A DNA stretch of 64,000 nucleotides from Rhodopirellula halodulae. GTDB taxonomy: Bacteria; Planctomycetota; Planctomycetia; Pirellulales; Pirellulaceae. Under the pieces are notes generated by a model. The model saw only the letters and a list, made by a program, of their open reading frames with translations, was not told the origin of the DNA and searched no databases. Each line of letters starts with the position of its first letter. Position 1 is the stretch's first letter. Below, one piece after another: positions 1 to 64,000 of the stretch. The stretch covers positions 62,001 through 126,000 of the forward strand of contig NZ_JAJKFV010000009.1 of NCBI RefSeq assembly GCF_020966775.1. The letters are read 5' to 3'. Position numbers and translations under genes: made by a program.

Positions 1-1
1 T

Positions 2-220
<219 letters not shown>

Positions 221-311
221 TGTGGTGGCGTTGAGGTTTTTATTTGAGTTTGCTTGATCACCGGCGGAATGCCCGTGCCGCTTTTGAAGTTCATTTTAAA
301 TAGACATCACC

Positions 312-965
312 ATGGCTGATTCCATTTCGTTTGCGTGGCACTGGGAAGATACCTTGATCGCCGGGCAAAAACGCCCGCTCGCTGTCGCGTCGGATCCCGA
401 TGCGATGCTGATTGAAGCTTGCGAGCGTCAGGATGCTGGCGAGGAAGGCGTGATCGATCCGTTTTGGGCGACCACGTGGCGTGCGGCATCCGGATTGGAT
501 CGTTTTTTGGATCGAGTGCCAATTCACAATCAAGACGTTTTGGAAGTTGGTTGCGGGACGGGGCACGCTGGCATTGCAGCGCTGCTGCGTGGTGCTCGCG
601 TGACGTTGACCGATGGTGTGGAAGATCCCTTGCAATTGGTGCGTCTGAGTTTGTCGCGGTTGGGATTGCACGCGGATGTGCGGGTGTTCCGATTGGGGGA
701 AGATTCGCTCGCGCCGAAGAAGTTCCCGTTCATTTTGGGAAGCGATGTGACTTACTTGCGGACGTTGTGGCCGGAGTTGTTGCAGTCGGCATCGGAGCAT
801 TTGACCGACGATGGTCAGTTGATTTTGAGTGACCCGCAACGATTGATCGCGACCGAGTTTTCTCGGTGGGTTGCCGACAAGCCGTGGAACTACACCGAGC
901 ACACGGTGGAGATGGAAGACGATCCCGAGCACCCGATCCGCATCATGGTTTTGACGCAGAGATAG
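312..965 (+). CDS. Class I SAM-dependent methyltransferase (small protein/lysine methyltransferase-like)
   Basis: The 217-residue protein has a Rossmann-type methyltransferase core. Motif I is EVGCGTGHAGIAALLRGA near residues 78-95, an acidic motif II follows (TLTDGVEDPL), and motif IV is the region ILGSDVTYLRTLWPELL, followed by a late strand (GQLILSDPQR). The order and spacing fit the Methyltransf_16 group, which includes protein-lysine N-methyltransferases acting on proteins such as ETF-beta. The substrate cannot be read from sequence. It starts at ATG 312 and is probably monocistronic: hemB ends 91 bp upstream and a repeat array starts just downstream. No signal peptide or membrane segment is visible, so it is likely cytosolic. 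Confidence 0.75.
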   Translation: MADSISFAWHWEDTLIAGQKRPLAVASDPDAMLIEACERQDAGEEGVIDPFWATTWRAASGLDRFLDRVPIHNQDVLEVGCGTGHAGIAALLRGARVTLTDGVEDPLQLVRLSLSRLGLHADVRVFRLGEDSLAPKKFPFILGSDVTYLRTLWPELLQSASEHLTDDGQLILSDPQRLIATEFSRWVADKPWNYTEHTVEMEDDPEHPIRIMVLTQR

Positions 966-2260
966 TTTTCGTTCCCGTAGGTCCGGTTCCACCGGGCGAT
1001 TGTGTTTCGGGATCGAATTTTGCTGGGTTTGGGCCGTTTGAAGTGGGGCGATGGCTACGCGAGAACGGGCCAACCGCGGCTAACGCCGTTCGGCTATTTG
1101 GTTGCTCGAGGTGTTTTGGTCGTTTGCCAGGGCGGTGGGGTTGGGTTTGCTTGATTGGCGTTGACGCGTAGGTCCGGTTCCACCGGACGTTTGTGCACGG
1201 CGTGTGGGCAGGAATCGATTTTTGGTGTGCGTGAGTTTTCTGGTGAGAATGAGTGGCCTCTCAGAGCATCGTGGCAACCGCGGCTAACGCCGTTCGGCTA
1301 CTTGGTTGCTCGAGGTGTTCTGGCCGTCTTTGTGGTGGGAATGCAACGAAACTATGTTGTTGTGTGTTGCTTGACACCGGGCACTTGCGCCACTTCCGCT
1401 AACAATGTCGCGGATCACTCCGTGGTCCGCTGGGGGACTGGTTTCGGCAGGACAACCGCGGCTAATGCCGATCGGCCATTTGATTGCTCGAGGTGTTTTG
1501 TTCGTTTGCCAGGGTGGTGTGTGTTGGGTTTGCTTGATTGGCGTTGACGCGTAGGTCCGGTTCCACCGGGCGATTGCGCACGGCGTGTAAGTCGCACGGT
1601 CTGATTATTGGTGTGCGTGAGTTTTCTATTGAGAATGAGTGGCCTCTCAGAAGAACCTGGCAACCGCGGCTAACGCCGTTCGGCTACTTGGTTTCTCGAA
1701 GTGTTTTGTCCGTCTTTGTGATGGGTATGCGACGAAACTATGTTGTTGTGTGTTGCGTGACACCGGGCGGCTTGCGCCGCTTCCGCTAAGAATGTCGCAG
1801 ATCACTCCGTGGTCCGCTGGGGCTGGTTTCTGCAGGGCAACCGCGGCTAACGCCGTTCGGCTATTTGGTTGCTCAAGGTGTTTTGTCCGTTTGCCAAGCC
1901 GGTTTGTTGGGTTTGCTTGAATGGCATTGACGCGTAAGTCCGGTTCCACCGGACGATTGTGCACGGCGTGTGAGTTGCACGGTCTGATTATTGGTGTGCG
2001 TGAGTTCTTTTGGTGAGAATGAGTTGCTTCTCAGAGCATCGTGGCAACCGCGGCTAACGCCGGTCGGCTACTTGGTTTCTCGAGGTGTTTTGTCTGTCAT
2101 TGTGGTGGGTATGCAACGAAACTATGTTGTTGTGTGTTGCTTGAGACTGGGCGGGTTGCGCCGCTTCCGCTAAGAATGTCGCGGATCACTCCGTGGTCCG
2201 CTGGGGCCGGTTCTGGCAGGGCAACCGCGGCTAACGCCGATCGGCTATTTGGTTGATGGA
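966..2260. repeat. Intergenic palindromic-repeat array, about 384-bp tandem unit
   Basis: The gap holds three element types. Element A (GTCCGGTTCCACCGGAC or the GGGC-ending variant) lies at 981-997, 1172-1188, 1555-1571 and 1938-1954. Element B (CAACCGCGGCTAACGCCG plus about 16 bp ending in GGTTG or similar) starts at 1071, 1275, 1453, 1661, 1838, 2045 and 2222. Element C (GCGGATCAC, loop TCC, complementary arm) starts near 1410, 1797 and 2180. Equivalent elements recur every 383-387 bp, so the region is a tandem array of roughly three diverged units. Short open frames cross it in several frames on both strands and encode only the repeat, so I do not call genes here. Confidence 0.85.
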
Positions 2261-2369
2261 GGCGTTTGGTTCACTGGCGATCGCCGCCCGGTCGGCGGTT
2301 GGGGGTGATTCGTGGGGAATGGGCTGCCGCGTCGCTCAGGTAGCCTGCCAAAAAACGTTGGGATTTTGC

Positions 2370-2411
2370 TTGACGCTCTTTTGTGATCGCTGTACCGTGT
2401 AACCAGTACAC
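2370..2411 (+). promoter_or_regulatory. Candidate promoter and GntR operator upstream of the ABC transporter operon
   Basis: A -35-like TTGACG lies at 2370-2375. An inverted repeat GTGTA-N5-TACAC lies at 2397-2411, about 30 bp before the regulator's start codon. YtrA-type GntR repressors commonly autoregulate through short palindromes overlapping their own promoters, which this arrangement resembles. No convincing -10 box is present at canonical spacing (best is TACCGT at 2393-2398), so the promoter call is weaker than the palindrome itself. Confidence 0.45.
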
Positions 2412-2442
2412 CAGTTAGCCAGTTTGGGACATCGGTGCGAAC

Positions 2443-2850
2443 ATGTTTTTTACAGTGGATCCTTCCAATGGCGTGGCGATCTATTCGCAGATCGTTCGTC
2501 AGGTGAAGTTTGCGGTGGCGGAGCGGACTCTGCGGCCGGGCCAATTGTTGCCAAGCGTGCGGCAGCTCAGTCAGCAGCTCGCGGTCAATCCAAACACGGT
2601 GGCTCGCGCGTTCCAAGAGCTGCAATCGGAAGGCGTGATCGAGACGCTTCGCGGTCGCGGCGTGGTGGTTTGCAAAGGCGCGGTGGAGCGATGTCGCAAA
2701 CAGCGGCAATCGATGCTGGCCGATCGACTGTCGGCTGTCTTGACCGAGGCTCTGCAAGCGGGCTTGTCGGCGGAGGAGGTTCGAAAGCTCGTCGATGAGC
2801 AACTTCAGAGCCTCGAAGGAACCATCGAAGCGATCGCGGAATTGCAGTGA
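2443..2850 (+). CDS. GntR-family (YtrA subfamily) transcriptional regulator
   Basis: The 135-residue protein is a winged-helix DNA-binding domain with a short C-terminal helical tail, the length typical of YtrA-type regulators. Residues about 9-75 carry the GntR signature: AIYSQIVRQVKFAVAERTL, then PGQLLPSVRQLSQQLAVNPN with NTVARAFQELQSEGVIE, then the wing RGRGVVV. Members of this subfamily usually repress an adjacent ABC transporter operon in response to envelope stress or a small ligand. The next three genes encode exactly such a transporter. A GTGTA-N5-TACAC palindrome lies upstream at 2397-2411. It probably acts as a dimeric autorepressor. The ligand is unknown. Confidence 0.9.
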   Translation: MFFTVDPSNGVAIYSQIVRQVKFAVAERTLRPGQLLPSVRQLSQQLAVNPNTVARAFQELQSEGVIETLRGRGVVVCKGAVERCRKQRQSMLADRLSAVLTEALQAGLSAEEVRKLVDEQLQSLEGTIEAIAELQ

Positions 2851-2929
2851 TCAATCGCCGGTGTCGCACGCACCGGCGTCGGCCTCTTGGACGTGCACCT
2901 CACTCATCTTTTTGAAGCAGGACCGTGAC

Positions 2930-3934
2930 ATGAATTCAGTCATCTCGACGAACCAACTCACCATGCGATTCCGTGGTTGCGACGCATTGATGGGAGTGGA
3001 TTTGAAGATTCAACCTGGGACGGTGTTCGCATTGCTGGGCGAAAACGGAGCCGGCAAAACCACGTTGATTCGAATCCTGACCGGATTTCAGAAACCGACC
3101 TCGGGATCCGCCAACGTATGCGGATTTGATCCGCTGAAACAGCCGTTGGAGGTTCGCCGGCGTGTTGGCTATGTGTCCGACAACCCGGCATTGTACGACT
3201 GGATGACCGTGGGCCAGATCGGATGGTTCACGGCGTCGTTTTATCCGGACGGTTTTTATGACAGTTATCGCGAACAGATCGCTCGGTACGAGATCCCCGA
3301 GGATCGAAAAATTCGCGTGTTAAGCAAGGGGCAGCGGGCGAAGATCGCGTTGTCGCTTGCTCTGGCTCATGACCCGGAATTGTTGATCTTGGACGAGCCA
3401 ACGTCCGGATTGGATCCGATGGTGCGACGTGAATTTCTGGAGAGCATGATCGGTCGGGCCGCGTCGGGACGGACCGTGTTTCTTTCGAGTCACCAAATCA
3501 ACGAAGTGGAACGAGTCGCCGACACGATCGGGATTTTGCACGATGGCAAATTGCAAACGTGCGAACCACTGAACGACTTGAAAGGTTCCATGACGGAGCT
3601 CACTGTTTCGCTGGATGACTCGTTGGTCGAAGTGCCAACGTTGCCCGAGCCCGCTCAGACGTTGCTGGAAGAAAACCAAGGTCGACAACGCCGCGTCCTG
3701 GTTCGGCACTTCGATGCATCGATGATTCCGCACATCGAATCGGCGGAAGGCGTGATTGGTGTTCGTGAACGAGCGATGACGCTGGAGGAGATCTTCATTG
3801 CCCACACGCGGAAAGGCTTTTTTCGACCGGCGGATCCGCCAGAGCAATCGCGTGCGTCTCGACCGGCGAGTGAACCCGATGGCGGTGGATCGCAGTCCGA
3901 CTCGGAGGTGGTCACCACGGGAGAGCGATCATGA
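2930..3934 (+). CDS. ABC transporter ATP-binding protein (YtrB-like)
   Basis: I chose ATG 2930 (334 residues) because AGGA sits 8 nt upstream and the ABC domain begins immediately after. The open frame extends further upstream but overlaps the regulator gene. Visible motifs are Walker A LLGENGAGKTTLI, an ABC signature variant LSKGQRAKIALSLAL, Walker B LLILDEPTSGLDP, and the switch histidine in FLSSHQINEVE. LSKGQ in place of LSGGQ is seen in YtrB/EcsA-like exporters. The C-terminal extension, rich in Asp, Glu and Ser, ends at an ATGA overlap with the permease gene, so the two are translationally coupled. It would energise the membrane partner at 3931-6459. Confidence 0.92.
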   Translation: MNSVISTNQLTMRFRGCDALMGVDLKIQPGTVFALLGENGAGKTTLIRILTGFQKPTSGSANVCGFDPLKQPLEVRRRVGYVSDNPALYDWMTVGQIGWFTASFYPDGFYDSYREQIARYEIPEDRKIRVLSKGQRAKIALSLALAHDPELLILDEPTSGLDPMVRREFLESMIGRAASGRTVFLSSHQINEVERVADTIGILHDGKLQTCEPLNDLKGSMTELTVSLDDSLVEVPTLPEPAQTLLEENQGRQRRVLVRHFDASMIPHIESAEGVIGVRERAMTLEEIFIAHTRKGFFRPADPPEQSRASRPASEPDGGGSQSDSEVVTTGERS

Positions 3935-6459
3935 ACGAGACACGTGTATGGCAAGGCCTGTTTTGGAAGGAGACAAAGCAGATTGTTCCGCTGATCGGGA
4001 TGTTGTTCGCGGTGTCTGCTTTCCTGATTCTTGTGTGGGCGTCAACGTCTCGGCAGCTCAATATCACGTTGCGGGCGGCGGGGGACATTGTTCCGCTGAT
4101 CATGCCAGCGTTGTTCGCCGCGGGAGCCGGTGCGATTCTGGTCAGTCATGAAAAGGAGACACGCTCGTTACGTTGGCTGGCTTCGCTGCCGATTCCGACA
4201 CGACCAATCGTTGCCACCAAATTGGTCGTCGCCTTTGGTGGATTGATCGCAATGTGGATCGGATGCGGCGTGTTGAGCTTGGTCGCTGGATTGGACAGCG
4301 GTGGCGTCGGTGAATTGTCAGAGTGGAGACAGATCCATCCGGCGTTTTGGTTTCTGCATTCGGTGTATGTGTTGTTGTGCGGCTTTTACACCTCGTGGCG
4401 AAACAAGAATGCGTTTCCGGCGTTGGTGTGGATCATACCGCTGGCACTGCTGCCGTTTTTGTTTGCTGAAATTTGGTTCGCATTGCCGCATTCATCGTCC
4501 ATTCAGTACACGAATGTGACACAGAAAACTTGGGTGATGAGTCTCGTCACTCTCTTTGCGATTCCCATCGCGGGGTGGTTCGCCTATCGAGCGGGGCTGA
4601 ACGATTTGCAAGCCGATGAGCCGGAGAAGCTGCTTGGTCGTGAATCGATGTCGTCGCCGGATGCATGGCGACCTCCGGAGGTTTCGGCACCAACGGTCAT
4701 GCCGTTTCGCGATTCGCTTGCATCGCTGGTGTGGCAGAACGTTCACGGTTCTCCATGGATGTCGATTGGCTTGAGCGTGCCACTACTGGCTGGTGCGGTG
4801 GCCTGGTTGATTTTGACGAACCATGTTGGAAGCCCATCGAATTGGGAGTTGGTTTGCATCCAGATCGCCATTGGTTTGGCGATGCTGGCGGTGTCTTGGT
4901 TGGGCGTCGCTGTGTTCGCCGGGGACGGTTCGGCAGCAAGGTTGAAGTTCCTTGCTGATCGAGGCGTCTCGCCGTGGCGGGCTTGGGTCGGGCGTCACTG
5001 GTTCGCGGTCAGTTTGCTGTCCGCAACTGCCTTGCTGATCGTGGGAGTTCAGTCAATTCTAGGAACGCCGGTGGGCCCCGACGCTTATGAGCAGCCATTG
5101 GTGTTCGAGGTGTCCCTGTTCACGTTGTTGTTGGTGTTTGCCGTGGTGTACGGCGTGTCGCAATGGACCAGCCAAGTCGTTCCGATGCTGGCGGCGTCTG
5201 CGTTCTTGGCACCGGTGCTTTCGTTGGTTGCCTTGGCATTGCTGGTCAATGCGGGCGTGGGCAACGGTGTTCGCTTGGGTTGGCTGCTTTTGGTCGTGGC
5301 TCTTCCTTTCATTGGCACATGGTGGACCATGCGTGACTTCATGGACGGAAGGCGTGGTAGGAACTACTGGTCGGTCGTGGTCGTCTCAGCGTTGTTGTTC
5401 TCGATCATGCCGAGTGTTCCCGTTTGGATTGCAAAGTCGCGATTTCCGGCGATGTCAGAAGAGCGAGTTGCGGAACTGTTGCCGGAGGCAAGGCGATTTA
5501 GCCAAGGAAATGCTCTTCAGTTCACCTCGATGCGGATGGGCAATCTCGATCTTCGGGAGGATTACTCAAGCGTGTATGGCGACATTGATGGTGAAACCGC
5601 GGTGAAGCGTTTCCAACAACGGGACTACATGTCGCCGGAAACGTGGATGGTGATTGGGGATCAAGACGACACCCCGCTGCGGGCTGACACATGGATCATT
5701 CAAAGCAGCCTAGAGATGACCTCCCTCGCCAAGTTGCAATGGAAGCGGGACCCTAGCGAGCAGGCAAAGGAAGAGCTGGCCGCGTTTGTTGATCGCCTGA
5801 CCACTGTCGCCAAACGATTACGACTGAGCGTGCGCTGGTACGACCAAGAGATGGCGGACTATGTGGAGGAGTGGCTGGTCGAAAATCTGTCGGATGAGGC
5901 CCTGCAGCCATTGCAATCAGAGCCATTTTTCCGAGGAGCAGTGGAACAAGTGGGGGCGTTCGACGACAGGCAAAAGGCCCGACGAAGAGCTCTCCTGGCG
6001 AGTTGGTACATCGATCGAGAGTTACCCGGATCTCGACATCGGTATGGCGTGAGCGCGAATGATGATTGGTTCGACCAAGTTCCGCTGGAATGGCGAGCGA
6101 GCATCGTTCAACAAGGTTTCGGCGCAGTGGTGGATCAGTGCTTGTGGATTCTTGAGAAGGGAAAGGAGGGGGGCGATTTGGAATCGGAGTTTCGTTCGCT
6201 TCATGAATTGTTGGGGCGTCCAGGCGGCGACTTTGAAACCGGGCCCTACGGCGACAACGTTCCGTCGGCGAAGAACGTGGGGCACTCTCGCCGACATTAT
6301 GGCTTTCCCGCCGTCAGCTGGTTTGAACCGTGGGAGAACGAAGGTCGGGAGATATGGCAACGAGAGGCGTCGCAGCCACAGATTGAAGAAACGAAGCCGG
6401 CTGAAACAAATGCGTCCGTTGAGGAGCCTAATGTAACCGTTGAGGAGATAGAGCAATGA
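3931..6459 (+). CDS. ABC-2 type transporter permease, large with C-terminal soluble domain
   Basis: The 842-residue protein starts on an ATGA overlap with the ATPase gene. The N-terminal 520 residues contain about twelve hydrophobic stretches, for example IVPLIGMLFAVSAFLILVWA near residue 20 and LFTLLLVFAVVYGVS near 395. These are arranged in two halves around a hydrophilic linker at about residues 225-255. From about residue 520 to the end the protein is hydrophilic and contains no hydrophobic segment, suggesting a sizeable extramembrane domain with no family I recognise. It ends with an acidic tail. ABC-2 permeases export lipids, peptides or drugs; the substrate is not inferable. The doubled hydrophobic region may represent an internal duplication of a six-helix unit. 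Confidence 0.8.
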   Translation: MNETRVWQGLFWKETKQIVPLIGMLFAVSAFLILVWASTSRQLNITLRAAGDIVPLIMPALFAAGAGAILVSHEKETRSLRWLASLPIPTRPIVATKLVVAFGGLIAMWIGCGVLSLVAGLDSGGVGELSEWRQIHPAFWFLHSVYVLLCGFYTSWRNKNAFPALVWIIPLALLPFLFAEIWFALPHSSSIQYTNVTQKTWVMSLVTLFAIPIAGWFAYRAGLNDLQADEPEKLLGRESMSSPDAWRPPEVSAPTVMPFRDSLASLVWQNVHGSPWMSIGLSVPLLAGAVAWLILTNHVGSPSNWELVCIQIAIGLAMLAVSWLGVAVFAGDGSAARLKFLADRGVSPWRAWVGRHWFAVSLLSATALLIVGVQSILGTPVGPDAYEQPLVFEVSLFTLLLVFAVVYGVSQWTSQVVPMLAASAFLAPVLSLVALALLVNAGVGNGVRLGWLLLVVALPFIGTWWTMRDFMDGRRGRNYWSVVVVSALLFSIMPSVPVWIAKSRFPAMSEERVAELLPEARRFSQGNALQFTSMRMGNLDLREDYSSVYGDIDGETAVKRFQQRDYMSPETWMVIGDQDDTPLRADTWIIQSSLEMTSLAKLQWKRDPSEQAKEELAAFVDRLTTVAKRLRLSVRWYDQEMADYVEEWLVENLSDEALQPLQSEPFFRGAVEQVGAFDDRQKARRRALLASWYIDRELPGSRHRYGVSANDDWFDQVPLEWRASIVQQGFGAVVDQCLWILEKGKEGGDLESEFRSLHELLGRPGGDFETGPYGDNVPSAKNVGHSRRHYGFPAVSWFEPWENEGREIWQREASQPQIEETKPAETNASVEEPNVTVEEIEQ

Positions 6460-7835
6460 GTCATCAAACATCGGACTTCCGGTATCGTCTTTGGATGTGG
6501 TTGCCACCGTTGTTGGCGGTGCTGGCGATCGCGTGGGGTATCGGGCGAGAGTATTGGGCCGAAAGTGAATACCGGTCCGCGGTCAATGAACTGGCGGATC
6601 AAGGCTTGCCCGTCACGACCACGCAGATTCGTGACCGCTACACCGTTGCGGAGTTCGACGAACGCTCGGCGGAGTGGACTGAATTGTTCGATGCGGTCGT
6701 CGCGTTGCGAGAAGTGTCTCGCGATTCCGTGGAAGGAATTGACGAACTTGTCCCTCCCGGGCAGCCATGGCCCGCAGAACCGTTCGCCGCGCTGATGAGC
6801 GAAAAAGCCGCCCCGTTGATGGCAAAGTTTCGGGAATTGTTGGAAGGTGATGTTCCGATTCCATTGGAGATGCACTTCTATTCCCATTGGCACTGGCATT
6901 CGTCCAGCAACTATGCGGCGATCCCGGAACTTTTGGAGGATGAGTTTCAGTTTGCCTATCACTCCGGCGAGTCCGAACTGGCTTTTTCGTTGCTCGAGCA
7001 GTGGCGGATGTTCCTCAAGACGTTGAACGCGTCGAATCGTTTTCAGGTGTGGGCCCAGTCGAGTTTGATGGACGCTTGGTTTCGCACGGTACGGACGTCG
7101 GTCACCCATGAATTTTGGAACGAAGAGCAACTCCAAAGGCTCGTGTCGCTATCCAATGGTTTTCAGGCCATCGATTCCGCTGAGTGGAACGATTCTCGGT
7201 TGGCGAGCTTTGTGGCGTGGGACCCGTTGCAGGACAGTGGCGTTTGGGTGCGATACTCGGAGCCTAACCTGAGATCGACGCAGCCCTTCGGCGCATCCGC
7301 GGTTCATGCACTGGCAGCGTTGCAGTGGATGCAGCGGCGCGATGATGTTGAAGGCATTCGTGATAGACGCCGCGATCGCAAGGAGTGGCAAGCCAAGGAG
7401 CAGGCGCTCACTGATGAATCGCGAAGTTTGGTTTCCGTACCTTCAGCGACTCTCAATCGCAACGTGCGCGACAGTTGGGGCGTTGCCACCGCGTACGGAC
7501 AACGGCAAGAAGATTCGTTCCGTGATCGTTTGGCGTGGACATTGACCGCTATCAATTTGCGTAAATACCAGGTTGAGGATGGGCAGTTCCCGCGTTCGTT
7601 GGATGCGTTGCGAACGGTCGGGGCAAATGACGATGATTGGACGCTCACTACAGGAGAGCGTCTTGGCTATCGTGTGGGCGACGGATCAAAAGACGGTGAT
7701 CAGGCGGTCGCGGTTTTGTGGACCGATGACGGGACGAATCAAGGTGAGGAGGAGCCCGGCGTTGGTCGCATTCCCTACAGCGAGCGGAAGTGGGGCGCGG
7801 GACGCGCGAAGAGATTTGAGATCTGGTTTGATTGA
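6456..7835 (+). CDS. Membrane-anchored protein of unknown function, ABC operon partner
   Basis: The 459-residue protein overlaps the permease stop by ATGA and has a purine-rich Shine-Dalgarno (GAGGAGA) upstream. One N-terminal transmembrane helix (LWMWLPPLLAVLAIAWGIG, residues about 12-30) is followed by a long, mostly helical, soluble region rich in Trp, Glu and Arg. The C-terminal part (INLRKYQVEDGQFPRSLDAL near residue 370) resembles short segments seen in many planctomycete hypothetical proteins of ABC-type operons. That is a family impression, not a domain assignment. It is probably anchored in the inner membrane with the soluble part outside, and co-produced with the transporter. No catalytic motif was recognised. 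Confidence 0.7.
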   Translation: MSHQTSDFRYRLWMWLPPLLAVLAIAWGIGREYWAESEYRSAVNELADQGLPVTTTQIRDRYTVAEFDERSAEWTELFDAVVALREVSRDSVEGIDELVPPGQPWPAEPFAALMSEKAAPLMAKFRELLEGDVPIPLEMHFYSHWHWHSSSNYAAIPELLEDEFQFAYHSGESELAFSLLEQWRMFLKTLNASNRFQVWAQSSLMDAWFRTVRTSVTHEFWNEEQLQRLVSLSNGFQAIDSAEWNDSRLASFVAWDPLQDSGVWVRYSEPNLRSTQPFGASAVHALAALQWMQRRDDVEGIRDRRRDRKEWQAKEQALTDESRSLVSVPSATLNRNVRDSWGVATAYGQRQEDSFRDRLAWTLTAINLRKYQVEDGQFPRSLDALRTVGANDDDWTLTTGERLGYRVGDGSKDGDQAVAVLWTDDGTNQGEEEPGVGRIPYSERKWGAGRAKRFEIWFD

Positions 7836-7899
7836 ATGGTTTCGGATGGTGAATGAACGAGGGTATCGCGATGCGTTCGATCCATGGTGCGACTGCGGT

Positions 7900-8352
7900 T
7901 CAGTGGCACCGGGCGGCTCGCGCCGCGTCCGCTAAGGGTGTCGCGGACCACTCCGTGGTCCGCTGGGGTTGGGTTTCGGCAAGGTTTGAGCGGCCGCGGT
8001 GGTTTGAATTGCTCGTGATGGAGTGTGGCAACCGCGGCTCATGCCGGTCGGCTACTTGGTTGCTCGGGGTGTTGGGGCATTTGCGGAAAAAGCATGTGCG
8101 CCAGCGTTGGTGGACACCGGGCGGCTCGCGCCGCGACCGCTAAGAGTGTCGCGGACCACTCCGTGGTCCGCTGGGGGGGGATTTCGGCGAGGTTTGAGCG
8201 GCCGCGGTGGTTTGAATTGCTCGTGATGAGGTGGCAACCGCGGCCAATGCCGTTCGGCTACTTGGTTGCTTGGGGTGTTGGCCGCGTTTGCTAGGGCGGT
8301 GTTTTTTGGGGTGTCCAATTGGAGTTGTCGCGTAGGTCCGGTTCCACCGGAC
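7900..8352. repeat. Intergenic palindromic-repeat array, about 207-bp period
   Basis: The gap between the convergent genes at 6456-7835 and 8417-9541 holds two C elements (7942-7962 and 8151-8171, with perfect 9-bp arms around loop TCC), two B elements (starting 8029 and 8235) and one A element (8336-8352). Corresponding copies are 206-209 bp apart, so this is a local duplication of a C-B unit with a terminal A. A conserved stretch GACACCGGGCGGCT precedes the second C element and a close variant the first. No gene is supported here. Confidence 0.85.
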
Positions 8353-8416
8353 GTTTGTGCTAACGAGCTTCGGGTGGAACCTGCGACGAACGGCGTGGCT
8401 GGCTGAGAGGCTTCCT

Positions 8417-9541
8417 TCAGGAGGAAGCGGTTTCTTGAAAAGGCTCGTGACCCCAGCCAGCGAGTTTGGCGTTTTTGAAACTCTCGAATTGGCCAGCTTC
8501 GATGGCGTCTCGTGTTTGTTGCATCAATCGACCGTAGTACATCAGGTTGTGATGGGACAACAAAATTGGGCCGAGCATTTCGCCGGCAACAAACAAATGA
8601 CGCAGGTAACCTCGACTGTGTCTGCACGCCAAGCACGGGCAGTCTTCCATCAGCGGTCGCGTATCGAGTTTGTGGACCGCGTTGCGTAGTTTGATGGCGC
8701 CTTCATCGGTGAACGCGAGTGCGTTGCGACCGTTCCGGGTTGGCATCACGCAATCGAACAGGTCGATCCCGCGAGCGATGTTTTCGAGCAGGTCACGCGG
8801 TGTTCCGACGCCCATCAGGTAGCGAGGTTTATCGGCGGGCAAGTGCGGCGTGGTGAAACCAGTCGTGGTGTACATGTCCTCGGGCGGTTCGCCAACGGAC
8901 AGTCCGCCAACCGCGTAACCTTCAAAGGGCATCGCCGCCAATTCGGTCGCACACTGCTGGCGAAGTGTTCTGTCCAGACCACCTTGGACGATGGCGAAAA
9001 GCGCTTGGTCCTCGCGGTCAGCGGCTTCGCGGCAGCGGGCTGCCCAGCGGATGGATCGAGCCAGTGCGTCTTCGACTTGCGTCATCGGCGCGGGCAAAGC
9101 GATCACGTGATCCAGCACCATCGCCACGTCGCTACCGAGAGCTTGTTGAATCTCGATCGAGTGTTCGGGCGTAAGCTCGATCTTCGCACCATCGATGTGC
9201 GAACGGAACGTCGCCGCGTGTTCGGTGACTTTGTTGATCGCGCCCAGCGAGAACACTTGGAAGCCACCGGAGTCGGTCAGGATCGGCCCGTCCCAGCCAC
9301 ACATCTTGTGCAAGCCACCGAGGGCCGCGACGGTTTCGTGTCCCGGGCGAAGCCGCAGGTGATACGTGTTGCCCAAAATCATGTCCGCGCCCGTGGCGGC
9401 GACTTGATCGATCGTCAGGCCTTTGACCGTTCCAAGCGTACCCACCGGCATGAAGCCGGGGGTGCGAACAGGTCCTTGGGGCGTGTGGAAAACGCCACGT
9501 CGGGCACCGCCATCGGTGCCGATCAATTCATAGCGGAACAA
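8417..9541 (-). CDS. tgt: tRNA-guanine transglycosylase (queuine/preQ1 tRNA-ribosyltransferase)
   Basis: The 374-residue enzyme exchanges guanine-34 for preQ1 in tRNAs with GUN anticodons, an early step of queuosine synthesis. Visible family motifs are [25 protein letters not shown], the catalytic-site region [20 protein letters not shown], and the second catalytic-Asp region [15 protein letters not shown]. The zinc site [17 protein letters not shown] is followed by a histidine in LLSHHN. Length and motif order are normal. The start is TTG at 9541, six bases after the stop of the upstream TPR gene. The first in-frame residues MFRYEL match the usual N-terminus, so the two genes are probably one transcript. 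Confidence 0.95.
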
Positions 9542-9546
9542 GCGGG

Positions 9547-10878
9547 TCAGTCGCCCCGCATCTTCAGTCCAAGGTCAGCCAGCTTTTCGCGGACTTCGTT
9601 CAAACTGGTCACACCGAAGTTTTTGCACTCCAGCATGTCGTCGCCGGTTTTGCGAATCAGTTCGCCGATCGAGTTGATCTGCAAACGAGTCATGCACTTG
9701 CGGGCACGAACCGACAGGTTCAGGTCGCTGATCGGGCGTTCCAGCAACGCTTGCTCGTCCGGTGACATGTGCGACGTGTCGACTGGTGGGTCGTTTGATT
9801 TCTTTTCGCCAGCGAATTGGCCAAGCGAGAGGCCTTTTTGCGACAGCATCTCGCGAATTTCGATGAGGCTGGTCTCGCCGAAGTTCTTGCTGGACAGCAA
9901 CTCTTGCTCGCTGTGGCGAGTCAGGTCGCCGATCGTTTCGATGCCCATCTTTTGCAAGCAGTTGCGGCTTCGAACACTGAGTTCAAAGTTCGAAACGGGC
10001 ATGTTCAGCGTTTGTGCCAAGCGATCGTTGCGACGTTGAGCTTCCTCGTCGTACAGCATGTTGCCGGTCGCCGAGGCGTCCTTCATGTACAACTGCGTAC
10101 GAGGGTGGTCGGGATGGCAGTCCAGAATTCGTTTGTAACAGGCTTGAGCCTTGTCGTACTGGCCGTTGTCCTCGTACATCACGCCCAAGTTGATCAGGGC
10201 ACCGATGCCGGTCGGGAATGCCTTGGCCGCACGTTCGTAAAGCTTCAACGCTTCGTCATCGTTGCCCAAACGGTCGTTTTCCAATGCCAACCCGAACAGG
10301 GCACCCGCGTGGTTTTCGTCGGTCGAAACCGCACGTTGGTACAAGTTGATGGCTTCTTCCATGCGACCACCGATTTGAGCGGCTGTGGCGGCACGTTGGT
10401 ACATGTAGTCCGCGGTTTGTTCAGCGGGGCCGAAGATGTCGTCGAGGATGGCCATCGCCTCCTCGATTTTGCCTTGGTAGCGTTTGGCTTCCGCGATGCC
10501 AATCTTGCACTGGTCTTCGTTGTAGCCAGAAGTCTTGGCTTTGTCGTAGCCCTCGATGGCACCGTCGAAGTTCGACAATTCGAATTGGCAACGAGCGTGA
10601 TAGAACAACGCCATCGCGCTGCCGTCGGCTGCCGAAAGGGTTTCCGAGGCGTCTTTGAAACGTCCCAACAGGAACTGGCAAACGCCCATTTTGGTTTTGC
10701 CGGCGGGCGTCAACGCGTCGTCTTGTTCCATTTCGTTGACGGCGTCACGAAGCTCACCAAAGTGACCGTAGTTTTCGGTGATGGCTTTGCGGATCTCGGC
10801 CACGTCGCTGGGGCCGAACGAGTTGCTCGCCAGAACCATTTGCTTCAGGTCGAGAACTTCGAGTTCGACTTCGCTCAT
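9547..10878 (-). CDS. TPR protein with two C-terminal RNA polymerase alpha-CTD-like domains
   Basis: The 443-residue protein has a helical N-terminus, then about six tetratricopeptide repeats (residues about 60-275, for example [20 protein letters not shown] and [20 protein letters not shown]). Two domains closely resembling the C-terminal domain of bacterial RpoA follow, at about 295-355 and 380-440. The first has [39 protein letters not shown]; the second has [39 protein letters not shown]. In RpoA these are the DNA- and activator-binding (HhH)2 folds, and the DNA-contacting arginine in the SVRS/SVRA segment is present in both. It is cytosolic. A role in transcription or nucleic-acid binding is inferred, with TPRs providing protein contacts. 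It lies between a tRNA gene and tgt. Confidence 0.85.
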
Positions 10879-11019
10879 CTTCGATTCGTCCGGGGTAGAT
10901 TCGGTTCGCTCGCCCAGCGGTCCGAAATGGTGGGAAAAGAGTCAGGTGGCGTGTGGTCTGCGTTGCGGCTGTCGCAGAGGATTGATGCTCGCCCATTCGC
11001 GGATTCGAGCATCGTGGGC

Positions 11020-11032
11020 AAAAAAAATTTTT
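11020..11032 (-). terminator. Possible terminator of the tRNA gene (T-run)
   Basis: Reading on the minus strand, five A and eight T residues follow the tRNA 3' end after 11 bases, flanked by the short arms GGCA and TGCC. The T8 run is conspicuous in a GC-richer background. The stem is weak, so the call is tentative. Confidence 0.35.
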
Positions 11033-11043
11033 CTGCCTTTCAA

Positions 11044-11117
11044 AGCCAGCGGCCGGATTTGAACCGGCAACCCTCGCATTACGAATGCGATGCTCTGCCA
11101 ATTGAAGCTACGCTGGC
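11044..11117 (-). tRNA. tRNA-Thr, anticodon CGT
   Basis: The 74-nt minus-strand sequence folds as a standard cloverleaf. The acceptor arms GCCAGCG and CGCTGGC pair perfectly. The D arm is GCTT with GAGC around a GG-containing loop. The anticodon stem TCGCA/TGCGA encloses loop TTCGTAA. The T arm GCCGG/CCGGC encloses TTCAAAT. The anticodon CGT reads ACG (threonine). The discriminator base is T and CCA is not encoded. A good promoter lies just upstream at 11129-11158. Confidence 0.95.
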
Positions 11118-11128
11118 GACTTTTCCAG

Positions 11129-11158
11129 AGAATACGTGTCTTTGTGCCAAAACGTCAA
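11129..11158 (-). promoter_or_regulatory. Sigma-70-type promoter of the tRNA-Thr gene
   Basis: On the minus strand a -35 box TTGACG (11158-11153) and a -10 box TATTCT (11134-11129) are separated by 18 bp. The -10 ends 11 bases before the tRNA 5' end. Placement and spacing are textbook for a tRNA promoter. Confidence 0.65.
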
Positions 11159-11656
11159 GGGCCGTCGCGGCCCGGCAATTCCCGGTGCAAACGAGTTCCC
11201 GCGGGACGCCAGCGACGGGAGGCACGAAAAAATTCCTCAAAAAATTTGGTTCGGTCGGAAAAATTTTTGATTGCTTCAGAAAGAATTCAAAAGAATTCTG
11301 CCCGGCTGATTTTGCGAATGGCCGTTGGCGTCAGAATTGCTGACACCACAATCGAGCCTGTGGGGGCGCATTCCGGCTTTTCGGGGGCATGCAACCGCGA
11401 TGGGGGGTGTTAGAATGATGACACTCGTCGAGTTGAAGTTCGACGAAAGGGCGGAGCCGGACCCGGTGGACGGACCAGTGAGCGTCCAGCCAATGCGATT
11501 TCGGCTGGAAATCGGAGTGTCGTTTGCATCGAGGGGTGCCGGACGGGGCCTCGCTGGGTTCACCAACACATGAGAGTGACGCTCGCTGATGTGGCGAGCC
11601 TGAATGGTCTCTCAAATTCGCTCGGAACACATTGTTGCAATGGAAGGACGTTCGAC
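11159..11656. other. Intergenic region between tRNA-Thr and the Pup-like operon
   Basis: This 500-bp gap contains an AT-rich patch (about 11226-11300) with a perfect inverted repeat AGAATTC-AAAA-GAATTCT at 11282-11299. Nearby is GGGCCG-TCG-CGGCCC-type symmetry at about 11159-11173. A short plus-strand frame (11414-11573) ends in an ATGA overlap with an alternative start (11570) of the next frame. I cannot show it to be a gene. The promoter of the 11657-13785 operon should lie here, but I could not pick one with confidence. Confidence 0.4.
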
Positions 11657-11914
11657 ATGAAGATGACGAATAGCTCGAACGATTGTCCACAAGCTTGTCT
11701 TGTGAAGGACTCGCCAGGGACGCCAGTCGATCATCAAGGCGAACCTGCGAAGTTCGATTCTGCCGCACCGCAATCCGGTGGGGCATCTTCCACGCCGCTC
11801 GATTTGGAGCGTTTGTCAGCATTGACGCGTTTGTCAGCTTTGATTGGGGAAGACGCGAAAACGGATGCCGCGATTTACATCCATCGAGCCAACACACATC
11901 ACGACGGCGAATGA
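11657..11914 (+). CDS. Small protein ending in Gly-Glu, candidate Pup/UBact-like modifier
   Basis: ATG 11657 is chosen because GGAAGGA lies 8 nt upstream; the frame could also open at ATG 11570, which has no ribosome-binding site. The 85-residue product has a hydrophilic, probably disordered first half rich in Ser, Pro, Asp and Gly. An amphipathic helical stretch follows (residues about 48-65, with the duplicated segment RLSAL-T-RLSAL). The C-terminus is THHDGE. Its stop overlaps the start of the PafA/Dop-family gene (ATGA), so the two are translationally coupled. Pup and UBact proteins are small and disordered, end in Gly-Gln or Gly-Glu, and are encoded beside their ligase. The resemblance is positional and in these general features. 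I see no clear sequence alignment to either family, so function is inferred. Confidence 0.6.
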   Translation: MKMTNSSNDCPQACLVKDSPGTPVDHQGEPAKFDSAAPQSGGASSTPLDLERLSALTRLSALIGEDAKTDAAIYIHRANTHHDGE

Positions 11915-13785
11915 GCTCACCGGCCGCGAGATTGGCGATTCGACAGCGTTTGTGCCGTCGATTGATGGGCATGGAAACGGAATTCGCGACGTTCGTTGAA
12001 CCGTTGGACGGCGGTGTTCAATCTCAGGTGTCGGCTCGCGAGGTATACGTTGCGTTGCGAGACGCTATTTGTCGCCAGATGCCAGCGGTGGAAGGATTGG
12101 ATGGTGGGGACCGCCGGTTCTTTGCCAACGGGTCGGCATTGAATCTGGAAACGCATCTGTCGTTTCGCGATGAACCCGGCGGATTGGTCGAAATGGCCAC
12201 GCCGGAGGTGCTGCGTCCGAGCGACTTGGTGGCGTGTCAACGCGCGATCGATGAGATCATGCGAGAAGCGAGCGGCGAAGTCCATTTTGAACGTGGACAA
12301 AGTGTTCACCGCTTGAGAGTGCTGAAGAACAGTTGCGATGCGGCCGGGCATTTGTACGGCTGTCAAGAAAACTATGAAACGGACGTCGCCAGCGGGCTGG
12401 GACTGGTGGCGTACCGATTGGCCATCGTTTGTTTGTGGGCGATGCAGGTCATCTGCGTTTTGTTGTCGATCCCGGTGGTCGCCAGCATCGTGGTGGCGTC
12501 GATGTTGCAACGCGGGCTGAGCAACCTTCGTTTGCGACGTGGCATCAACGAGCAAACAAATCCAGCCGTTGAATCGGATGAGGATCAACGCGTTGATTCG
12601 TTCACGGATGACGATGAATGGTTGGACGAATGCGAGAGCGATTCAGAAGAAAGCTTTGTGGCTTTGCCGCGTTGGTTTCAATGGTTGTCGATCACGTTGA
12701 TGCGGATCTTGCATTTGCCGCTCGTGTTTGGTTTGCGTGTGGTGGGATCGCATTTCGCCTTTCGTGCCCAACGTCGATACCTGACGGGATTGTTAGTTTC
12801 GCGAATCGCCATCATGGGTACCGGGCACTTGGACCACGATGGATGTTTTTTCCTGTCGGGCAAAGCTTTCGGTGTGGATCGAGTGACGGACATTGGTGGC
12901 TTCAGCGGTGAACGTCCGATCTTTGTTTATGGTCATTGGTTGACCAAGCTGTGCGGTCGATCGTGGCGTTCGATTGCTGAGACTCGTCATCTTCTGAAGC
13001 AACGACAACGTCTGCAAATTGGTTTGTCGGATTCCAACCTGAGTGATCTGGCGCAGTGGGCCAAGATTGGCAGCGTGGCGTTGGTGTTGGACATGATCGA
13101 GTCGAAGGAAACTCGGGATCTGCCGCGATTGCGACGTCCCATTCGAGCGTTGCATGTTTTCAACCGCGATTGGAATCTGTTGCGGCGCGTCCCCACCACT
13201 CATGGTGAGATGACATCGCTGGAGTTGCAGACCAAGTACTATCGCGCCGCGGAGGCGTTCGTTCGCAAGCAACAGTCCACGACCAAACGTGCATCGGAAT
13301 GGGACGAGGCTGAGCGTGCGTTGCAACACTGGGCCGAGTCGATTCGTTTGGTTCGGCAATTCCGAAAAGATGGTCATCAGACCTCGCAGGGGCTGGGCCG
13401 AATCGATTGGTTGGGCAAGCGTTGGATGATCGATCAAGCGGTTGGCGAAACGCCTGGCGAGTCGGCGTCATGGACCATTCGGAAGAAGATTGATTTGCGT
13501 TATCACGAGTTGTCGGAAGAAGGTTACTTCGCTCGGTTCATGGAAGATCATCAAGAGCGAGAGTTGATCCATCGGGGCGACGTGACTCTGCGGCGAAGAA
13601 ACGCACCGGCGGATTCGCCCGCGGCACATCGAGGTTGGATGATTCGCGAGTTCTCGGGAGAGGCGTCTGCCGAGGGACGTCCGGTGATGCGAACGGATTG
13701 GGACCGAGCGTTGGTGAATCAGGATCAAGCCGTCCGGACGGTGGTGTTCCGAGAGGCAGACAAACGCGGACCCGCAAACGCGTGA
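11911..13785 (+). CDS. PafA/Dop (Pup ligase/deamidase) family protein with transmembrane insertion
   Basis: The start ATG 11911 overlaps the stop of the small GE-ending protein; the product has 624 residues. Family landmarks run in order: RRLMGMETEFATF (residues 16-28; compare GIETEFG of PafA), NGSALNLETH (73-82) and LVEMATPE (92-99), then KNSCDAAGHLYGCQENYE (139-156), then IGLSDSNLSDLAQWAKIGSV (370-389) with LVLDMIE (391-397), and RIDWLGKRWMID (497-508). PafA/Dop are glutamine-synthetase-fold enzymes that use ATP to attach, or cleave off, the C-terminal Glu/Gln of Pup at lysines. Unusual here is an insertion at about residues 160-290 holding two hydrophobic segments (about 163-197 and 256-278) around a very acidic linker (219-248). 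The catalytic Asp position of PafA is Glu80. It is probably a membrane-bound ligase or deamidase-like enzyme. Confidence 0.85.
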   Translation: MSSPAARLAIRQRLCRRLMGMETEFATFVEPLDGGVQSQVSAREVYVALRDAICRQMPAVEGLDGGDRRFFANGSALNLETHLSFRDEPGGLVEMATPEVLRPSDLVACQRAIDEIMREASGEVHFERGQSVHRLRVLKNSCDAAGHLYGCQENYETDVASGLGLVAYRLAIVCLWAMQVICVLLSIPVVASIVVASMLQRGLSNLRLRRGINEQTNPAVESDEDQRVDSFTDDDEWLDECESDSEESFVALPRWFQWLSITLMRILHLPLVFGLRVVGSHFAFRAQRRYLTGLLVSRIAIMGTGHLDHDGCFFLSGKAFGVDRVTDIGGFSGERPIFVYGHWLTKLCGRSWRSIAETRHLLKQRQRLQIGLSDSNLSDLAQWAKIGSVALVLDMIESKETRDLPRLRRPIRALHVFNRDWNLLRRVPTTHGEMTSLELQTKYYRAAEAFVRKQQSTTKRASEWDEAERALQHWAESIRLVRQFRKDGHQTSQGLGRIDWLGKRWMIDQAVGETPGESASWTIRKKIDLRYHELSEEGYFARFMEDHQERELIHRGDVTLRRRNAPADSPAAHRGWMIREFSGEASAEGRPVMRTDWDRALVNQDQAVRTVVFREADKRGPANA

Positions 13786-13812
13786 TTGAAGTCTCGTGTG
13801 AATAGAGAATGT

Positions 13813-14380
13813 CGCGGACCATTCCGTGGTCGAGCGCGGGCCGGCGTGTTTCGAGCTGATGCAGATTGGGGTGGCGTGCGATGTTTTGGTTGGGGGGCTT
13901 TGGTGGGGCGAGCGTTGTTGGAGATTGGTGGTTGCTCGAGAGATTGTGTGGCAACCGCGGCTAACGCCGATCGGCTACTTGGTCGCTCGGGGCGTTTGGT
14001 TGGTTTGCCAGGGGGATGTGTTTTGGTTTGTTTGCTTGATGTTGGCGTGTAGGTCCGGTTCCACCGGACGTTTGTGTTGGCGGAGTGGTGTTCGATTTTT
14101 GGTGTGCGTGTGTCTTTCGGTGAGAATGAGTCGCCTTCAGGGCAACCTGGCAACCGCGGCTAACGCCGATCGGCTACTTCGTTGGTTGGGAAATTGGATT
14201 GGCTTGCGAGGGCGGTGCGTTTTGCGGTGTCGAAATGCCGTGGGCGTGTAGGTCCGGTTCCACCGGACGTTTGTGTTGGCGGGGTGGTGTTCGGTTTTTG
14301 GTGTGCGTGTGTCTTTCGGAGAAAATGAGTCGCCTTCAAGGCAACCTGGCAACCGCGGCTAACGCCGATCGGCTACTTGG
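13813..14380. repeat. Intergenic palindromic-repeat array, 199-bp period
   Basis: A diverged C element starts at about 13813. B elements start at 13952, 14151 and 14350, exactly 199 bp apart. A elements lie at 14053-14069 and 14252-14268, also 199 bp apart. The unit B-A with spacer (containing GGTGTGCGTGTGTCTTTCGG) is therefore repeated about 2.3 times. From 14381 to 14542 I see no repeat and no gene. Confidence 0.85.
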
Positions 14381-14542
14381 TTGGTTGGGAGTTCAATTAA
14401 TTTGCTTGGAGATGAGTTGCCATGCGGGGGGACATTGCTTGCGATTAGACATTGCTTGCGGGCTGGTTGGCCAAAACCACGTGGTGGCACCTTCGCTGAG
14501 GCGAATCAGATAGGCTGGGGTGCGGTTCGTTGGTAGGATGGC

Positions 14543-17092
14543 GTGACGGACACACGCTTGTATCGAATTGGAAATCGGATGGGTCGTTCTGAATCGTTGG
14601 ATCCGGGGCTTCGCGAATTGTTGTCGCGATTGCGAGACCGGGTGCGGCGCTACATTGTTTGGGATTCACTGCTCGCGATCGCGGCGCTGGTGCTGGTGGT
14701 CTTTTGGATCGCACTGGCCGTGGACTATTTGCCCGTCCGGATCGGCGGCAGCGAGATGCCTCGTTCGGCGCGAGCCGTCGTGTTGGTCGTGGTCGCGATC
14801 TTGGTCGCCGCGATTCTTTCCAAATGGTTGTTTGGCCGGTTGCGACGTGAGTTGCCGGATGACTCATTGGCATTGCTAATCGAACGGCATCATCCAAATT
14901 TGGGCGGTCGTTTGGTGACCGCGGTGCAACTGACCGAGCAAAACCGACAACACGATTCGCACAGTCCTGTGTTGTTGCGTCGTGTTCACGAAGAAGCCGC
15001 TGCGGCGGTGGATCAAGTCGAGTTCGGACGCGTGTTCCGGTGGGAACCGATTCGTCGGAAGTTGATGTTGGTCGTGCCGTTGTTGTTGGCGGCGTTGGTG
15101 ATGGCGGTCGCCAGTCCGCAAACGTTTGCTCGTGCCATTGGGCGATTGTCGCTGTTGTCGGATTCGCCTTGGCCTCGCAAAGCCGCGCTCGAAATGGTCG
15201 GCATTGAGTCACCGATCATCACCGCCGATGAAACAGAAGAAGTGACAACCGAGCTTCTCACCTTTGAAGACAAGACGTTGCGATTGGCTCGCGGCAGCAG
15301 CACGACTTTGCGAATCCGTGCGGCCACGGAAGAACTCGGCCACATCGTTCCCGATGTTTGCACGGTGTCTTACGTGGACGACGCTGGCAATCGAGGTCAA
15401 AGCAATTTGCGTCGCGTGGGACGAGTCCAAGACGGTTATCAGTCGTTTGTCTTGGATGGTCCGCCACTGACATCGCTGGCGGAATCCGTGACGATGACCA
15501 TTCGCGGTTTGGACGATCGTTTGCTGGATTATCGAATCGAAGCGGTGGATCCCCCGGCGATCGCGGAAATGGAATTGGCAATCCGCTATCCGAATTACCT
15601 GCGGATCTTTGACGCCGGTGGGGCCGATCCGAATTCGGAGGATCAAGTGCTGGCTTATCAAGCCGGATTCCGAATTCGCGAAGGCAGTTCGTTGACCCTG
15701 CGTGGCACCAGCAGCAAGCCGCTGGGGGCGGTGGACGTTTCCACCAGTTCTGATCAAACCGCCGCGAATTTGCCGAGCAGCGAAGTCGTTGGTGATGGAA
15801 CCGATCGTGAGGATCAATCGGAACCGGCGATGCCTTCGGTGCGCATTTCAGATGATCGCATGTCGTTCGAATGGTCGGTGAACGATCTGAGAGAACCCAC
15901 GTCGGTCCGCTTGGTGCCGCGTGATGAGACCGGGATCTCCGCCCAAGCTTCGTACCGCTATTTCATTGGCGTCGTTCGCGACCAAGTTCCCGAGACGACC
16001 ATGTCGATGAAAGGCATCGGTTCGTCCATCACTCCAATTGCGATTTTGCCCATCCAAGCCACCGCGAAGGATGACTACGGCGTGGAATCGTTGAGCCTGA
16101 CGATGGCGTTGCGTGCAGCCAGCGACGGAAGCGATTCAGATACGACCGGCGATGAGGAGGCCGCGATGAAGCAACACACCGTTGCACCGGAGCTCGATCG
16201 CGATGGGAATTCGGAATGGACGTTTGACCTGAGAGACTTGGCCGACGACGGGACCATTCCGGCACCCGAGCCCGGGGCGAGTTTGCAGATCTTCACTACA
16301 GCGAAGGACCGATTCGACTTGGCCGAACCCCATGTTGTTCGTGGGGAAGTGGTACGGTTGGAAGTCGTGACGCCAGAGACTTTGTTGGCCACGTTGGAAC
16401 GTCGGGAACTGGAGTTCCGTTCGCGGTTGGAACAAGCCATCGATGAGACGCGACGGTTGCGTCAGAGTTTGGTGGCTGTGCAGAGCGATGCACTGAATGT
16501 GTTGAAAGAAGACGCGGATGCCGGCGATGGTGGTGAGTCGGACGACGCTTCGGAAAATGAATCGTCGAATGGCGACGAAGACGAATTGCGGGCTCGGCAA
16601 CGCGTGCAGTTGCGGATTCGCCAAGCCGAATTGCAGGCCAGCAAATCAACCGAGGAGTTGGCCGGCATCGTGGTTGGGCTCGAAGATCTGCTGTTGGAGA
16701 TGATTCAAAACCGAGTGGATTCCGTCGACCGACGCGAGCGGTTGGAAACGGGCGTGCGAGATCCCTTGTCGGCGGTGGTGACGGAACCCTTGCCGAGGTT
16801 GAAGCGTCAAATCACTTCGATGGAACGGATTTTGATGTCCGAAGGCGAGTCGGGGGATTCCGCGGGAAGCAACGGTGACTCGGTGGCTGACATGACGACC
16901 GCAGCGAATGACGCGATTGCGACGACCGATGAAGTGTTGCTTTCGCTGTCCGCTGTCTTGGAAAAAATGCTTGACCTAGAAAGTTTCAACGAAATTCTGG
17001 ATTTGGTCCGTGGCTTGATCAGCGATCAGGAAGAATTGATCGAGGAAACGGAGGAGACGCGAAACCAGCAGGTCCAGGATTTGTTCAAGTAG
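14543..17092 (+). CDS. Large inner-membrane protein of unknown function with C-terminal coiled coil
   Basis: The 849-residue frame starts at GTG 14543, just after AGGATGG; an ATG twelve codons later (14579) is an alternative start. Three hydrophobic segments lie in the first 200 residues: about 41-62 (LLAIAALVLVVFWIALAVDY), 78-98 and 174-193. A long soluble region with beta-rich character follows (about 200-600), then a charged coiled-coil segment with many Glu, Gln and Arg (about 610-720), ending in EETEETRNQQVQDLFK. I do not recognise the family; similar proteins occur in planctomycete envelope gene clusters. The next two genes, both exported and coiled-coil rich, follow in the same direction and probably form one operon. 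An envelope structural or assembly role is a guess. Confidence 0.7.
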   Translation: MTDTRLYRIGNRMGRSESLDPGLRELLSRLRDRVRRYIVWDSLLAIAALVLVVFWIALAVDYLPVRIGGSEMPRSARAVVLVVVAILVAAILSKWLFGRLRRELPDDSLALLIERHHPNLGGRLVTAVQLTEQNRQHDSHSPVLLRRVHEEAAAAVDQVEFGRVFRWEPIRRKLMLVVPLLLAALVMAVASPQTFARAIGRLSLLSDSPWPRKAALEMVGIESPIITADETEEVTTELLTFEDKTLRLARGSSTTLRIRAATEELGHIVPDVCTVSYVDDAGNRGQSNLRRVGRVQDGYQSFVLDGPPLTSLAESVTMTIRGLDDRLLDYRIEAVDPPAIAEMELAIRYPNYLRIFDAGGADPNSEDQVLAYQAGFRIREGSSLTLRGTSSKPLGAVDVSTSSDQTAANLPSSEVVGDGTDREDQSEPAMPSVRISDDRMSFEWSVNDLREPTSVRLVPRDETGISAQASYRYFIGVVRDQVPETTMSMKGIGSSITPIAILPIQATAKDDYGVESLSLTMALRAASDGSDSDTTGDEEAAMKQHTVAPELDRDGNSEWTFDLRDLADDGTIPAPEPGASLQIFTTAKDRFDLAEPHVVRGEVVRLEVVTPETLLATLERRELEFRSRLEQAIDETRRLRQSLVAVQSDALNVLKEDADAGDGGESDDASENESSNGDEDELRARQRVQLRIRQAELQASKSTEELAGIVVGLEDLLLEMIQNRVDSVDRRERLETGVRDPLSAVVTEPLPRLKRQITSMERILMSEGESGDSAGSNGDSVADMTTAANDAIATTDEVLLSLSAVLEKMLDLESFNEILDLVRGLISDQEELIEETEETRNQQVQDLFK

Positions 17093-17175
17093 GAAGGTTC
17101 GACGTTTGTCAGCCGGGCGGGCGGCTGGAGTGAATTGACACCGCGAGTGATCTGTCCACGCGAAGTGAGAGAGCG

Positions 17176-19035
17176 ATGAGAAAGTCAACCGAATGCAAAA
17201 CCATCCTCCGCACGTTGGCGGCGATGTTCGTTGCGTTGGGTTGTTTGTTCTCGATGTCCAGTCGATTGCCGGCTCAGTCTTCAAACGATGATCAAGTTGC
17301 CACGCTCGCGTCGAGACAGGCCGGTGTCGCCAAACGTTACGAGCGGTTGGAAGAATTGCTGCTGCGATTGGCGGACATGGAGGCTCGCGAGAATCCAGAG
17401 CGATCGGCGTTGCTGCGCCGCGTCGCCAAACAGTCACGCGAGCGATTCGTGTTGGAGAAGCTTCGTGACGCCGGATCGATGATCGAAGACGGTCAATTGT
17501 CCAAAGCGATGACCGACCAGAAATCCGCGACGAAGGAATTGCAGTCGATCCTTCAGTTACTGATGAGCGAAGACCGCAGCACTCGCATTCGCGACGAGAA
17601 GAAACGGATCTCGGAGTTGATCAAACAACTTCGCCTGACGGAACGCAACGAACGCAGCGTTCGGGCTCGTACCGAAAATGGTGTCGAGATGAGCGAAGTC
17701 CAGAAGGAACAGGAAGCGATTGCCGAACGAGCGGAAGAGTTGCGAAAGGAACTCGAGGACGAGAACAGCGACGGCGAAGAGTCCGAGTCGGGCGAGAGTG
17801 AATCGCAGCAGGAATCGTCCGAGGGGCAGGCTTCCAAAGGCGAGCCTTCCGAAAAGGAATCATCCAAGCCGGAATCTTCTGGCGATCAAAAATCGGAATC
17901 GTCCGACGAGTCGATGAAGGATACTAGCTCGAACGAAGAAGGGATGCCCAACGGCAGCAAGTCAGAATCAGAGAACGAATCGCAGTCGTCGGATCAGCAG
18001 TCGGGTGAGCAGAGCGAATCGGAATCGGAGTCTGAGTCGTCGGAGTCACAATCATCCGAATCGCAACAGGGTGAGTCGCAGCAGAGTGAATCTCAGCAAA
18101 GCGAGTCGCAGCAGGGCGAATCCCAACAAAGCGAGTCGCAACAAAGCAGCCAATCGCAGTCTGGTGAACAGTCGCAGTCGCAACCGCCGCAAACTCCTCC
18201 TTCGCCTCAGCAGCAGGCGGAAGAGCAATTGCAACGCGCGATTGAGCGAATGAAACAAGCTCAGCAGAAGTTGGCACAGAACGAACGCCAAGAAGCCACC
18301 GAGCAACAGCGGCAAGCCGAAGAAGAGCTTCGACAAGCGATCGATCGTTTAGAAAAAATCCTTCGCCAACTTCGCGAAGAAGAGATGGAGCGTGAACTGG
18401 CCAAGTTGGAGGCTCGGTTGCGAAAGATGGCAACCATGCAGGCGGCGGTGTTGGATCAAACGGTCCAGCTCGCGAAGACTCCCGCCGTGCAACGCAACCG
18501 TGCGACCGATTTGAAAGCGGGCGATTTGGCTTTTGAAGAACAAAAAATCACGTTGGAAGCGGACCGAGCCATGTTGCTGCTCCGCGAAGAAGGCTCAAGT
18601 GTCGCGTTCCCCGAAGTCGTTTCGCAGTTGCGTGAGGACACCGTGCGAGTGGCGACGCGTTTGGGGCAGAGCAAAATCGATTTGGTCACGCAGGGCATTC
18701 AAAACGACATCTTGGCGGCTTTGGAGGAGATGATTGCGGCGTTAGCCAAGGCTCAGCGTGACCTGGAAAAAAAGAAACAACAGGAACAACAGGGCGATGG
18801 TGGGGGGCAACCGTCGGGTTCTGGCGAGGAACCGCTTGTCCAGAAGCTCGCGGAGCTAAAATTGATTCGAACGATGCAAACTCGCATCCAAGGCTCCACG
18901 GACCGCTATGCTAGTTTGATCGAAGAGCAAGAGTCTTCTGCAGAAGACGTCTTGCCACTGCTCCGCGATTTGTCGCAAAGACAAGATAGGCTCTATCAGA
19001 TCACACGTGATTTGGTGACCGAGCGGAACAAATGA
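17176..19035 (+). CDS. Exported Ser/Glu/Gln-rich coiled-coil protein of unknown function
   Basis: The 619-residue product begins with a signal peptide (LRTLAAMFVALGCLFSMS, then SRLPAQS). Charged helical sequence follows to about residue 195. A low-complexity zone at about 195-340 is dominated by Ser, Glu and Gln, with repeated units such as SESQQ and GESQQ. Long heptad-like helices (about 345-460, rich in EEQLQRAIERMKQAQQ-type sequence) and a final helical region come next. The repeated codons make a near-microsatellite of GAATCG/CAGCAG-type triplets around 18040-18180. No catalytic motif was recognised. It lies 83 bp after the large membrane protein and 37 bp before the next exported protein. 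It may be a periplasmic scaffold or linker protein. Confidence 0.7.
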   Translation: MRKSTECKTILRTLAAMFVALGCLFSMSSRLPAQSSNDDQVATLASRQAGVAKRYERLEELLLRLADMEARENPERSALLRRVAKQSRERFVLEKLRDAGSMIEDGQLSKAMTDQKSATKELQSILQLLMSEDRSTRIRDEKKRISELIKQLRLTERNERSVRARTENGVEMSEVQKEQEAIAERAEELRKELEDENSDGEESESGESESQQESSEGQASKGEPSEKESSKPESSGDQKSESSDESMKDTSSNEEGMPNGSKSESENESQSSDQQSGEQSESESESESSESQSSESQQGESQQSESQQSESQQGESQQSESQQSSQSQSGEQSQSQPPQTPPSPQQQAEEQLQRAIERMKQAQQKLAQNERQEATEQQRQAEEELRQAIDRLEKILRQLREEEMERELAKLEARLRKMATMQAAVLDQTVQLAKTPAVQRNRATDLKAGDLAFEEQKITLEADRAMLLLREEGSSVAFPEVVSQLREDTVRVATRLGQSKIDLVTQGIQNDILAALEEMIAALAKAQRDLEKKKQQEQQGDGGGQPSGSGEEPLVQKLAELKLIRTMQTRIQGSTDRYASLIEEQESSAEDVLPLLRDLSQRQDRLYQITRDLVTERNK

Positions 19036-19072
19036 GGGACATCCTCCCGCGACCTTTTGGGGATCATTGCTG

Positions 19073-20302
19073 ATGAGAATTCGTTTCGCTGCTGCGCGAG
19101 GGCGGTTTGCCGCCACGCTGGGAACGTTCGGTTTTGCCGCCGGTTTGGCGACCGCAAGCCTCGGGACCGTTTCATCGGTTCACGCGGATGCCGCCGGATC
19201 CATGAGCGAAACCATTCGATTGGGCAGCAACGAATCGGTCCAAGTGATTCCTGAATCGGAGGCCCAGCCGTTGGGACCCAACACGGGGCTCGATGGGGAA
19301 GGATCCGATGCACTGAAAAGCAATGCGGATTGGCCGCTGCGTGATTCGGAAGCGATGGCGAAACAACTCCGCGCCGCACTGGATCGTTTGGGCGTCGCCC
19401 CGGATTCGATGGATGTCGCGGCTGAACAGTTTTTGATCGGTGTCCAGCGAGATGACTTGGAACCTCTCAATGCGTGGGTCGAATCGGCGTCGCAACAGTT
19501 CGATGTGTTGGCTGATCTAGTCAAACGATTGGATGCCGATTTGTTGACCACCGCCCAGGCGATGGATCCAACGGGACCGGATTACGCGATCGTGGAATCG
19601 ATGCCAGCGGAAATGCGTTCGGCGTTGCGGACATGGATCGGTCGTGAATTGGTGCGGGCTCGGTACTACGACGAAGCACTGCCGATTTTCGCGGAGGTGG
19701 ATCCGGCGGTGTGCCCGGATGCAGCCACACTGCTTTTCTATCGCGGTGCGTGCTATCACGCTCAGTTGAAAATTAAAGATGCCTTGGCGGACTTGCGACG
19801 TTTGTTGCAACGCAAGGATGAGATCCCGGCCCGGTACGCTCGTACCGCCGAGATGATGGTTGCGGACATCAAGCCGTTGAAGAAGGATTCATTGGACGAA
19901 ATCTCGCGGTTGATGACGGACGTCACACGACGTTTGGATTTGGGGCGAGCCGACGAGACGACTCAGGAACGTGAGCAAGAAATTGTCGACAAGTTGACAA
20001 AGTTGATCGACAAGATCGAAGAGGAACAGCAGAAGCAGCAACAACAACAGCAGCAACAACAAAGTGCCAGCGGAAACGGTGGCCGAAGCGATGGCCAAGC
20101 ATCACCGATGGACGACAGTCGGATCGCGGGTGCCAATGGTCAAGGCGATGTGGATCGCAAAAAGATCGACGACCAAAATGGATGGGGCAATTTGCCTCCC
20201 GCCGAACGTCAAGAGTCGCTGCAACAAATCAGTCGTGACCTGCCGACGCACTATCGGGAAGCCATCGAGGCCTATTTCCGAAAATTGGCAACGCAAAAAT
20301 AA
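19073..20302 (+). CDS. Exported TPR-like protein with polyglutamine tract, unknown function
   Basis: The start is taken as ATG 19073, preceded at good distance by GGGGA; a TTG two codons earlier is also open. The 409-residue protein has a long Arg-containing N-terminus and hydrophobic segment consistent with a signal peptide (RGRFAATLGTFGFAAGLATA, ending near VHADAAG). Helical repeats at about 165-270, including a TPR-like pair (RARYYDEALPIFAEVDPAV and YHAQLKIKDALADLRRLL), come next. A Gln-rich run (about residues 322-332) follows, and a C-terminus ending in THYREAIEAYFRKLATQK. That last motif (YR-x-x-I-E-x-Y-F) occurs at the end of many planctomycete hypothetical proteins. It is likely periplasmic and co-transcribed with the two preceding genes. 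Confidence 0.7.
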   Translation: MRIRFAAARGRFAATLGTFGFAAGLATASLGTVSSVHADAAGSMSETIRLGSNESVQVIPESEAQPLGPNTGLDGEGSDALKSNADWPLRDSEAMAKQLRAALDRLGVAPDSMDVAAEQFLIGVQRDDLEPLNAWVESASQQFDVLADLVKRLDADLLTTAQAMDPTGPDYAIVESMPAEMRSALRTWIGRELVRARYYDEALPIFAEVDPAVCPDAATLLFYRGACYHAQLKIKDALADLRRLLQRKDEIPARYARTAEMMVADIKPLKKDSLDEISRLMTDVTRRLDLGRADETTQEREQEIVDKLTKLIDKIEEEQQKQQQQQQQQQSASGNGGRSDGQASPMDDSRIAGANGQGDVDRKKIDDQNGWGNLPPAERQESLQQISRDLPTHYREAIEAYFRKLATQK

Positions 20303-20343
20303 CGATCCGTCGTCACGTTAGTTGGGTCGCACCATCACCGTAG

Positions 20344-21345
20344 GTCCGGTTCCACCGGACTGGTGAGCCGTAGGTCCGGTTCCACCGGACGTTGGTTGGG
20401 ATGGTGCGGGAGGTTTTTCCGGTGGTGAGTTTCTTAGCTGGCGACGCTCTCGAGATCTCCCGCGTGGGAACCGCAGCTAACGCTGTTCGGCTGCTTGGTT
20501 GCTCGAGCGATTAAGCGGTTTGGATGTAGGTGAGCTGTAGGTCCGGTTCCACCGGACGTTGGTTGGGTTGGTGCGGGAGGTTTTTCCGCTGGTGAGTTTT
20601 TTTAACCGGCGACGCCCACGAGATCTTCCGCGTGGGAACCGCAGCTAACGCTGTTCGGCTGTTTGGTTGCTCGAGCGGTTGGGCGGTTTGGACGTTGGTG
20701 AGCTGTAGGTCCGGTTCCACCGGACGCTGGTTGGGTTGGTGCGGGAGGTTTCTCCGGTGGTGCGTTTGTTAAACCGGCGACGCTCACGAGATCGGCCGCC
20801 TGGGAACCGCAGCTAACGCTGTTCGGCTGCTTGGTTGCTCGAGCGATTGGGCGGTTGGGCGTTGGTGAGCCGTAGGTCCGGTTCCACCGGACGCTGGTTG
20901 CGTTGGTGCGGAAGGTTTTTCCGGTGGTGAGTTTTTGTAGCTGGCGACGTTCGCGAGATCGGCCGCGTGGGAACCGCAGCTAACGCTGATCGGCTACTGG
21001 GTTGCTCGAGCGATTAAGCGGTTTGGATGTAGGTGAGCTGTAGGTCCGGTTCCACCGGACGTTGGTTGCGTTGGTGCGGAAGGTTTCTCCGCTGGTGAGT
21101 TGTTTTAACTGGCGACGCTCACTAGATCTCCCGCGTGGGAACCGCAGCTAACGCTGATCGGCTGTTGGGTTGCTCGAGCGATTGGAGGGTTTTGACGTTG
21201 GCGAGCTGTAGGTCCGGTTCCACCGGACGCTGGTTGGATTGGTGCGGGAGGTTTTTCCGCTGGTGAGTTTTTGTAGCTGGCGACGTTCGCGAGATCGGTC
21301 GCGTGGGAACCGCAGCTAACGCTGTTCGGCTGCTGGGTTGCTCGA
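20344..21345. repeat. Tandem array of a 168-bp unit containing A and B' palindromic elements
   Basis: A elements lie at 20344-20360, 20374-20390, 20541-20557, 20709-20725, 20876-20892, 21044-21060 and 21212-21228. B' elements (GAACCGCAGCTAACGCTG and following bases) start at 20466, 20634, 20802, 20970, 21139 and 21308. Both series repeat every 167-169 bp, giving six units. Each unit also carries a GGTGCGGGAGGTTTTTCCG-like segment and a CTCGAGCG site. Individual bases differ between units (TTCGG or ATCGG, for example), so the array is not a recent exact expansion. Open frames on the minus strand here are repeat-derived. The array separates the convergent genes ending at 20302 and 21446. Confidence 0.92.
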
Positions 21346-21445
21346 GCGATTGGAGGGTTTGGACGTTGGTGCGTTTGCAACGTCAAAACGTCTCGGAAAA
21401 CGTGCCCGGCGGTCGGCTTCAAACTCTCGCTACCAATCGCTGGAA

Positions 21446-22444
21446 TCAAATTTTGATTTTGGGTGGGGCGGGAAGTTCTTCGATCGAGCCTTCATCTGCC
21501 GGCGCGACTTGGCTGGCGGGTTGCACACCGTCGGTAGTCATTTCTTTCGGTTCTAATCGATCGTCTGCGTCGCTGGCTTCATCCGGTGAAGGTGCCAACG
21601 TCGGTTCGTTGGGAGTCGCGCTCGGTGCAACTTCGTTCGCGGGGTCGACGGATTCCTCAACGATGGAGGCTTCCTCAACAATGGACTGCGATTGCGAGAC
21701 GACGACCAATGCGTCGTGGGTCTGCGAGAAACCATCCAGGCGACGGATGCGTCCCAATTGGCCGTGGGCCATCACACCTCGATAGGCATTGGAAGCTGCG
21801 TCCACGGTGGCGGATGCGGCGGGAGTCATCGAACCGTCGACGCGAATCAGTTGGTTGTCGTTGACGTTCCGCAACGCATCAATCTGCAGGTAATCCCACC
21901 AGATGTCTCCGTCGTCGATGGTGTTCAACGACGCGGCCAAACGCTCGACGCCTTCCGCCAGTTGGCTGGCGACATCAAACGCAGGGCCGGGCGGTGGTGG
22001 ATAGGACGAGATCACGGGCTCGGAAGGATAAGCTTCCACCGCAGGAATGTTCAGCTGAAATCCAGGCGTGTTGATCTGGATGCCAGGGCTCAAAACTGGG
22101 GCTGGAATGGCGGGCCGAGCAACCACGACGGGAGGAACCGGTGGCACGGCAGCGACGGGCGGCACGGGCCAAAATGGAACGGGAGGCCCCACCGGAACAA
22201 CGCCGCGGTAGCGATACAACGGATCGCGGTAATGACCGGGCCGAACGGGTGGCCCGACCGGAACCACCGCAACGGGGGCCGGGACGAATGCGGGAGCCAG
22301 GTAAGCCGACGAACGATAGGCGGGGCCATAAAAGCCAAATCCCGCGCCATCAACGCTGCGATAGCGTGCGACGACTCGTTGGGCGTCGGCTGTCGGCGCG
22401 AAGACACCAAAAATGAAGGCCGAAGCGATCAGAAAGCGGCGCAT
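21446..22444 (-). CDS. Secreted proline-rich protein of unknown function
   Basis: The 332-residue product has a clear signal peptide (MRRFLIASAFIFGVFAPTADAQ). Residues about 45-135 are rich in Pro, Val and Gly (VPVGPPVRPGHYRDPLYRYR and similar). A more ordered middle (about 155-235) follows, with ASQLAEGVERLAASL and IWWDYLQIDALRNVND. The last 100 residues are acidic, Ser/Pro/Ala-rich and probably disordered. Nothing matches a family I know. A surface or periplasmic location is likely. It is divergent from the oxidoreductase gene across a 313-bp gap and downstream it faces the 168-bp repeat array. Confidence 0.65.
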   Translation of the reverse strand: MRRFLIASAFIFGVFAPTADAQRVVARYRSVDGAGFGFYGPAYRSSAYLAPAFVPAPVAVVPVGPPVRPGHYRDPLYRYRGVVPVGPPVPFWPVPPVAAVPPVPPVVVARPAIPAPVLSPGIQINTPGFQLNIPAVEAYPSEPVISSYPPPPGPAFDVASQLAEGVERLAASLNTIDDGDIWWDYLQIDALRNVNDNQLIRVDGSMTPAASATVDAASNAYRGVMAHGQLGRIRRLDGFSQTHDALVVVSQSQSIVEEASIVEESVDPANEVAPSATPNEPTLAPSPDEASDADDRLEPKEMTTDGVQPASQVAPADEGSIEELPAPPKIKI

Positions 22445-22757
22445 TTCAGTGCTCAGTTCTCGTTGGAAGGAAAGATCCGTTTGTCTTCAGTTTAGTCCAT
22501 AAATCCCGGTGCCCGAGGTCCAAACTCGGCCATTGCGTGAACAGGTGGGCGTCATCTCGGGTATAATCCAGTTCACCAATGACGCAGCTTGCCCGACCCT
22601 CGTCTTTTGACTGGCGTCCGGGCGAAGAGGAGTCTGCCTGGTCGAGAACCATTTCGCGGGCGGCAAGCGTCGTGGTTCCCACCTTGTTTCCAACCTCATG
22701 CGGTTGTCCTGACCCCATCGGGACCCGTCCAACACGTTTTGCTACAGGAAGTTTCTA
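22445..22757 (+). promoter_or_regulatory. Divergent promoter region with a perfect -10 hexamer
   Basis: The gap between the divergent genes at 21446-22444 and 22758-24110 contains TATAAT at 22562-22567 on the plus strand, a consensus -10. No good -35 lies 16-18 bp upstream; TTGCGT at 22533-22538 is too far. An AGGAAG ribosome-binding site precedes ATG 22758. A long 5' leader of about 180 nt would follow from such a promoter; I see no recognisable riboswitch in it. Confidence 0.35.
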
Positions 22758-24110
22758 ATGCCACAGTCGAAGCCACCCGTATCCAACGAAGCCTCGCGCA
22801 CCATCGACGCAAGCCGGCGTTCGTTCCTCAAGGATTCTGGCTTGATCGCCGGCACCACTTTGGCTGGCACCTCGCTGGCTGGCGTTTCGATTCCGACCGC
22901 CCACGCTGCTGGCGACGACGTGATCAAATTCGTCGTCATCGGTTGCGGTGGCCGCGGAACGGGTGCTGCCAGCAACATCATGCAAACCAAAGGCAACGTG
23001 AAGTTGGTCGCGGTTGCGGACGCGTTTGGTAACAAGGCCGAAGGTTCACTGCGAGGTTTGTCTCGCAAGTACGGTGACAAAGTCGCCGTGCCACCAGAGA
23101 ACGTCTTCACCGGACTGGACGGTTACAAAGCTGCGATCGACGTCGATTGCGATTTGGTTGTGATCGCGACGCCACCCGGATTCAAACCGCAACAGTTCGA
23201 GTACGCGGTCAACAAAGGTCGCCACATCTTCATGGAGAAGCCGGTTGCAACCGACGCGCCGGGTGTCAAACGCGTCTTGAAAGCGGTGGAAGAATCGAAG
23301 AAGAAGAACTTGATGGTCGGCATCGGGTTGCAACGTCGTCACGAGCCACACTACATGCAGTGCGTGGAACGCATCCACGACGGTGCGATCGGCGACGTGA
23401 TCTCGCAACAGGTTTACTGGAACGGCGGAGGCATCTGGTATCGCAACAAAGGCGACGATCAAAACGAGATGCAATTCCAGTGCAACAACTGGTACCACTT
23501 CAACTGGATCTGTGGCGACCAAATTTGTGAGCAACACATCCACAACCTGGATGTTGGTTGCTGGGTCAAAGGCGAATATCCCGTCGAGTGCAACGGCATG
23601 GGCGGTCGCGAACAACGCATGGGCGGTGACGCAACCAAATCGCAGATCTTCGATCACACGTTCTGTGAGTTCACCTTTGCTGACGGCACCAAGATGCACA
23701 GCCAAGGCCGTCACTTGGCCGGCGGTTGGAACCACGTTGCCGAGTACGCTCTGGGCACCAAAGGTTCGGCCAACCCATCGGGCCAGATCAAAGGTGAAAA
23801 CGCTTGGTCGTTCGAAGGCAAACGTTTGAACGGTCACCAGCAAGAGCAACACGATTTGATCGAAGCTCTGATGCGTGGCGAGATCTACAACGAGGGCGAG
23901 TACGGTGCGAAGTCAACCTTCTGCGCCATCCTTGGTCGCGAAGCTTGCTACTCCGGCAAAGTCGTCAAATGGGACGAGCTGATGGAAAAGGGCAAGGACC
24001 TCTGCCCCGGCATCGACGAGTACACGCTCGAGTCGACTCCTCCAACCGTGCCAGGCGAAGACGGAAAGTACCCAACGCCAACGCCAGGCAAATACTCGCC
24101 ATTCGCGTGA
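22758..24110 (+). CDS. Tat-exported Gfo/Idh/MocA-family oxidoreductase
   Basis: The 450-residue protein begins with a twin-arginine signal (SRRSFLKDSGLIAGTTLAGT, residues about 14-33, then an Ala-rich cleavage region before GDDVIKF). The NAD(P)-binding Rossmann motif VVIGCGGRGTGAASN follows directly at about 57-71. The lysine motif FMEKPVATD lies near residue 160. The C-terminal domain resembles the GFO_IDH_MocA_C fold (GWNHVAEYALGTKG region). Family members oxidise or epimerise sugars and sugar alcohols with bound NAD(P). In planctomycetes many copies carry Tat signals, because the cofactor is bound before export. AGGAAG precedes the ATG by a suitable distance. It ends in a strong terminator. 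The sugar substrate is unknown. Confidence 0.9.
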   Translation: MPQSKPPVSNEASRTIDASRRSFLKDSGLIAGTTLAGTSLAGVSIPTAHAAGDDVIKFVVIGCGGRGTGAASNIMQTKGNVKLVAVADAFGNKAEGSLRGLSRKYGDKVAVPPENVFTGLDGYKAAIDVDCDLVVIATPPGFKPQQFEYAVNKGRHIFMEKPVATDAPGVKRVLKAVEESKKKNLMVGIGLQRRHEPHYMQCVERIHDGAIGDVISQQVYWNGGGIWYRNKGDDQNEMQFQCNNWYHFNWICGDQICEQHIHNLDVGCWVKGEYPVECNGMGGREQRMGGDATKSQIFDHTFCEFTFADGTKMHSQGRHLAGGWNHVAEYALGTKGSANPSGQIKGENAWSFEGKRLNGHQQEQHDLIEALMRGEIYNEGEYGAKSTFCAILGREACYSGKVVKWDELMEKGKDLCPGIDEYTLESTPPTVPGEDGKYPTPTPGKYSPFA

Positions 24111-24157
24111 GTTTGAACGTGGCGGCATGAACGCTGCCATCATTGGATTTAGAGAAG

Positions 24158-24188
24158 AAAGCCCGAGGGACCACTCTCGGGCTTTTTT
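24158..24188 (+). terminator. Rho-independent terminator of the oxidoreductase gene
   Basis: GCCCGAG (24161-24167) and CTCGGGC (24176-24182) form a stem around an 8-nt loop, followed by TTTTTT (24183-24188). An A-rich flank (AAGAAA) on the other side could make it work weakly for the convergent minus-strand gene too. Confidence 0.9.
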
Positions 24189-24200
24189 CATGGTTGCATC

Positions 24201-24233
24201 AAGGCCGACGATCGATTCAAGATCGTCGGCCTT
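24201..24233. terminator. Strong intergenic hairpin between convergent genes
   Basis: A perfect 13-bp inverted repeat with arms AAGGCCGACGATC and GATCGTCGGCCTT encloses a 7-nt loop. It lies 3' of both convergent genes. There is no long T-run on either side, so termination or mRNA 3'-end stabilisation are both possible. Confidence 0.55.
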
Positions 24234-24286
24234 TCGCGAATCCGCCGGGGACACCGGAACAGTCAGGGACAACCGTTCGGCACTAG

Positions 24287-27268
24287 CTAGTCGTCTTCTT
24301 TGAGTTGATCCACCAACGACGTGATCTCGTCTTCGGTCATCGTCAGTTTGGTTTGCATTAACATGCGTTTCAGGTGCCGCTGACCAGATTCGCTGGACGG
24401 GAAGCCAATGTTGCGGCCGCCTTCGCCTTGGTTTGATGTCACCAAACGATTGCCATCCGCATCGACAATCGCGAACCACGGGATTCCGCCGTCCGCCCCG
24501 TCACGCAGTTCCTTCATCAACTCATACGCACCGGTGTAGCGATGGTCCATCTTCACCCACAGGTAGTCTTTTTCCCAGGCACGGTGCTCGCTTAAGAAAT
24601 CGGAAAGCATGTGACAGGGGCCACACCAAGTGGCGGTTTCTTGGACGATGACACGCTTGTTCTGTTTCTTGGCCTTTGCCAACGTCGCGGCGAACAATTC
24701 GTTTGCGTCGATGGGATCGGGGCGGAAAGAATCGAGCCACTCAATCACATGCGATTTGGAGAGCTTTCCATCAACGATGAAATCGTCGCCGGAGGCATGT
24801 TCGATCAGCTTGGCTTCCACATCGACGAGGACCAATGAAAACTCGATGGAAGGTTCGATGTTCTTGATTCCAATTTCATCTAGCAATTCGCGTGCTTGTT
24901 CCTTCTGGGCATCGCTCGCGGTGTTGATCGCCATCACCAAGTAGTCGTCGCGAACTTTGCGGTAGTCGCTGTCTTCGTACCGCCACTGCATGAAGTCATG
25001 CAATCGAGGCTCGTCGACTGTTCCCACTGCGATCAGCAGCATCTGTTTGGAACGTTGAATCCGGTGCACCGCCCGGCCGAATCGTTGCAAAGGCGTTCCG
25101 TCCACCGCCATTGCTCGCTCGATGCGTTCGTCCAACGTGGGTGGGACGTACGGCTTTGGTGGAGACGGTATCTTCAGCGTGCCAAGGTCGACCGCTTCGC
25201 CAGGTTCCACGAATGCCGTGCCAACTCGCATGCTGCGACCTTGCGAATCACGCTCCAAACTCAGCGAATATTCCTGGTTCGCGGTGAGGCTGTCCAGTAA
25301 GAACTTGCCTTCGTCGTCCGTGGTCACCTTGCCGCCGAAGCGAGGGCTGAAGGAACGGTTGTTCTTTCCGGGAACATTAACGGCATAGTTGATCACCGTG
25401 TTCGTCGCTGGTTCGTCGGAGTCTCTCTGGTAAAGCACGCCTCTTGCGGAGCCGACCGGGTGAAGTTCGATCTCAACCGATTTTGTTTGGTCATCAATTT
25501 TGGTGATGGATGCGAGCTGTCCGTCTTCGTTGGTGACGTGGATGTAGGCAGCGGCTCCATCCGTTTCGACCGAGAACTTGCCTGCCGGATCCGTTGAGGC
25601 TTTCCAGTCGGTGCGAATGAATTCTCGTGCGACGCCCTCCAGTTTCGCCCCGGGAACGGGAGTACCGTCCAGTGCATTTCGGACGATGCCTTGCAGCACG
25701 ACCTTTTGAATCGTTTCGATGCTCGCGTCAACTTGTTTTTCTGATTCACCCGCGACCTTGAATTCGACCGCCTTGCCGCGCTGTGGTGGACGCAGGCTGT
25801 ACGTTCCATCGCCGAGCTTGAGTTCGTATCGTCCGTCTTCGTCCGTTTCGGCCGCGAAGTAGATCATTGGCCGGACATAACGGTTCGAGTCGTCGGGGTT
25901 TGCGATGCTGACGCCATCCAGTTCATTCAACGGCGTGCCGTAGAGGTAGCAGCTCATTCGTTCGTTGCCGACCGGTTCGCCGGTGACTTCGTCCGTGATG
26001 TGTCCCGATACCAAAGTGGGTTTGCGAAGTGTTAGCTCCAATCCTTCGACTGGCTGATTGTCGTTGACGACAAAGGTCGGAACGCCGTCGCTGACCCAGG
26101 TTTCGTTGTCGACGGTGAGCAAGTAAAGCTGCTCACCTGGCACCTGCATCTCAAACGTTCCATCGTGCTTGGTCGTGTCGATGCCACGTCCGCCGTCCAT
26201 GGCATATCCTCGGCCCTGCGCTCTTACCATGATGTTGGCAGCGGGCTTTCCTTCGGCATCGACAACTCGGCCGCGAATCGGAACGGTGCGAGTCATAACG
26301 ACCGATAGATTGGTTTCCGGCCCGAATCGCATTTGGTTCGCTCTCGTTTGGACGAAGCCGTCACGTGAGAGCCAATATGTGATTGGCCTTTTCTGCCATC
26401 GCGGAATCCATTCGAATGTCACTCGTCCATCGGCATCCGTCACCTCCGAAAAAGCCGAGTTGCTGAAGCTGAGATTGATCGTGTCGTTTTCAGAATCCTT
26501 AAAGAGTAACCAGGGATAGATATCCACGTCCGGTAGCGGGTTTCCTTCGCTGTCAGTGACGTTGATCGTGACGGACGATGCACCGTCCAGTTCGAGCGTC
26601 GCACCGTTATCGGGAAACTCGGGGGCTTTGGCGTTTTGATCATTTCGCCGATCACGGGGCACCGCATACAGTTCATAGTCCGCGCCCAGGCCGTTCTTCC
26701 ATGCCAGGACCGAATGAATTCGATCTGAGGGTGGATAAGAAAACGTGTACTGGCCGGGGGAAACCGAGTTGAATGCATTGATATTGAAACCCGAGTTAAT
26801 CCGCACCGACAATTTGGCTTCTTCCACCGGTTGATTTTCGCGATCGACGACCCGAATCGTTCCGGTCTTCGCCTCTTCAAGCTGCAGTTGAATGGGCACG
26901 GGACGCTGGTTGGACACGTCTTTCTCCATTCGGTCGAAACTCAGCTGAGAACCGTCTGGGCTTCGTGCGTGAAAGGAAGTCCGTTCAAACCCGATCTTTC
27001 CAACCAGCACACGGAAATGGAATTGCCCTTCGGAGTCAGCCTGTGTCTCTTGCGTCTGAAGCGGATTCTTTCCGTCGTAGTAGTGAATCTCGACCTTCGC
27101 GTTGGGAACTGGTTCGCCCGCTTGGTCGACCACCGTGCCGGCGAATTCGGTGGGCTGGTCAAAGTCGGGGTCCGGTAACTCATCCGTGCGTGCCTGACTC
27201 GGGAAGAGGAACGACACAAAAAGGAGTGGAAGGACGAACGGCAGCTTCAAGACTGGATTCCATCGCAT
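24287..27268 (-). CDS. Secreted protein with carboxypeptidase-regulatory-like repeats and C-terminal thioredoxin domain
   Basis: ATG 27268 is chosen because AAAGGA lies about 7 nt upstream and a signal peptide follows directly (VLKLPFVLPLLFVSFLFPSQ). The product is 993 residues. The long middle holds several CarboxypepD_reg/Ig-like modules (for example FAGTVVDQAGEPVPNAKVEI near the start, IRGRVVDAEGKPAANIMVRA in the middle, and LQGIVRNALDGTPVPGAKLE). Near the C-terminus is a thioredoxin-like domain with VIVQETATWCGPCHMLSDFL, a WCGPC redox motif, followed by GGIPWFAIVDADGN, which supplies the expected cis-proline (IP). It is probably a periplasmic or outer-membrane disulfide reductase or isomerase-type protein. 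The modular repeats could bind substrate or membrane partners. Confidence 0.8.
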   Translation of the reverse strand: MRWNPVLKLPFVLPLLFVSFLFPSQARTDELPDPDFDQPTEFAGTVVDQAGEPVPNAKVEIHYYDGKNPLQTQETQADSEGQFHFRVLVGKIGFERTSFHARSPDGSQLSFDRMEKDVSNQRPVPIQLQLEEAKTGTIRVVDRENQPVEEAKLSVRINSGFNINAFNSVSPGQYTFSYPPSDRIHSVLAWKNGLGADYELYAVPRDRRNDQNAKAPEFPDNGATLELDGASSVTINVTDSEGNPLPDVDIYPWLLFKDSENDTINLSFSNSAFSEVTDADGRVTFEWIPRWQKRPITYWLSRDGFVQTRANQMRFGPETNLSVVMTRTVPIRGRVVDAEGKPAANIMVRAQGRGYAMDGGRGIDTTKHDGTFEMQVPGEQLYLLTVDNETWVSDGVPTFVVNDNQPVEGLELTLRKPTLVSGHITDEVTGEPVGNERMSCYLYGTPLNELDGVSIANPDDSNRYVRPMIYFAAETDEDGRYELKLGDGTYSLRPPQRGKAVEFKVAGESEKQVDASIETIQKVVLQGIVRNALDGTPVPGAKLEGVAREFIRTDWKASTDPAGKFSVETDGAAAYIHVTNEDGQLASITKIDDQTKSVEIELHPVGSARGVLYQRDSDEPATNTVINYAVNVPGKNNRSFSPRFGGKVTTDDEGKFLLDSLTANQEYSLSLERDSQGRSMRVGTAFVEPGEAVDLGTLKIPSPPKPYVPPTLDERIERAMAVDGTPLQRFGRAVHRIQRSKQMLLIAVGTVDEPRLHDFMQWRYEDSDYRKVRDDYLVMAINTASDAQKEQARELLDEIGIKNIEPSIEFSLVLVDVEAKLIEHASGDDFIVDGKLSKSHVIEWLDSFRPDPIDANELFAATLAKAKKQNKRVIVQETATWCGPCHMLSDFLSEHRAWEKDYLWVKMDHRYTGAYELMKELRDGADGGIPWFAIVDADGNRLVTSNQGEGGRNIGFPSSESGQRHLKRMLMQTKLTMTEDEITSLVDQLKEDD

Positions 27269-27382
27269 CGCGAATTCCTTTGACAGAGACGGCCTGAAAA
27301 GTAGTTTCAATATGCTCCCGTTGATTGTAGGGGGTGCTGGCCGGCTCCGTGGCGGTTTTCGCGAAGGCAGATGCTGCTCCAT

Positions 27383-27422
27383 CAAAAGAAAAACGCCAGC
27401 GAAGACGAGCTTCACTGGCGTT
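27383..27422 (-). terminator. Rho-independent terminator of the nucleotidase-like gene
   Basis: On the minus strand a 12-bp stem with one mismatch (arms at 27411-27422 and 27392-27403, loop of 7) is followed by TTTTTCTTTT. It lies 27 bp beyond the stop of the gene at 27449-32884. Confidence 0.85.
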
Positions 27423-27448
27423 GGTAACGTTCGGCAAAAGTATGACGT

Positions 27449-30400
27449 TTACGACATCAGACGCAGTTTGCCTTGGTCGAGCGACAATGATTCGAGCAAG
27501 TCTTCCAGCTCTTCGCGGTCGTTGTCGGATTCCAATTTGGCTTGGCTGATCGCCGAGTAGTCCAACGAAGCTTGAGGTGCCACGTTCAGCAACTTGCGTG
27601 CTTCCCGTTCGAATTGACCGAGAACTGCATCGAGCACTTCCGCGTTGGGGTCGAGCACATCCACGTTGGGAGCGCTGACTGGTTCGGATGCGGGAGCGGT
27701 ATCTCCGGAATCATCGTTGTCGCTGAGTGCATTGATGACTCGCAACGCATCGACGGCGGTTGTGGTTCCGTCTTCGTTGACGTCCAAGAAAGCGCGTGAC
27801 ATGGACGTGTCGGATATGTTCAACGCGTTGATCACCAGCAAGGCATCGAGGGCACTTGTTTGACCGTCGTTGTTGACGTCGGTCAGAGTGCGCTGATTGC
27901 TAAACGGACCAAAGCTGGCCAACCGTTGCTGGCCCGCGGCCGATGCCGACGCGATGGCGACGGGAGGACCGGCCAATTCCGGTGACGGATAACCGCTGCT
28001 GAATTGCACCGAGTCACCGTCGGCCGACGTCAGCCCATGATTGGCATCGAATAGATCGAGGTCTTCGAAGTCGACCATCCCCGAACCATTGAAGTCGGCC
28101 CAAGCAGCCAGTTCGTTCGGGCTGCCGACCACCGATCCAAACACGCTCGCGAACATGGAGAAATCCGCGAAGTCGATTTGGTCGCTGTCATCGGCGTCGT
28201 AGGGAACCGCCCACATGCCGGTCGCAGGCGTTTGTCCGAGTCCGACGCTGCCGACGATATTGCCCGTCGTCACCGTTGCGTTTTCGATGAGCAACCCCAG
28301 GTCGTAAGCACCAATCACGTTGTTGGTCTCGTCCACCGGTGCATCGTCACCTGCCGTCGGTGTGAATCGAACTCGACCGAGCAGAATCGGCCCGCCATCG
28401 GCGATTGGCGAGTTCGCCATCAACGAAATGTTGCTGACGGATCCATTGGCGTTATCCAGATCGACCGTTCCGTTGAGGCTGAACGCTTCGGCTGGTTCAA
28501 AGGTCCAGGCACTGGTCAGTGCGGTGTTGTAGGACAGATCGAAGGACACCGCATCGACGGTCTGCGTGTTGGCTTCCGGAGTCAAATAGATCTCGGTGGT
28601 GAAGCTTTCCCACTCGTGAACGTAGCCGACGGAAGCTGGAACTTCACTGACTCGACCGTCACCGTCCAAGATGCTGTCTTCGCGAACCACGGCCAAGTCG
28701 AGCATGGCGGATTGAACATGTTGGACCAATTCCACATCGGTCAGGTCCACCGAACCGGCGTCCAAGTTACCTCCGCCGAAGCGTGCGAACGGAAGAGCTC
28801 CCGGTGCGAGCGTGTACGTCGCGGTTCCCTCGGCCGTGGCGACCACTTCGAAGTAACCCAAGCGGACCCAGGTTGGTGCCAACCCTTGTCCGGCTTGCAA
28901 GGTTCCGCCACCGAGATCGTCAACCAACCCGGCCGAATCATCGATCGTACCGGAGGGCAGCAAATTGTAGTCGTCGTTGGAAATTCCCACCGCGTCGGCG
29001 ACATCGGTGTTGTAGCGGATATCGATTTGACCGCCCGCCAACCCGTTGAACTGGTTGTCAAAATCTTGCACCCAGGCTTCGACGTAGTACGTCCCGCCGA
29101 TCGGACTGCTGGAGATCGCATCGGGAAGCTCGGTCGAGCCCGCCAAGCTTGGTGTCGCGACGGCCCGCAACTCCACGTCCAACACGGATTGTCCGAGCTG
29201 GAAGATCGTGACGCTGCCGCTGACTTCATTGGACGCGATCAACAGCGGCTGCCCATTGGGGCTGTCCGCTGGGGATACGAACTTCAGGTCTTCCACGCCC
29301 AGGTCGCCGGCGTTTTCAATGTCCGCCGCGTTGGCGTCTCGGTTGTTGATGTACTGAACGAAGGTGGCTTCGGCTGGCGATGTGATGTCGTAGACAAAGA
29401 CTCCGCCGGTACGTTCCAAGCCAATGAACGCGTACATGCGATCGCCGATGACTCCGGTCGTGATCGCCTCGGGCTCAGGACCCTTTGCATCGCTGCGTGA
29501 GTCGAATTCGTTCTCGTCGTTGTTGCTGTTGAACAGATCCGGTACCAACTGAGCGGTCAGTTGTTCGAACTGGTCCCCCGAATCAAAGACGACGTCGCCT
29601 GCCGAATTGAAGATCGTGAACGAGCGACCACCGAAGGCGAAGAGTTGATCGAAGTTACCGTCACCATCGGTGTCACCGTCGATGTTCGAAATGGTCAAGC
29701 GACCAAGAACATCGTCTTCTTGCAGGTCAGCCGCGTTGGGGAAAGCGGTGGGATCGAGCACGATGTCTTTGATGCGATCCTCATCAAAGTTGCGCGAGTC
29801 GCCTTCGTTGGCGGTGGCATAATAGGTTTGACCACCGACTTCGAACGTTGTGATCGCGTCGGGCATGTACAGACCGAACACGGGATGTGGAGCGATTGCA
29901 ATGGAGTCGTCACGGTCGCTCGGATCGATTCCGTTGCCGGGCAAGGAGTGGTCTTTGACGCCCAGTGGTTGGATTTCCAAAATCGCGGGATTGACCAAAT
30001 CAACCACAGCGACTGAGTTGGCTTCCTGCAGTGTCACGTAGGCTCGCGTGCCATCGGGCGAAACAGAAGCGAATTCAGGCTCCAAGTCACGGGATGCGGA
30101 ACGTCCGGGGAAGATCCGCACGCCCTGGGCGCGAAGCGAGTCTTCTTGGCCGTCGAATGCGGTGAAGTCGAGCGTTGTGACATCGAACGAAGTGATGAAG
30201 CCATCCTGACGCAGTCGAGCCAGGTCGATGACGCTGATGGTTCCCAAAGGATCGATGGCCGGCGTTGGATTCTCCAGATCGTCTGGTTCTCCTTCGCCCG
30301 CCACGACGACTTTCATCCCGTCCGGAGAGAACGTCAAGGAATCGGGCAGTGCCCCCACGGTGACGCTGCCGAGCAACACGCCATCCGTGTTGTAAAACAG

Positions 30401-32884
30401 AACGCCGCCAGGATTGGTGTGAATCGGAGCGGCCACCGCGACCGCGACAATGCCGCCGGAAATCGCAACGCTATTCACGCCGCCGGTGCCGGTCGGGAAC
30501 GTGATGGGCGATAGCTCCACCGGATTGGTTGGATCCGCGATGTCCAAAACACCAATTTGGTTGGCGTCGGAATTGGTGAAGAAGACGCGTTGAGTCGCGG
30601 GATCATGAGCGACGATCTCAGCGGCTGACTCGTCGAAGACACCCGTTTCGAAAGTGCCCGCGACGGAAATCTTGAAGCTGTCGATCGACGAAGGCGTCAG
30701 AATCGTGTCGTTGGTAACGGCCAAGTTCTGGATGCGTTGATCCTGAAGAGGCGAGGTTTCGCTGTCGCGGTAGGGTGCGTTGCCTCCGGCAGGATTGTGA
30801 TTGGCCAACAGGTACTCGGCGAGAGCATCTTGTTCTTTGCCGGGAGTGAACGTGCTCGATGCTCCGTCTGGTAGACCAGCGGACGACAGGTGCGTCAGAT
30901 CTTCACCGTAGGCGGGGAAGGGATAGCCATCACCACCGATGGGCGAGCCGCTGGCGAAGATGCCTGCGAGAAAGTCCAGCGTGACAATACGAATTTCACG
31001 ATTGGGATTGCCAATCAATTGGCCGTCCTGGACCAAGACATCGATGACTTCGCCGTTGTCGTCGACCAATGCGAAACTGCGAACTCGTTGGCCTTCCTGG
31101 AGGACGTTGGCCGAAGCGTCCAACATCGAAGCGGGTTCATTCGGATCGAAGCTGAATCGCGCACCACCGATTTGAGGAAACTGACCGGGAGTGTTGTTGC
31201 CCGCCGCATCTGTCGCGGCGACACCGTGTTCGATCAATCGTTTCAGTTCCAACGCGGTCACGGTCATGACGGTCAAACCGTTGTCGAACCGAAGAGCGTT
31301 TTCGATATCGAGTCGCGAGATCTCTCCGGACTCTTTTCCGGCTTCCGGATTCGCGGCCGTTGGCAATTCTTCGCCGCTCAAGCCATCGATCGCACCAATC
31401 GCCGCGCGGATGCCACCACCGTTCTTGATCGAAACAGCAACGGTCGAGTCAAACGCACGTGCCGCGGCGAGGTTAGCGTCGGCGGTCAAGTTTCCAAGGT
31501 TGGTTTCCTGTGTGCGAACTTCGGCCCGACGTCCTTCCAAGTAGACATCGGTCGCTCCGAAGATCTCGCCGTCCTTCGCCGTGACAATTCCGCGAACGGC
31601 TTGCACCAACTTGTTGACTTCAGTGGCCTTGGTGCTGCCCGCCACCGCGGTTGCAATGTCGGCGGCACCGGTGACGGCCAGGGTTCCCGCTTCGTCCGTC
31701 GCGAACACACCACTGACGTTCGTGTCCAGCATTGCTGGGATCAACACACCGTTGGCATCGAAGTCGACAACCAAACGTCCGACGTAGCTGTACTCGCCAT
31801 CGGTGCTGACAATCAACGTGGGATCGTTGTCCGCGTTGGTGGTTTGCAGTGGATAGGTGCCCTCGGCGACGTCGCCAGCACGCAATGTGTCTTGAGCATC
31901 CGCCAACAACGTGTCGGATCCACCGGCGACGATGATGTCGACTCCGTTGAGCAGTCCCGCCAATTCTTCTTCCAGCGAGATTTGTTGCAGGTGGCTAACC
32001 AAGATGACTTTGTTCACGTCATCGGCGTTGCCGGCAATGTCATCGTCGCCGTCGGCGATGTCAGCGATCAGGGGATTCAACACGTCGGCCAAGGCTTGCA
32101 TGTCGTTCGTGCCACCGGCGGTGGAAACGGTACCGCCGGGTGACGAAATTTGGCTGAGAAGCTGAGTGGTTGCACCCACGATCGCGACTGATTCACCGTT
32201 GACGTCGGCGATCGTTGCGGGAGCGATTTTGGGAGCCGCGCCGGTGGCCGCCAAGTCGCCCAAATCGGCTTGATAGTCCGTCGTTGCCAACACGTCGGAT
32301 GTGAACAACCCAGCCAGATTGGGATCACCGGAAAAATCGAGGTTGGCACTTAGGTAAGGGAATTGAGCGCCAAGCCATCGCACGTCACCCAATGTATTGC
32401 CGCGGATGTCGGTGCCCATCAAGCCACCGAGTGTGTCGGTGCCGAAGTCAAATTCGTGGTTGCCGAGTGCGGAAGCGTCGAACTCGAGCAAATTCATGAT
32501 CGAGATATCAACGCGACCACCATCTTCACGGATGTTGTCCAGGCCGGCTTCGCCAAACAGTCCTTGGTAGGCTGCTTGCAAAGGAGCACGGAGGTCGCCA
32601 TCGCCGGAGGCACTGAAAAATGGGCCACCGATGAAGTTGTCACCCGCCGAAACCAACAGCGATCCACGGCCGTCGTTTTCCGCTTCGGTTTCGAGAGATT
32701 CAACGATTGCCGCGAAGTGGGGTGCGTCGGAGATAGCGTTGACGCCACCTTCCAAGTCGCTGGCGTGAAGCAGTTGCAACGAGAAATCCGACGCCATCAA
32801 CTGGCGTGACTCGAGTACTTGCAGACTAGCTCGCAGTTGTTGGCGGCGCTGGGGTGAACGTCGGGAACGAAATCGCTTTGCCAC
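27449..32884 (-). CDS. Giant secreted 5'-nucleotidase/metallophosphoesterase with choice-of-anchor-I propeller and dockerin repeats
   Basis: The 1811-residue protein starts at GTG 32884 with a planctomycete export leader (Arg-rich, then LQVLESRQLMA). A calcineurin-like phosphoesterase domain comes first (about 35-330; LLHASDLEGG, ISAGDNF-like VSAGDNFIGG, and ALGNHEFDFG). A 5'-nucleotidase C-terminal domain follows (about 430-640; RTQETNLGNLTADA, IKNGGGIRAAIG). Next come a beta-propeller of the choice-of-anchor I type (about 720-1240) and two cohesin-like beta domains. Two pairs of dockerin-like Ca2+ motifs close the protein (about 1560-1620 and 1665-1725; DVNNDGQTSALDALLVINAL). It would dephosphorylate extracellular nucleotides or related phosphoesters at the cell surface. 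A good terminator follows. Confidence 0.85.
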   Translation of the reverse strand: MAKRFRSRRSPQRRQQLRASLQVLESRQLMASDFSLQLLHASDLEGGVNAISDAPHFAAIVESLETEAENDGRGSLLVSAGDNFIGGPFFSASGDGDLRAPLQAAYQGLFGEAGLDNIREDGGRVDISIMNLLEFDASALGNHEFDFGTDTLGGLMGTDIRGNTLGDVRWLGAQFPYLSANLDFSGDPNLAGLFTSDVLATTDYQADLGDLAATGAAPKIAPATIADVNGESVAIVGATTQLLSQISSPGGTVSTAGGTNDMQALADVLNPLIADIADGDDDIAGNADDVNKVILVSHLQQISLEEELAGLLNGVDIIVAGGSDTLLADAQDTLRAGDVAEGTYPLQTTNADNDPTLIVSTDGEYSYVGRLVVDFDANGVLIPAMLDTNVSGVFATDEAGTLAVTGAADIATAVAGSTKATEVNKLVQAVRGIVTAKDGEIFGATDVYLEGRRAEVRTQETNLGNLTADANLAAARAFDSTVAVSIKNGGGIRAAIGAIDGLSGEELPTAANPEAGKESGEISRLDIENALRFDNGLTVMTVTALELKRLIEHGVAATDAAGNNTPGQFPQIGGARFSFDPNEPASMLDASANVLQEGQRVRSFALVDDNGEVIDVLVQDGQLIGNPNREIRIVTLDFLAGIFASGSPIGGDGYPFPAYGEDLTHLSSAGLPDGASSTFTPGKEQDALAEYLLANHNPAGGNAPYRDSETSPLQDQRIQNLAVTNDTILTPSSIDSFKISVAGTFETGVFDESAAEIVAHDPATQRVFFTNSDANQIGVLDIADPTNPVELSPITFPTGTGGVNSVAISGGIVAVAVAAPIHTNPGGVLFYNTDGVLLGSVTVGALPDSLTFSPDGMKVVVAGEGEPDDLENPTPAIDPLGTISVIDLARLRQDGFITSFDVTTLDFTAFDGQEDSLRAQGVRIFPGRSASRDLEPEFASVSPDGTRAYVTLQEANSVAVVDLVNPAILEIQPLGVKDHSLPGNGIDPSDRDDSIAIAPHPVFGLYMPDAITTFEVGGQTYYATANEGDSRNFDEDRIKDIVLDPTAFPNAADLQEDDVLGRLTISNIDGDTDGDGNFDQLFAFGGRSFTIFNSAGDVVFDSGDQFEQLTAQLVPDLFNSNNDENEFDSRSDAKGPEPEAITTGVIGDRMYAFIGLERTGGVFVYDITSPAEATFVQYINNRDANAADIENAGDLGVEDLKFVSPADSPNGQPLLIASNEVSGSVTIFQLGQSVLDVELRAVATPSLAGSTELPDAISSSPIGGTYYVEAWVQDFDNQFNGLAGGQIDIRYNTDVADAVGISNDDYNLLPSGTIDDSAGLVDDLGGGTLQAGQGLAPTWVRLGYFEVVATAEGTATYTLAPGALPFARFGGGNLDAGSVDLTDVELVQHVQSAMLDLAVVREDSILDGDGRVSEVPASVGYVHEWESFTTEIYLTPEANTQTVDAVSFDLSYNTALTSAWTFEPAEAFSLNGTVDLDNANGSVSNISLMANSPIADGGPILLGRVRFTPTAGDDAPVDETNNVIGAYDLGLLIENATVTTGNIVGSVGLGQTPATGMWAVPYDADDSDQIDFADFSMFASVFGSVVGSPNELAAWADFNGSGMVDFEDLDLFDANHGLTSADGDSVQFSSGYPSPELAGPPVAIASASAAGQQRLASFGPFSNQRTLTDVNNDGQTSALDALLVINALNISDTSMSRAFLDVNEDGTTTAVDALRVINALSDNDDSGDTAPASEPVSAPNVDVLDPNAEVLDAVLGQFEREARKLLNVAPQASLDYSAISQAKLESDNDREELEDLLESLSLDQGKLRLMS

Positions 32885-33084
32885 GTGTAACTTCCAATTT
32901 CGATAGGTAGAAAGGTGGGATGGTGTAAGTCCCGCGGATTCTGACGATCAAAAATGAAGTTGCTGCAAACGTTGCTCGCGGAGTTCCATGCGAATTCAAT
33001 GAAGATTCGCGGAAGGCAGATTCGCACCCAACGCGAATTTTCATTTCAACGAGGTGCGGACAATGTGGATGAACACGTGTGGCA
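32885..33084. other. Short intergenic region, nothing recognised
   Basis: The 200-bp gap between two minus-strand genes must contain the promoter of the nucleotidase-like gene. I see a GGAAG ribosome-binding site near the start codon at 32884 but no clear promoter boxes, hairpin or repeat. Confidence 0.4.
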
Positions 33085-33789
33085 CTACACGACTCGAATG
33101 CCTGCGTCGCTTCGGCTATAAAATTGTTTATGTCGGCGAACAACGAAGCCAGCTACGCCTACGAACGACAACAATGCTAGGCTACAAGGCTCTGGTACGG
33201 CCGTTACGTTAATCGTCGATGAAACACTTGCCGGCACAAACGTATTGAAGGGGTCTGGGCCAAGAGAATTGAAAGACGGAGTAGGCGCACGCATTTCGAT
33301 CGAAAACGGTCCTGACGCAACTGCAGAAATGTCAAGTGATATTGTCCCCAGTCTTATAAAGTCTATGCCTAATGGGGCTACTAAGGGGGCAACGGTCAAT
33401 CCAGATACAATGCCATTACCCGATAGCTCAGCATTTTGGGCGTCGATGCGAGTTGCTTGGCTTCCTGACGCATCAAGGCCAGACGCGAACGTATACAGAA
33501 TCGGATCTGGTACGGATATCCCCCCGGATCCACCGACTGAAAACTCAATGTCATATCCGCCAATCCCTTCGGTGTTTAAACGTACATCTGGCAAACCTGA
33601 GTTCAGTCCTTCTTGCACGATAAATAGATCTAGATCAATGCTTGAGCCGGCGTTCGCGTCTACGGGGCTGAGAGTTGGCGCACCGCTTTGACCGAATCTC
33701 AAAACCAGGTCAGCATTGGCTCTTGTACTACACTGGAAAATACAGGCGACAAAGGTTATCGCAAAGTAAACTGTCGTGGGTTTAAACAT
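33085..33789 (-). CDS. PEP-CTERM sorting-domain protein
   Basis: ATG 33789 is preferred over a TTG seven codons earlier because GGAAA lies 8 nt upstream. The 234-residue product has a signal peptide (VYFAITFVACIFQCSTRANA). A beta-rich passenger of about 170 residues (LVLRFGQSGAPTLSPVDANA, SIDLDLFIVQEG) follows. The C-terminus is a PEP-CTERM tripartite signal: VPEPCSLALLSFVGVAGFVV then RRH. Such proteins are processed by exosortase and attached to the envelope or released into exopolysaccharide matrix. The passenger resembles cohesin-like or choice-of-anchor beta domains, only loosely. It lies 17 bp downstream of the stop of the 4703-residue surface protein gene and is probably on the same transcript. 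Confidence 0.85.
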   Translation of the reverse strand: MFKPTTVYFAITFVACIFQCSTRANADLVLRFGQSGAPTLSPVDANAGSSIDLDLFIVQEGLNSGLPDVRLNTEGIGGYDIEFSVGGSGGISVPDPILYTFASGLDASGSQATRIDAQNAELSGNGIVSGLTVAPLVAPLGIDFIRLGTISLDISAVASGPFSIEMRAPTPSFNSLGPDPFNTFVPASVSSTINVTAVPEPCSLALLSFVGVAGFVVRRHKQFYSRSDAGIRVV

Positions 33790-33806
33790 CAAAGATTTCC
33801 AATAGG

Positions 33807-36800
33807 TCAATAATTACGGGCCGATCCATAGTTGTTTCGGAATGCGAAGAAGTCACTAGCACCAATGATCCCGTCTGAATCAAAATCCAACGAACGCTCA
33901 TGCCCCGGATCAGAATCAGATGTTCCATACGAATTCCGGAGAGCAATGTAGTCGGCTGCGCCAACTAGACCGTCCCCGTTGGTGTCTCCATACAGACGGA
34001 AGAAGACATCGCTCTCATTATCACCGAACAAAATATTGTCATCGGCTAGACCATCTCGATCAGCGTCGATTCCGTAGGCTCTGGACGTTGCGATCTTAGT
34101 TCCAACGATCGTGAGTTGGTAATTCCCGTCGACTAGCGAACCATATTCGACGAAACTTCCGCTGAAGGTCAGGTCGGCGATGGTGTGGCCGTTCTGATCC
34201 AGACGGGTGGTGTAGGCCACGTCGACGTTGCCGCCGTCGGTGCCTCGTTTGATGACGGTGAATGCTTCGGGATCAATCGTGACTTCGGCATCGAATTGGA
34301 TGGTCAGTGATTCGACGCGTGAACGTTGAGCGGTGCCGTCACCGACGGTGATGTCTTCTTTAGTGACCTCAACCAGATTGTTGACGTCCAGCGTGACTGA
34401 CTTCTCGAAAACCAGTCCAGCGCCGTCGGTGACACGCATACGGACGGAGTAGCTTGCTTGAGTCTCATAGTCGAGGACTTCGCCCTGTCGGAGAAACAGT
34501 TGGTCCTCTGTGATCTGGAAGCGAGCGTTGTCGCTGTCACCTTCTCCGGACACCAGTTCATAGCTGTGCGCGTCATCGATGTCTGGGTCCACGGCAGACA
34601 AGTTCGCAAATAGCAGGTCTGCTGCCGAGGTATCCAGATTCTCATTGATCGAGTCAGTATCGAGAAGAATGTCCTCGGGAGCTTGAGGCGGCCGCTCCAG
34701 TACGACGGTATCTGAACCGCCAGTACCAAAGTTGCCTGCGGCATCCGTGAAGCTACCCACCGAGACGGCGGCCGTTCCGATCCCGTCCACCGTTGGATCG
34801 GCCGTGAAGGTTGCGGTGTAATTCATGCCGCTTCCTGAGAAATCCGACAGCGTTCCATTGGAGACAACCACGTCTGCTCCAATGAAATCGTTGACGTTCT
34901 CGCTGAAGGTGAACGTGACGACGGAACTGTTGTCACTTTCGTCGAGTAACGTATCGACGATTTCCACAACCACCTCGGGGTTGAGCGTGTCGATGGCCAC
35001 CGAATCCGAACCAGCTAGTCCTGCATTGCCAAACGCATCCGAATAGCTGCCTGCGTTGACGGACACGGTGCCTATTCCATCGAATCCATCCGCCGCAGTG
35101 AATGTTGCCGAATACGTCGTGCCCGTACCGTCAAAATTTGAAATCGTTCCGTTGGTCACGACCACATCGCTGGCGTCAAAATCAGTCGTCGCTGCACTGA
35201 AAGTGAATGTGACATTGCTTGCGTCGTCGCCATCAAAAAGCAGCGTGTCAACGAGATCAATCAGAACCGTTGGTGACGTGTCATCGTCCGTCACATCGAC
35301 GGTTCCGTCGGTGCCCGAGTGACCGGATGCGGTCGCCGTAATCGTGACCGTTTGGGTTCCGTCGACAATCTGATCGTCCACACCGGTGATCGTGAATGGA
35401 TCAGACACACTTTGACCGGCGGGGATCGTCACCGACAGCGGAACACGCGCTTCGCCGTTGTCGCTGGTAGCAATGGTCACCGTGAGCGGATTTGTCGTAT
35501 CTGTGTTGCGACTGACCGTCGCAGTGGTTTGGCCACCATTTTCCGCAATTTCGGTGTCGACGATCGAAAGGCTCAATTCTGCAACGTCGTCATCCGTCAC
35601 ATCAATGTTTGCGCTGCCTGCGGCAATGGTTTGACCGTAGCTGAATTGAAAGTTATCGAACTCGATCGTCGATGGCCCGAGACCTTCGGAATCTCTGTCT
35701 TTCATATTAAGAATGACAACGGCGTGATCCAGGTTCACCGAATCGCTGTTGACTTCTACTCCGTCAACAAAAGACGTGGCAGTCATTGTTTCCGCGTTGT
35801 ACTGCAGTTTCAGTTGATGCCATTGGGTCCGCTCGTCACCGAATCCGCTGCGTGCAGACATACTTCCTGTGAAAGAGTCATTTGCCAACCATGTGAAGTA
35901 GTTTGCTGCCCGGTATAGATAAAGGCCATACGTTTGCGGTGTCCCCTGACCCTGCGGACGACGTCCCAGGGTGAGCCAAGCCATTGCGTTTCCGTCGGGG
36001 ACACGGAAGTCAACGCTGGCTTCGAAGTCCGAACCTGAAAAAATGGTCGCGCTTTCGACTTTGCTGTCCGTGAAGGTGCTCGGCGCCGTGGGGCTGTGAA
36101 TTCGCAGCACACCGTCGACCTGCGTGATCGTCGAATCAGGAATCGCAGCACTCACGTTCCAAAACGAGTCGATGGTTGGACCGGAAAAATCGTCAACGTA
36201 CTGCTGGGCGAGGCTGCTGGCAGTGGAAGTGGATGCGGTGATCGTGACCGTCTGCGTACCATCAACAACGGCATCGTCAATTCCGTCGATTACGAACGGA
36301 GCCGAAGTTGTTTGACCGGCGGGAATGATCACTGTTTGTGGCAGCGTGACCTCGCTGGCGTCGGATGCGGCAAGGCTCACGATCAGTTCGTCGGTCGTGT
36401 CCGTATTGCGGGTGACAGTTGCCGTCGTCGAGCCTCCGTTCTCGGGAATGGAAGTGGCACTGATATCGACGGTTAGTTCTGGCGTTTCGTCGGTCAGAAT
36501 TGTCCCGTCCGCAGTTGCGACGTCGATCAATGTCGAAGCACTCGCGTTGCTTAGCGTGACGCGGAAATCTTCGTCGGCTTCAGCCAGCACGTCACCTGTG
36601 ACGTCAATGTTGATGAGTATGGATTCCTGTCCATCGTCAAACGCGAGCGTTCCTCCCGGCAATACTCCGGTGAAGTCATTCGCGTCTGCCGCGTAAGCTC
36701 CGTCGCCAGAAACCTGATAGTCGACACTCGCCGAACCGCTTGTGTCACCGCTCCGGGTCACCGTGAAGGTGAACGTTGTCAGGCCGGTGTCTCCTTCCAG

Positions 36801-39800
36801 CTTCGTGGCATCGGTCGCCCGAATTGAGAATCGTGGCAACGTTGTCGCGTCTCTTTCAAAAGCACCAACGTCGACATTCGATCCAGAAAGTCGCGGGAAA
36901 CCTGTTCCACGCTGGTCTAGGTTTTCGGTGGATGTCATCTCGCCAGCGTCCAGTGCCGGACTACTCGCCTGCAAGGCGTGCGTCAGCGTCGGGCCACCGT
37001 TATTAGCCAGGGGATTCAAACCTGGATTGGCGATCAAGGTTTGGTCGGATGGCCCGGTAAAACGGTCGGGCACGGCGGTACCATTGCCGACGACATTGAA
37101 CCCGTCACTGAAGACGGAATCCAACGGTGCGGCAGGACCGGCGAAGACAATTTGATCCACATCGCTGCTGCTATTGCCCGAGATGATGCTGGAGTAGATC
37201 GTTGTCACGATTGCAGAAGCTTGAGACGAGGTGAAACTGGCCACGCCTCCGCCGTTATCTGCTGGTGCAGAATTGTTCGTTACGGTGCTGTGATTGATAT
37301 CGAACGAACCGGCGAAGTTGGCGATGCCGCCTCCGTAAACGCCCGCACTATTGCCCGAAACCGTTGAGTTTGTCACGGTCGCCGTGAAGCCGAGTCCGTC
37401 AAACGCAACGCCCCCGCCTGAGCCGGTGACGGAGTTACCAGAGATCGTACTCGCGAGAATCGTCAAGTTGCCGCCACCAACGGTCACACCGCCGCCGGTC
37501 ACGGTGTCGGCCGACGAAGTGTTGTTTGAGATCGTACTCTGTGTCAGAGTCAAGTTTCCATTGATCACCACAACACCGGCACCAACGCTGGAATCGCCTG
37601 TCATGGTGTTGCCATCGACCACGCTGTTTTGAATCAAGACAGTGGACCCTAGCGAGTGGATGCCCCCTCCCAACGCCGACGACGTAGTTGTCGTGTTGTT
37701 GGAGATGACTGAGTCGGTGATGGTCACGTCACCGTTGCTATGCATGATCCCGCCGCCATCGCCGAGCGATCCGCCGGCAACGTTGCCGGTGATGACGACA
37801 TCGGTGAGCATAAGATCGCCCGATGAAAAGATCGCACCGCCACTGTTCGAGCTGCTCGTGTAGCTTGGACGTCCGCCGGTGATCGTCAGTCCCTGAAGTT
37901 CAAACGCGCCGACGTTGAGCGATTGAAACACTCGAAAAGCATCGCCGCCATCGATCGTCATGTTCGACGATCCCGGACCAGTGATCGTTAAATCATCGGT
38001 CACTTCCAACTGATCGACAGTCAGCGTGATGGTGCCACCGGAGAGGGCGGGCGCAAACTCAATCGTATCGGCACCGGCTTTGAAGTTGGCTAGTTCGATT
38101 GCCTCTCGCAACGACAGGTCACCGGGCGAGAAATCTCCATCACTTTCGTCGGTGAGCGTATCGACGATCAAAGGGGCGGCCGAAACGATCGTTAGTTGAT
38201 GATCTTCGACTTCTCCGTCGGCCGCAGTCCCGGTGACGCCAAGTCCACCGAGGGTACTCACCCTAAACCTGGCGTACGTGTTCCCGCTGATGACGTTGTC
38301 ACCGGTGTCTTGCGGAACTGCAAAGCTAAGAACGTGTCCGCCGTCACTCGTTCCCAAATCAAAACTGGCAAAAATTTGTTCGCCGGGATCTGCCCAGTCA
38401 CCGTCGCGATTGAAATCGATCCAAGCATCGAGTCGGTTCGACAACGGGTCGGCGTTTTGCAGCTCCACGACGACTGTCCCGGTCAAAGACGCGTCTGCAG
38501 CGGCGAAGACGACGCCGCTGGTGAAGAACACGCCGTCTTCGTCGTCCGAACCATTTTCGTCGTCAAACTTGGCTCCCGCAGAATTCACTCCGTCGATTTC
38601 CGCGTCCGCCAGGAAACCGAGGAAAGGACCACCAGCCGTTACATCGTGACTGGCTCCTGAGTCACTAATTGATACCGGGTAGCCGATCGGCGCGTCCCCG
38701 AAATCAAGGTTCGAAGCATCGTCGTCGGTCACATAGACACCGGATGATCCAGAAAATGGAACGACTCCAGAAGAAATTTTTGCGATTTGAATGTCCGAGA
38801 GATTTCCACCAAGTACGAGCAGACTCGCGTCCGGCGTCATCGCAGAACCAAGCGTCTGTTGTGACGAATTACTCCCGAGTGTGGTCACCAACCGTCCGTC
38901 GCCATCAAACGTATTGTCGGGCGATCCGTCGCTATTGAGTCGAACGACAGCGGCTTGATTTCCTCCGGCGGGCGTCGTGTATCCGACGACAAACAATTTT
39001 CCATCGATTCCGATTTCCAGCGACGTCGCAATGTCATCCGCGCCTGCAACGTCAAGGGTGACCAATCCGTCTGAGTCGAACGACGGATCGAGCAGTCCAT
39101 CAGAACTAAATCGAGCCAAGGTAAAATCGTCCGCAAAGCTCTCCGTCGCTGTTCCGGCGATGACGATGTTGCCTGCACCGTCGACCAATAGGTCAGTGAA
39201 AACTTTGGTTGCCGAGCTAAAGGGTACGAATGCCTCGCCCTCATTTCCGAACATCGGATCGACGTTGCCAAATTGGTCACCGCGAATCATTCTTCCGTCC
39301 TCACCCAACAACAGAAACTTGCCATTGGGAAGGGTGGCTACATCAATCGCTTCGGAAAACACATTCGGAAAACCGGCGACGCCGGAAATTCCGAATGAAG
39401 CATCGAGTTGACCATCGGGGTTGATTCGCATGGCTCGAAACAGGCTTGAGTTGTTCGAGCTCAGAGCAACGAGCAGTTTTCCATCGTCGGTTAAGTCCAT
39501 TCCTTCGATGGATACCAATCCAACGCTCGTCAGGTCTGCGATGCCGCCAATCCCGAATGACGAATCAAGCGAACCGTCGGAATTGAATCTCGCTAGAAAT
39601 GGCGTCTCTGCCCCATTGGCCAATACACCACCGATGTAAAATTTGCCATCGGGGGCGACTTCAATTGATTTCGGAAATGGCTCAGTTGGATCAAAAGACC
39701 CGACTCCTGATGCAACCGTTGGAACAACGACGCCGCCTGTCCCAAACGTAGTATCGCTGGAGCCGTCTGCGTTAAAACGCTGAATCGTGAGTTCAAATTC

Positions 39801-42800
39801 CGTGCTGGCCTCGCTGGCTGCGAGTATCTTGCCATCGGGTAACGAGGCAATGACTCCGTGCGGCGGTTGGTACTGAGAGTCAAGCTGGGTGTTGGCTTTG
39901 CCGAACGTTCCGAAGGAGTCGTCCAGACCCGACATTCCGTCCGCGATCCCGCCGGCGACTGATGCGGTGATCGTGACTGTCTGTGTGCCATCCACGGCAG
40001 TGTCGTTGAGCGCGTTTAAAGTCACATCAACCGAGGACTGTCCAGCCGGAATCGTTGCTGTCAGTGGCACGGAGGCTTCCGACGGATCGCTGTTGGTGAT
40101 CACAACGTCCAACGAGTTGGTCGTGTCCGTACCTCGAGTGATCGTGACAGTGGCGCTGCCGCCGTTTTCAGAGATCGACGCGGGAGCAATCGTAACACTC
40201 AGTGGATCCGTTGCACCTGAGATCTGTTGGATCGCGAGCGCGGCTACGTGAATATTGTCCCCCGCGTTCGGAGTGATGTTGACCGAGATGTCTCCGGTGG
40301 AACTTGCAGTGACGACCTCGGCATACGATTCCAATGTCTCAAGGCTCGACCCCTTGCTGCCATTCACGTAGACGTTTTGCGATGTCAAGGTTTGAGTAAA
40401 CGAAACCTCACTGCCGCTTTCACCGCTGATCGTGACGTTCTGCGTATTTCCGTTTCCGGACGTACCGGTATAGGCTAGGACGTATACCCGGTACGAAGCT
40501 CCGGCTTCCAAACCGCTAAAGGTCGCAGAGTACGGAACGCCTGCATTGCCGACCGAGACTTCATCGATTTTTACGAGCGACTGTGTGTGAGCAGGAAGTG
40601 TCAGCGGATTCGGGATGAAGTTGCTTATACCTCCACCGCTGCTGAACTGCGAAACGAGATCGATGCCGGTAGGCTGACCGTCTTCCGCCAGTAAGTCAGT
40701 GAGACTGAAGTTGAGGAAGAAAGCTTGGTTCCAGTTGGTCGGCGAATGTTCCAGTGTGCTATTCGTTCCCAGGTCAATCCCGACCAGTTGACCGACACCA
40801 GGCTCGTCATTATCGAGAATTGTGCCGGTCGCCGAACCAGCCGAACCAACGACGTAGGCACTGTTCGGATCGATGGTCAGAATGACCGTTTCGTTGCCCT
40901 CCGGCGTCGAATCGGATGTCGCGGAGACCGTTACCGTAGCGGTCGAGCTCCCCGCAGAAAAATTCACCGTCCCGGCGTGACTGATCGTAAAGTCCGAAGT
41001 GGAATTCGCGGTGCCGCTAATCGTGAAGTTTACTGCCAACGATGTCGAGGTATCTCCCGTTCGCGAAAGCGTGTAGACCATATCCTCGACCCCGTCTTCT
41101 GCAATCAGCATCGGAGCGACATCCATCGAAACCACTGTCGGAATCTCGTCGTCGATCGTTGTCACGGAGACGACTTGGTCGGGCAAGGAGCCAAATGAAT
41201 CGTCTGACGCCTGATCGTTGACCGAAATGGTGATCGACGTGGTTTGGTCATCATCGACTAGGGCGTCGTCGATTCCAGTGACGGTCACCGTTTGGGCAAC
41301 AAACCAGTTTTGATTGGTGAACGTCAGTGTTGGTTGATCGACTGTCGCTTCGCCAATGTCTCCGCTGGTCACGTCAATGACGACATCTGATTCCGGTTCA
41401 GCCGTCAACGCAACGGTGAAAGTGTCCGATGCTCCTGTTTCACTGACAACCGTTCCGACCGGATTCGTGCTGTCGAGGTATTCGACGTCAAACTGCAACA
41501 GAGATGGGTCCAAATCTCCTGTAAAGATCACGCTGACAAACATCCTGTCACCCTGATCGAGCCGCTTTGTCGCCGGATCGGGCGAAGTGAACAAGATGCT
41601 GTTTCCGGTCACTTCCTTGTTCCAACGGTCATCGACAGAGAACGGATCAACATTGAGCCCCGTGTTCCCGTGTGACTCATTAATTGTGACGTCGCTCGGT
41701 AGCCCCGAAAAGCTGACGCGGAAGCCATCAAACGACCCGGGTGCCTGGAAGGTGGTCACCCCAGTGCCGAATCCGGGCATTCCCCAACTCGGAAAAGTCG
41801 TTGTATCGGACGAAACAAAGGGCACACCGAATGGATCCGCACCTGTTTCGCCAGAGCCTGACCACGCAATGATTTCACCTGGCTCGACAATCTCGAATCC
41901 AGCAACATCGTCGTTGAGTATTGTTCCTTCAGCGGTCTCGGTAGTTATCGTCGCCGGGACACTAGGATTGCTAATCGTTACGGTGAAGACTTCGTCAGTT
42001 TCGACAATCGAATCAGCGCTGACATCGACCGTGATAAGCTGCTGCGTCTCGCCGTCGGCAAACTCGACTGTGCCGCTGGGAAAGTTACCACCGAAGTCAC
42101 TCGCGTTCGCTTGGTTGGCCCCGGATCCCGTGACGAAGTAGTCGATACTCGCTGGCCCTTCAGTATCAACCGACCGTGTTACCGTGAATGTGAACCGACT
42201 ACTGCCAGATTCACCTTCGTTCTTGCTCGCGTCAGTTGCTGTGATCGCAAACTCGGAATCGATTGCAATAACATTGACTGTCTGGTTAGCGGGTAGGCCG
42301 ACAACATCCAAGCCTAAGAAAAAGCTCCCGTCCGAAGATGCTGGAATGAGGAACGTGCCGCCACCGGGATCGAAATCCGTTCCTCCAGAAAAATGGCCTG
42401 CGGCAAGCAGGTAGTCATTCTGATCGATCGTCAAAGCCGCCAGCCCGTTGTACGCACTGGATGATTCCGGAGCCAAATGCGATGCGAACCGGAAATCACC
42501 ATCAGGCGACAGCCCCCAGAATCCGGAAGCCGAACCCACTGGATCGATCTCAAACACATTCACTGAAGGATCAAAATCGATCGCTCGGTAGAACGAAACT
42601 CCGGCAACGATATTGCCCAGCGAATCGGTCGCAATCGTTCCCGCTGATTCGTTGGCCGTGCTGCCAGCGGTACGAGCCCATTGGAACGTGCCATCGCTGT
42701 CGAACTTGGAAACGAACATGTCGTACACACCAACGCTAGTCTGGATGTCGGTGCCTGGGCCGGGATCGAAGTCTGCCGACGCAGTGGTTCCGCCTACGTT

Positions 42801-45800
42801 CGTACCGCCAAACACTCCAGCGACGACAATGTTGTCGTTGTTGTCGACTGCCAAAGCATGCCCAACGTCAAATTCGGTGCTTCCCCAACTCTTCGCCCAA
42901 ACAAAGTCGCCCATCGACGTCAACTTCAGCAAGTAAATGTCGGGGTTGGTGTCACTGGACGTGCTGAGCTGAAAAGTGCCTGGGCCGAAGTCGAAGTCAA
43001 AATTGGCTCGGTATTCTCCCAACGCATACACGTTGCCGGATGAATCAGTCGCAATGGCAGTACCCCGATCGCCGACTTGAAAAGTGCCGCCAACCTGCTC
43101 GATGGATTTCGCCCAAACGAACTCAAGATTGGGATTCAGCTTCAGATAGAAGCTATTGCCATTGCCCGTCGAACCGGCATCCGGCAGAAAGAAGGTCCCC
43201 GGACTGGGATCGATGTCAACCGTCCGGGCGTAGCTGCCGGTCAGCAACAGGTTGCCATCGGGATCGAGGGCAATGTCCGACGTGTCGCCACCGAAGGAAC
43301 CCGAGGCGACCAGACCACCGTCGCTGTCGAATTTCAGCAAGTAATTGTCTCTGGGCCCATCAGCTACGAAAGTTGCATTGCCCGCGCCTGAGTCAAAAAC
43401 GACGGTTCCGGCGAAGGCACCCACGGCGAAAACGTTCCCGGACGCGGTCACCTCGATATCAAGCACATCGTCACTTCCGGTATCGCCAAACTGCTGGACC
43501 CAACGCAATACTCCGGCAGACGTATAACTGGCAATGTAGGCGTCCTGCGAACCGCCTGTGCTGGTCAACAGCACTTCCGATGGTCCTGGATCCACGTCTG
43601 CGGTCCCGGTAAAGCGACCTCCCACGTACAGGTTTCCCGCCGCGTCTCGACCCACTCCTTGAATGGAGCTGAATTCGGTCGAACTCACAGCAAACGCAAA
43701 ATCGAAGGCGACTTCAGTTGAAGTCGCGGCACTTTGATTTCCATCACCATCAACGAGCGTCGCCGTGATCAAACGCGGTAAAGTTGATGGAGTGTCAGAG
43801 GCATTGGCGTACTGCGCGTTTCGCAGAATTGCCTGTGCCGCGTCCGGCGTGCTTCCCGATGCGAATGTGATTACCAGTGGCGTCGTCCCCGCACCCCCAC
43901 TAAATGTTGCTATCGCGGCGCCTTCGTAACTGATCACGTTTGCCGAAACACCGACCTGTCCAGGACCGGTTCCTTGGTTATTGATCAGAAGTTGATCATC
44001 GACCGATGCGTTATTTGTGATCTCCAGCGTCAACACAGCCCCATCAAAATCAGGCGAATCCGTATCGACAACCGTCGCGCTGGGATCGACGAGCAGGGGG
44101 CCATCGCCTTCAACGAAAGTCACCGCCGACGATGGCAGCGTCACGACGGGAGCAAACGTTTGAACAAGATCATCGTTGACAATGTTCCCGTCAGCGGTTC
44201 CGGACGAAATGACCGCGGGCGAACTCGGGTTACTAAGCGTGACCGAGAATCCTTCATCGGGCTCCACGTTTGAATCGCCGAGGACGTCGATCGTGATGAC
44301 TTTCGTTGCTTCTCCGTCAGCAAAGGTAACCGTGCCGCTCGGGAAAGCCCCTCCAAAATCACCCGCATCCGCTGCATCGGTGCCCGAACCGCTGACCGTG
44401 TAGTCCACCGATGCGGTTCCCGTCGTGTCGTCCGATCTTGTCACCGTGAAGGTAAACGGTGTCGGTTCTGAGTTGCCTTCGTTCTTGGCTGCATCGGCTG
44501 CGGCGATACTGAAGGATGCTGTTGCAATGGTGTAAACTTCACCTGTCGTAAACCCGCCGTTGACGAGATTACCCGCGGCGTCGTTGACGGAACTGGCCGC
44601 TTTGTAGTTCAGCCCCAGCGTTCCGTTGCCACCCGTGTGCGTCACGGTGACGACGTAGGAAGCACCCGTGCCCGAAACCGAGTTGATCATCGCGTCGGTG
44701 ACGCCGTTCACTGCCAATTCAAAGTCGCCTGGATCAACATTCAAAACCGATTCGTTAAACAGAACGTTGAACTCAAGCGATTGACTGGACGTCGGTGACA
44801 CCGAGGCCCTCGTGATGGATTCGACTTCCGGAGCAATCAAGTCGACGACGTAGTTGACTCCGGCCCCTTGGATGTAAGAGATCGAATTGCCCGCCAAATC
44901 CCTGATCAAGCCGGACGGGTTATCGATTCCTAACAACAGCGGTCCTTGGCCTCCACCGATATTGATCGTGACCGTGTAGGTGTCACCGCTGCCGATGACA
45001 CTGGAAACCGTCAGGTCTCTGAGGTTGCCGGTTTGATTCGTGTGCGGATAGAACACAGACGGCGTGATCCCTGTGACCGGTTCGGGAAAAACAACTTCGT
45101 ATTGAACGGTAGTTGCGTTCGTGAGCGTCACATCCGCTGGCGATAGACGACCGATCGACATCGTTGTTGGTGTTGTCTTGTCGATCGTGACCAGTTCCGA
45201 CTGAGTTGCCGATGCCGGGAGCGGATTGCCTGCGAGATCCGAAATCGTTGGAGTGTTCGCGAGCGCCAACCGTGCCGTTCCATCGCCCGTTCCTGTCGCC
45301 ACGCGAACGCTGTAGTCAGTTCCGCTGCCACTGATTTGAGCGATGGAAGCACCGACGAGACCCGTCGTCGTGAGCGTCAAGTCGTTCACGTCAAATGAAG
45401 TGATGGGCTCGGAGAACACGACGTCGAACAGAAGGTTGTCGGTGTTCGTTAGCAGTGATGTTGCGGAGGCAAATGTTGTGATGGCGGGCGCCGTTTTGTC
45501 GATCGACACCACATCACCGATCAACCCAGCGGCGAGCGAAGTTCCGGCTGCATCCACGATCGATGCCGAAGCATTGACATCCAGACCAATCGTGCCGTCG
45601 CCGCTGCCGGTGTTCACCGTCACGGTATAAGTGTCGCCACTTCCTGACACCGGATTGATCGACGCGGAAGTGATCGCGCCGCCGCTCACGAGTGTCAGGT
45701 CACTCGCGGTGAATCCGGTGACCGTTTCGCTGAACTGGACCGTGTAGTCGATTGTCGACGAGTTCGTGATGGATACCGGTGCCGAAACGGAAAGCACCGA

Positions 45801-47918
45801 TGGTGCGGTTCGATCGATCGTTGCAACAGGACCCGTGAAACCAGAACCCAACGGATTGCTCAGGTCATCAATCGCTGTTCCTCCTGTGACAGCATTCAGT
45901 CCGATCGTTCCATCGAACGTGCCTGCACTGACCGTCACCGTGTACTCGGCTCCGCTTCCCACAATGTTCGCAATTGACGCTCCACTGATTCCAGTGCCCA
46001 CCATGCCAAAGTCAGAAGCCGTGACGTTGCCTACGGGCTCGTTGAAGACAACGTCAAAGTCGATACTCGATGCGGAAGTCGTCGACGGACCGACCAACGT
46101 GATTGAATCGACCTCCGGAGCCAACGTGTCGACAACATAGGCGTCAAAGTTGTTTGCCGGTGTAGCTAGTTGGTTGCCCGCGTAATCGGTCGCGGAGGTT
46201 CGGGGCGTGACATCAATCGAAAGTGTGCCGTCGCCAACGCCGGGAGTCACAAAGACTCGCTTCTGCGTCCCTGAAATGGTCTGCAGCGAAGCAAGCAGCG
46301 CATTGGGAAGCCCCGTCTGATCGAGAGTTACATCTCCCAGGCCAAACGATGTCACACTTTCGCTGAGCGTGATCAGGAAGCTCAGCGGTGATTCGTTGGT
46401 CGGCGATGCATCTTCGAGGACAACGGACTCAACGGTTGGGGCGATGCGGTCGATTTGGTAAACGCGACCACTGCCACCAACAACATTTGGGCTGTTGCCA
46501 GCAAGGTCACTGAAATTACCGTCATTCACTAGTCTCAGTGCAACAGCACCGGAGCCCGTGCCGGTGTTCAGCAAGACGTCGTAGGTGTCGCCTGACCCCG
46601 TCACCTCGGCGACGAACACACCTGAAATCGGGTCCGCTGGTTCGGAGTCAAGAATGAATGGTTGCAGATTGTCGGTGGAAACACCGATCACCGGCTCATC
46701 GAACTTGATTCTGTAACGAACCTGCTGGAGATTGGTCGGTGATAAATCGAGAGCGGAGGCACCGAAGCTGGCTGGCGCAGTCTTGTCGATGGTGATCACC
46801 GACGATGTCAAGCTCGTTGTTGGCAGCGCGTTCCCAGACAGATCAGTGATCGTCGGTGGGTCCGCTATGCCGAGCTGAATGGTTCCATCACCGTCACCGG
46901 TAGATACCGTGACCGTATAGGTGTCGGTGCTGCCGACTACATTGGTCAGCATCGCGTTCGTGATATCGCCACCGATCGTCAGTGTGAAATCGTTGAGGCC
47001 GACGTTCTGAACCGATTTGTCAAAGACCACCGTGAAATCAATCAGATCCGCATTCGTAGGAGTTGATTGTTCGGAGGTGATCGAAACGACCGATGGAGGT
47101 GAGTTCTCGACTTGGTGCACGGGACCCGTCTGCTGCGTCCCCACGCCGACACCACCGAGCGGATTGGAAGCGAGGTCAGCAATCGTGTCGTTGTCATTCA
47201 GTGCCAACTGGACGGTCCCTTGACCGCCGCCTGTGGAAACTTCCACCACATACGAGGTTCCGCTGCCATCGACCGACGCAATACCAGCTCCCACGACACC
47301 GCTAGTGATGAGCGTGAAATCAGTCAAATCAACGCCTTCGACGGCTTCGCTGAAAGTCACGTTGTATTCGATCGTTGCCGCCGATGCGGTTGGCGTACCG
47401 ATCAAAGTGATGCTGTCGACGATCGGTGCCGTCTTGTCGATGGTGTAGATCTCACCAGTGGTGAACGATCCATCCTGGTTGCCAGTCGTGCCGTTGCCGC
47501 CGAGAGGTTTGCCATTGCCACTGACGCGAACGATTGAATCGTTGTCGATCAAATCGATGCTTAAAGAACCATCCCCTGATCCGGTGAACACGTTGATTGT
47601 GTAGACCGCTCCGGTACCGGAGACCGAATCGACACTGGCTAGTGTCGGGCCGTTTGCATCAACGACGAAGTCTGATGTGTCGACACCGTTTACGTCTTCG
47701 TCAAATGTGACTGTGAAAGCGACGCTAGAAGCGTTGGTCGGATTTGCATCGGCCCGAATGATCGAAGAGACTTCGGGGCCAGGGCCAGCTAACACTCGCC
47801 GGTCTTCGAGCATCTCGATGCGAAGCTGTTGACGCCGTAATTTTCGCGAGCTCCCGCGACGACGGGGCACTCTTCCACGACGGGGACGTCCCGATTCGTT
47901 GATCAGCCACGATCTCAT
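33807..47918 (-). CDS. Giant modular surface/adhesin-like protein with Ig-like, Calx-beta, propeller, beta-helix and dockerin domains
   Basis: At 4703 residues (14.1 kb) this is the largest gene in the window. An Arg-rich leader with MLEDRRVLA is followed by ten Ig-like repeats of about 105-110 residues (about 46-1130; consensus PEVDSIT...FTVTFSE...V). Calx-beta domains lie at about 1135-1250, 1885-2005, 2255-2370 and 3690-3810. An SBBP-type propeller spans about 1405-1880, and delta-60 repeats about 2655-3060. A GEVED module ends at about 3245. A CSLREA start with right-handed beta-helix spans about 3250-3690. A LamG-like segment lies at about 3905-4090, two FSEN-type Ig repeats at 4215-4405, a cadherin-like domain at 4405-4525, and a C-terminal dockerin pair at about 4640-4700. 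It is probably an extracellular, Ca2+-binding adhesin or matrix protein. Positions are estimates. Confidence 0.88.
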   Translation of the reverse strand: MRSWLINESGRPRRGRVPRRRGSSRKLRRQQLRIEMLEDRRVLAGPGPEVSSIIRADANPTNASSVAFTVTFDEDVNGVDTSDFVVDANGPTLASVDSVSGTGAVYTINVFTGSGDGSLSIDLIDNDSIVRVSGNGKPLGGNGTTGNQDGSFTTGEIYTIDKTAPIVDSITLIGTPTASAATIEYNVTFSEAVEGVDLTDFTLITSGVVGAGIASVDGSGTSYVVEVSTGGGQGTVQLALNDNDTIADLASNPLGGVGVGTQQTGPVHQVENSPPSVVSITSEQSTPTNADLIDFTVVFDKSVQNVGLNDFTLTIGGDITNAMLTNVVGSTDTYTVTVSTGDGDGTIQLGIADPPTITDLSGNALPTTSLTSSVITIDKTAPASFGASALDLSPTNLQQVRYRIKFDEPVIGVSTDNLQPFILDSEPADPISGVFVAEVTGSGDTYDVLLNTGTGSGAVALRLVNDGNFSDLAGNSPNVVGGSGRVYQIDRIAPTVESVVLEDASPTNESPLSFLITLSESVTSFGLGDVTLDQTGLPNALLASLQTISGTQKRVFVTPGVGDGTLSIDVTPRTSATDYAGNQLATPANNFDAYVVDTLAPEVDSITLVGPSTTSASSIDFDVVFNEPVGNVTASDFGMVGTGISGASIANIVGSGAEYTVTVSAGTFDGTIGLNAVTGGTAIDDLSNPLGSGFTGPVATIDRTAPSVLSVSAPVSITNSSTIDYTVQFSETVTGFTASDLTLVSGGAITSASINPVSGSGDTYTVTVNTGSGDGTIGLDVNASASIVDAAGTSLAAGLIGDVVSIDKTAPAITTFASATSLLTNTDNLLFDVVFSEPITSFDVNDLTLTTTGLVGASIAQISGSGTDYSVRVATGTGDGTARLALANTPTISDLAGNPLPASATQSELVTIDKTTPTTMSIGRLSPADVTLTNATTVQYEVVFPEPVTGITPSVFYPHTNQTGNLRDLTVSSVIGSGDTYTVTINIGGGQGPLLLGIDNPSGLIRDLAGNSISYIQGAGVNYVVDLIAPEVESITRASVSPTSSQSLEFNVLFNESVLNVDPGDFELAVNGVTDAMINSVSGTGASYVVTVTHTGGNGTLGLNYKAASSVNDAAGNLVNGGFTTGEVYTIATASFSIAAADAAKNEGNSEPTPFTFTVTRSDDTTGTASVDYTVSGSGTDAADAGDFGGAFPSGTVTFADGEATKVITIDVLGDSNVEPDEGFSVTLSNPSSPAVISSGTADGNIVNDDLVQTFAPVVTLPSSAVTFVEGDGPLLVDPSATVVDTDSPDFDGAVLTLEITNNASVDDQLLINNQGTGPGQVGVSANVISYEGAAIATFSGGAGTTPLVITFASGSTPDAAQAILRNAQYANASDTPSTLPRLITATLVDGDGNQSAATSTEVAFDFAFAVSSTEFSSIQGVGRDAAGNLYVGGRFTGTADVDPGPSEVLLTSTGGSQDAYIASYTSAGVLRWVQQFGDTGSDDVLDIEVTASGNVFAVGAFAGTVVFDSGAGNATFVADGPRDNYLLKFDSDGGLVASGSFGGDTSDIALDPDGNLLLTGSYARTVDIDPSPGTFFLPDAGSTGNGNSFYLKLNPNLEFVWAKSIEQVGGTFQVGDRGTAIATDSSGNVYALGEYRANFDFDFGPGTFQLSTSSDTNPDIYLLKLTSMGDFVWAKSWGSTEFDVGHALAVDNNDNIVVAGVFGGTNVGGTTASADFDPGPGTDIQTSVGVYDMFVSKFDSDGTFQWARTAGSTANESAGTIATDSLGNIVAGVSFYRAIDFDPSVNVFEIDPVGSASGFWGLSPDGDFRFASHLAPESSSAYNGLAALTIDQNDYLLAAGHFSGGTDFDPGGGTFLIPASSDGSFFLGLDVVGLPANQTVNVIAIDSEFAITATDASKNEGESGSSRFTFTVTRSVDTEGPASIDYFVTGSGANQANASDFGGNFPSGTVEFADGETQQLITVDVSADSIVETDEVFTVTISNPSVPATITTETAEGTILNDDVAGFEIVEPGEIIAWSGSGETGADPFGVPFVSSDTTTFPSWGMPGFGTGVTTFQAPGSFDGFRVSFSGLPSDVTINESHGNTGLNVDPFSVDDRWNKEVTGNSILFTSPDPATKRLDQGDRMFVSVIFTGDLDPSLLQFDVEYLDSTNPVGTVVSETGASDTFTVALTAEPESDVVIDVTSGDIGEATVDQPTLTFTNQNWFVAQTVTVTGIDDALVDDDQTTSITISVNDQASDDSFGSLPDQVVSVTTIDDEIPTVVSMDVAPMLIAEDGVEDMVYTLSRTGDTSTSLAVNFTISGTANSTSDFTISHAGTVNFSAGSSTATVTVSATSDSTPEGNETVILTIDPNSAYVVGSAGSATGTILDNDEPGVGQLVGIDLGTNSTLEHSPTNWNQAFFLNFSLTDLLAEDGQPTGIDLVSQFSSGGGISNFIPNPLTLPAHTQSLVKIDEVSVGNAGVPYSATFSGLEAGASYRVYVLAYTGTSGNGNTQNVTISGESGSEVSFTQTLTSQNVYVNGSKGSSLETLESYAEVVTASSTGDISVNITPNAGDNIHVAALAIQQISGATDPLSVTIAPASISENGGSATVTITRGTDTTNSLDVVITNSDPSEASVPLTATIPAGQSSVDVTLNALNDTAVDGTQTVTITASVAGGIADGMSGLDDSFGTFGKANTQLDSQYQPPHGVIASLPDGKILAASEASTEFELTIQRFNADGSSDTTFGTGGVVVPTVASGVGSFDPTEPFPKSIEVAPDGKFYIGGVLANGAETPFLARFNSDGSLDSSFGIGGIADLTSVGLVSIEGMDLTDDGKLLVALSSNNSSLFRAMRINPDGQLDASFGISGVAGFPNVFSEAIDVATLPNGKFLLLGEDGRMIRGDQFGNVDPMFGNEGEAFVPFSSATKVFTDLLVDGAGNIVIAGTATESFADDFTLARFSSDGLLDPSFDSDGLVTLDVAGADDIATSLEIGIDGKLFVVGYTTPAGGNQAAVVRLNSDGSPDNTFDGDGRLVTTLGSNSSQQTLGSAMTPDASLLVLGGNLSDIQIAKISSGVVPFSGSSGVYVTDDDASNLDFGDAPIGYPVSISDSGASHDVTAGGPFLGFLADAEIDGVNSAGAKFDDENGSDDEDGVFFTSGVVFAAADASLTGTVVVELQNADPLSNRLDAWIDFNRDGDWADPGEQIFASFDLGTSDGGHVLSFAVPQDTGDNVISGNTYARFRVSTLGGLGVTGTAADGEVEDHQLTIVSAAPLIVDTLTDESDGDFSPGDLSLREAIELANFKAGADTIEFAPALSGGTITLTVDQLEVTDDLTITGPGSSNMTIDGGDAFRVFQSLNVGAFELQGLTITGGRPSYTSSSNSGGAIFSSGDLMLTDVVITGNVAGGSLGDGGGIMHSNGDVTITDSVISNNTTTTSSALGGGIHSLGSTVLIQNSVVDGNTMTGDSSVGAGVVVINGNLTLTQSTISNNTSSADTVTGGGVTVGGGNLTILASTISGNSVTGSGGGVAFDGLGFTATVTNSTVSGNSAGVYGGGIANFAGSFDINHSTVTNNSAPADNGGGVASFTSSQASAIVTTIYSSIISGNSSSDVDQIVFAGPAAPLDSVFSDGFNVVGNGTAVPDRFTGPSDQTLIANPGLNPLANNGGPTLTHALQASSPALDAGEMTSTENLDQRGTGFPRLSGSNVDVGAFERDATTLPRFSIRATDATKLEGDTGLTTFTFTVTRSGDTSGSASVDYQVSGDGAYAADANDFTGVLPGGTLAFDDGQESILINIDVTGDVLAEADEDFRVTLSNASASTLIDVATADGTILTDETPELTVDISATSIPENGGSTTATVTRNTDTTDELIVSLAASDASEVTLPQTVIIPAGQTTSAPFVIDGIDDAVVDGTQTVTITASTSTASSLAQQYVDDFSGPTIDSFWNVSAAIPDSTITQVDGVLRIHSPTAPSTFTDSKVESATIFSGSDFEASVDFRVPDGNAMAWLTLGRRPQGQGTPQTYGLYLYRAANYFTWLANDSFTGSMSARSGFGDERTQWHQLKLQYNAETMTATSFVDGVEVNSDSVNLDHAVVILNMKDRDSEGLGPSTIEFDNFQFSYGQTIAAGSANIDVTDDDVAELSLSIVDTEIAENGGQTTATVSRNTDTTNPLTVTIATSDNGEARVPLSVTIPAGQSVSDPFTITGVDDQIVDGTQTVTITATASGHSGTDGTVDVTDDDTSPTVLIDLVDTLLFDGDDASNVTFTFSAATTDFDASDVVVTNGTISNFDGTGTTYSATFTAADGFDGIGTVSVNAGSYSDAFGNAGLAGSDSVAIDTLNPEVVVEIVDTLLDESDNSSVVTFTFSENVNDFIGADVVVSNGTLSDFSGSGMNYTATFTADPTVDGIGTAAVSVGSFTDAAGNFGTGGSDTVVLERPPQAPEDILLDTDSINENLDTSAADLLFANLSAVDPDIDDAHSYELVSGEGDSDNARFQITEDQLFLRQGEVLDYETQASYSVRMRVTDGAGLVFEKSVTLDVNNLVEVTKEDITVGDGTAQRSRVESLTIQFDAEVTIDPEAFTVIKRGTDGGNVDVAYTTRLDQNGHTIADLTFSGSFVEYGSLVDGNYQLTIVGTKIATSRAYGIDADRDGLADDNILFGDNESDVFFRLYGDTNGDGLVGAADYIALRNSYGTSDSDPGHERSLDFDSDGIIGASDFFAFRNNYGSARNY

Positions 47919-48474
47919 CTGCCTTCACTCCAACGCTTGGATGCAGTTTTTGCATTTGCCCCGGGGCCTAAAATAGCGAAGCCGAGACGTTAATTGAGAC
48001 TTCCAGGACCGCTACGGCCAAATAATGGCGGACAATTTCCCTGAGGAGGGGGCGGCGGTTTATCTGTAGGACTGCGGGATTTGAGCGTTTTGCGTTGTTT
48101 CTAGCTGTCAGATTTTCATGATTGCTGCTTCAGAACCTTCTTTTTCTTCGCCAGCGACTGCAGATTTGCACCACCGCAAGCGAGGATATTTTCTGGGTAG
48201 ACGGTAGAACACGCCAACGGTGAACGATCCACCGAACCACCCACGCTGTCTCCGCGAAAGAATACTATCCTGCGAACTGTCACTTGTGTCATTTCTCTCG
48301 GGCCGATGTGCTCACTCAATGGCGGTCAAGTTCGGGCACACAATCTGGTCCTGCCCGCAAGGCAACTCGGGAATCGACAAATCACTCTGAGGCGAACCGG
48401 CGGGTATCTGTGGGATCAAGACGCTTTCCTGCGATGAATTTCGAAGCCGTTTCCATCCACCGGAACGAACTAGC
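47919..48474. other. Intergenic region upstream of the giant gene
   Basis: The 556-bp gap between divergent genes should hold the giant gene's promoter. GGAGTGAAGG precedes its ATG as a ribosome-binding site. Between 47970 and 48470 I see no convincing gene, tRNA, repeat element or strong hairpin; short open frames there have no recognisable content. Confidence 0.4.
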
Positions 48475-48768
48475 ATGAAGTCGGGGGAGCCATGCGTTCT
48501 TTGCGAGGTGGAAGCGGCGTTCAATCAACACCATTTGATTCCGCGGCATTGTCATCGGAAGTCTTGGTGGAAGAAGCGTTTCTCAAAAGAAGAAATGCAG
48601 CGAACGATATCGGTGTGCAAGATGTGTCATCGCACGATTCACAATCTGATCCCGGATGAAAAGGAAATCGGCCGCGACTACTACACGATCGAACGTCTCA
48701 AAACGCACCCAGCCTTTGCCAACTACTTGGCATGGAAGCGAAGGAGATTGGAGAGCGGGAAAAGCTGA
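48475..48768 (+). CDS. Small HNH-type nuclease-like protein
   Basis: The 97-residue protein has the layout of a compact HNH (beta-beta-alpha-metal) domain. A first Cys pair sits in CVLC (residues 7-10), the central motif is HHLIPRH (19-25), a second Cys pair sits in VCKMC (47-51), and a final histidine pair is in HRTIH (52-56). The two CxxC pairs would bind a structural zinc and the HH/H residues a catalytic metal. A basic, helical tail (RLKTHPAFANYLAWKRRRLE) could contact DNA. HNH stand-alone proteins act in restriction, repair or mobile elements. No such neighbours are visible here, so the role is open. It is flanked by minus-strand operons. Confidence 0.8.
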   Translation: MKSGEPCVLCEVEAAFNQHHLIPRHCHRKSWWKKRFSKEEMQRTISVCKMCHRTIHNLIPDEKEIGRDYYTIERLKTHPAFANYLAWKRRRLESGKS

Positions 48769-48803
48769 TGGGGCCGTGGGGCATTGCGCTAGAAATTGAA
48801 TGC

Positions 48804-48837
48804 GCAAAAAGAAAGCCGCGGCAGGAGATGCCGCGGC
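48804..48837 (-). terminator. Rho-independent terminator of the redox operon
   Basis: On the minus strand a perfect 8-bp GC-rich stem (GCCGCGGC at 48830-48837 and 48815-48822, which is self-complementary) encloses a 7-nt loop and is followed by TTTCTTTTT (48814-48806). It lies 43 bp after the globin gene's stop. Confidence 0.9.
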
Positions 48838-48879
48838 GTGATGAATCGGATGCAGTGCAATCCGTGAATGGCGTGAAAA

Positions 48880-49296
48880 CTAAGCGGCCGCGGCTTTGCC
48901 GCTGAGCATGGCTCCGGAAAGAGTGGTGTAGGTAAGTGTCCACGCTTCTTTGACTTCGTCGGTGAAGTCATCGCCCAGTCCCTGCCCGAGTGTCCAAAGC
49001 AAAGCTTCGCCCACCGTCGCGTAGCTGCTGTCGGGAACGGCGTACTCCACCGCATGCTTTCGCCCCAGTTCCTGAACCGTTGGAAGAATGGTCTCCAACC
49101 GATCCAAGGAAGCGACCGCCAAGGAGATTGTGCTCATGAGTTTCTTGCCCTGTTCGGACATGTCGCCTTTGAACAGTGATCGAAGACTCGGATCGAGTGT
49201 GAACAGACGGCCATAAAACAACTCCGCGGCTTGCTCGGAGATCGGTTTGACCTTTTCCCAGCTGTCTTTGACCATTGCGACTTGTTCGGGTGTCAT
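48880..49296 (-). CDS. Single-domain bacterial globin (flavohaemoglobin-like, Vitreoscilla-type)
   Basis: I chose ATG 49296 (138 residues, MTPEQVAMVKDSWEKVKPIS), which matches the usual globin N-terminus; GGGAAA lies upstream. An alternative TTG start at 49371 overlaps the upstream gene's stop and would add 25 residues. The globin fold is visible as helix A (VAMVKDSWEKVKPI), the CD region (LDPSLRSLFKGDMSEQGKKL), and the E-F region with the proximal histidine in GRKHAVEYAV. The distal residue is probably Gln in the E helix (EQGKK region). Haem globins of this type bind O2 or NO. It is the last gene of a haem-rich operon, which suggests NO or oxygen chemistry linked to the cytochromes. Confidence 0.9.
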   Translation of the reverse strand: MTPEQVAMVKDSWEKVKPISEQAAELFYGRLFTLDPSLRSLFKGDMSEQGKKLMSTISLAVASLDRLETILPTVQELGRKHAVEYAVPDSSYATVGEALLWTLGQGLGDDFTDEVKEAWTLTYTTLSGAMLSGKAAAA

Positions 49297-49367
49297 CAGA
49301 AAGGTTTCCCTGTGGAAAGAAGGAAGATAAACGGGTGAAATGAATCGGTCTTCAAGAACGGTGTTGG

Positions 49368-49988
49368 TCAATCAATGGGAACTCGAACGATGACGCCACC
49401 CATCACGTCGTCTTTGGCGAACTCCGGATAGTCATCACCACGGTTCGGGTGATCGTTGTGGCAACTCCAGCAAGCTTCCGCGACGGCTTTGTCCGAGTAG
49501 GCTGCGACGAAGTACTTTTGGCCGCCAAGTTCTTCTTCACCGTAGAAGTTCTCCGTCGGGTTCTCCGCCAAGAAGTCGAGGGCGGTGACTTCGAGTTCGC
49601 TTTTGGGTTTGTTCTGTTCGTTCAGAGGCCACTTGCTTTTCAACGCGTAGGTGAAGCCGGCTTCGGGGTTTTCGAACACCAGTTCGGATCCCATGCGGAA
49701 CATCTGTGCGGGCAAGGGAATGGTGTGCTCTTCTTCTTCCCAGTATTCGCTGGGTTCGACGGGGGCGTCTTGCTTCTTCAGACGCGTCACCACCTTGGAG
49801 GCGTAAACCGTGCGGTCGGCCATCATCACGGCATGCACCGCGTTGGAAAATTTCTTGTAGGGAACGCCCGGTTCCGCGTCGGGAGCCGATGTCGCAGAGG
49901 CGTTCGCTCCGCCACCACATCCGGTGCAGGCGATGGTCAACAGTCCGAGAATGCCGATCCAAGAATGGCTTTTGAAAGAAAAGGTCAT
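49368..49988 (-). CDS. DUF3365 (Tll0287-like) haem-binding lipoprotein
   Basis: The 206-residue protein starts at ATG 49988 with AGGA 8 nt upstream. The N-terminus is a lipoprotein-type signal (GILGLLTIACTGCGGG). A DUF3365-like domain covers the remainder: residues about 45-60 (FSNAVHAVMMADRT), PLPAQMFRMGSELV, a conserved PLNEQNKP segment, YFVAAYSDKAVAEACWSCHNDHP, and a final GGVIVRVPID. The CWSCH motif is a c-type haem attachment site. Family members (Tll0287 of Thermosynechococcus) are small c-haem sensor- or redox-like proteins, often in the periplasm. It lies between the multihaem cytochrome and globin genes. A redox sensing or electron-relay role is inferred. Confidence 0.85.
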   Translation of the reverse strand: MTFSFKSHSWIGILGLLTIACTGCGGGANASATSAPDAEPGVPYKKFSNAVHAVMMADRTVYASKVVTRLKKQDAPVEPSEYWEEEEHTIPLPAQMFRMGSELVFENPEAGFTYALKSKWPLNEQNKPKSELEVTALDFLAENPTENFYGEEELGGQKYFVAAYSDKAVAEACWSCHNDHPNRGDDYPEFAKDDVMGGVIVRVPID

Positions 49989-50110
49989 GGTTGAGTCCTA
50001 AAATCGAGAAGTGGTCAATGGATGCACCGCGATCCTGATTTCGCCTTCAATCGAGAGAACGGGCAGAGTGTTCAGGCAACTCCATGCGGCACATGAAGTT
50101 CGCCGACTGT

Positions 50111-51475
50111 TCATTTTTTCTTGCGGCGAGCCTCCCTCTTTCTTTGCTGTTCGTCGAACCTGGCCTTGGCAAGGTCGACACTGTCGATGTGGATGGTTGG
50201 TGGTGCGTCAAAGCATTTCTGAATCAACTGTTCGTCGGCGAGTGCGTCGATGGAAAACCCGGGCCCGTGACAGTTCATGCAGACATCACGCAACATCTTT
50301 TCGTTGGGGCGTAGATTGTCGTTTTGGTTGTGCTGAACCCAGACTTCGCCGTCGCTGTCTTCCAACCGAGGCATGTGACAGGTCGCACAGGACACACCAC
50401 TGCCGGCATCGGCTTCGCCACGCATCTCCGATTGCCAAGCGACGTGATGCCCGCTGCCCAAGTAAGATCGGCTGTGGTCGTCGTTGTGACAGCCAACACA
50501 GGCATCAACGGAAGCCGTTTGTGTGTCGAAGCGATGGCCGGGATGGCACGCATTGCAAGTGAGTTCGCGGTGTGCGGCATCCACATGCATCGGCAGTCGA
50601 GCCATCGCAGGCGTCATGGGCGACAGGTCTTGTGCCAAACGCATCCCGTGATGCCCTTGCACGAATGTTTCGACCTGTTTGGAATGGCAGACTTCGCAGC
50701 TCTGCATGGATACCATGTCGGACCAGGCGGTGACCGCGTCGGATGATTCGCCTGGTTGAGTTTGGTGGCAACCGCTGCAATTGACTCCCGCCGCCGCGTG
50801 AGCGGTCTCGCTCCAATCCGCCAAGAGTTCTTCGTTCAGCTCCCAGTCCGCCGGTGCATCCGCATCGTCAATGGTTAGCGGTGACGATGTCGCGTCGGAA
50901 GAGTCGACCTCGAGTCCGAGAACGATCATTTGATCCAAGAAATCTGGCTCGCCGGCATGCTTGACCAAAAAGTTCTCGTAGAGGGCCCGGTTGTCGTGGT
51001 AGTTATGGCAACCCGCGGTGGCACAAGAATCAAACGCGAAATTCGCGTGACTGGGGCGCGTTTCCAGCGTTTCTTGGTGGCAGTGGTAGCAATAGTCTGC
51101 TGGCATCGTCAGTCCCATCTCCAGCGTTTGCTCGGGCAGGTGTTCTCGATGGCAGGTGATGCAGCTTTGTGCGTCCAGGACTGACAAAAGCTCCGCGTTG
51201 GAGGGGTCGTTGAATTTGCTGGCGGGGTGAGTGTCCTTTGCTAACTTCAACTCGTCAGCGTGACAATTCAGACAAGCGTCTTCGCGAAGGCCGCTTCCTT
51301 CCGTGTGGCAAACATCACATCGGAGTTCGATTTGGTAGTGCCCGTGTGATGTGTCGCCCGGAAGGAACATGGTTTTGGTGCTGGCCGAAGACGCGAACGC
51401 GGAGTAAGCGATCACACCTCCGATCAAAAGGTTGATGCCAACCAACGCGAGCCATGCTTTTTGAACGCCACTCAT
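50111..51475 (-). CDS. Membrane-anchored multihaem cytochrome c (ten CXXCH plus one CX4CH motif)
   Basis: The 454-residue protein starts at ATG 51475, one base after the upstream gene's stop, so translation is coupled. An N-terminal transmembrane anchor (WLALVGINLLIGGVIAYSAFA) precedes the haem sites. These are CDVCH, CLNCH, CITCH, CYHCH, CATAGCH (four residues between the cysteines), CSGCH, CEVCH, CNACH, CVGCH, CATCH and CMNCH. Eleven haems are therefore possible. Domain layout recalls octahaem/decahaem electron-transfer cytochromes (doubled CXXCH with distal His such as HREH and HNYHD). It ends in a Lys/Arg-rich tail. It probably passes electrons from the membrane flavoprotein encoded next door to periplasmic acceptors. 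Confidence 0.88.
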   Translation of the reverse strand: MSGVQKAWLALVGINLLIGGVIAYSAFASSASTKTMFLPGDTSHGHYQIELRCDVCHTEGSGLREDACLNCHADELKLAKDTHPASKFNDPSNAELLSVLDAQSCITCHREHLPEQTLEMGLTMPADYCYHCHQETLETRPSHANFAFDSCATAGCHNYHDNRALYENFLVKHAGEPDFLDQMIVLGLEVDSSDATSSPLTIDDADAPADWELNEELLADWSETAHAAAGVNCSGCHQTQPGESSDAVTAWSDMVSMQSCEVCHSKQVETFVQGHHGMRLAQDLSPMTPAMARLPMHVDAAHRELTCNACHPGHRFDTQTASVDACVGCHNDDHSRSYLGSGHHVAWQSEMRGEADAGSGVSCATCHMPRLEDSDGEVWVQHNQNDNLRPNEKMLRDVCMNCHGPGFSIDALADEQLIQKCFDAPPTIHIDSVDLAKARFDEQQRKREARRKKK

Positions 51476-51476
51476 A

Positions 51477-53486
51477 TCAATACCAGTAGACGCTCAAGAT
51501 GTGACCCGCCAACAAGGCCGGCATGGGCACGAACAACACGATGTGCATCCACGTCAATTTCGGACGCCAAGCTCGGACAAACATCGCTGAGTCGCCGGTC
51601 AACCGGTTTTCAAACGCGGAGGTGATCCCCGCTAGTCCGCCGACGATGGTTAGCAGGACAAAGGTCAGGCTCAATGCGAAGTTCAGGTGGTCGCCCATGC
51701 GGATACCGGTGTGCGCGATCAGACCCATTGCCATCAGGGTGCCGATCGAGGCATGGGCCGCACGCCACCAGCCGTAGTTTCCCCACTGCAGAAACCGCAG
51801 ACGTTTCCTCATTGAAAAGGTCAATGCCAACACAAAGCAAGCCAGGAGCGAATAACCACTGACCTGTTTCAGGAAGTCATCTCGCCAAAGGATGTCGATC
51901 TCACGCCAGGGATCTTGGACGCTGGTTGCCAGAGGGATCGGTGGTGCCAGCAACACGATCAAACCAACCAGCACCGACAAAATCGAGCTGACCAAAACCA
52001 TGGTGGCACCGCTGACTCGCGTTGGCGTCGCGGTTTCTCCCGCGAGTTCACACAGCAAGTTGCGACATGTACCGCAGGCGGTTCCCGCACCGGTGGCCAG
52101 CGACATTGCGGGGGCGGATTGGTGACCTTCGGAGATCGCGGTGCCCAATTGTTGCCGTGTGATGCCCATGCAGGAGCAAACCGTCGCGTGCCCGGGCCAC
52201 TGGGCAATGGGCAGTCCCGTCCCGCCGACATACGGTGTGCCGGTACGGACGAAACGAACACGTTGGGTGGGCCACAAACGTTTGTGCTGGGCGACCGACA
52301 TGCGGATTAGATCCACATCCTCCCAATGACCGACCGAGGCCGCGCCGACCATGCGGCCTTGTTCCAGCAAAAGTTTGCGGTGTCCTTCGTCACCGTCATG
52401 AGTGACAACGACACCGGAAGTGGATTCGCCGATCGCTTTGCCCAAGGTGATGACGGGAACACCCAAAAGTTTCAACTCGACCGATTCTTCGGTGTCGTTG
52501 AAAACGGCGGGTTCACCGAACAAGCGAGCCGCCAAGACATCCGCCATTCGGTAGCACGGTGCGACCAGTCCGTGAATGTGGCCTTCGACAGCAGCACATT
52601 CGCCAATCGCATAAACGTTTGGAACGCTGGTTTCCAATTGACGATTGACGGCGATGCCGCCTCGCGGACCGAGCTTCAACCCGGCATCGCGGGCCAGTTC
52701 GTCTCGCGGGCGAATCCCGGCGGCGACCAAAACAATGTCGACGTCGAGAGGTTCCGCGTTTTGGAAGTTCAGCGAGAGTTGGCTGCCTTTGGCAACGATG
52801 CTTTCGGTTCGACGTGTCACATGAACGTCGACGCCCAACTCTTGCACCTTTTCTCGTAATACTTTGGCGCCTTGCGCATCGAGTTGACGAGGCATCAAGC
52901 CAGGTGCAACTTCCAAAATGGTTGTCCGCAAGCCAAGGTTTTGAATGACTTTCGCGGCTTCGAGGCCGAGCAAACCACCACCGATGACGGCCGACGTTTT
53001 GGCGGAGGTCTGTTGAACGTATTGCTGGATCGCTTGAAGGTCGTCGATCGTCCGGTAAACAAACACACCCCGTTGTTTGGTACCTTCGATCGGTGGCACC
53101 CAAGGATACGAACCGGTCGCCAGCACCAATTGATCGTAAGTGTGTTTCGCTCCCGTGTCGTCCGTCACGACCTGTTGTTCGGGATCCAAAGCGGTGATGC
53201 GACGCCCGACTTGCAATCGGATCTTGTGTTGTTGGTACCACTCCTTCGGTGACAACAACAAATCGTCTTCGGTGCTGCCGGACATCAACGATGACAGATT
53301 CACTCGATCGTAAGCCGGTCTTGGTTCTTCGCCGAACAGCGTAATCTCGAATTCCGTTCCGTCGGAATGTTCGATCAATCGTTTGCAAAGTCCGTGAGCT
53401 GCCATGCCACCACCGACGATCACCAAACGCTTCGTCGACACAGCATCGACGTTGGCTGGCGGATTGGCGGAGATCGCAACTGACAT
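51477..53486 (-). CDS. NirB-like FAD/NAD(P)H oxidoreductase fused to [2Fe-2S] (BFD) and transmembrane domain
   Basis: The 669-residue protein has a FAD-binding Rossmann motif (VIVGGGMAAHGLCKRLIE, residues about 22-39) and a second NAD(P) motif (SAVIGGGLLGLEAAKVIQNL, about 164-183). A conserved FAD loop (VYAIGECAAVEGH) comes next. This is the NirB N-terminal/rubredoxin-reductase-like flavoprotein. A BFD-type [2Fe-2S] domain follows at about 435-485 (CSCMGITRQQLG and TACGTCRNLL). The last 170 residues contain about five hydrophobic segments with internal histidines (AHASIGTLMAMGLIAHTGIR, HIVLFVPMPALLAGHILSVY), suggesting a b-type haem or quinone site. The siroheme part of NirB is absent. It therefore probably moves NAD(P)H electrons across the membrane to the multihaem cytochrome, whose gene starts one base downstream. 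Confidence 0.85.
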   Translation of the reverse strand: MSVAISANPPANVDAVSTKRLVIVGGGMAAHGLCKRLIEHSDGTEFEITLFGEEPRPAYDRVNLSSLMSGSTEDDLLLSPKEWYQQHKIRLQVGRRITALDPEQQVVTDDTGAKHTYDQLVLATGSYPWVPPIEGTKQRGVFVYRTIDDLQAIQQYVQQTSAKTSAVIGGGLLGLEAAKVIQNLGLRTTILEVAPGLMPRQLDAQGAKVLREKVQELGVDVHVTRRTESIVAKGSQLSLNFQNAEPLDVDIVLVAAGIRPRDELARDAGLKLGPRGGIAVNRQLETSVPNVYAIGECAAVEGHIHGLVAPCYRMADVLAARLFGEPAVFNDTEESVELKLLGVPVITLGKAIGESTSGVVVTHDGDEGHRKLLLEQGRMVGAASVGHWEDVDLIRMSVAQHKRLWPTQRVRFVRTGTPYVGGTGLPIAQWPGHATVCSCMGITRQQLGTAISEGHQSAPAMSLATGAGTACGTCRNLLCELAGETATPTRVSGATMVLVSSILSVLVGLIVLLAPPIPLATSVQDPWREIDILWRDDFLKQVSGYSLLACFVLALTFSMRKRLRFLQWGNYGWWRAAHASIGTLMAMGLIAHTGIRMGDHLNFALSLTFVLLTIVGGLAGITSAFENRLTGDSAMFVRAWRPKLTWMHIVLFVPMPALLAGHILSVYWY

Positions 53487-53953
53487 GGCAGACCGAGGGT
53501 GCGCAACGAAGTGGCAAGGACGAGGGGTGTGCAGGCAGCGAGCTGTTCAGCACACATCGCCACTAATTGCACAGACCATTCCAAATCGGTCTGGGTTGTC
53601 CCCGTGTCGGGTGCCAACGGCGGTCGTCGGTCGATTAAGGGGGATCATTCCACAAAGATGCATGTGTTGGGCATCTATTGGGGCGCAGGATGAGGGCGCA
53701 TTTTGCGTCTGCGACGATGACGCGGATTGTCTGGTTGAAAAGGCAGGCAGTGGGCTGCCGATTCTGCGAGCAATCGTGCGCGCTGTTTGGGCACGCGGAC
53801 AGTCGTGCCTGATTCGCAGGCCGGGGGCATTTTAGGGCATTGCACCACCGAGTCTGGTCAAGAGTTCTCCCGAACATCCATCGCAGGAGTTCCATCGAAG
53901 GTGCTCGGTCGCCCCGCCGCCGTGGCTCGGGACCTACGTCGCCGACCATCTTC
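53487..53953. other. Intergenic region upstream of the redox operon
   Basis: This 467-bp gap lies between two minus-strand operons. It contains an inverted repeat CAGACC-N10-GGTCTG at 53572-53593, about 90 bp before the flavoprotein start codon, a candidate operator. I see no FNR/CRP-like site (TTGAT-N4-ATCAA), no gene, and no terminator for the NusG-like gene. Confidence 0.35.
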
Positions 53954-54508
53954 TCAGCCAATCACTTCGAGCTGGCAGTCTTCCAGTTTGACGCTGACGC
54001 CTTGTTCCATGAAGCGGACGGCGACGAGCAATCGCGATTCGCCTTCGCGTCGGATCACCGTTCCTTCGTACCCTTTGAACGTGCCGTTTTTAACGCGGAC
54101 CTCTTCGCCTGGTTCGATGCGGCTTTCCAAAGTCAGCGGCACGCCCATTTCAATCAGACTGCGGATCTGCTTCAAATCCTCCAGCAGATGATCCACCTGC
54201 AGGATCTCGGACGCTTTCAAGATCGAGCCGGTGCAGATGGCTTGGTATTTCGCGTGTTCATCGCCGCGTAAGAAAACGTAGGTCGAGAACAACGGAACAT
54301 AGGATTCACGCAGTCTTCCGTTGGGCGAACGAAAACGCTGCATGATCAGGGGAGCGTAGTGGGGGACTTGAAGCTCTCGCAGTTTTCGCATCACGGTCTT
54401 CTCTTGGCGCGAGCGCGTGTAGAGCAACCACCAAGGCGAATCAGCCGATTCCGCTTGATCGATCAAGTCTTCCGGATAGCAATCAGGTTCGAAAGGCAGG
54501 ATAGGCAT
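53954..54508 (-). CDS. NusG/RfaH-like specialised transcription elongation factor
   Basis: The 184-residue protein has a NusG N-terminal domain (residues about 25-125; WWLLYTRSRQEKTVMRKLRE, HYAPLIMQRF and PLFSTYVFLRGD, which carries the RNA-polymerase-binding face). A KOW-containing C-terminal domain follows (about 130-184; GEEVRVKNGTFKGYEGTVIR, then RLLVAVRFMEQGVSVKLE). Length and the divergent N-terminus fit paralogues of the RfaH/UpxY/LoaP type, which antiterminate selected long operons, often for polysaccharide or surface products. It is the second gene after aroB (55 bp gap). The DNA or operon it targets is unknown. This is probably not the housekeeping NusG, which normally sits beside secE and rplK. 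Confidence 0.82.
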   Translation of the reverse strand: MPILPFEPDCYPEDLIDQAESADSPWWLLYTRSRQEKTVMRKLRELQVPHYAPLIMQRFRSPNGRLRESYVPLFSTYVFLRGDEHAKYQAICTGSILKASEILQVDHLLEDLKQIRSLIEMGVPLTLESRIEPGEEVRVKNGTFKGYEGTVIRREGESRLLVAVRFMEQGVSVKLEDCQLEVIG

Positions 54509-54563
54509 CGTGAAGACAACGTCCGTGTTCTGTGGTGGGGATGCAAGTGGCAGGAGGTTCTCG

Positions 54564-55682
54564 TCAGTTCATGCTGCGGCAGGCTTCAATCGCGCGGATC
54601 ACTTTCTCCGCGGGAACATCACCCACGAGCGATACATCGCCGATGCGATTGGGCAGGATGAATCGCAGCTTTCCGTGGGCGACCTTCTTGTCGCGTGCCA
54701 TCACGGGCAGCATTTGATCCGGATCCGCTTCTTTCCAAACCAGTGGCAGTTTCGCGGCTTCCAAGACCGCCGTTTGTTCTTCTAGCAGACTTGGGGGGCA
54801 GAGTTCCATGTCGATGCCCAGCCGCGCGGCCATTTGCATGCCAATCGCGACGGCTTCCCCGTGCAAGCAAACGCCGTAACCCGCGGTGGCCTCGATCGCG
54901 TGGGCAAAGGTGTGCCCGTAATTCAAAATCGCACGCCGTCCCGATGTTTCACGCTCGTCTTCCGCGACCACACGAGCTTTCGATTCGCAACTTCGCGTGA
55001 TTGCGTGTCGCAGTGCGTCGGGATTTCGTTCGGCAAGACTTCCCGTGTTGTCTTTCAACCAACTGAAGAACTCTGCGTCTTCGATCACGCCGTACTTGAT
55101 CACCTCGGCCATGCCGCTGATGAAATCACGATCGGGCAGAGTCGATAGAGTCTGTGTGTCGATCCAAACCATTTGTGGCTGCCAGAAGCTGCCCACCATG
55201 TTCTTGCCGCCGGGCAGATTGATTCCGGTTTTTCCGCCGACACTGCTATCAACCATGGAAAGCAACGTCGTGGGGACCTGCACAAATCGTAAGCCTCGCG
55301 TGAACGAAGCCGCGGCGAAACCGGCTAAGTCACCAACGACGCCTCCGCCCACCGCAACCACGACGCTTTGTCGATCCGTCCCGGATTCCAGCATCGTGTT
55401 CCAAATCGTTTCGAGCTGAGCGACCGATTTGCTGGTCTCGCCCGAGGGAACTTGGATGTTGGTCACGCGGATGTTCATGCCCGCGAGAACCCGTTCGACT
55501 TGGTTCGCCACCGTGTCGGCAATCGCGGCATCGTGAATTAGCACCGCATGACTGCATGATCCAACGGAATCTTGAAAGCTGGAAGCAAAGTCGACGGGGT
55601 TGGAGCCATCGGCTTGGGAGGTGGTGATCCAGATTGGATAGCTACGCTCGCCCAGAGCGACTTCGATCGATGGAGATGCCAT
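54564..55682 (-). CDS. aroB: 3-dehydroquinate synthase
   Basis: The chosen ATG 55682 gives 372 residues; a TTG eight codons upstream (55706) is also open. It catalyses conversion of DAHP to 3-dehydroquinate, step 2 of the shikimate pathway, with NAD and Zn or Co. Visible motifs are the NAD-binding region VAVGGGVVGDLAGFAAA, the loop VDSSVGGKTGINLPGGKN, WIDTQTLSTLP and GMAEVIKYGVIED, where the metal-ligand Glu lies. The metal histidines are in LNYGHTFAHAIEA and LHGEAVAIGM. Length and motif order are normal for the family. The NusG-like gene follows 55 bp downstream. Confidence 0.95.
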   Translation of the reverse strand: MASPSIEVALGERSYPIWITTSQADGSNPVDFASSFQDSVGSCSHAVLIHDAAIADTVANQVERVLAGMNIRVTNIQVPSGETSKSVAQLETIWNTMLESGTDRQSVVVAVGGGVVGDLAGFAAASFTRGLRFVQVPTTLLSMVDSSVGGKTGINLPGGKNMVGSFWQPQMVWIDTQTLSTLPDRDFISGMAEVIKYGVIEDAEFFSWLKDNTGSLAERNPDALRHAITRSCESKARVVAEDERETSGRRAILNYGHTFAHAIEATAGYGVCLHGEAVAIGMQMAARLGIDMELCPPSLLEEQTAVLEAAKLPLVWKEADPDQMLPVMARDKKVAHGKLRFILPNRIGDVSLVGDVPAEKVIRAIEACRSMN

Positions 55683-55883
55683 GGGGATAGGAAAGAATGC
55701 TTCCAAGTGGGGTTCAGTTGGGTTGGGGCAACGTCCGTTGCACGGTTAGGATAGTCTAGCCCGCGAGACGAAAATGCGGCAGGGAACGTCGGCGGGTTGC
55801 AGCCGGATTGGCGGCCGTAAAACCTCAGTGATTCCATGCCTTTTGGCCTCGTTTTTACCTGTTCGAACTTGATTGTGCCTTTG

Positions 55884-56552
55884 ATGACTGACGCTGACTC
55901 CGGCGAACTGGATTCCCTCGAATCGGGAGTCGACTTGGCTCATGCTGACAAATACAACGACCCCCGGGTTCGGGTGACGTTTCGGCATGTCTTCGCGTTG
56001 ATGATGATTTTCGTTGTGGCGGTCATCGTTGCGTTCGGCAGTCTCTATGCCCGGCGGACTCAACTCGAAAAGACGACTGATTTTTGGGGGCCGGATACGA
56101 TCACCGCGTTGCAGTTGGGCGACCATGTTGAGTTGATGCCCGGTCCCGGTTCTGAATTTGAACAAGTCGAGCTGACCGCGTTTCCAGGCTTGGGCCATTT
56201 GCGCAAAGCGTTGCTGGATGAGCGGCACTACGAGTGGGATTCGCTGGAGTCCGCGCCGGTGGTGGACTTGGTTGGAAAGCCGCTGGCGCCGGGGCAATTC
56301 GAAGAGGATGCGGGCGAGCCTCGAGTGGTTCGTTTGGAGTTTTCCGACCCGCACTACAAACGTGTGCCGCCATCGTTGATCGATGTGGAGTTGGCGAGTG
56401 GAACGGTTGGCCCCGCCGACGGATCCAAGCGAATCCGAGTGAACGATCGTGTGCGTCCCGCGCTGCGTCACCAATTGGGATTGTTGATGAAGGTCAGCGA
56501 GATGCGCTACGATCGCCGCGGGGAGGAAAAAGCGGCGAGCGATGAGGAGTGA
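55884..56552 (+). CDS. Single-pass membrane protein of unknown function
   Basis: ATG 55884 gives 222 residues (MTDADSGELDSLESG); an upstream ATG at 55836 would add a hydrophobic 16-residue start and is less likely. An acidic N-terminus precedes one transmembrane helix (HVFALMMIFVVAVIVAFGSLYA, about residues 39-60). A soluble domain follows, with conserved-looking LQLGDHVELMPGPGSE and LRKALLDERHYEWDS. The C-terminal region is basic then acidic (EEKAASDEE). I do not recognise a family. It may be inner-membrane anchored with the domain in the periplasm. It is divergent from aroB, with about 200 bp between starts, and its 3' side meets a repeat array. Confidence 0.6.
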   Translation: MTDADSGELDSLESGVDLAHADKYNDPRVRVTFRHVFALMMIFVVAVIVAFGSLYARRTQLEKTTDFWGPDTITALQLGDHVELMPGPGSEFEQVELTAFPGLGHLRKALLDERHYEWDSLESAPVVDLVGKPLAPGQFEEDAGEPRVVRLEFSDPHYKRVPPSLIDVELASGTVGPADGSKRIRVNDRVRPALRHQLGLLMKVSEMRYDRRGEEKAASDEE

Positions 56553-56596
56553 GTGTGAGGATGGTGGTTTGATTGTTTGGGTTGGTGGATGTCGTT

Positions 56597-56659
56597 GATG
56601 CGGTAGATGCGGTAGATGCGGTAGATGCGGTAGATGCGGTAGATGCGGTAGATGCGGCA
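56597..56659. repeat. Nine-bp minisatellite GATGCGGTA
   Basis: Six perfect copies of GATGCGGTA run from 56597 to 56650, with a seventh one-base variant GATGCGGCA at 56651-56659. It sits directly after the stop of the membrane protein gene and directly before a palindromic-repeat array. Its last copy merges into that array's first element. Confidence 0.95.
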
Positions 56660-57022
56660 CCGTACGGCTTGCGCCGTGACGCTAGATGCATTCCCGGTAA
56701 GTCCGGTTCCACCGGACGATAGATTGATCACACCTGAAAAACGTGTTGTCCGGTGGAACCGGACCTACTTTTGGTGTGGGACTCCGTTGGATGAAGCACC
56801 GTACGGGTTACGCCGTGACGCTAAGAACGGTGGATGAGCAACATTCCCGTAGGTCCGGTTCCACCGGACGATGGATTGATCACACCTGGAAAAACGTATT
56901 GTCCGGTGGAACCGGACCTACTTTTGGCGTGGGACTTCGTTGGCTGAAGCACCGTACGGGTTACGCCGTGACGCTCAAAACGTTGGATGAGCAACACTCC
57001 CGTAGGTCCGGTTCCACCGGAC
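56657..57022. repeat. Intergenic palindromic-repeat array with alternating orientation, about 152-bp period
   Basis: A elements in the forward form (loop TCC) lie at 56701-56717, 56853-56869 and 57006-57022, and in the reverse form (loop GGA) at 56748-56764 and 56901-56917. The two orientations alternate, with copies 152-153 bp apart. A further element GCACCGTACGG with GCCGTGACGC arm starts at about 56657, 56799 and 56950. The array separates convergent genes ending at 56552 and 57030. Frames through it encode only the repeat. Confidence 0.9.
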
Positions 57023-57029
57023 GCACTAA

Positions 57030-57314
57030 TCAAAACCGCCGGGGGATCCAAAGCACCAACGCGGCAAGGATGACGTGAATGGCGACGGCGATTGCGAATC
57101 GAATTCGATAAGACGTCTTGGCCGTTTTGTGGCGAAGCCGACGCCCGGCGAAGATCGCTCCTGGCCATCCACCCAGCGCACTGGCGGTTAGCAAAACGTT
57201 CTCAGGAATTCGTCGCTTGCTGGCCCGAGCCGCACGTTTGTCGATCCAATACAAAACCGCTGTCACCGCACTGGCGAAAACAACTTCCGTGGCGATGATA
57301 GGTGGCAGCGTCAT
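57030..57314 (-). CDS. DUF1294 small membrane protein
   Basis: ATG 57314 is chosen because AGGAG lies 9 nt upstream; the open frame continues further upstream without a ribosome-binding site. The 94-residue protein has two or three hydrophobic helices (IIATEVVFASAVTAVLYWID, and RIRFAIAVAIHVILAALVLW near the end). The DUF1294 signature is ALGGWPGAIFAGRRLRHKTAKTSYRIRF. Members are small inner-membrane proteins, sometimes fused to a cold-shock domain, with no established function. It converges with the repeat array downstream and is divergent from the helicase gene with start codons about 115 bp apart. Confidence 0.85.
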   Translation of the reverse strand: MTLPPIIATEVVFASAVTAVLYWIDKRAARASKRRIPENVLLTASALGGWPGAIFAGRRLRHKTAKTSYRIRFAIAVAIHVILAALVLWIPRRF

Positions 57315-57428
57315 GGGCCGTTTCTCCTGTGGCGTCTTCGGTTCCCGTCGCAACGCGTGGGGATTCGCACGTTCATCGGCATGATCTCGCGGACTGATTC
57401 CGGGATCGTACTCCAATCCCTTCATCGC

Positions 57429-59618
57429 ATGTCATCACGTTCACGGAAAGCCCGCTCGAAAGCAAAAGCTGATCGCGAAGGCAAAACGACTTTCAAGAAC
57501 ACATCAAGTGGGAGCTTCGGCGACGGGATTTTGTCGGGAGGCAAAACGTCCCCAGGTGGCAACGCCGATGGCAGCGAGAAATGGAACGTACCGTATCCGA
57601 ATGGTTTGCCGTCGGACCGACCTCTGGATCCCGACGACTACTTTGAACAGCTCGCTATTTGGCTCGATTTGGAAGGCGATGCCGAACGAGCCCGGCTGGC
57701 TCGGTTGAGACAGATTCGCTCGCAGCGAGATGTTGAGAGCACCGGCCAGGCGATCGTTGGATTGGATTTGGTCGATTATCACACCGGGTTGGCCGGTCGC
57801 TATCTATTGGATTTGGCCAAACCGGGCGGCAAAGAATTGCCCATGAACCGGTTGAAGGTGGGTTCGCCGGTCGTGTTGTCGATGGACGATGACCCATCCG
57901 ACGAAGGAATCGCCGGCGTGGTCAGTCGACGCAAAAATCACTCGATCCAAATTGCGACCGAAGTGTTTCCCGCTCGTGACCGGACGGAAGGCTCCGGCGG
58001 TAAGTCGGGGAAACGTCCGTCGGCGTCTCTTGCGTCAGATCGGTTTCGATTGGATTTGTCGCCCGATGAAACGACTCGACAGCGTCAGTTGGCGGCGATG
58101 GGCAAAGCTCAAAACGCTCGCGGGCGTTCGGGCAAGCTGCGCGATGTCTTGTTGGGAATCAAAACGCCGCGCGTCGACGGGAATCCCATCGACACCCATG
58201 AGATCGATCCGGAAAGTTTCGCCTTCGAGCTCAACGACATCGAATTCCGCACCGAGCTGAACCCGCCTCAACGAGACGCCGTGGCATTTGCTTTGATGGC
58301 GGATGATGTGGCGATCATTCACGGGCCTCCGGGGACAGGCAAAACGACCACGATTTCCGAAATCATCGCTCAATCGGTATTACGGGGCGAACGCGTGTTG
58401 GCTTGCGCCGCCAGCAACACCGCGGTGGACAACTTGCTGGAACGGTTGGTGCGTCTGATGCCCAACGTTGTTCGCGTTGGCCATCCAGCTCGCGTGTTCG
58501 AGTCGCTGCAAGAACACACTCTGGATGCGTTGGTCGAATCCGATCCGACGAACGCGGTGATCAAGGATCTACGACGCGAGTTGGATCAAATTCTGCGAGA
58601 GGCCAACCGTCCGTTTCGAGGCGACCCGGGGCGTCAACGTCGCCAACGCCGAGAGCTGTTCGCGGAAGCCGGTCGATTGCGAGGTTTGATCCGTTCACAA
58701 GAACGAAGCATTGTTCGATCCGTGATCGATCGCGCGGACGTGATCTGCACCACGACAACGATCGACGAAGAATTGCTCAGCGATCAATCATTTGATTTGG
58801 TGGTGATCGATGAATCGTGCCAGTGCACCGAACCGGGGATGTGGCAAGCGATTTTGCGAGCCGACCGATTGATCTTGGCCGGGGATCACTGCCAATTGCC
58901 ACCCACGGTGCTGTCAGACGAAGCCGCACGAATCGGGATGCGAGAATCGTTGATGCAGCGTTTGGTGCAGCGTCATGGCCAGCGGATCTATCGCCGGTTG
59001 ACCGTTCAGTACCGAATGCACGAATCCATTATGCGATTCAGCAGCGACCATTTCTACGAAGGAACATTGGTTGCCGACGCGTCCGTCCGAAGCCACCGTT
59101 TGTGTGATTTGGAGAACGTCGACGATTCCGATTTTACGCGAGAACCACTGCTGCTCATCGACACGGCCGGGGCGGGATACGAAGAAGAATTGGAGCCCGA
59201 CGGTCAGAGCAAGCTGAACCATGGGGAAGCCAAAATCATCCTGCAATTGGTCAAGCGATTGGCCGACGCGGGAGTCACCGGGGATCAAATCGCGGTGATC
59301 GCGCCTTACGCCGCACAAGTCCGCAATTTGCGAATGCGATTGGACTTGGACGGCATCGAGATCGACACGGTCGATGGGTTTCAAGGCCGTGAAAAAGAAG
59401 TCGTGTTGATCACCATGACTCGTTGCAACCCCGATGGCGAGATTGGGTTCTTGTCGGACCGTCGTCGCAGCAATGTGGCACTGACGCGAGCCAAACGGAA
59501 GCTCATTGTGGTCGGCGACAGTGCAACGCTCTGCGGTCACGAATTCTATTCCGACCTCTTCGGTTACTTCGAAGAGGCCGGTGCCTACCACAGCGTCTTC
59601 ACCTTGGAAGAAGCCTGA
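57429..59618 (+). CDS. Superfamily 1 helicase (IGHMBP2/Upf1-like)
   Basis: ATG 57429 gives 729 residues; GTG 57357 would add 24. A basic N-terminus (SSRSRKARSKAKADREGK) precedes a beta-rich region. The helicase motifs follow in order: Q/I region PPQRDAVAFAL then Walker A HGPPGTGKTTTI (near residue 298), Ia ACAASNTAVDNLLERL, II VVIDESCQCTEP (Walker B), III LAGDHCQLPPTVLS, IV YRMHESIMRFS, V TVDGFQGREKEVVLI, VI NVALTRAKRKLIVVGD. This is the SF1B layout of the IGHMBP2/SMUBP2/Dna2 group, which unwinds RNA or DNA 5' to 3'. No additional nuclease domain is seen. It is cytosolic. It converges with the kinase gene, whose stop lies 7 bp away. Confidence 0.9.
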   Translation: MSSRSRKARSKAKADREGKTTFKNTSSGSFGDGILSGGKTSPGGNADGSEKWNVPYPNGLPSDRPLDPDDYFEQLAIWLDLEGDAERARLARLRQIRSQRDVESTGQAIVGLDLVDYHTGLAGRYLLDLAKPGGKELPMNRLKVGSPVVLSMDDDPSDEGIAGVVSRRKNHSIQIATEVFPARDRTEGSGGKSGKRPSASLASDRFRLDLSPDETTRQRQLAAMGKAQNARGRSGKLRDVLLGIKTPRVDGNPIDTHEIDPESFAFELNDIEFRTELNPPQRDAVAFALMADDVAIIHGPPGTGKTTTISEIIAQSVLRGERVLACAASNTAVDNLLERLVRLMPNVVRVGHPARVFESLQEHTLDALVESDPTNAVIKDLRRELDQILREANRPFRGDPGRQRRQRRELFAEAGRLRGLIRSQERSIVRSVIDRADVICTTTTIDEELLSDQSFDLVVIDESCQCTEPGMWQAILRADRLILAGDHCQLPPTVLSDEAARIGMRESLMQRLVQRHGQRIYRRLTVQYRMHESIMRFSSDHFYEGTLVADASVRSHRLCDLENVDDSDFTREPLLLIDTAGAGYEEELEPDGQSKLNHGEAKIILQLVKRLADAGVTGDQIAVIAPYAAQVRNLRMRLDLDGIEIDTVDGFQGREKEVVLITMTRCNPDGEIGFLSDRRRSNVALTRAKRKLIVVGDSATLCGHEFYSDLFGYFEEAGAYHSVFTLEEA

Positions 59619-59624
59619 TCAGTC

Positions 59625-62600
59625 TCATTTGCTTGCGGTCTGCTGCTCGCGAGGGCGATCGTTTCCCTCAAGGATGATTGCCGGGGCGTTGATGTTTCCG
59701 AGCAACAACTTGTCGTCGCTTGCGAAGAAGTACGCCCCATCGACGGTAGGGTCGGCAGTAGCACGCCGGCCCATCTCGCGTTCCGTTTCCAAGTCCCAAA
59801 ATCTGACGGTTTTGTCGCTCATTGCCGTCATGAGTGTTCTCCCTTCATCAAGAAAAGCGAGCGAGTGCGGGTTGGCTCGAAAACCTCGCAACAATGAAAT
59901 CTGTTCCTGGGAAGGGAATTTCTTGACTCGAAACGTTCTTCCGCGTTGATACATGGCGATCAGCTTGCCATCGTCGCTGAACTGGATGTTGTGATAAGCG
60001 TTCGAAAGGTCGCATTGTTCGAGCAACGTGACCTTACCATCTCGATAAAGCAAAAGTTGATTTTGTCTTTTGACTAGCAAAGCGGAATGGTCACCAGGAA
60101 TGTTGTGCAGTTGGCGGAATCCTTCTCCGTCGAAGACGATCTCATTTTGAAGTTTGAACTCATCCGGCGAATACACTCGCAAGCGATCGTGGTAGAGCAA
60201 GCAAAGCGAATCGCTTGTGTATCGAAAGTCGATGCATTCTCGCTTCGGATCGTAGGGTTGAATTTTGTGAACAGGTAGCCCCGTCTCAAGATCCGTGATC
60301 AGCACATCCTTTTCAGAAATGGTTGCTGCCTGAAGCCCGTCATTGGACACGGCGACGTTGAAAAGTCCCGCAATTGGAATGTGACAGAGCTTCACGAGTT
60401 TCGTTTCCGGCCTCTGGTGATCATAGAGCCACAAATGACCATCAAATGCGCGAGTGTAAATTTTCGAGCGTGTGATGGGGTGCCGGAACGTGTAAGCCGC
60501 AAAAGAGCGATCTTTGTTCTGGTCGTGAAAATCGAGAGACTCAGACAGTTGTTTTGAGAGATCCCAAAGACGCACGTCTCCGTCGAGACAGGTTGATATT
60601 AGTTTGGGAATTTGATCGCCATTTGGGACAATCGCTACACTCGAAATGCCGCTGTCGCTCGCCTGAATGACAGTTGTATGAAAGAGTTGACGGTCAGCAT
60701 TGGTTTGGTTCAGGTCCCAAAAATACAGAAGGCCCTCGTCGGTTCCCAAAGCAAGGTAACGACCGTCCGCACTCAGGTCAGCGTCTCTGATGTGGGAAGG
60801 AAGCTTGTCGAGGTACGCGACTAGTCGTTGATCCTTTCCGTCAACGACACGGATTGCATTGAAATCGCAAATGGCAAAACGCGGGACACCGATCTCAGGC
60901 AAAATCGCGGTTGCAAAGGCAAGTGAAATTCCCCGCGAGGGCACATCGTAGGCCACGCCATCAGTTGGCACGCTAACACGCAGCAAATCATGTCTGCCTG
61001 GGATTCTCCATACAGCAGCCACCTCGTTCGTATCACCAACGAACTCCAGGCACTCGTTGCGTGATTCGCTGTCGAATTCGGCGACTTTCTCGCCGTCGAC
61101 GGAGAAGACGAACAGTTTCCGATAACGCTCCGCGGTGGCGAAGAGTTTTCCATCCGCTGAAAAGGCCGCGGACTCGATCGAATTCAAATGCCCAAGGAAT
61201 GCGTGTTCGACGGTGCCGGTCTCGACGTCACAAAGGATCGATTCGTTGATGCCGAGGCTGGTGTTGGTGCCGGTGACAAAGGACTTTTTGTCCGGGCTGA
61301 TTGCAATCGCACAAAGCTTTTCCCCGACTTCGTGCTTTCGAATCACTTTCTGTTGAACGAGATCGATGACGTGCACCATGCCGTCGTGGCCGACCGAAAG
61401 TGCCAGTGTTCCATCATCCGACACGGCGACTTCTCGAGCTTCCGGTTCGTGCCGAGTCAGCAACACGGATTCTTGGGGACGCGTCAATCGCTCGAGATGC
61501 CGCCAAGCGAAGTGCGTCTTTTTGAATTCGGGTTCCGTGTCAGGGTGGTATTTCAGAAGGAGTTTCCTAGCCTCGGGCAAATTGTGCGACTCGTACGCTT
61601 GGTAGGCCAGCGTCATGTCGGCAACATACAATTGACGTTGAAGCTCTGAGCGACTGCTGTTCAGTTCCGCGTTGGTCAGCGACAACTCTTCGTTGGTGTC
61701 CGCCAGCGTCGCATTGATTCGCATCAATCGACCGGAATAGATCGTGATGGTGGCGATCACCGCGACGATCGTCGTGACCGTTCCAATCAAAGCGGCCAAC
61801 GCCACGAGAGGATTGCGTTCGCTCCAACGATACAGTCGCTCGCTCCAACCGGGCAATTTTGCCGCGACGGCTTCGTGATTGGCGAACCGTCGCAAATCGG
61901 CGGCCAACTCTGCCGCCGTTTGATAGCGATCCTTCGGCGAAGTCGCCATGCTGCGAAACAAGATCGCTTCGAGTGAACGCGGCAAATTTTCGCGAAAGGC
62001 TCGGGCGGGGAGGTGCGTTCCCTGGGCGACTCGGTTCAAAATTTGGTCCCTGGATCCTGAGAACGCTCGATGTTGCGTGATCCATTCGTAAAGGGTGACA
62101 CCCAGACTGTAGATGTCGGATTGAGCGGTGGCTTGTCCGCCGGAGCCCGATGTTTGTTCGGGGCTCATGTAAGAAGGCGTTCCAACCATGTGCCCGGTCA
62201 TGGTCAACGCTGTGTTGTCCTCTTCGTTGAACGCTAGCCCGAAGTCGGTCAACCAGATTTTGCCTTGCTCGTCGATCATCAGGTTCGATGGTTTAACATC
62301 GCGGTGGATGATTCGCTGCTGATGCGCCGAATGCAACGCGTCGGCAATATCAGCGATGGATTTCGCGATGTACTCCAGCGAGTCGTGACGACGTTCAGCC
62401 GTTGATGGCGGGCTGTCTTGGGTGTCTTTGCGTGTCGCCAAGGTGAACGATTCGGAACCTTCGATTCCGTTGAGTTCCATGATGCGTTCGGCCAGGGTGA
62501 TGCCATTGATGTAACGCATCACCAAGAACTGCATTCCGTCTTGAACCCCCGAATCGAGGAGCGGCACCACATGTTCGTGGTTCAACTCCTGGACCACGGA

Positions 62601-62852
62601 TGCTTCGCGAGAGAACCGTCGTTGCAGCCGCAGATTGTCCGCGACTTGCAGCCGAATCAGTTTTAACGCGACTTGTTTGCCTGACGTGGTGTCTTCGCCG
62701 AGATAGACATCGCCCATTCCGCCCGAACCGAGCGCCCGAAGAATCCGATACTTGCCAAAGTGAGAGTCAGAGAATGAGTCCGCTTCTGATTCCGTGTTGG
62801 TCGTCTGCGTGGCGTCTTCGGAAAAGCGAGTCACAGTGGCGGCGGAATCCAA
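59625..62852 (-). CDS. Transmembrane Ser/Thr protein kinase with C-terminal WD40-type propeller
   Basis: The 1075-residue frame starts at TTG 62852 (a GTG six codons later is possible). The PknB-type kinase domain spans about residues 30-310. It has the glycine loop LGSGGMGDVYLG, the lysine in QVALKLIR, the catalytic loop IHRDVKPSN, DFG in LTDFGLAF, and a GTPSYMSPEQ segment. One transmembrane helix follows (VALAALIGTVTTIVAVIATIT, about 350-370). A helical stretch and then six or more WD40-like blades extend from about 450 to the end (LALSVGHDGMVHVIDL, KLISTCLDGDVRLWDLS, TLMTAMSDKTVRFWDLE). The propeller is probably extracytoplasmic. These kinase-WD40 fusions are numerous in planctomycetes. 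The next gene is a paralogue. Confidence 0.92.
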   Translation of the reverse strand: MDSAATVTRFSEDATQTTNTESEADSFSDSHFGKYRILRALGSGGMGDVYLGEDTTSGKQVALKLIRLQVADNLRLQRRFSREASVVQELNHEHVVPLLDSGVQDGMQFLVMRYINGITLAERIMELNGIEGSESFTLATRKDTQDSPPSTAERRHDSLEYIAKSIADIADALHSAHQQRIIHRDVKPSNLMIDEQGKIWLTDFGLAFNEEDNTALTMTGHMVGTPSYMSPEQTSGSGGQATAQSDIYSLGVTLYEWITQHRAFSGSRDQILNRVAQGTHLPARAFRENLPRSLEAILFRSMATSPKDRYQTAAELAADLRRFANHEAVAAKLPGWSERLYRWSERNPLVALAALIGTVTTIVAVIATITIYSGRLMRINATLADTNEELSLTNAELNSSRSELQRQLYVADMTLAYQAYESHNLPEARKLLLKYHPDTEPEFKKTHFAWRHLERLTRPQESVLLTRHEPEAREVAVSDDGTLALSVGHDGMVHVIDLVQQKVIRKHEVGEKLCAIAISPDKKSFVTGTNTSLGINESILCDVETGTVEHAFLGHLNSIESAAFSADGKLFATAERYRKLFVFSVDGEKVAEFDSESRNECLEFVGDTNEVAAVWRIPGRHDLLRVSVPTDGVAYDVPSRGISLAFATAILPEIGVPRFAICDFNAIRVVDGKDQRLVAYLDKLPSHIRDADLSADGRYLALGTDEGLLYFWDLNQTNADRQLFHTTVIQASDSGISSVAIVPNGDQIPKLISTCLDGDVRLWDLSKQLSESLDFHDQNKDRSFAAYTFRHPITRSKIYTRAFDGHLWLYDHQRPETKLVKLCHIPIAGLFNVAVSNDGLQAATISEKDVLITDLETGLPVHKIQPYDPKRECIDFRYTSDSLCLLYHDRLRVYSPDEFKLQNEIVFDGEGFRQLHNIPGDHSALLVKRQNQLLLYRDGKVTLLEQCDLSNAYHNIQFSDDGKLIAMYQRGRTFRVKKFPSQEQISLLRGFRANPHSLAFLDEGRTLMTAMSDKTVRFWDLETEREMGRRATADPTVDGAYFFASDDKLLLGNINAPAIILEGNDRPREQQTASK

Positions 62853-62931
62853 TGAGGCAGATTACGGAACGAGCCAGCAAGAAGGCCGGCTGCAAAGCAG
62901 CGTTCGAACGCTAGTTTGGTCGGACGCTAGC

Positions 62932-64000
62932 TTAAGGTGTGCCGAAGAGTTTTTCACGAGAAGTCTCGGTCAACCACAGATCAAGCGGCGTGTATTCGGA
63001 CCCCGCGAGCAGCATATTCGCATCGCGAAAGAAATGCAGGCGGTTGCGTTTGTGCGCTCCCACCGGTAAAGAGCCCATTTCACGTTCGCTTTCTAAGTCC
63101 CAGAATTGAACCAATCCATCTTCTCCCGATGTGATGGCCGTTTTGGCGTCGTCCAGCAAAAGGCAATCGCCCGTACTTTTGGTGGTCCCACGTAGCATCG
63201 CGATGGTTTGGTTGTCGGGATAGGACTGGACGCGAATCAGGCGGTTGTCGTGGATGATCGCCAATCGGGTTCCGGATGAATCGAAGATGATTCGTCGGAT
63301 GTAGTCAGAGCCGGTATCCGCTGAGTGATACGGTCGCACCCGCTGTCCATCGAAGTGGTACAACCCTTTGTTCATCTGGATCAAAAACGTCGACGTGTTC
63401 GGGACTGGAACCAATTCGCCTGAGTTGTCTTCCGGCAACGCGATGATTTGGTCCAGGTCGAACGAGGTTTCGGAGTAGACGTGGATTTCGTCGTTGTACA
63501 GCAGATAGATGCGTCCCTCGCGATATTTCACGTCGCGGATGATTTTCGCTGAATCAAAGGGTTCGATCTGTGCGAGTTGGCGATCCGTCAGCAGGTTGTA
63601 GATGTAGATTTTGTTGCGTGATGCAACCGCCAGTCGCGTTTGATCTTCGTTGGTCGTGAGGAAGTTGGTGTCGCGAATGTCGTGGCGTGCGATCACTCGT
63701 AGCCGTCCGGCATCTTTCATCGGGTTGTAGTGTGCGACCGTGCCGTTGACCAAACGCAGGTACAGATCGGGTGATCCCAGAAACGGCGAATGCACCGATA
63801 CCAAGCGTGTGGCATGCGAATCCATTTTGCCGTCGGTGGGCCGCAGCGGCATGCTGCGTTCCGGATCCCAAAGTTGGACTTGGCCGTCCTCGCAGGTGGA
63901 AACGAATCGCGGAATGCGTTTCTTGTCAGGAAGCACTCGCAGGCTGCTGATCGATCCTTCGGAAACGGGAATCACCAGCGGACGAAGCAACTCGCCCGTC
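62932..64000 (-). CDS. WD40-propeller protein, probably a second kinase/WD40 paralogue, N-terminus beyond window
   Basis: The frame runs off the right edge of the window; 356 residues are visible. They consist of WD40-like blades (RFVSTCEDGQVQLWDPE, TAITSGEDGLVQFWDLE) and end in REMGSLPVGAHKRNRLHFFR and LFGTP. The end closely parallels that of the upstream-numbered kinase gene (FWDLESEREMG compared with FWDLETEREMG), so it is probably the C-terminal half of a second transmembrane Ser/Thr kinase created by tandem duplication. The kinase domain itself is not in the window. 79 bp separate the two genes. Confidence 0.8.
   Translation of the reverse strand, partial: TGELLRPLVIPVSEGSISSLRVLPDKKRIPRFVSTCEDGQVQLWDPERSMPLRPTDGKMDSHATRLVSVHSPFLGSPDLYLRLVNGTVAHYNPMKDAGRLRVIARHDIRDTNFLTTNEDQTRLAVASRNKIYIYNLLTDRQLAQIEPFDSAKIIRDVKYREGRIYLLYNDEIHVYSETSFDLDQIIALPEDNSGELVPVPNTSTFLIQMNKGLYHFDGQRVRPYHSADTGSDYIRRIIFDSSGTRLAIIHDNRLIRVQSYPDNQTIAMLRGTTKSTGDCLLLDDAKTAITSGEDGLVQFWDLESEREMGSLPVGAHKRNRLHFFRDANMLLAGSEYTPLDLWLTETSREKLFGTP

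Follow-up and report, generated by a model that had tools for sequence, protein, structure and literature searches.

A predicted Glu-ending Pup-like modifier gene paired with a membrane-type PafA-like ligase gene in Rhodopirellula and related Planctomycetota

In biochemical work, pupylation has been characterized chiefly as a tag for the proteasome. Outside the actinobacteria, the UBact system of Gram-negative bacteria combines a small disordered modifier with PafA-like enzymes. The closest described system was predicted in 2008 by Iyer, Burroughs and Aravind, who reported Pup together with a PafA carrying inserted transmembrane (TM) segments in Rhodopirellula and Plesiocystis (PMC2588565). 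In that paper's account of the pair, four TM segments are inserted after core strand 4, the Rhodopirellula genes are unlinked to proteasome genes, Pup is unannotated there, and membrane-associated targets are proposed (PMC2588565). Planctomycete enzymes have also served as an outgroup in a study that reports a partial alignment to the Dop-loop (PMC7947786). An experimental test of the 2008 prediction was not found in the open-access literature (subscription papers and preprints were outside its scope).

Here, we analyzed a stretch of 64,000 nucleotides of Rhodopirellula halodulae (contig NZ_JAJKFV010000009.1, positions 62,001 to 126,000), called the window below. It carries a gene pair with the following features:

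11642–11648, + strand: ribosome-binding site GGAAGGA, 8 nt 5' of ATG 11657 (read directly)
11657–11914, + strand: Pup-like modifier gene, 85 aa (read directly; kept in congeners)
11911–11914, + strand: ATGA overlap, in which the modifier TGA (11912–11914) lies over the ligase ATG (11911)
11911–13785, + strand: membrane PafA-like Pup ligase gene, 624 aa (PF03136, E 2.9e-74; the only PF03136 match of the genome)
12148–12150, + strand: codon of Glu80, at the position of the catalytic Asp in PafA/Dop (by alignment to PDB chains)
12379–12519, + strand: hydrophobic insertion of the ligase, residues 157–203, one or two TM helices (Kyte-Doolittle maximum 2.65)
12685–12747, + strand: second hydrophobic stretch of the ligase, residues 259–279 (Kyte-Doolittle maximum 1.58)

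An earlier note on this DNA had described the 85-codon frame, its ribosome-binding site, its Gly-Glu end and the ATGA overlap, all of which were read directly in the window, and the PafA/Dop motifs that it quoted are present in the 624-residue protein. Its proposal of a pupylation-like pair is supported by gene comparison, but such a pair had already been predicted for Rhodopirellula in 2008, which it did not mention (PMC2588565). The window shares with the system outlined by Iyer et al. the same gene pair, the G[EQ] end, the TM insertion and the lack of proteasome linkage (PMC2588565). The pair is therefore a further member of the type predicted in 2008 and not new in kind.

The modifier is a hydrophilic protein with a Gly-Glu C-terminus (...THHDGE), and its tail, translated from the window, is ...AIYIHRANTHHDGE. 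It overlaps the ligase gene by 4 nt only. Counting the window, 8 of 71 linked loci have an overlap of the ATGA kind in the ligase frame, which may couple the translation of the two genes. When the window was compared with five congeners, 24 near-terminal modifier codons gave a pooled pN/pS of 0.34 in frame, and the two alternative frames gave 1.34 and 1.84; the modifier C-terminus is under purifying selection in its own frame. Furthermore, a scan of the first-collected loci and 15 kb of the window for the motif D..Y/F-aliphatic..G[EQ]-stop matched at the PafA start of 22 loci and of the window (23 in all) and at a single further place, a 26-codon frame, while missing the unlinked clade described below.

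The ligase scored 251 bits against PF03136 (Pup_ligase; cut-off 25), covering profile positions 1–439 of 441. Its frame is open for 79 codons 5' of ATG 11911, the earliest start being TTG 11683, and the start position of its closest relative (P0003) equals 11911. The nearest ligase rows on the tree belong to the same genus, Rhodopirellula europaea among them. Conservation relative to the solved chains is seen, among other places, in GIETEY, EYxTPE, KNNxDxxGxSYGCxENY and the C-terminal half, and the hydropathy profile places the hydrophobic stretches between conserved core motifs. All 110 rows agree at eight residues (E22, E24, E94, D143, E153, R298, D374 and D528).

The catalytic Asp of PafA is D64. 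That of Dop is given as D94 in a published account (PMC8599861). At position 80 of our alignment, whose equation with the catalytic Asp rests on the solved PDB chains, Glu takes the place of this Asp in 109 of 110 PafA rows, and a single row has Asp. By eye, the loop after Glu80 is ~8 residues longer than in the solved chains.

How widely is the pair kept? Loci were gathered as 51 from a contig pattern scan, 80 stretches and 30 short loci. In the family, 98 of 199 genomes have PF03136; a protein query run on the order matched 2 of 117 genomes, a sample that differs from the family survey, and eight family genomes negative by the protein query were likewise negative by the profile. After the removal of repeats, of low-scoring sequences and of incomplete ones (L026, L033, L053, L055, L156), 110 distinct PafA rows were placed on the tree. 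The upstream scan (frames of at least 30 codons, −700 to +150) found a GE-ending frame directly upstream of the ligase in 74 rows, the window counted, and none in 34; two had no upstream sequence. The earlier note's pairing and conserved GE terminus are thus upheld. Although the scan accepted GQ endings, it found no GQ-ending modifier beside the membrane PafA rows.

Outside the window, 71 distinct modifier frames were collected, with predicted lengths of 50–100 residues when starts were picked by a simple score. In an alignment of 65 modifiers including that of the window (A2), Gly-Glu is invariant, and an Asp ~20 and a Tyr ~12 residues from the end occur in at least 90%. The window thus has the marks of a Pup gene (a Gly-Glu/Gln end, 50–90 residues and a PafA neighbor), of which adjacency is broken in one 33-row clade. 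A few genomes carry more than one membrane PafA: G122, G182 and G211 have two linked copies each, and G258 (L104, L130) has one unlinked and one linked.

In a survey of the phylum, 38 of 392 genomes had PF03136. Of 29 new loci, 24 are of the membrane type by hydropathy (L235–L258; L254 and L258 are the same contigs as L052 and L054) and five are soluble tandem pairs (L230–L234). A GE-ending frame lies within 1 kb upstream in 18 of the 24 membrane-type loci and is missing from the other six, in one of which only 98 upstream bases are available. At L243, we regard a frame that ends in GQ, 992 nt upstream of the ligase, as a chance occurrence. At L052 (7649–7945) and L054 (7597–7893), the upstream frame ends in GGGE and has a hydrophobic segment near residues 30–53; the two frames differ mainly at third codon positions (25 of 44 differences), and it is possible that this modifier is itself membrane-anchored.

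The 34 rows without an upstream modifier comprise L051, a long-branch locus from a myxococcal MAG, and 33 planctomycete rows that form a single clade (SH-aLRT 100 by a quick method) of Rubripirellula, Stieleria, Roseiconus and kin. We searched 40 PF03136-bearing genomes with the A2 profile, built from linked frames only. It matched 27 of 28 unlinked-clade genomes, with E no higher than 0.0013 and with alignments that extend to the last profile position. On inspection, every match is a small frame with an Arg/Lys-Ser/Cys-Asn/Asp....DGE tail, and G299 is the genome that gave none. Among three genomes with a fragmented PafA, G214 and G283 matched and G222 did not. Nine linked control genomes all matched, as expected because all nine contribute rows to A2. 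On the other hand, 0 of 40 PafA-less family genomes (of 101; 20 were listed as matchless and 20 chosen by exclusion) matched at E < 0.01, and the best score among them, E 0.0135 in G260, belongs to a frame with a C-terminus other than GE.

In five single-contig genomes, modifier and ligase lie 0.9 to ~3.2 Mb apart, taking G242 as circular. Twenty relocated-modifier loci were fetched and 19 placed; in six of the 19, a homologue of the window gene 14543–17092 follows the modifier at 0.9–1.5 kb. Since the modifier keeps this downstream neighbor, the data suggest that it was the ligase gene, not the modifier, that changed place. The earlier note held that PafA-like loci lacking a small upstream frame would speak against a modifier, and it asked whether a conserved GE/GQ end always stands beside PafA. 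Such loci do exist in this one clade, so constant adjacency fails there, but the pairing is kept elsewhere and GE is conserved; the missing frame does not refute the modifier, because 27 of 28 such genomes searched carry it at another place. The clade also contradicts the statement by Iyer et al. that Pup invariably adjoins the PafA gene (PMC2588565).

We looked for the usual partners of pupylation in the 6.6-Mb assembly to which the window belongs. It has a single PF03136 gene, with no second PafA/Dop. No evident proteasome had been noted in the window, and this extends to the whole genome, where no PF00227 match, and hence no 20S alpha or beta subunit, was found. The PF00227 model does detect E. 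coli, used as a positive control, in which no protein of that fold other than HslV is known. Among 48 PF03136 genomes (47 with the membrane type and G228 with a second type only), 34 have one PF00227 match, 14 (this genome included) have none and none has two; the single matches are assignments at family level that do not separate HslV from Anbu-like proteins. For Mpa/ARC, PF16450, the sole ATPase model used, gave nothing above the cut-off in this genome, the best match being a 77-aa frame at E 0.0058.

The gene neighbors did not supply a partner either. Among frames of at least 110 residues in 97 neighborhoods of varied flank length, no cluster besides PafA is common to more than 12, and no protease or ATPase gene is widely conserved beside the pair. 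The membrane-type gene that follows the pair (14543–17092), whose protein is 48% identical to the L209 copy, was considered as a functional partner and rejected for the family at large because, in the 97 neighborhoods, it is shared by only six Rhodopirellula loci, apart from the six relocated-modifier loci. Iyer et al. report a linkage to a membrane-protein gene, whereas the window's following gene has this limited range (PMC2588565).

Compared with the actinobacterial Pup-PafA-Dop-proteasome system, the window shares a PF03136 ligase and a small hydrophilic modifier, in which, by eye, an aromatic-aliphatic pair lies ~11 residues before the Gly-Glu/Gln end as in actinobacterial Pup. It differs in that its genome lacks Dop and the proteasome, its modifier ends in Glu rather than Gln, Glu stands for the catalytic Asp, and the ligase has a TM insertion. 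The modifier had been called unlike actinobacterial Pup in sequence, and indeed 0 of 65 modifiers matched PF05639 (Pup), nor did NCBIfam or other Pup models match. The PF05639 result says little, however, because four Pup-like frames beside soluble PafA pairs fail as well. These frames, found in 4 of the 5 soluble tandem loci, end in GGQ (three) or GGE (one), and the soluble enzymes have Asp at the acidic motif position wherever the motif was matched. Searched against the PDB, a profile of the four soluble-pair modifiers matched M. tuberculosis Pup best (E 0.017). The profile-profile comparison of membrane-type and soluble-type modifiers was not significant; a common ancestry of the two is thus no more than plausible. 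A PDB search with the membrane-type profile gave a lone match (E 0.0012) inside a cyclase-like chain, which was judged to be chance.

A second, tandem PF03136 cluster occurs in six Pirellulaceae genomes (L148–L153), five of which also have the membrane PafA; in the sixth, G228 (63% complete), only the tandem type was seen. In five of the six loci, a Gln-ending UBact-like frame (...RRRN.SGQ) accompanies two PF03136 proteins, unlike the Glu-ending modifier of the window; the sequence of L153 is incomplete. In L148, the sole tandem-cluster locus scanned with Pfam, an AAA ATPase was found as well, together with a Prok-JAB match below threshold.

Could such a pair tag proteins without a proteasome? 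We consider it quite probable, on comparative sequence grounds, that the two genes form a membrane-anchored, ligase-only pupylation module, in which PupE is attached to lysines on membrane-associated proteins. The small protein would be made directly as PupE. As it already ends in Glu, no deamidase would be needed, which fits a genome without a second PF03136 gene. In the reaction schemes given for PafA, ATP phosphorylates the side chain of the terminal Glu and a lysine amine displaces the phosphate (PMC10465538, PMC7947786). Pupylation also occurs in laboratory E. coli made to express actinobacterial PafA and PupE (PMC7947786). The planctomycete ligase may likewise phosphorylate the terminal Glu of the modifier with ATP, after which the amine of a substrate lysine would displace the phosphate, and its membrane anchoring would direct it to membrane-associated targets. 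Because the genome lacks a 20S proteasome, an Mpa-type OB domain above the cut-off and a second PafA/Dop, the tag might regulate its target or pass it to another protease (FtsH, Clp or Lon). Several observations weigh against the module: Glu stands for the catalytic Asp and is followed by a longer loop, the enzyme scores far under the PafA and Dop equivalog cut-offs, the modifiers match neither the Pup models nor the soluble-pair profile, and no modifier turned up upstream of the ligase in six phylum-wide loci and L051 or in the profile search of G222 and G299. That the tag feeds a non-20S protease such as FtsH, and is thus degradative, concerns fate only and is compatible with the module; we regard it as possible though doubtful. 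Membrane anchoring would suit FtsH, and 34 of the 48 genomes have the family-level PF00227 match, but this genome and 13 others have none, and the pair lacks a widely conserved protease or ATPase neighbor.

Might the lone enzyme instead be mainly a depupylase, or both ligase and depupylase, so that the modifier is released from, or recycled on, its targets? Solved Dop chains score above PafA (132 versus 97 bits), reversal would need the same enzyme as it is the sole PF03136 match, and the alignment to the Dop-loop is reported as partial (PMC7947786). The NCBIfam equivalogs, both far below cut-off, favor PafA (TIGR03686, 116 bits, cut-off 551) over Dop (TIGR03688, 101.5 bits, cut-off 492), and a lone depupylase would leave the system without a ligase. 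The Dop-loop, described as 40–65 residues before strand 2 (PMC8599861), may be absent or short, because the interval from GxETE to the next core strand, counted by eye, is ~45 residues, nearer to PafA (~36) than to Dop (~73). On balance, an enzyme that is mainly a depupylase, or both, is unlikely. An enzyme that ligates a small molecule or free amino acid, with the small frame an unrelated or regulatory leader peptide, is less likely still: gamma-glutamylcysteine synthetases belong to the same superfamily (PMC2588565), and no biochemistry of the pair was found in the open-access literature, but the conservation is of a protein C-terminus, beyond a mere leader position, and the modifier persists at megabase distances from the ligase and was not found in the PafA-less genomes searched. 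That the small frame arose by chance upstream of an ordinary gene could be entertained from a single genome only; selection, conservation and, decisively, co-occurrence with PafA leave it hardly credible.

In the Pirellula-type clade, the two genes appear to be interlocked more deeply. In 22 of 22 loci (L029, L030, L035, L037, L040, L042, L045–L050, L127, L134, L136, L139–L141, L144–L147), exactly 71 nt separate a TTG in the ligase frame (+1) from the end of the modifier stop that follows. The distance from the stop to GxETE is exactly 25 nt in 19 of them, the other three reading GLECE, and in L046 and L146 this TTG is the sole ATG/GTG/TTG before the motif. The Ile/Val codon that creates the TTG has a wobble T in 22 of 22 loci versus 33% usage. 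The last 22 modifier codons diverge synonymously by 0.126 and the ligase body by 0.420 (7 pairs whose body pS is 0.2–0.62), whereas a clade without the overlap gave 0.637 and 0.590, respectively (27 pairs).

As a null, 11 Pirellula-type representatives were randomly recoded with synonymous codons in 2000 replicates, which removes relatedness among loci only partly. Only 16 of the 2000 recoded sets kept all 11 open in the +1 frame, as they are in the real loci, and none attained the observed +1 peptide identity (0.370; null mean 0.212). In a control clade of 23, the identity (0.257) was close to its null (0.239), and 84 of 2000 replicates attained it. Some results speak against the overlap: modifier codons that precede it also change slowly (pooled pS 0.209 versus 0.139), six loci of another clade share the 25-nt spacing but lack a TTG at −71, and in L089 and L090 that TTG comes with a different spacing. 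The data are better explained by an out-of-frame overlap that starts at a TTG than by a frameshift fusion of Pup and PafA, the alternative considered. Dual coding of modifier and ligase over 71 nt is thus likely in this lineage, judging from its codon patterns.

Taken together, we lean slightly toward an ancient third branch of pupylation in Planctomycetota, which would be membrane-embedded, ligase-only and obligately PupE-based, with Glu for the catalytic Asp and without Dop, Mpa or proteasome; in the Pirellula lineage, the same 71 nt would encode the reactive tail of the modifier and, in the +1 frame, the N-terminus of the ligase. If true, a widespread membrane-fixed pupylation without a proteasome would show a role for tagging outside that degradation route. 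The unlinked clade, PafA-less congeners and genomes with both systems make the prediction directly testable. A general rather than point-by-point search of the open-access literature did not bring up an unlinked clade retaining the modifier, the Asp-to-Glu change, coexistence with Gln-ending systems or the 71-nt overlap.

Two other features of the window were observed. A 28-base repeat occurs in thirteen same-strand copies with up to 3 mismatches (1069–2247, 8027–8260, 13950–14375 and 20969–20996), three of which, at 199-nt spacing, lie between the ligase gene and the next gene. The protein encoded at 9547–10878 combines TPR repeats with two C-terminal domains of RNA polymerase alpha.
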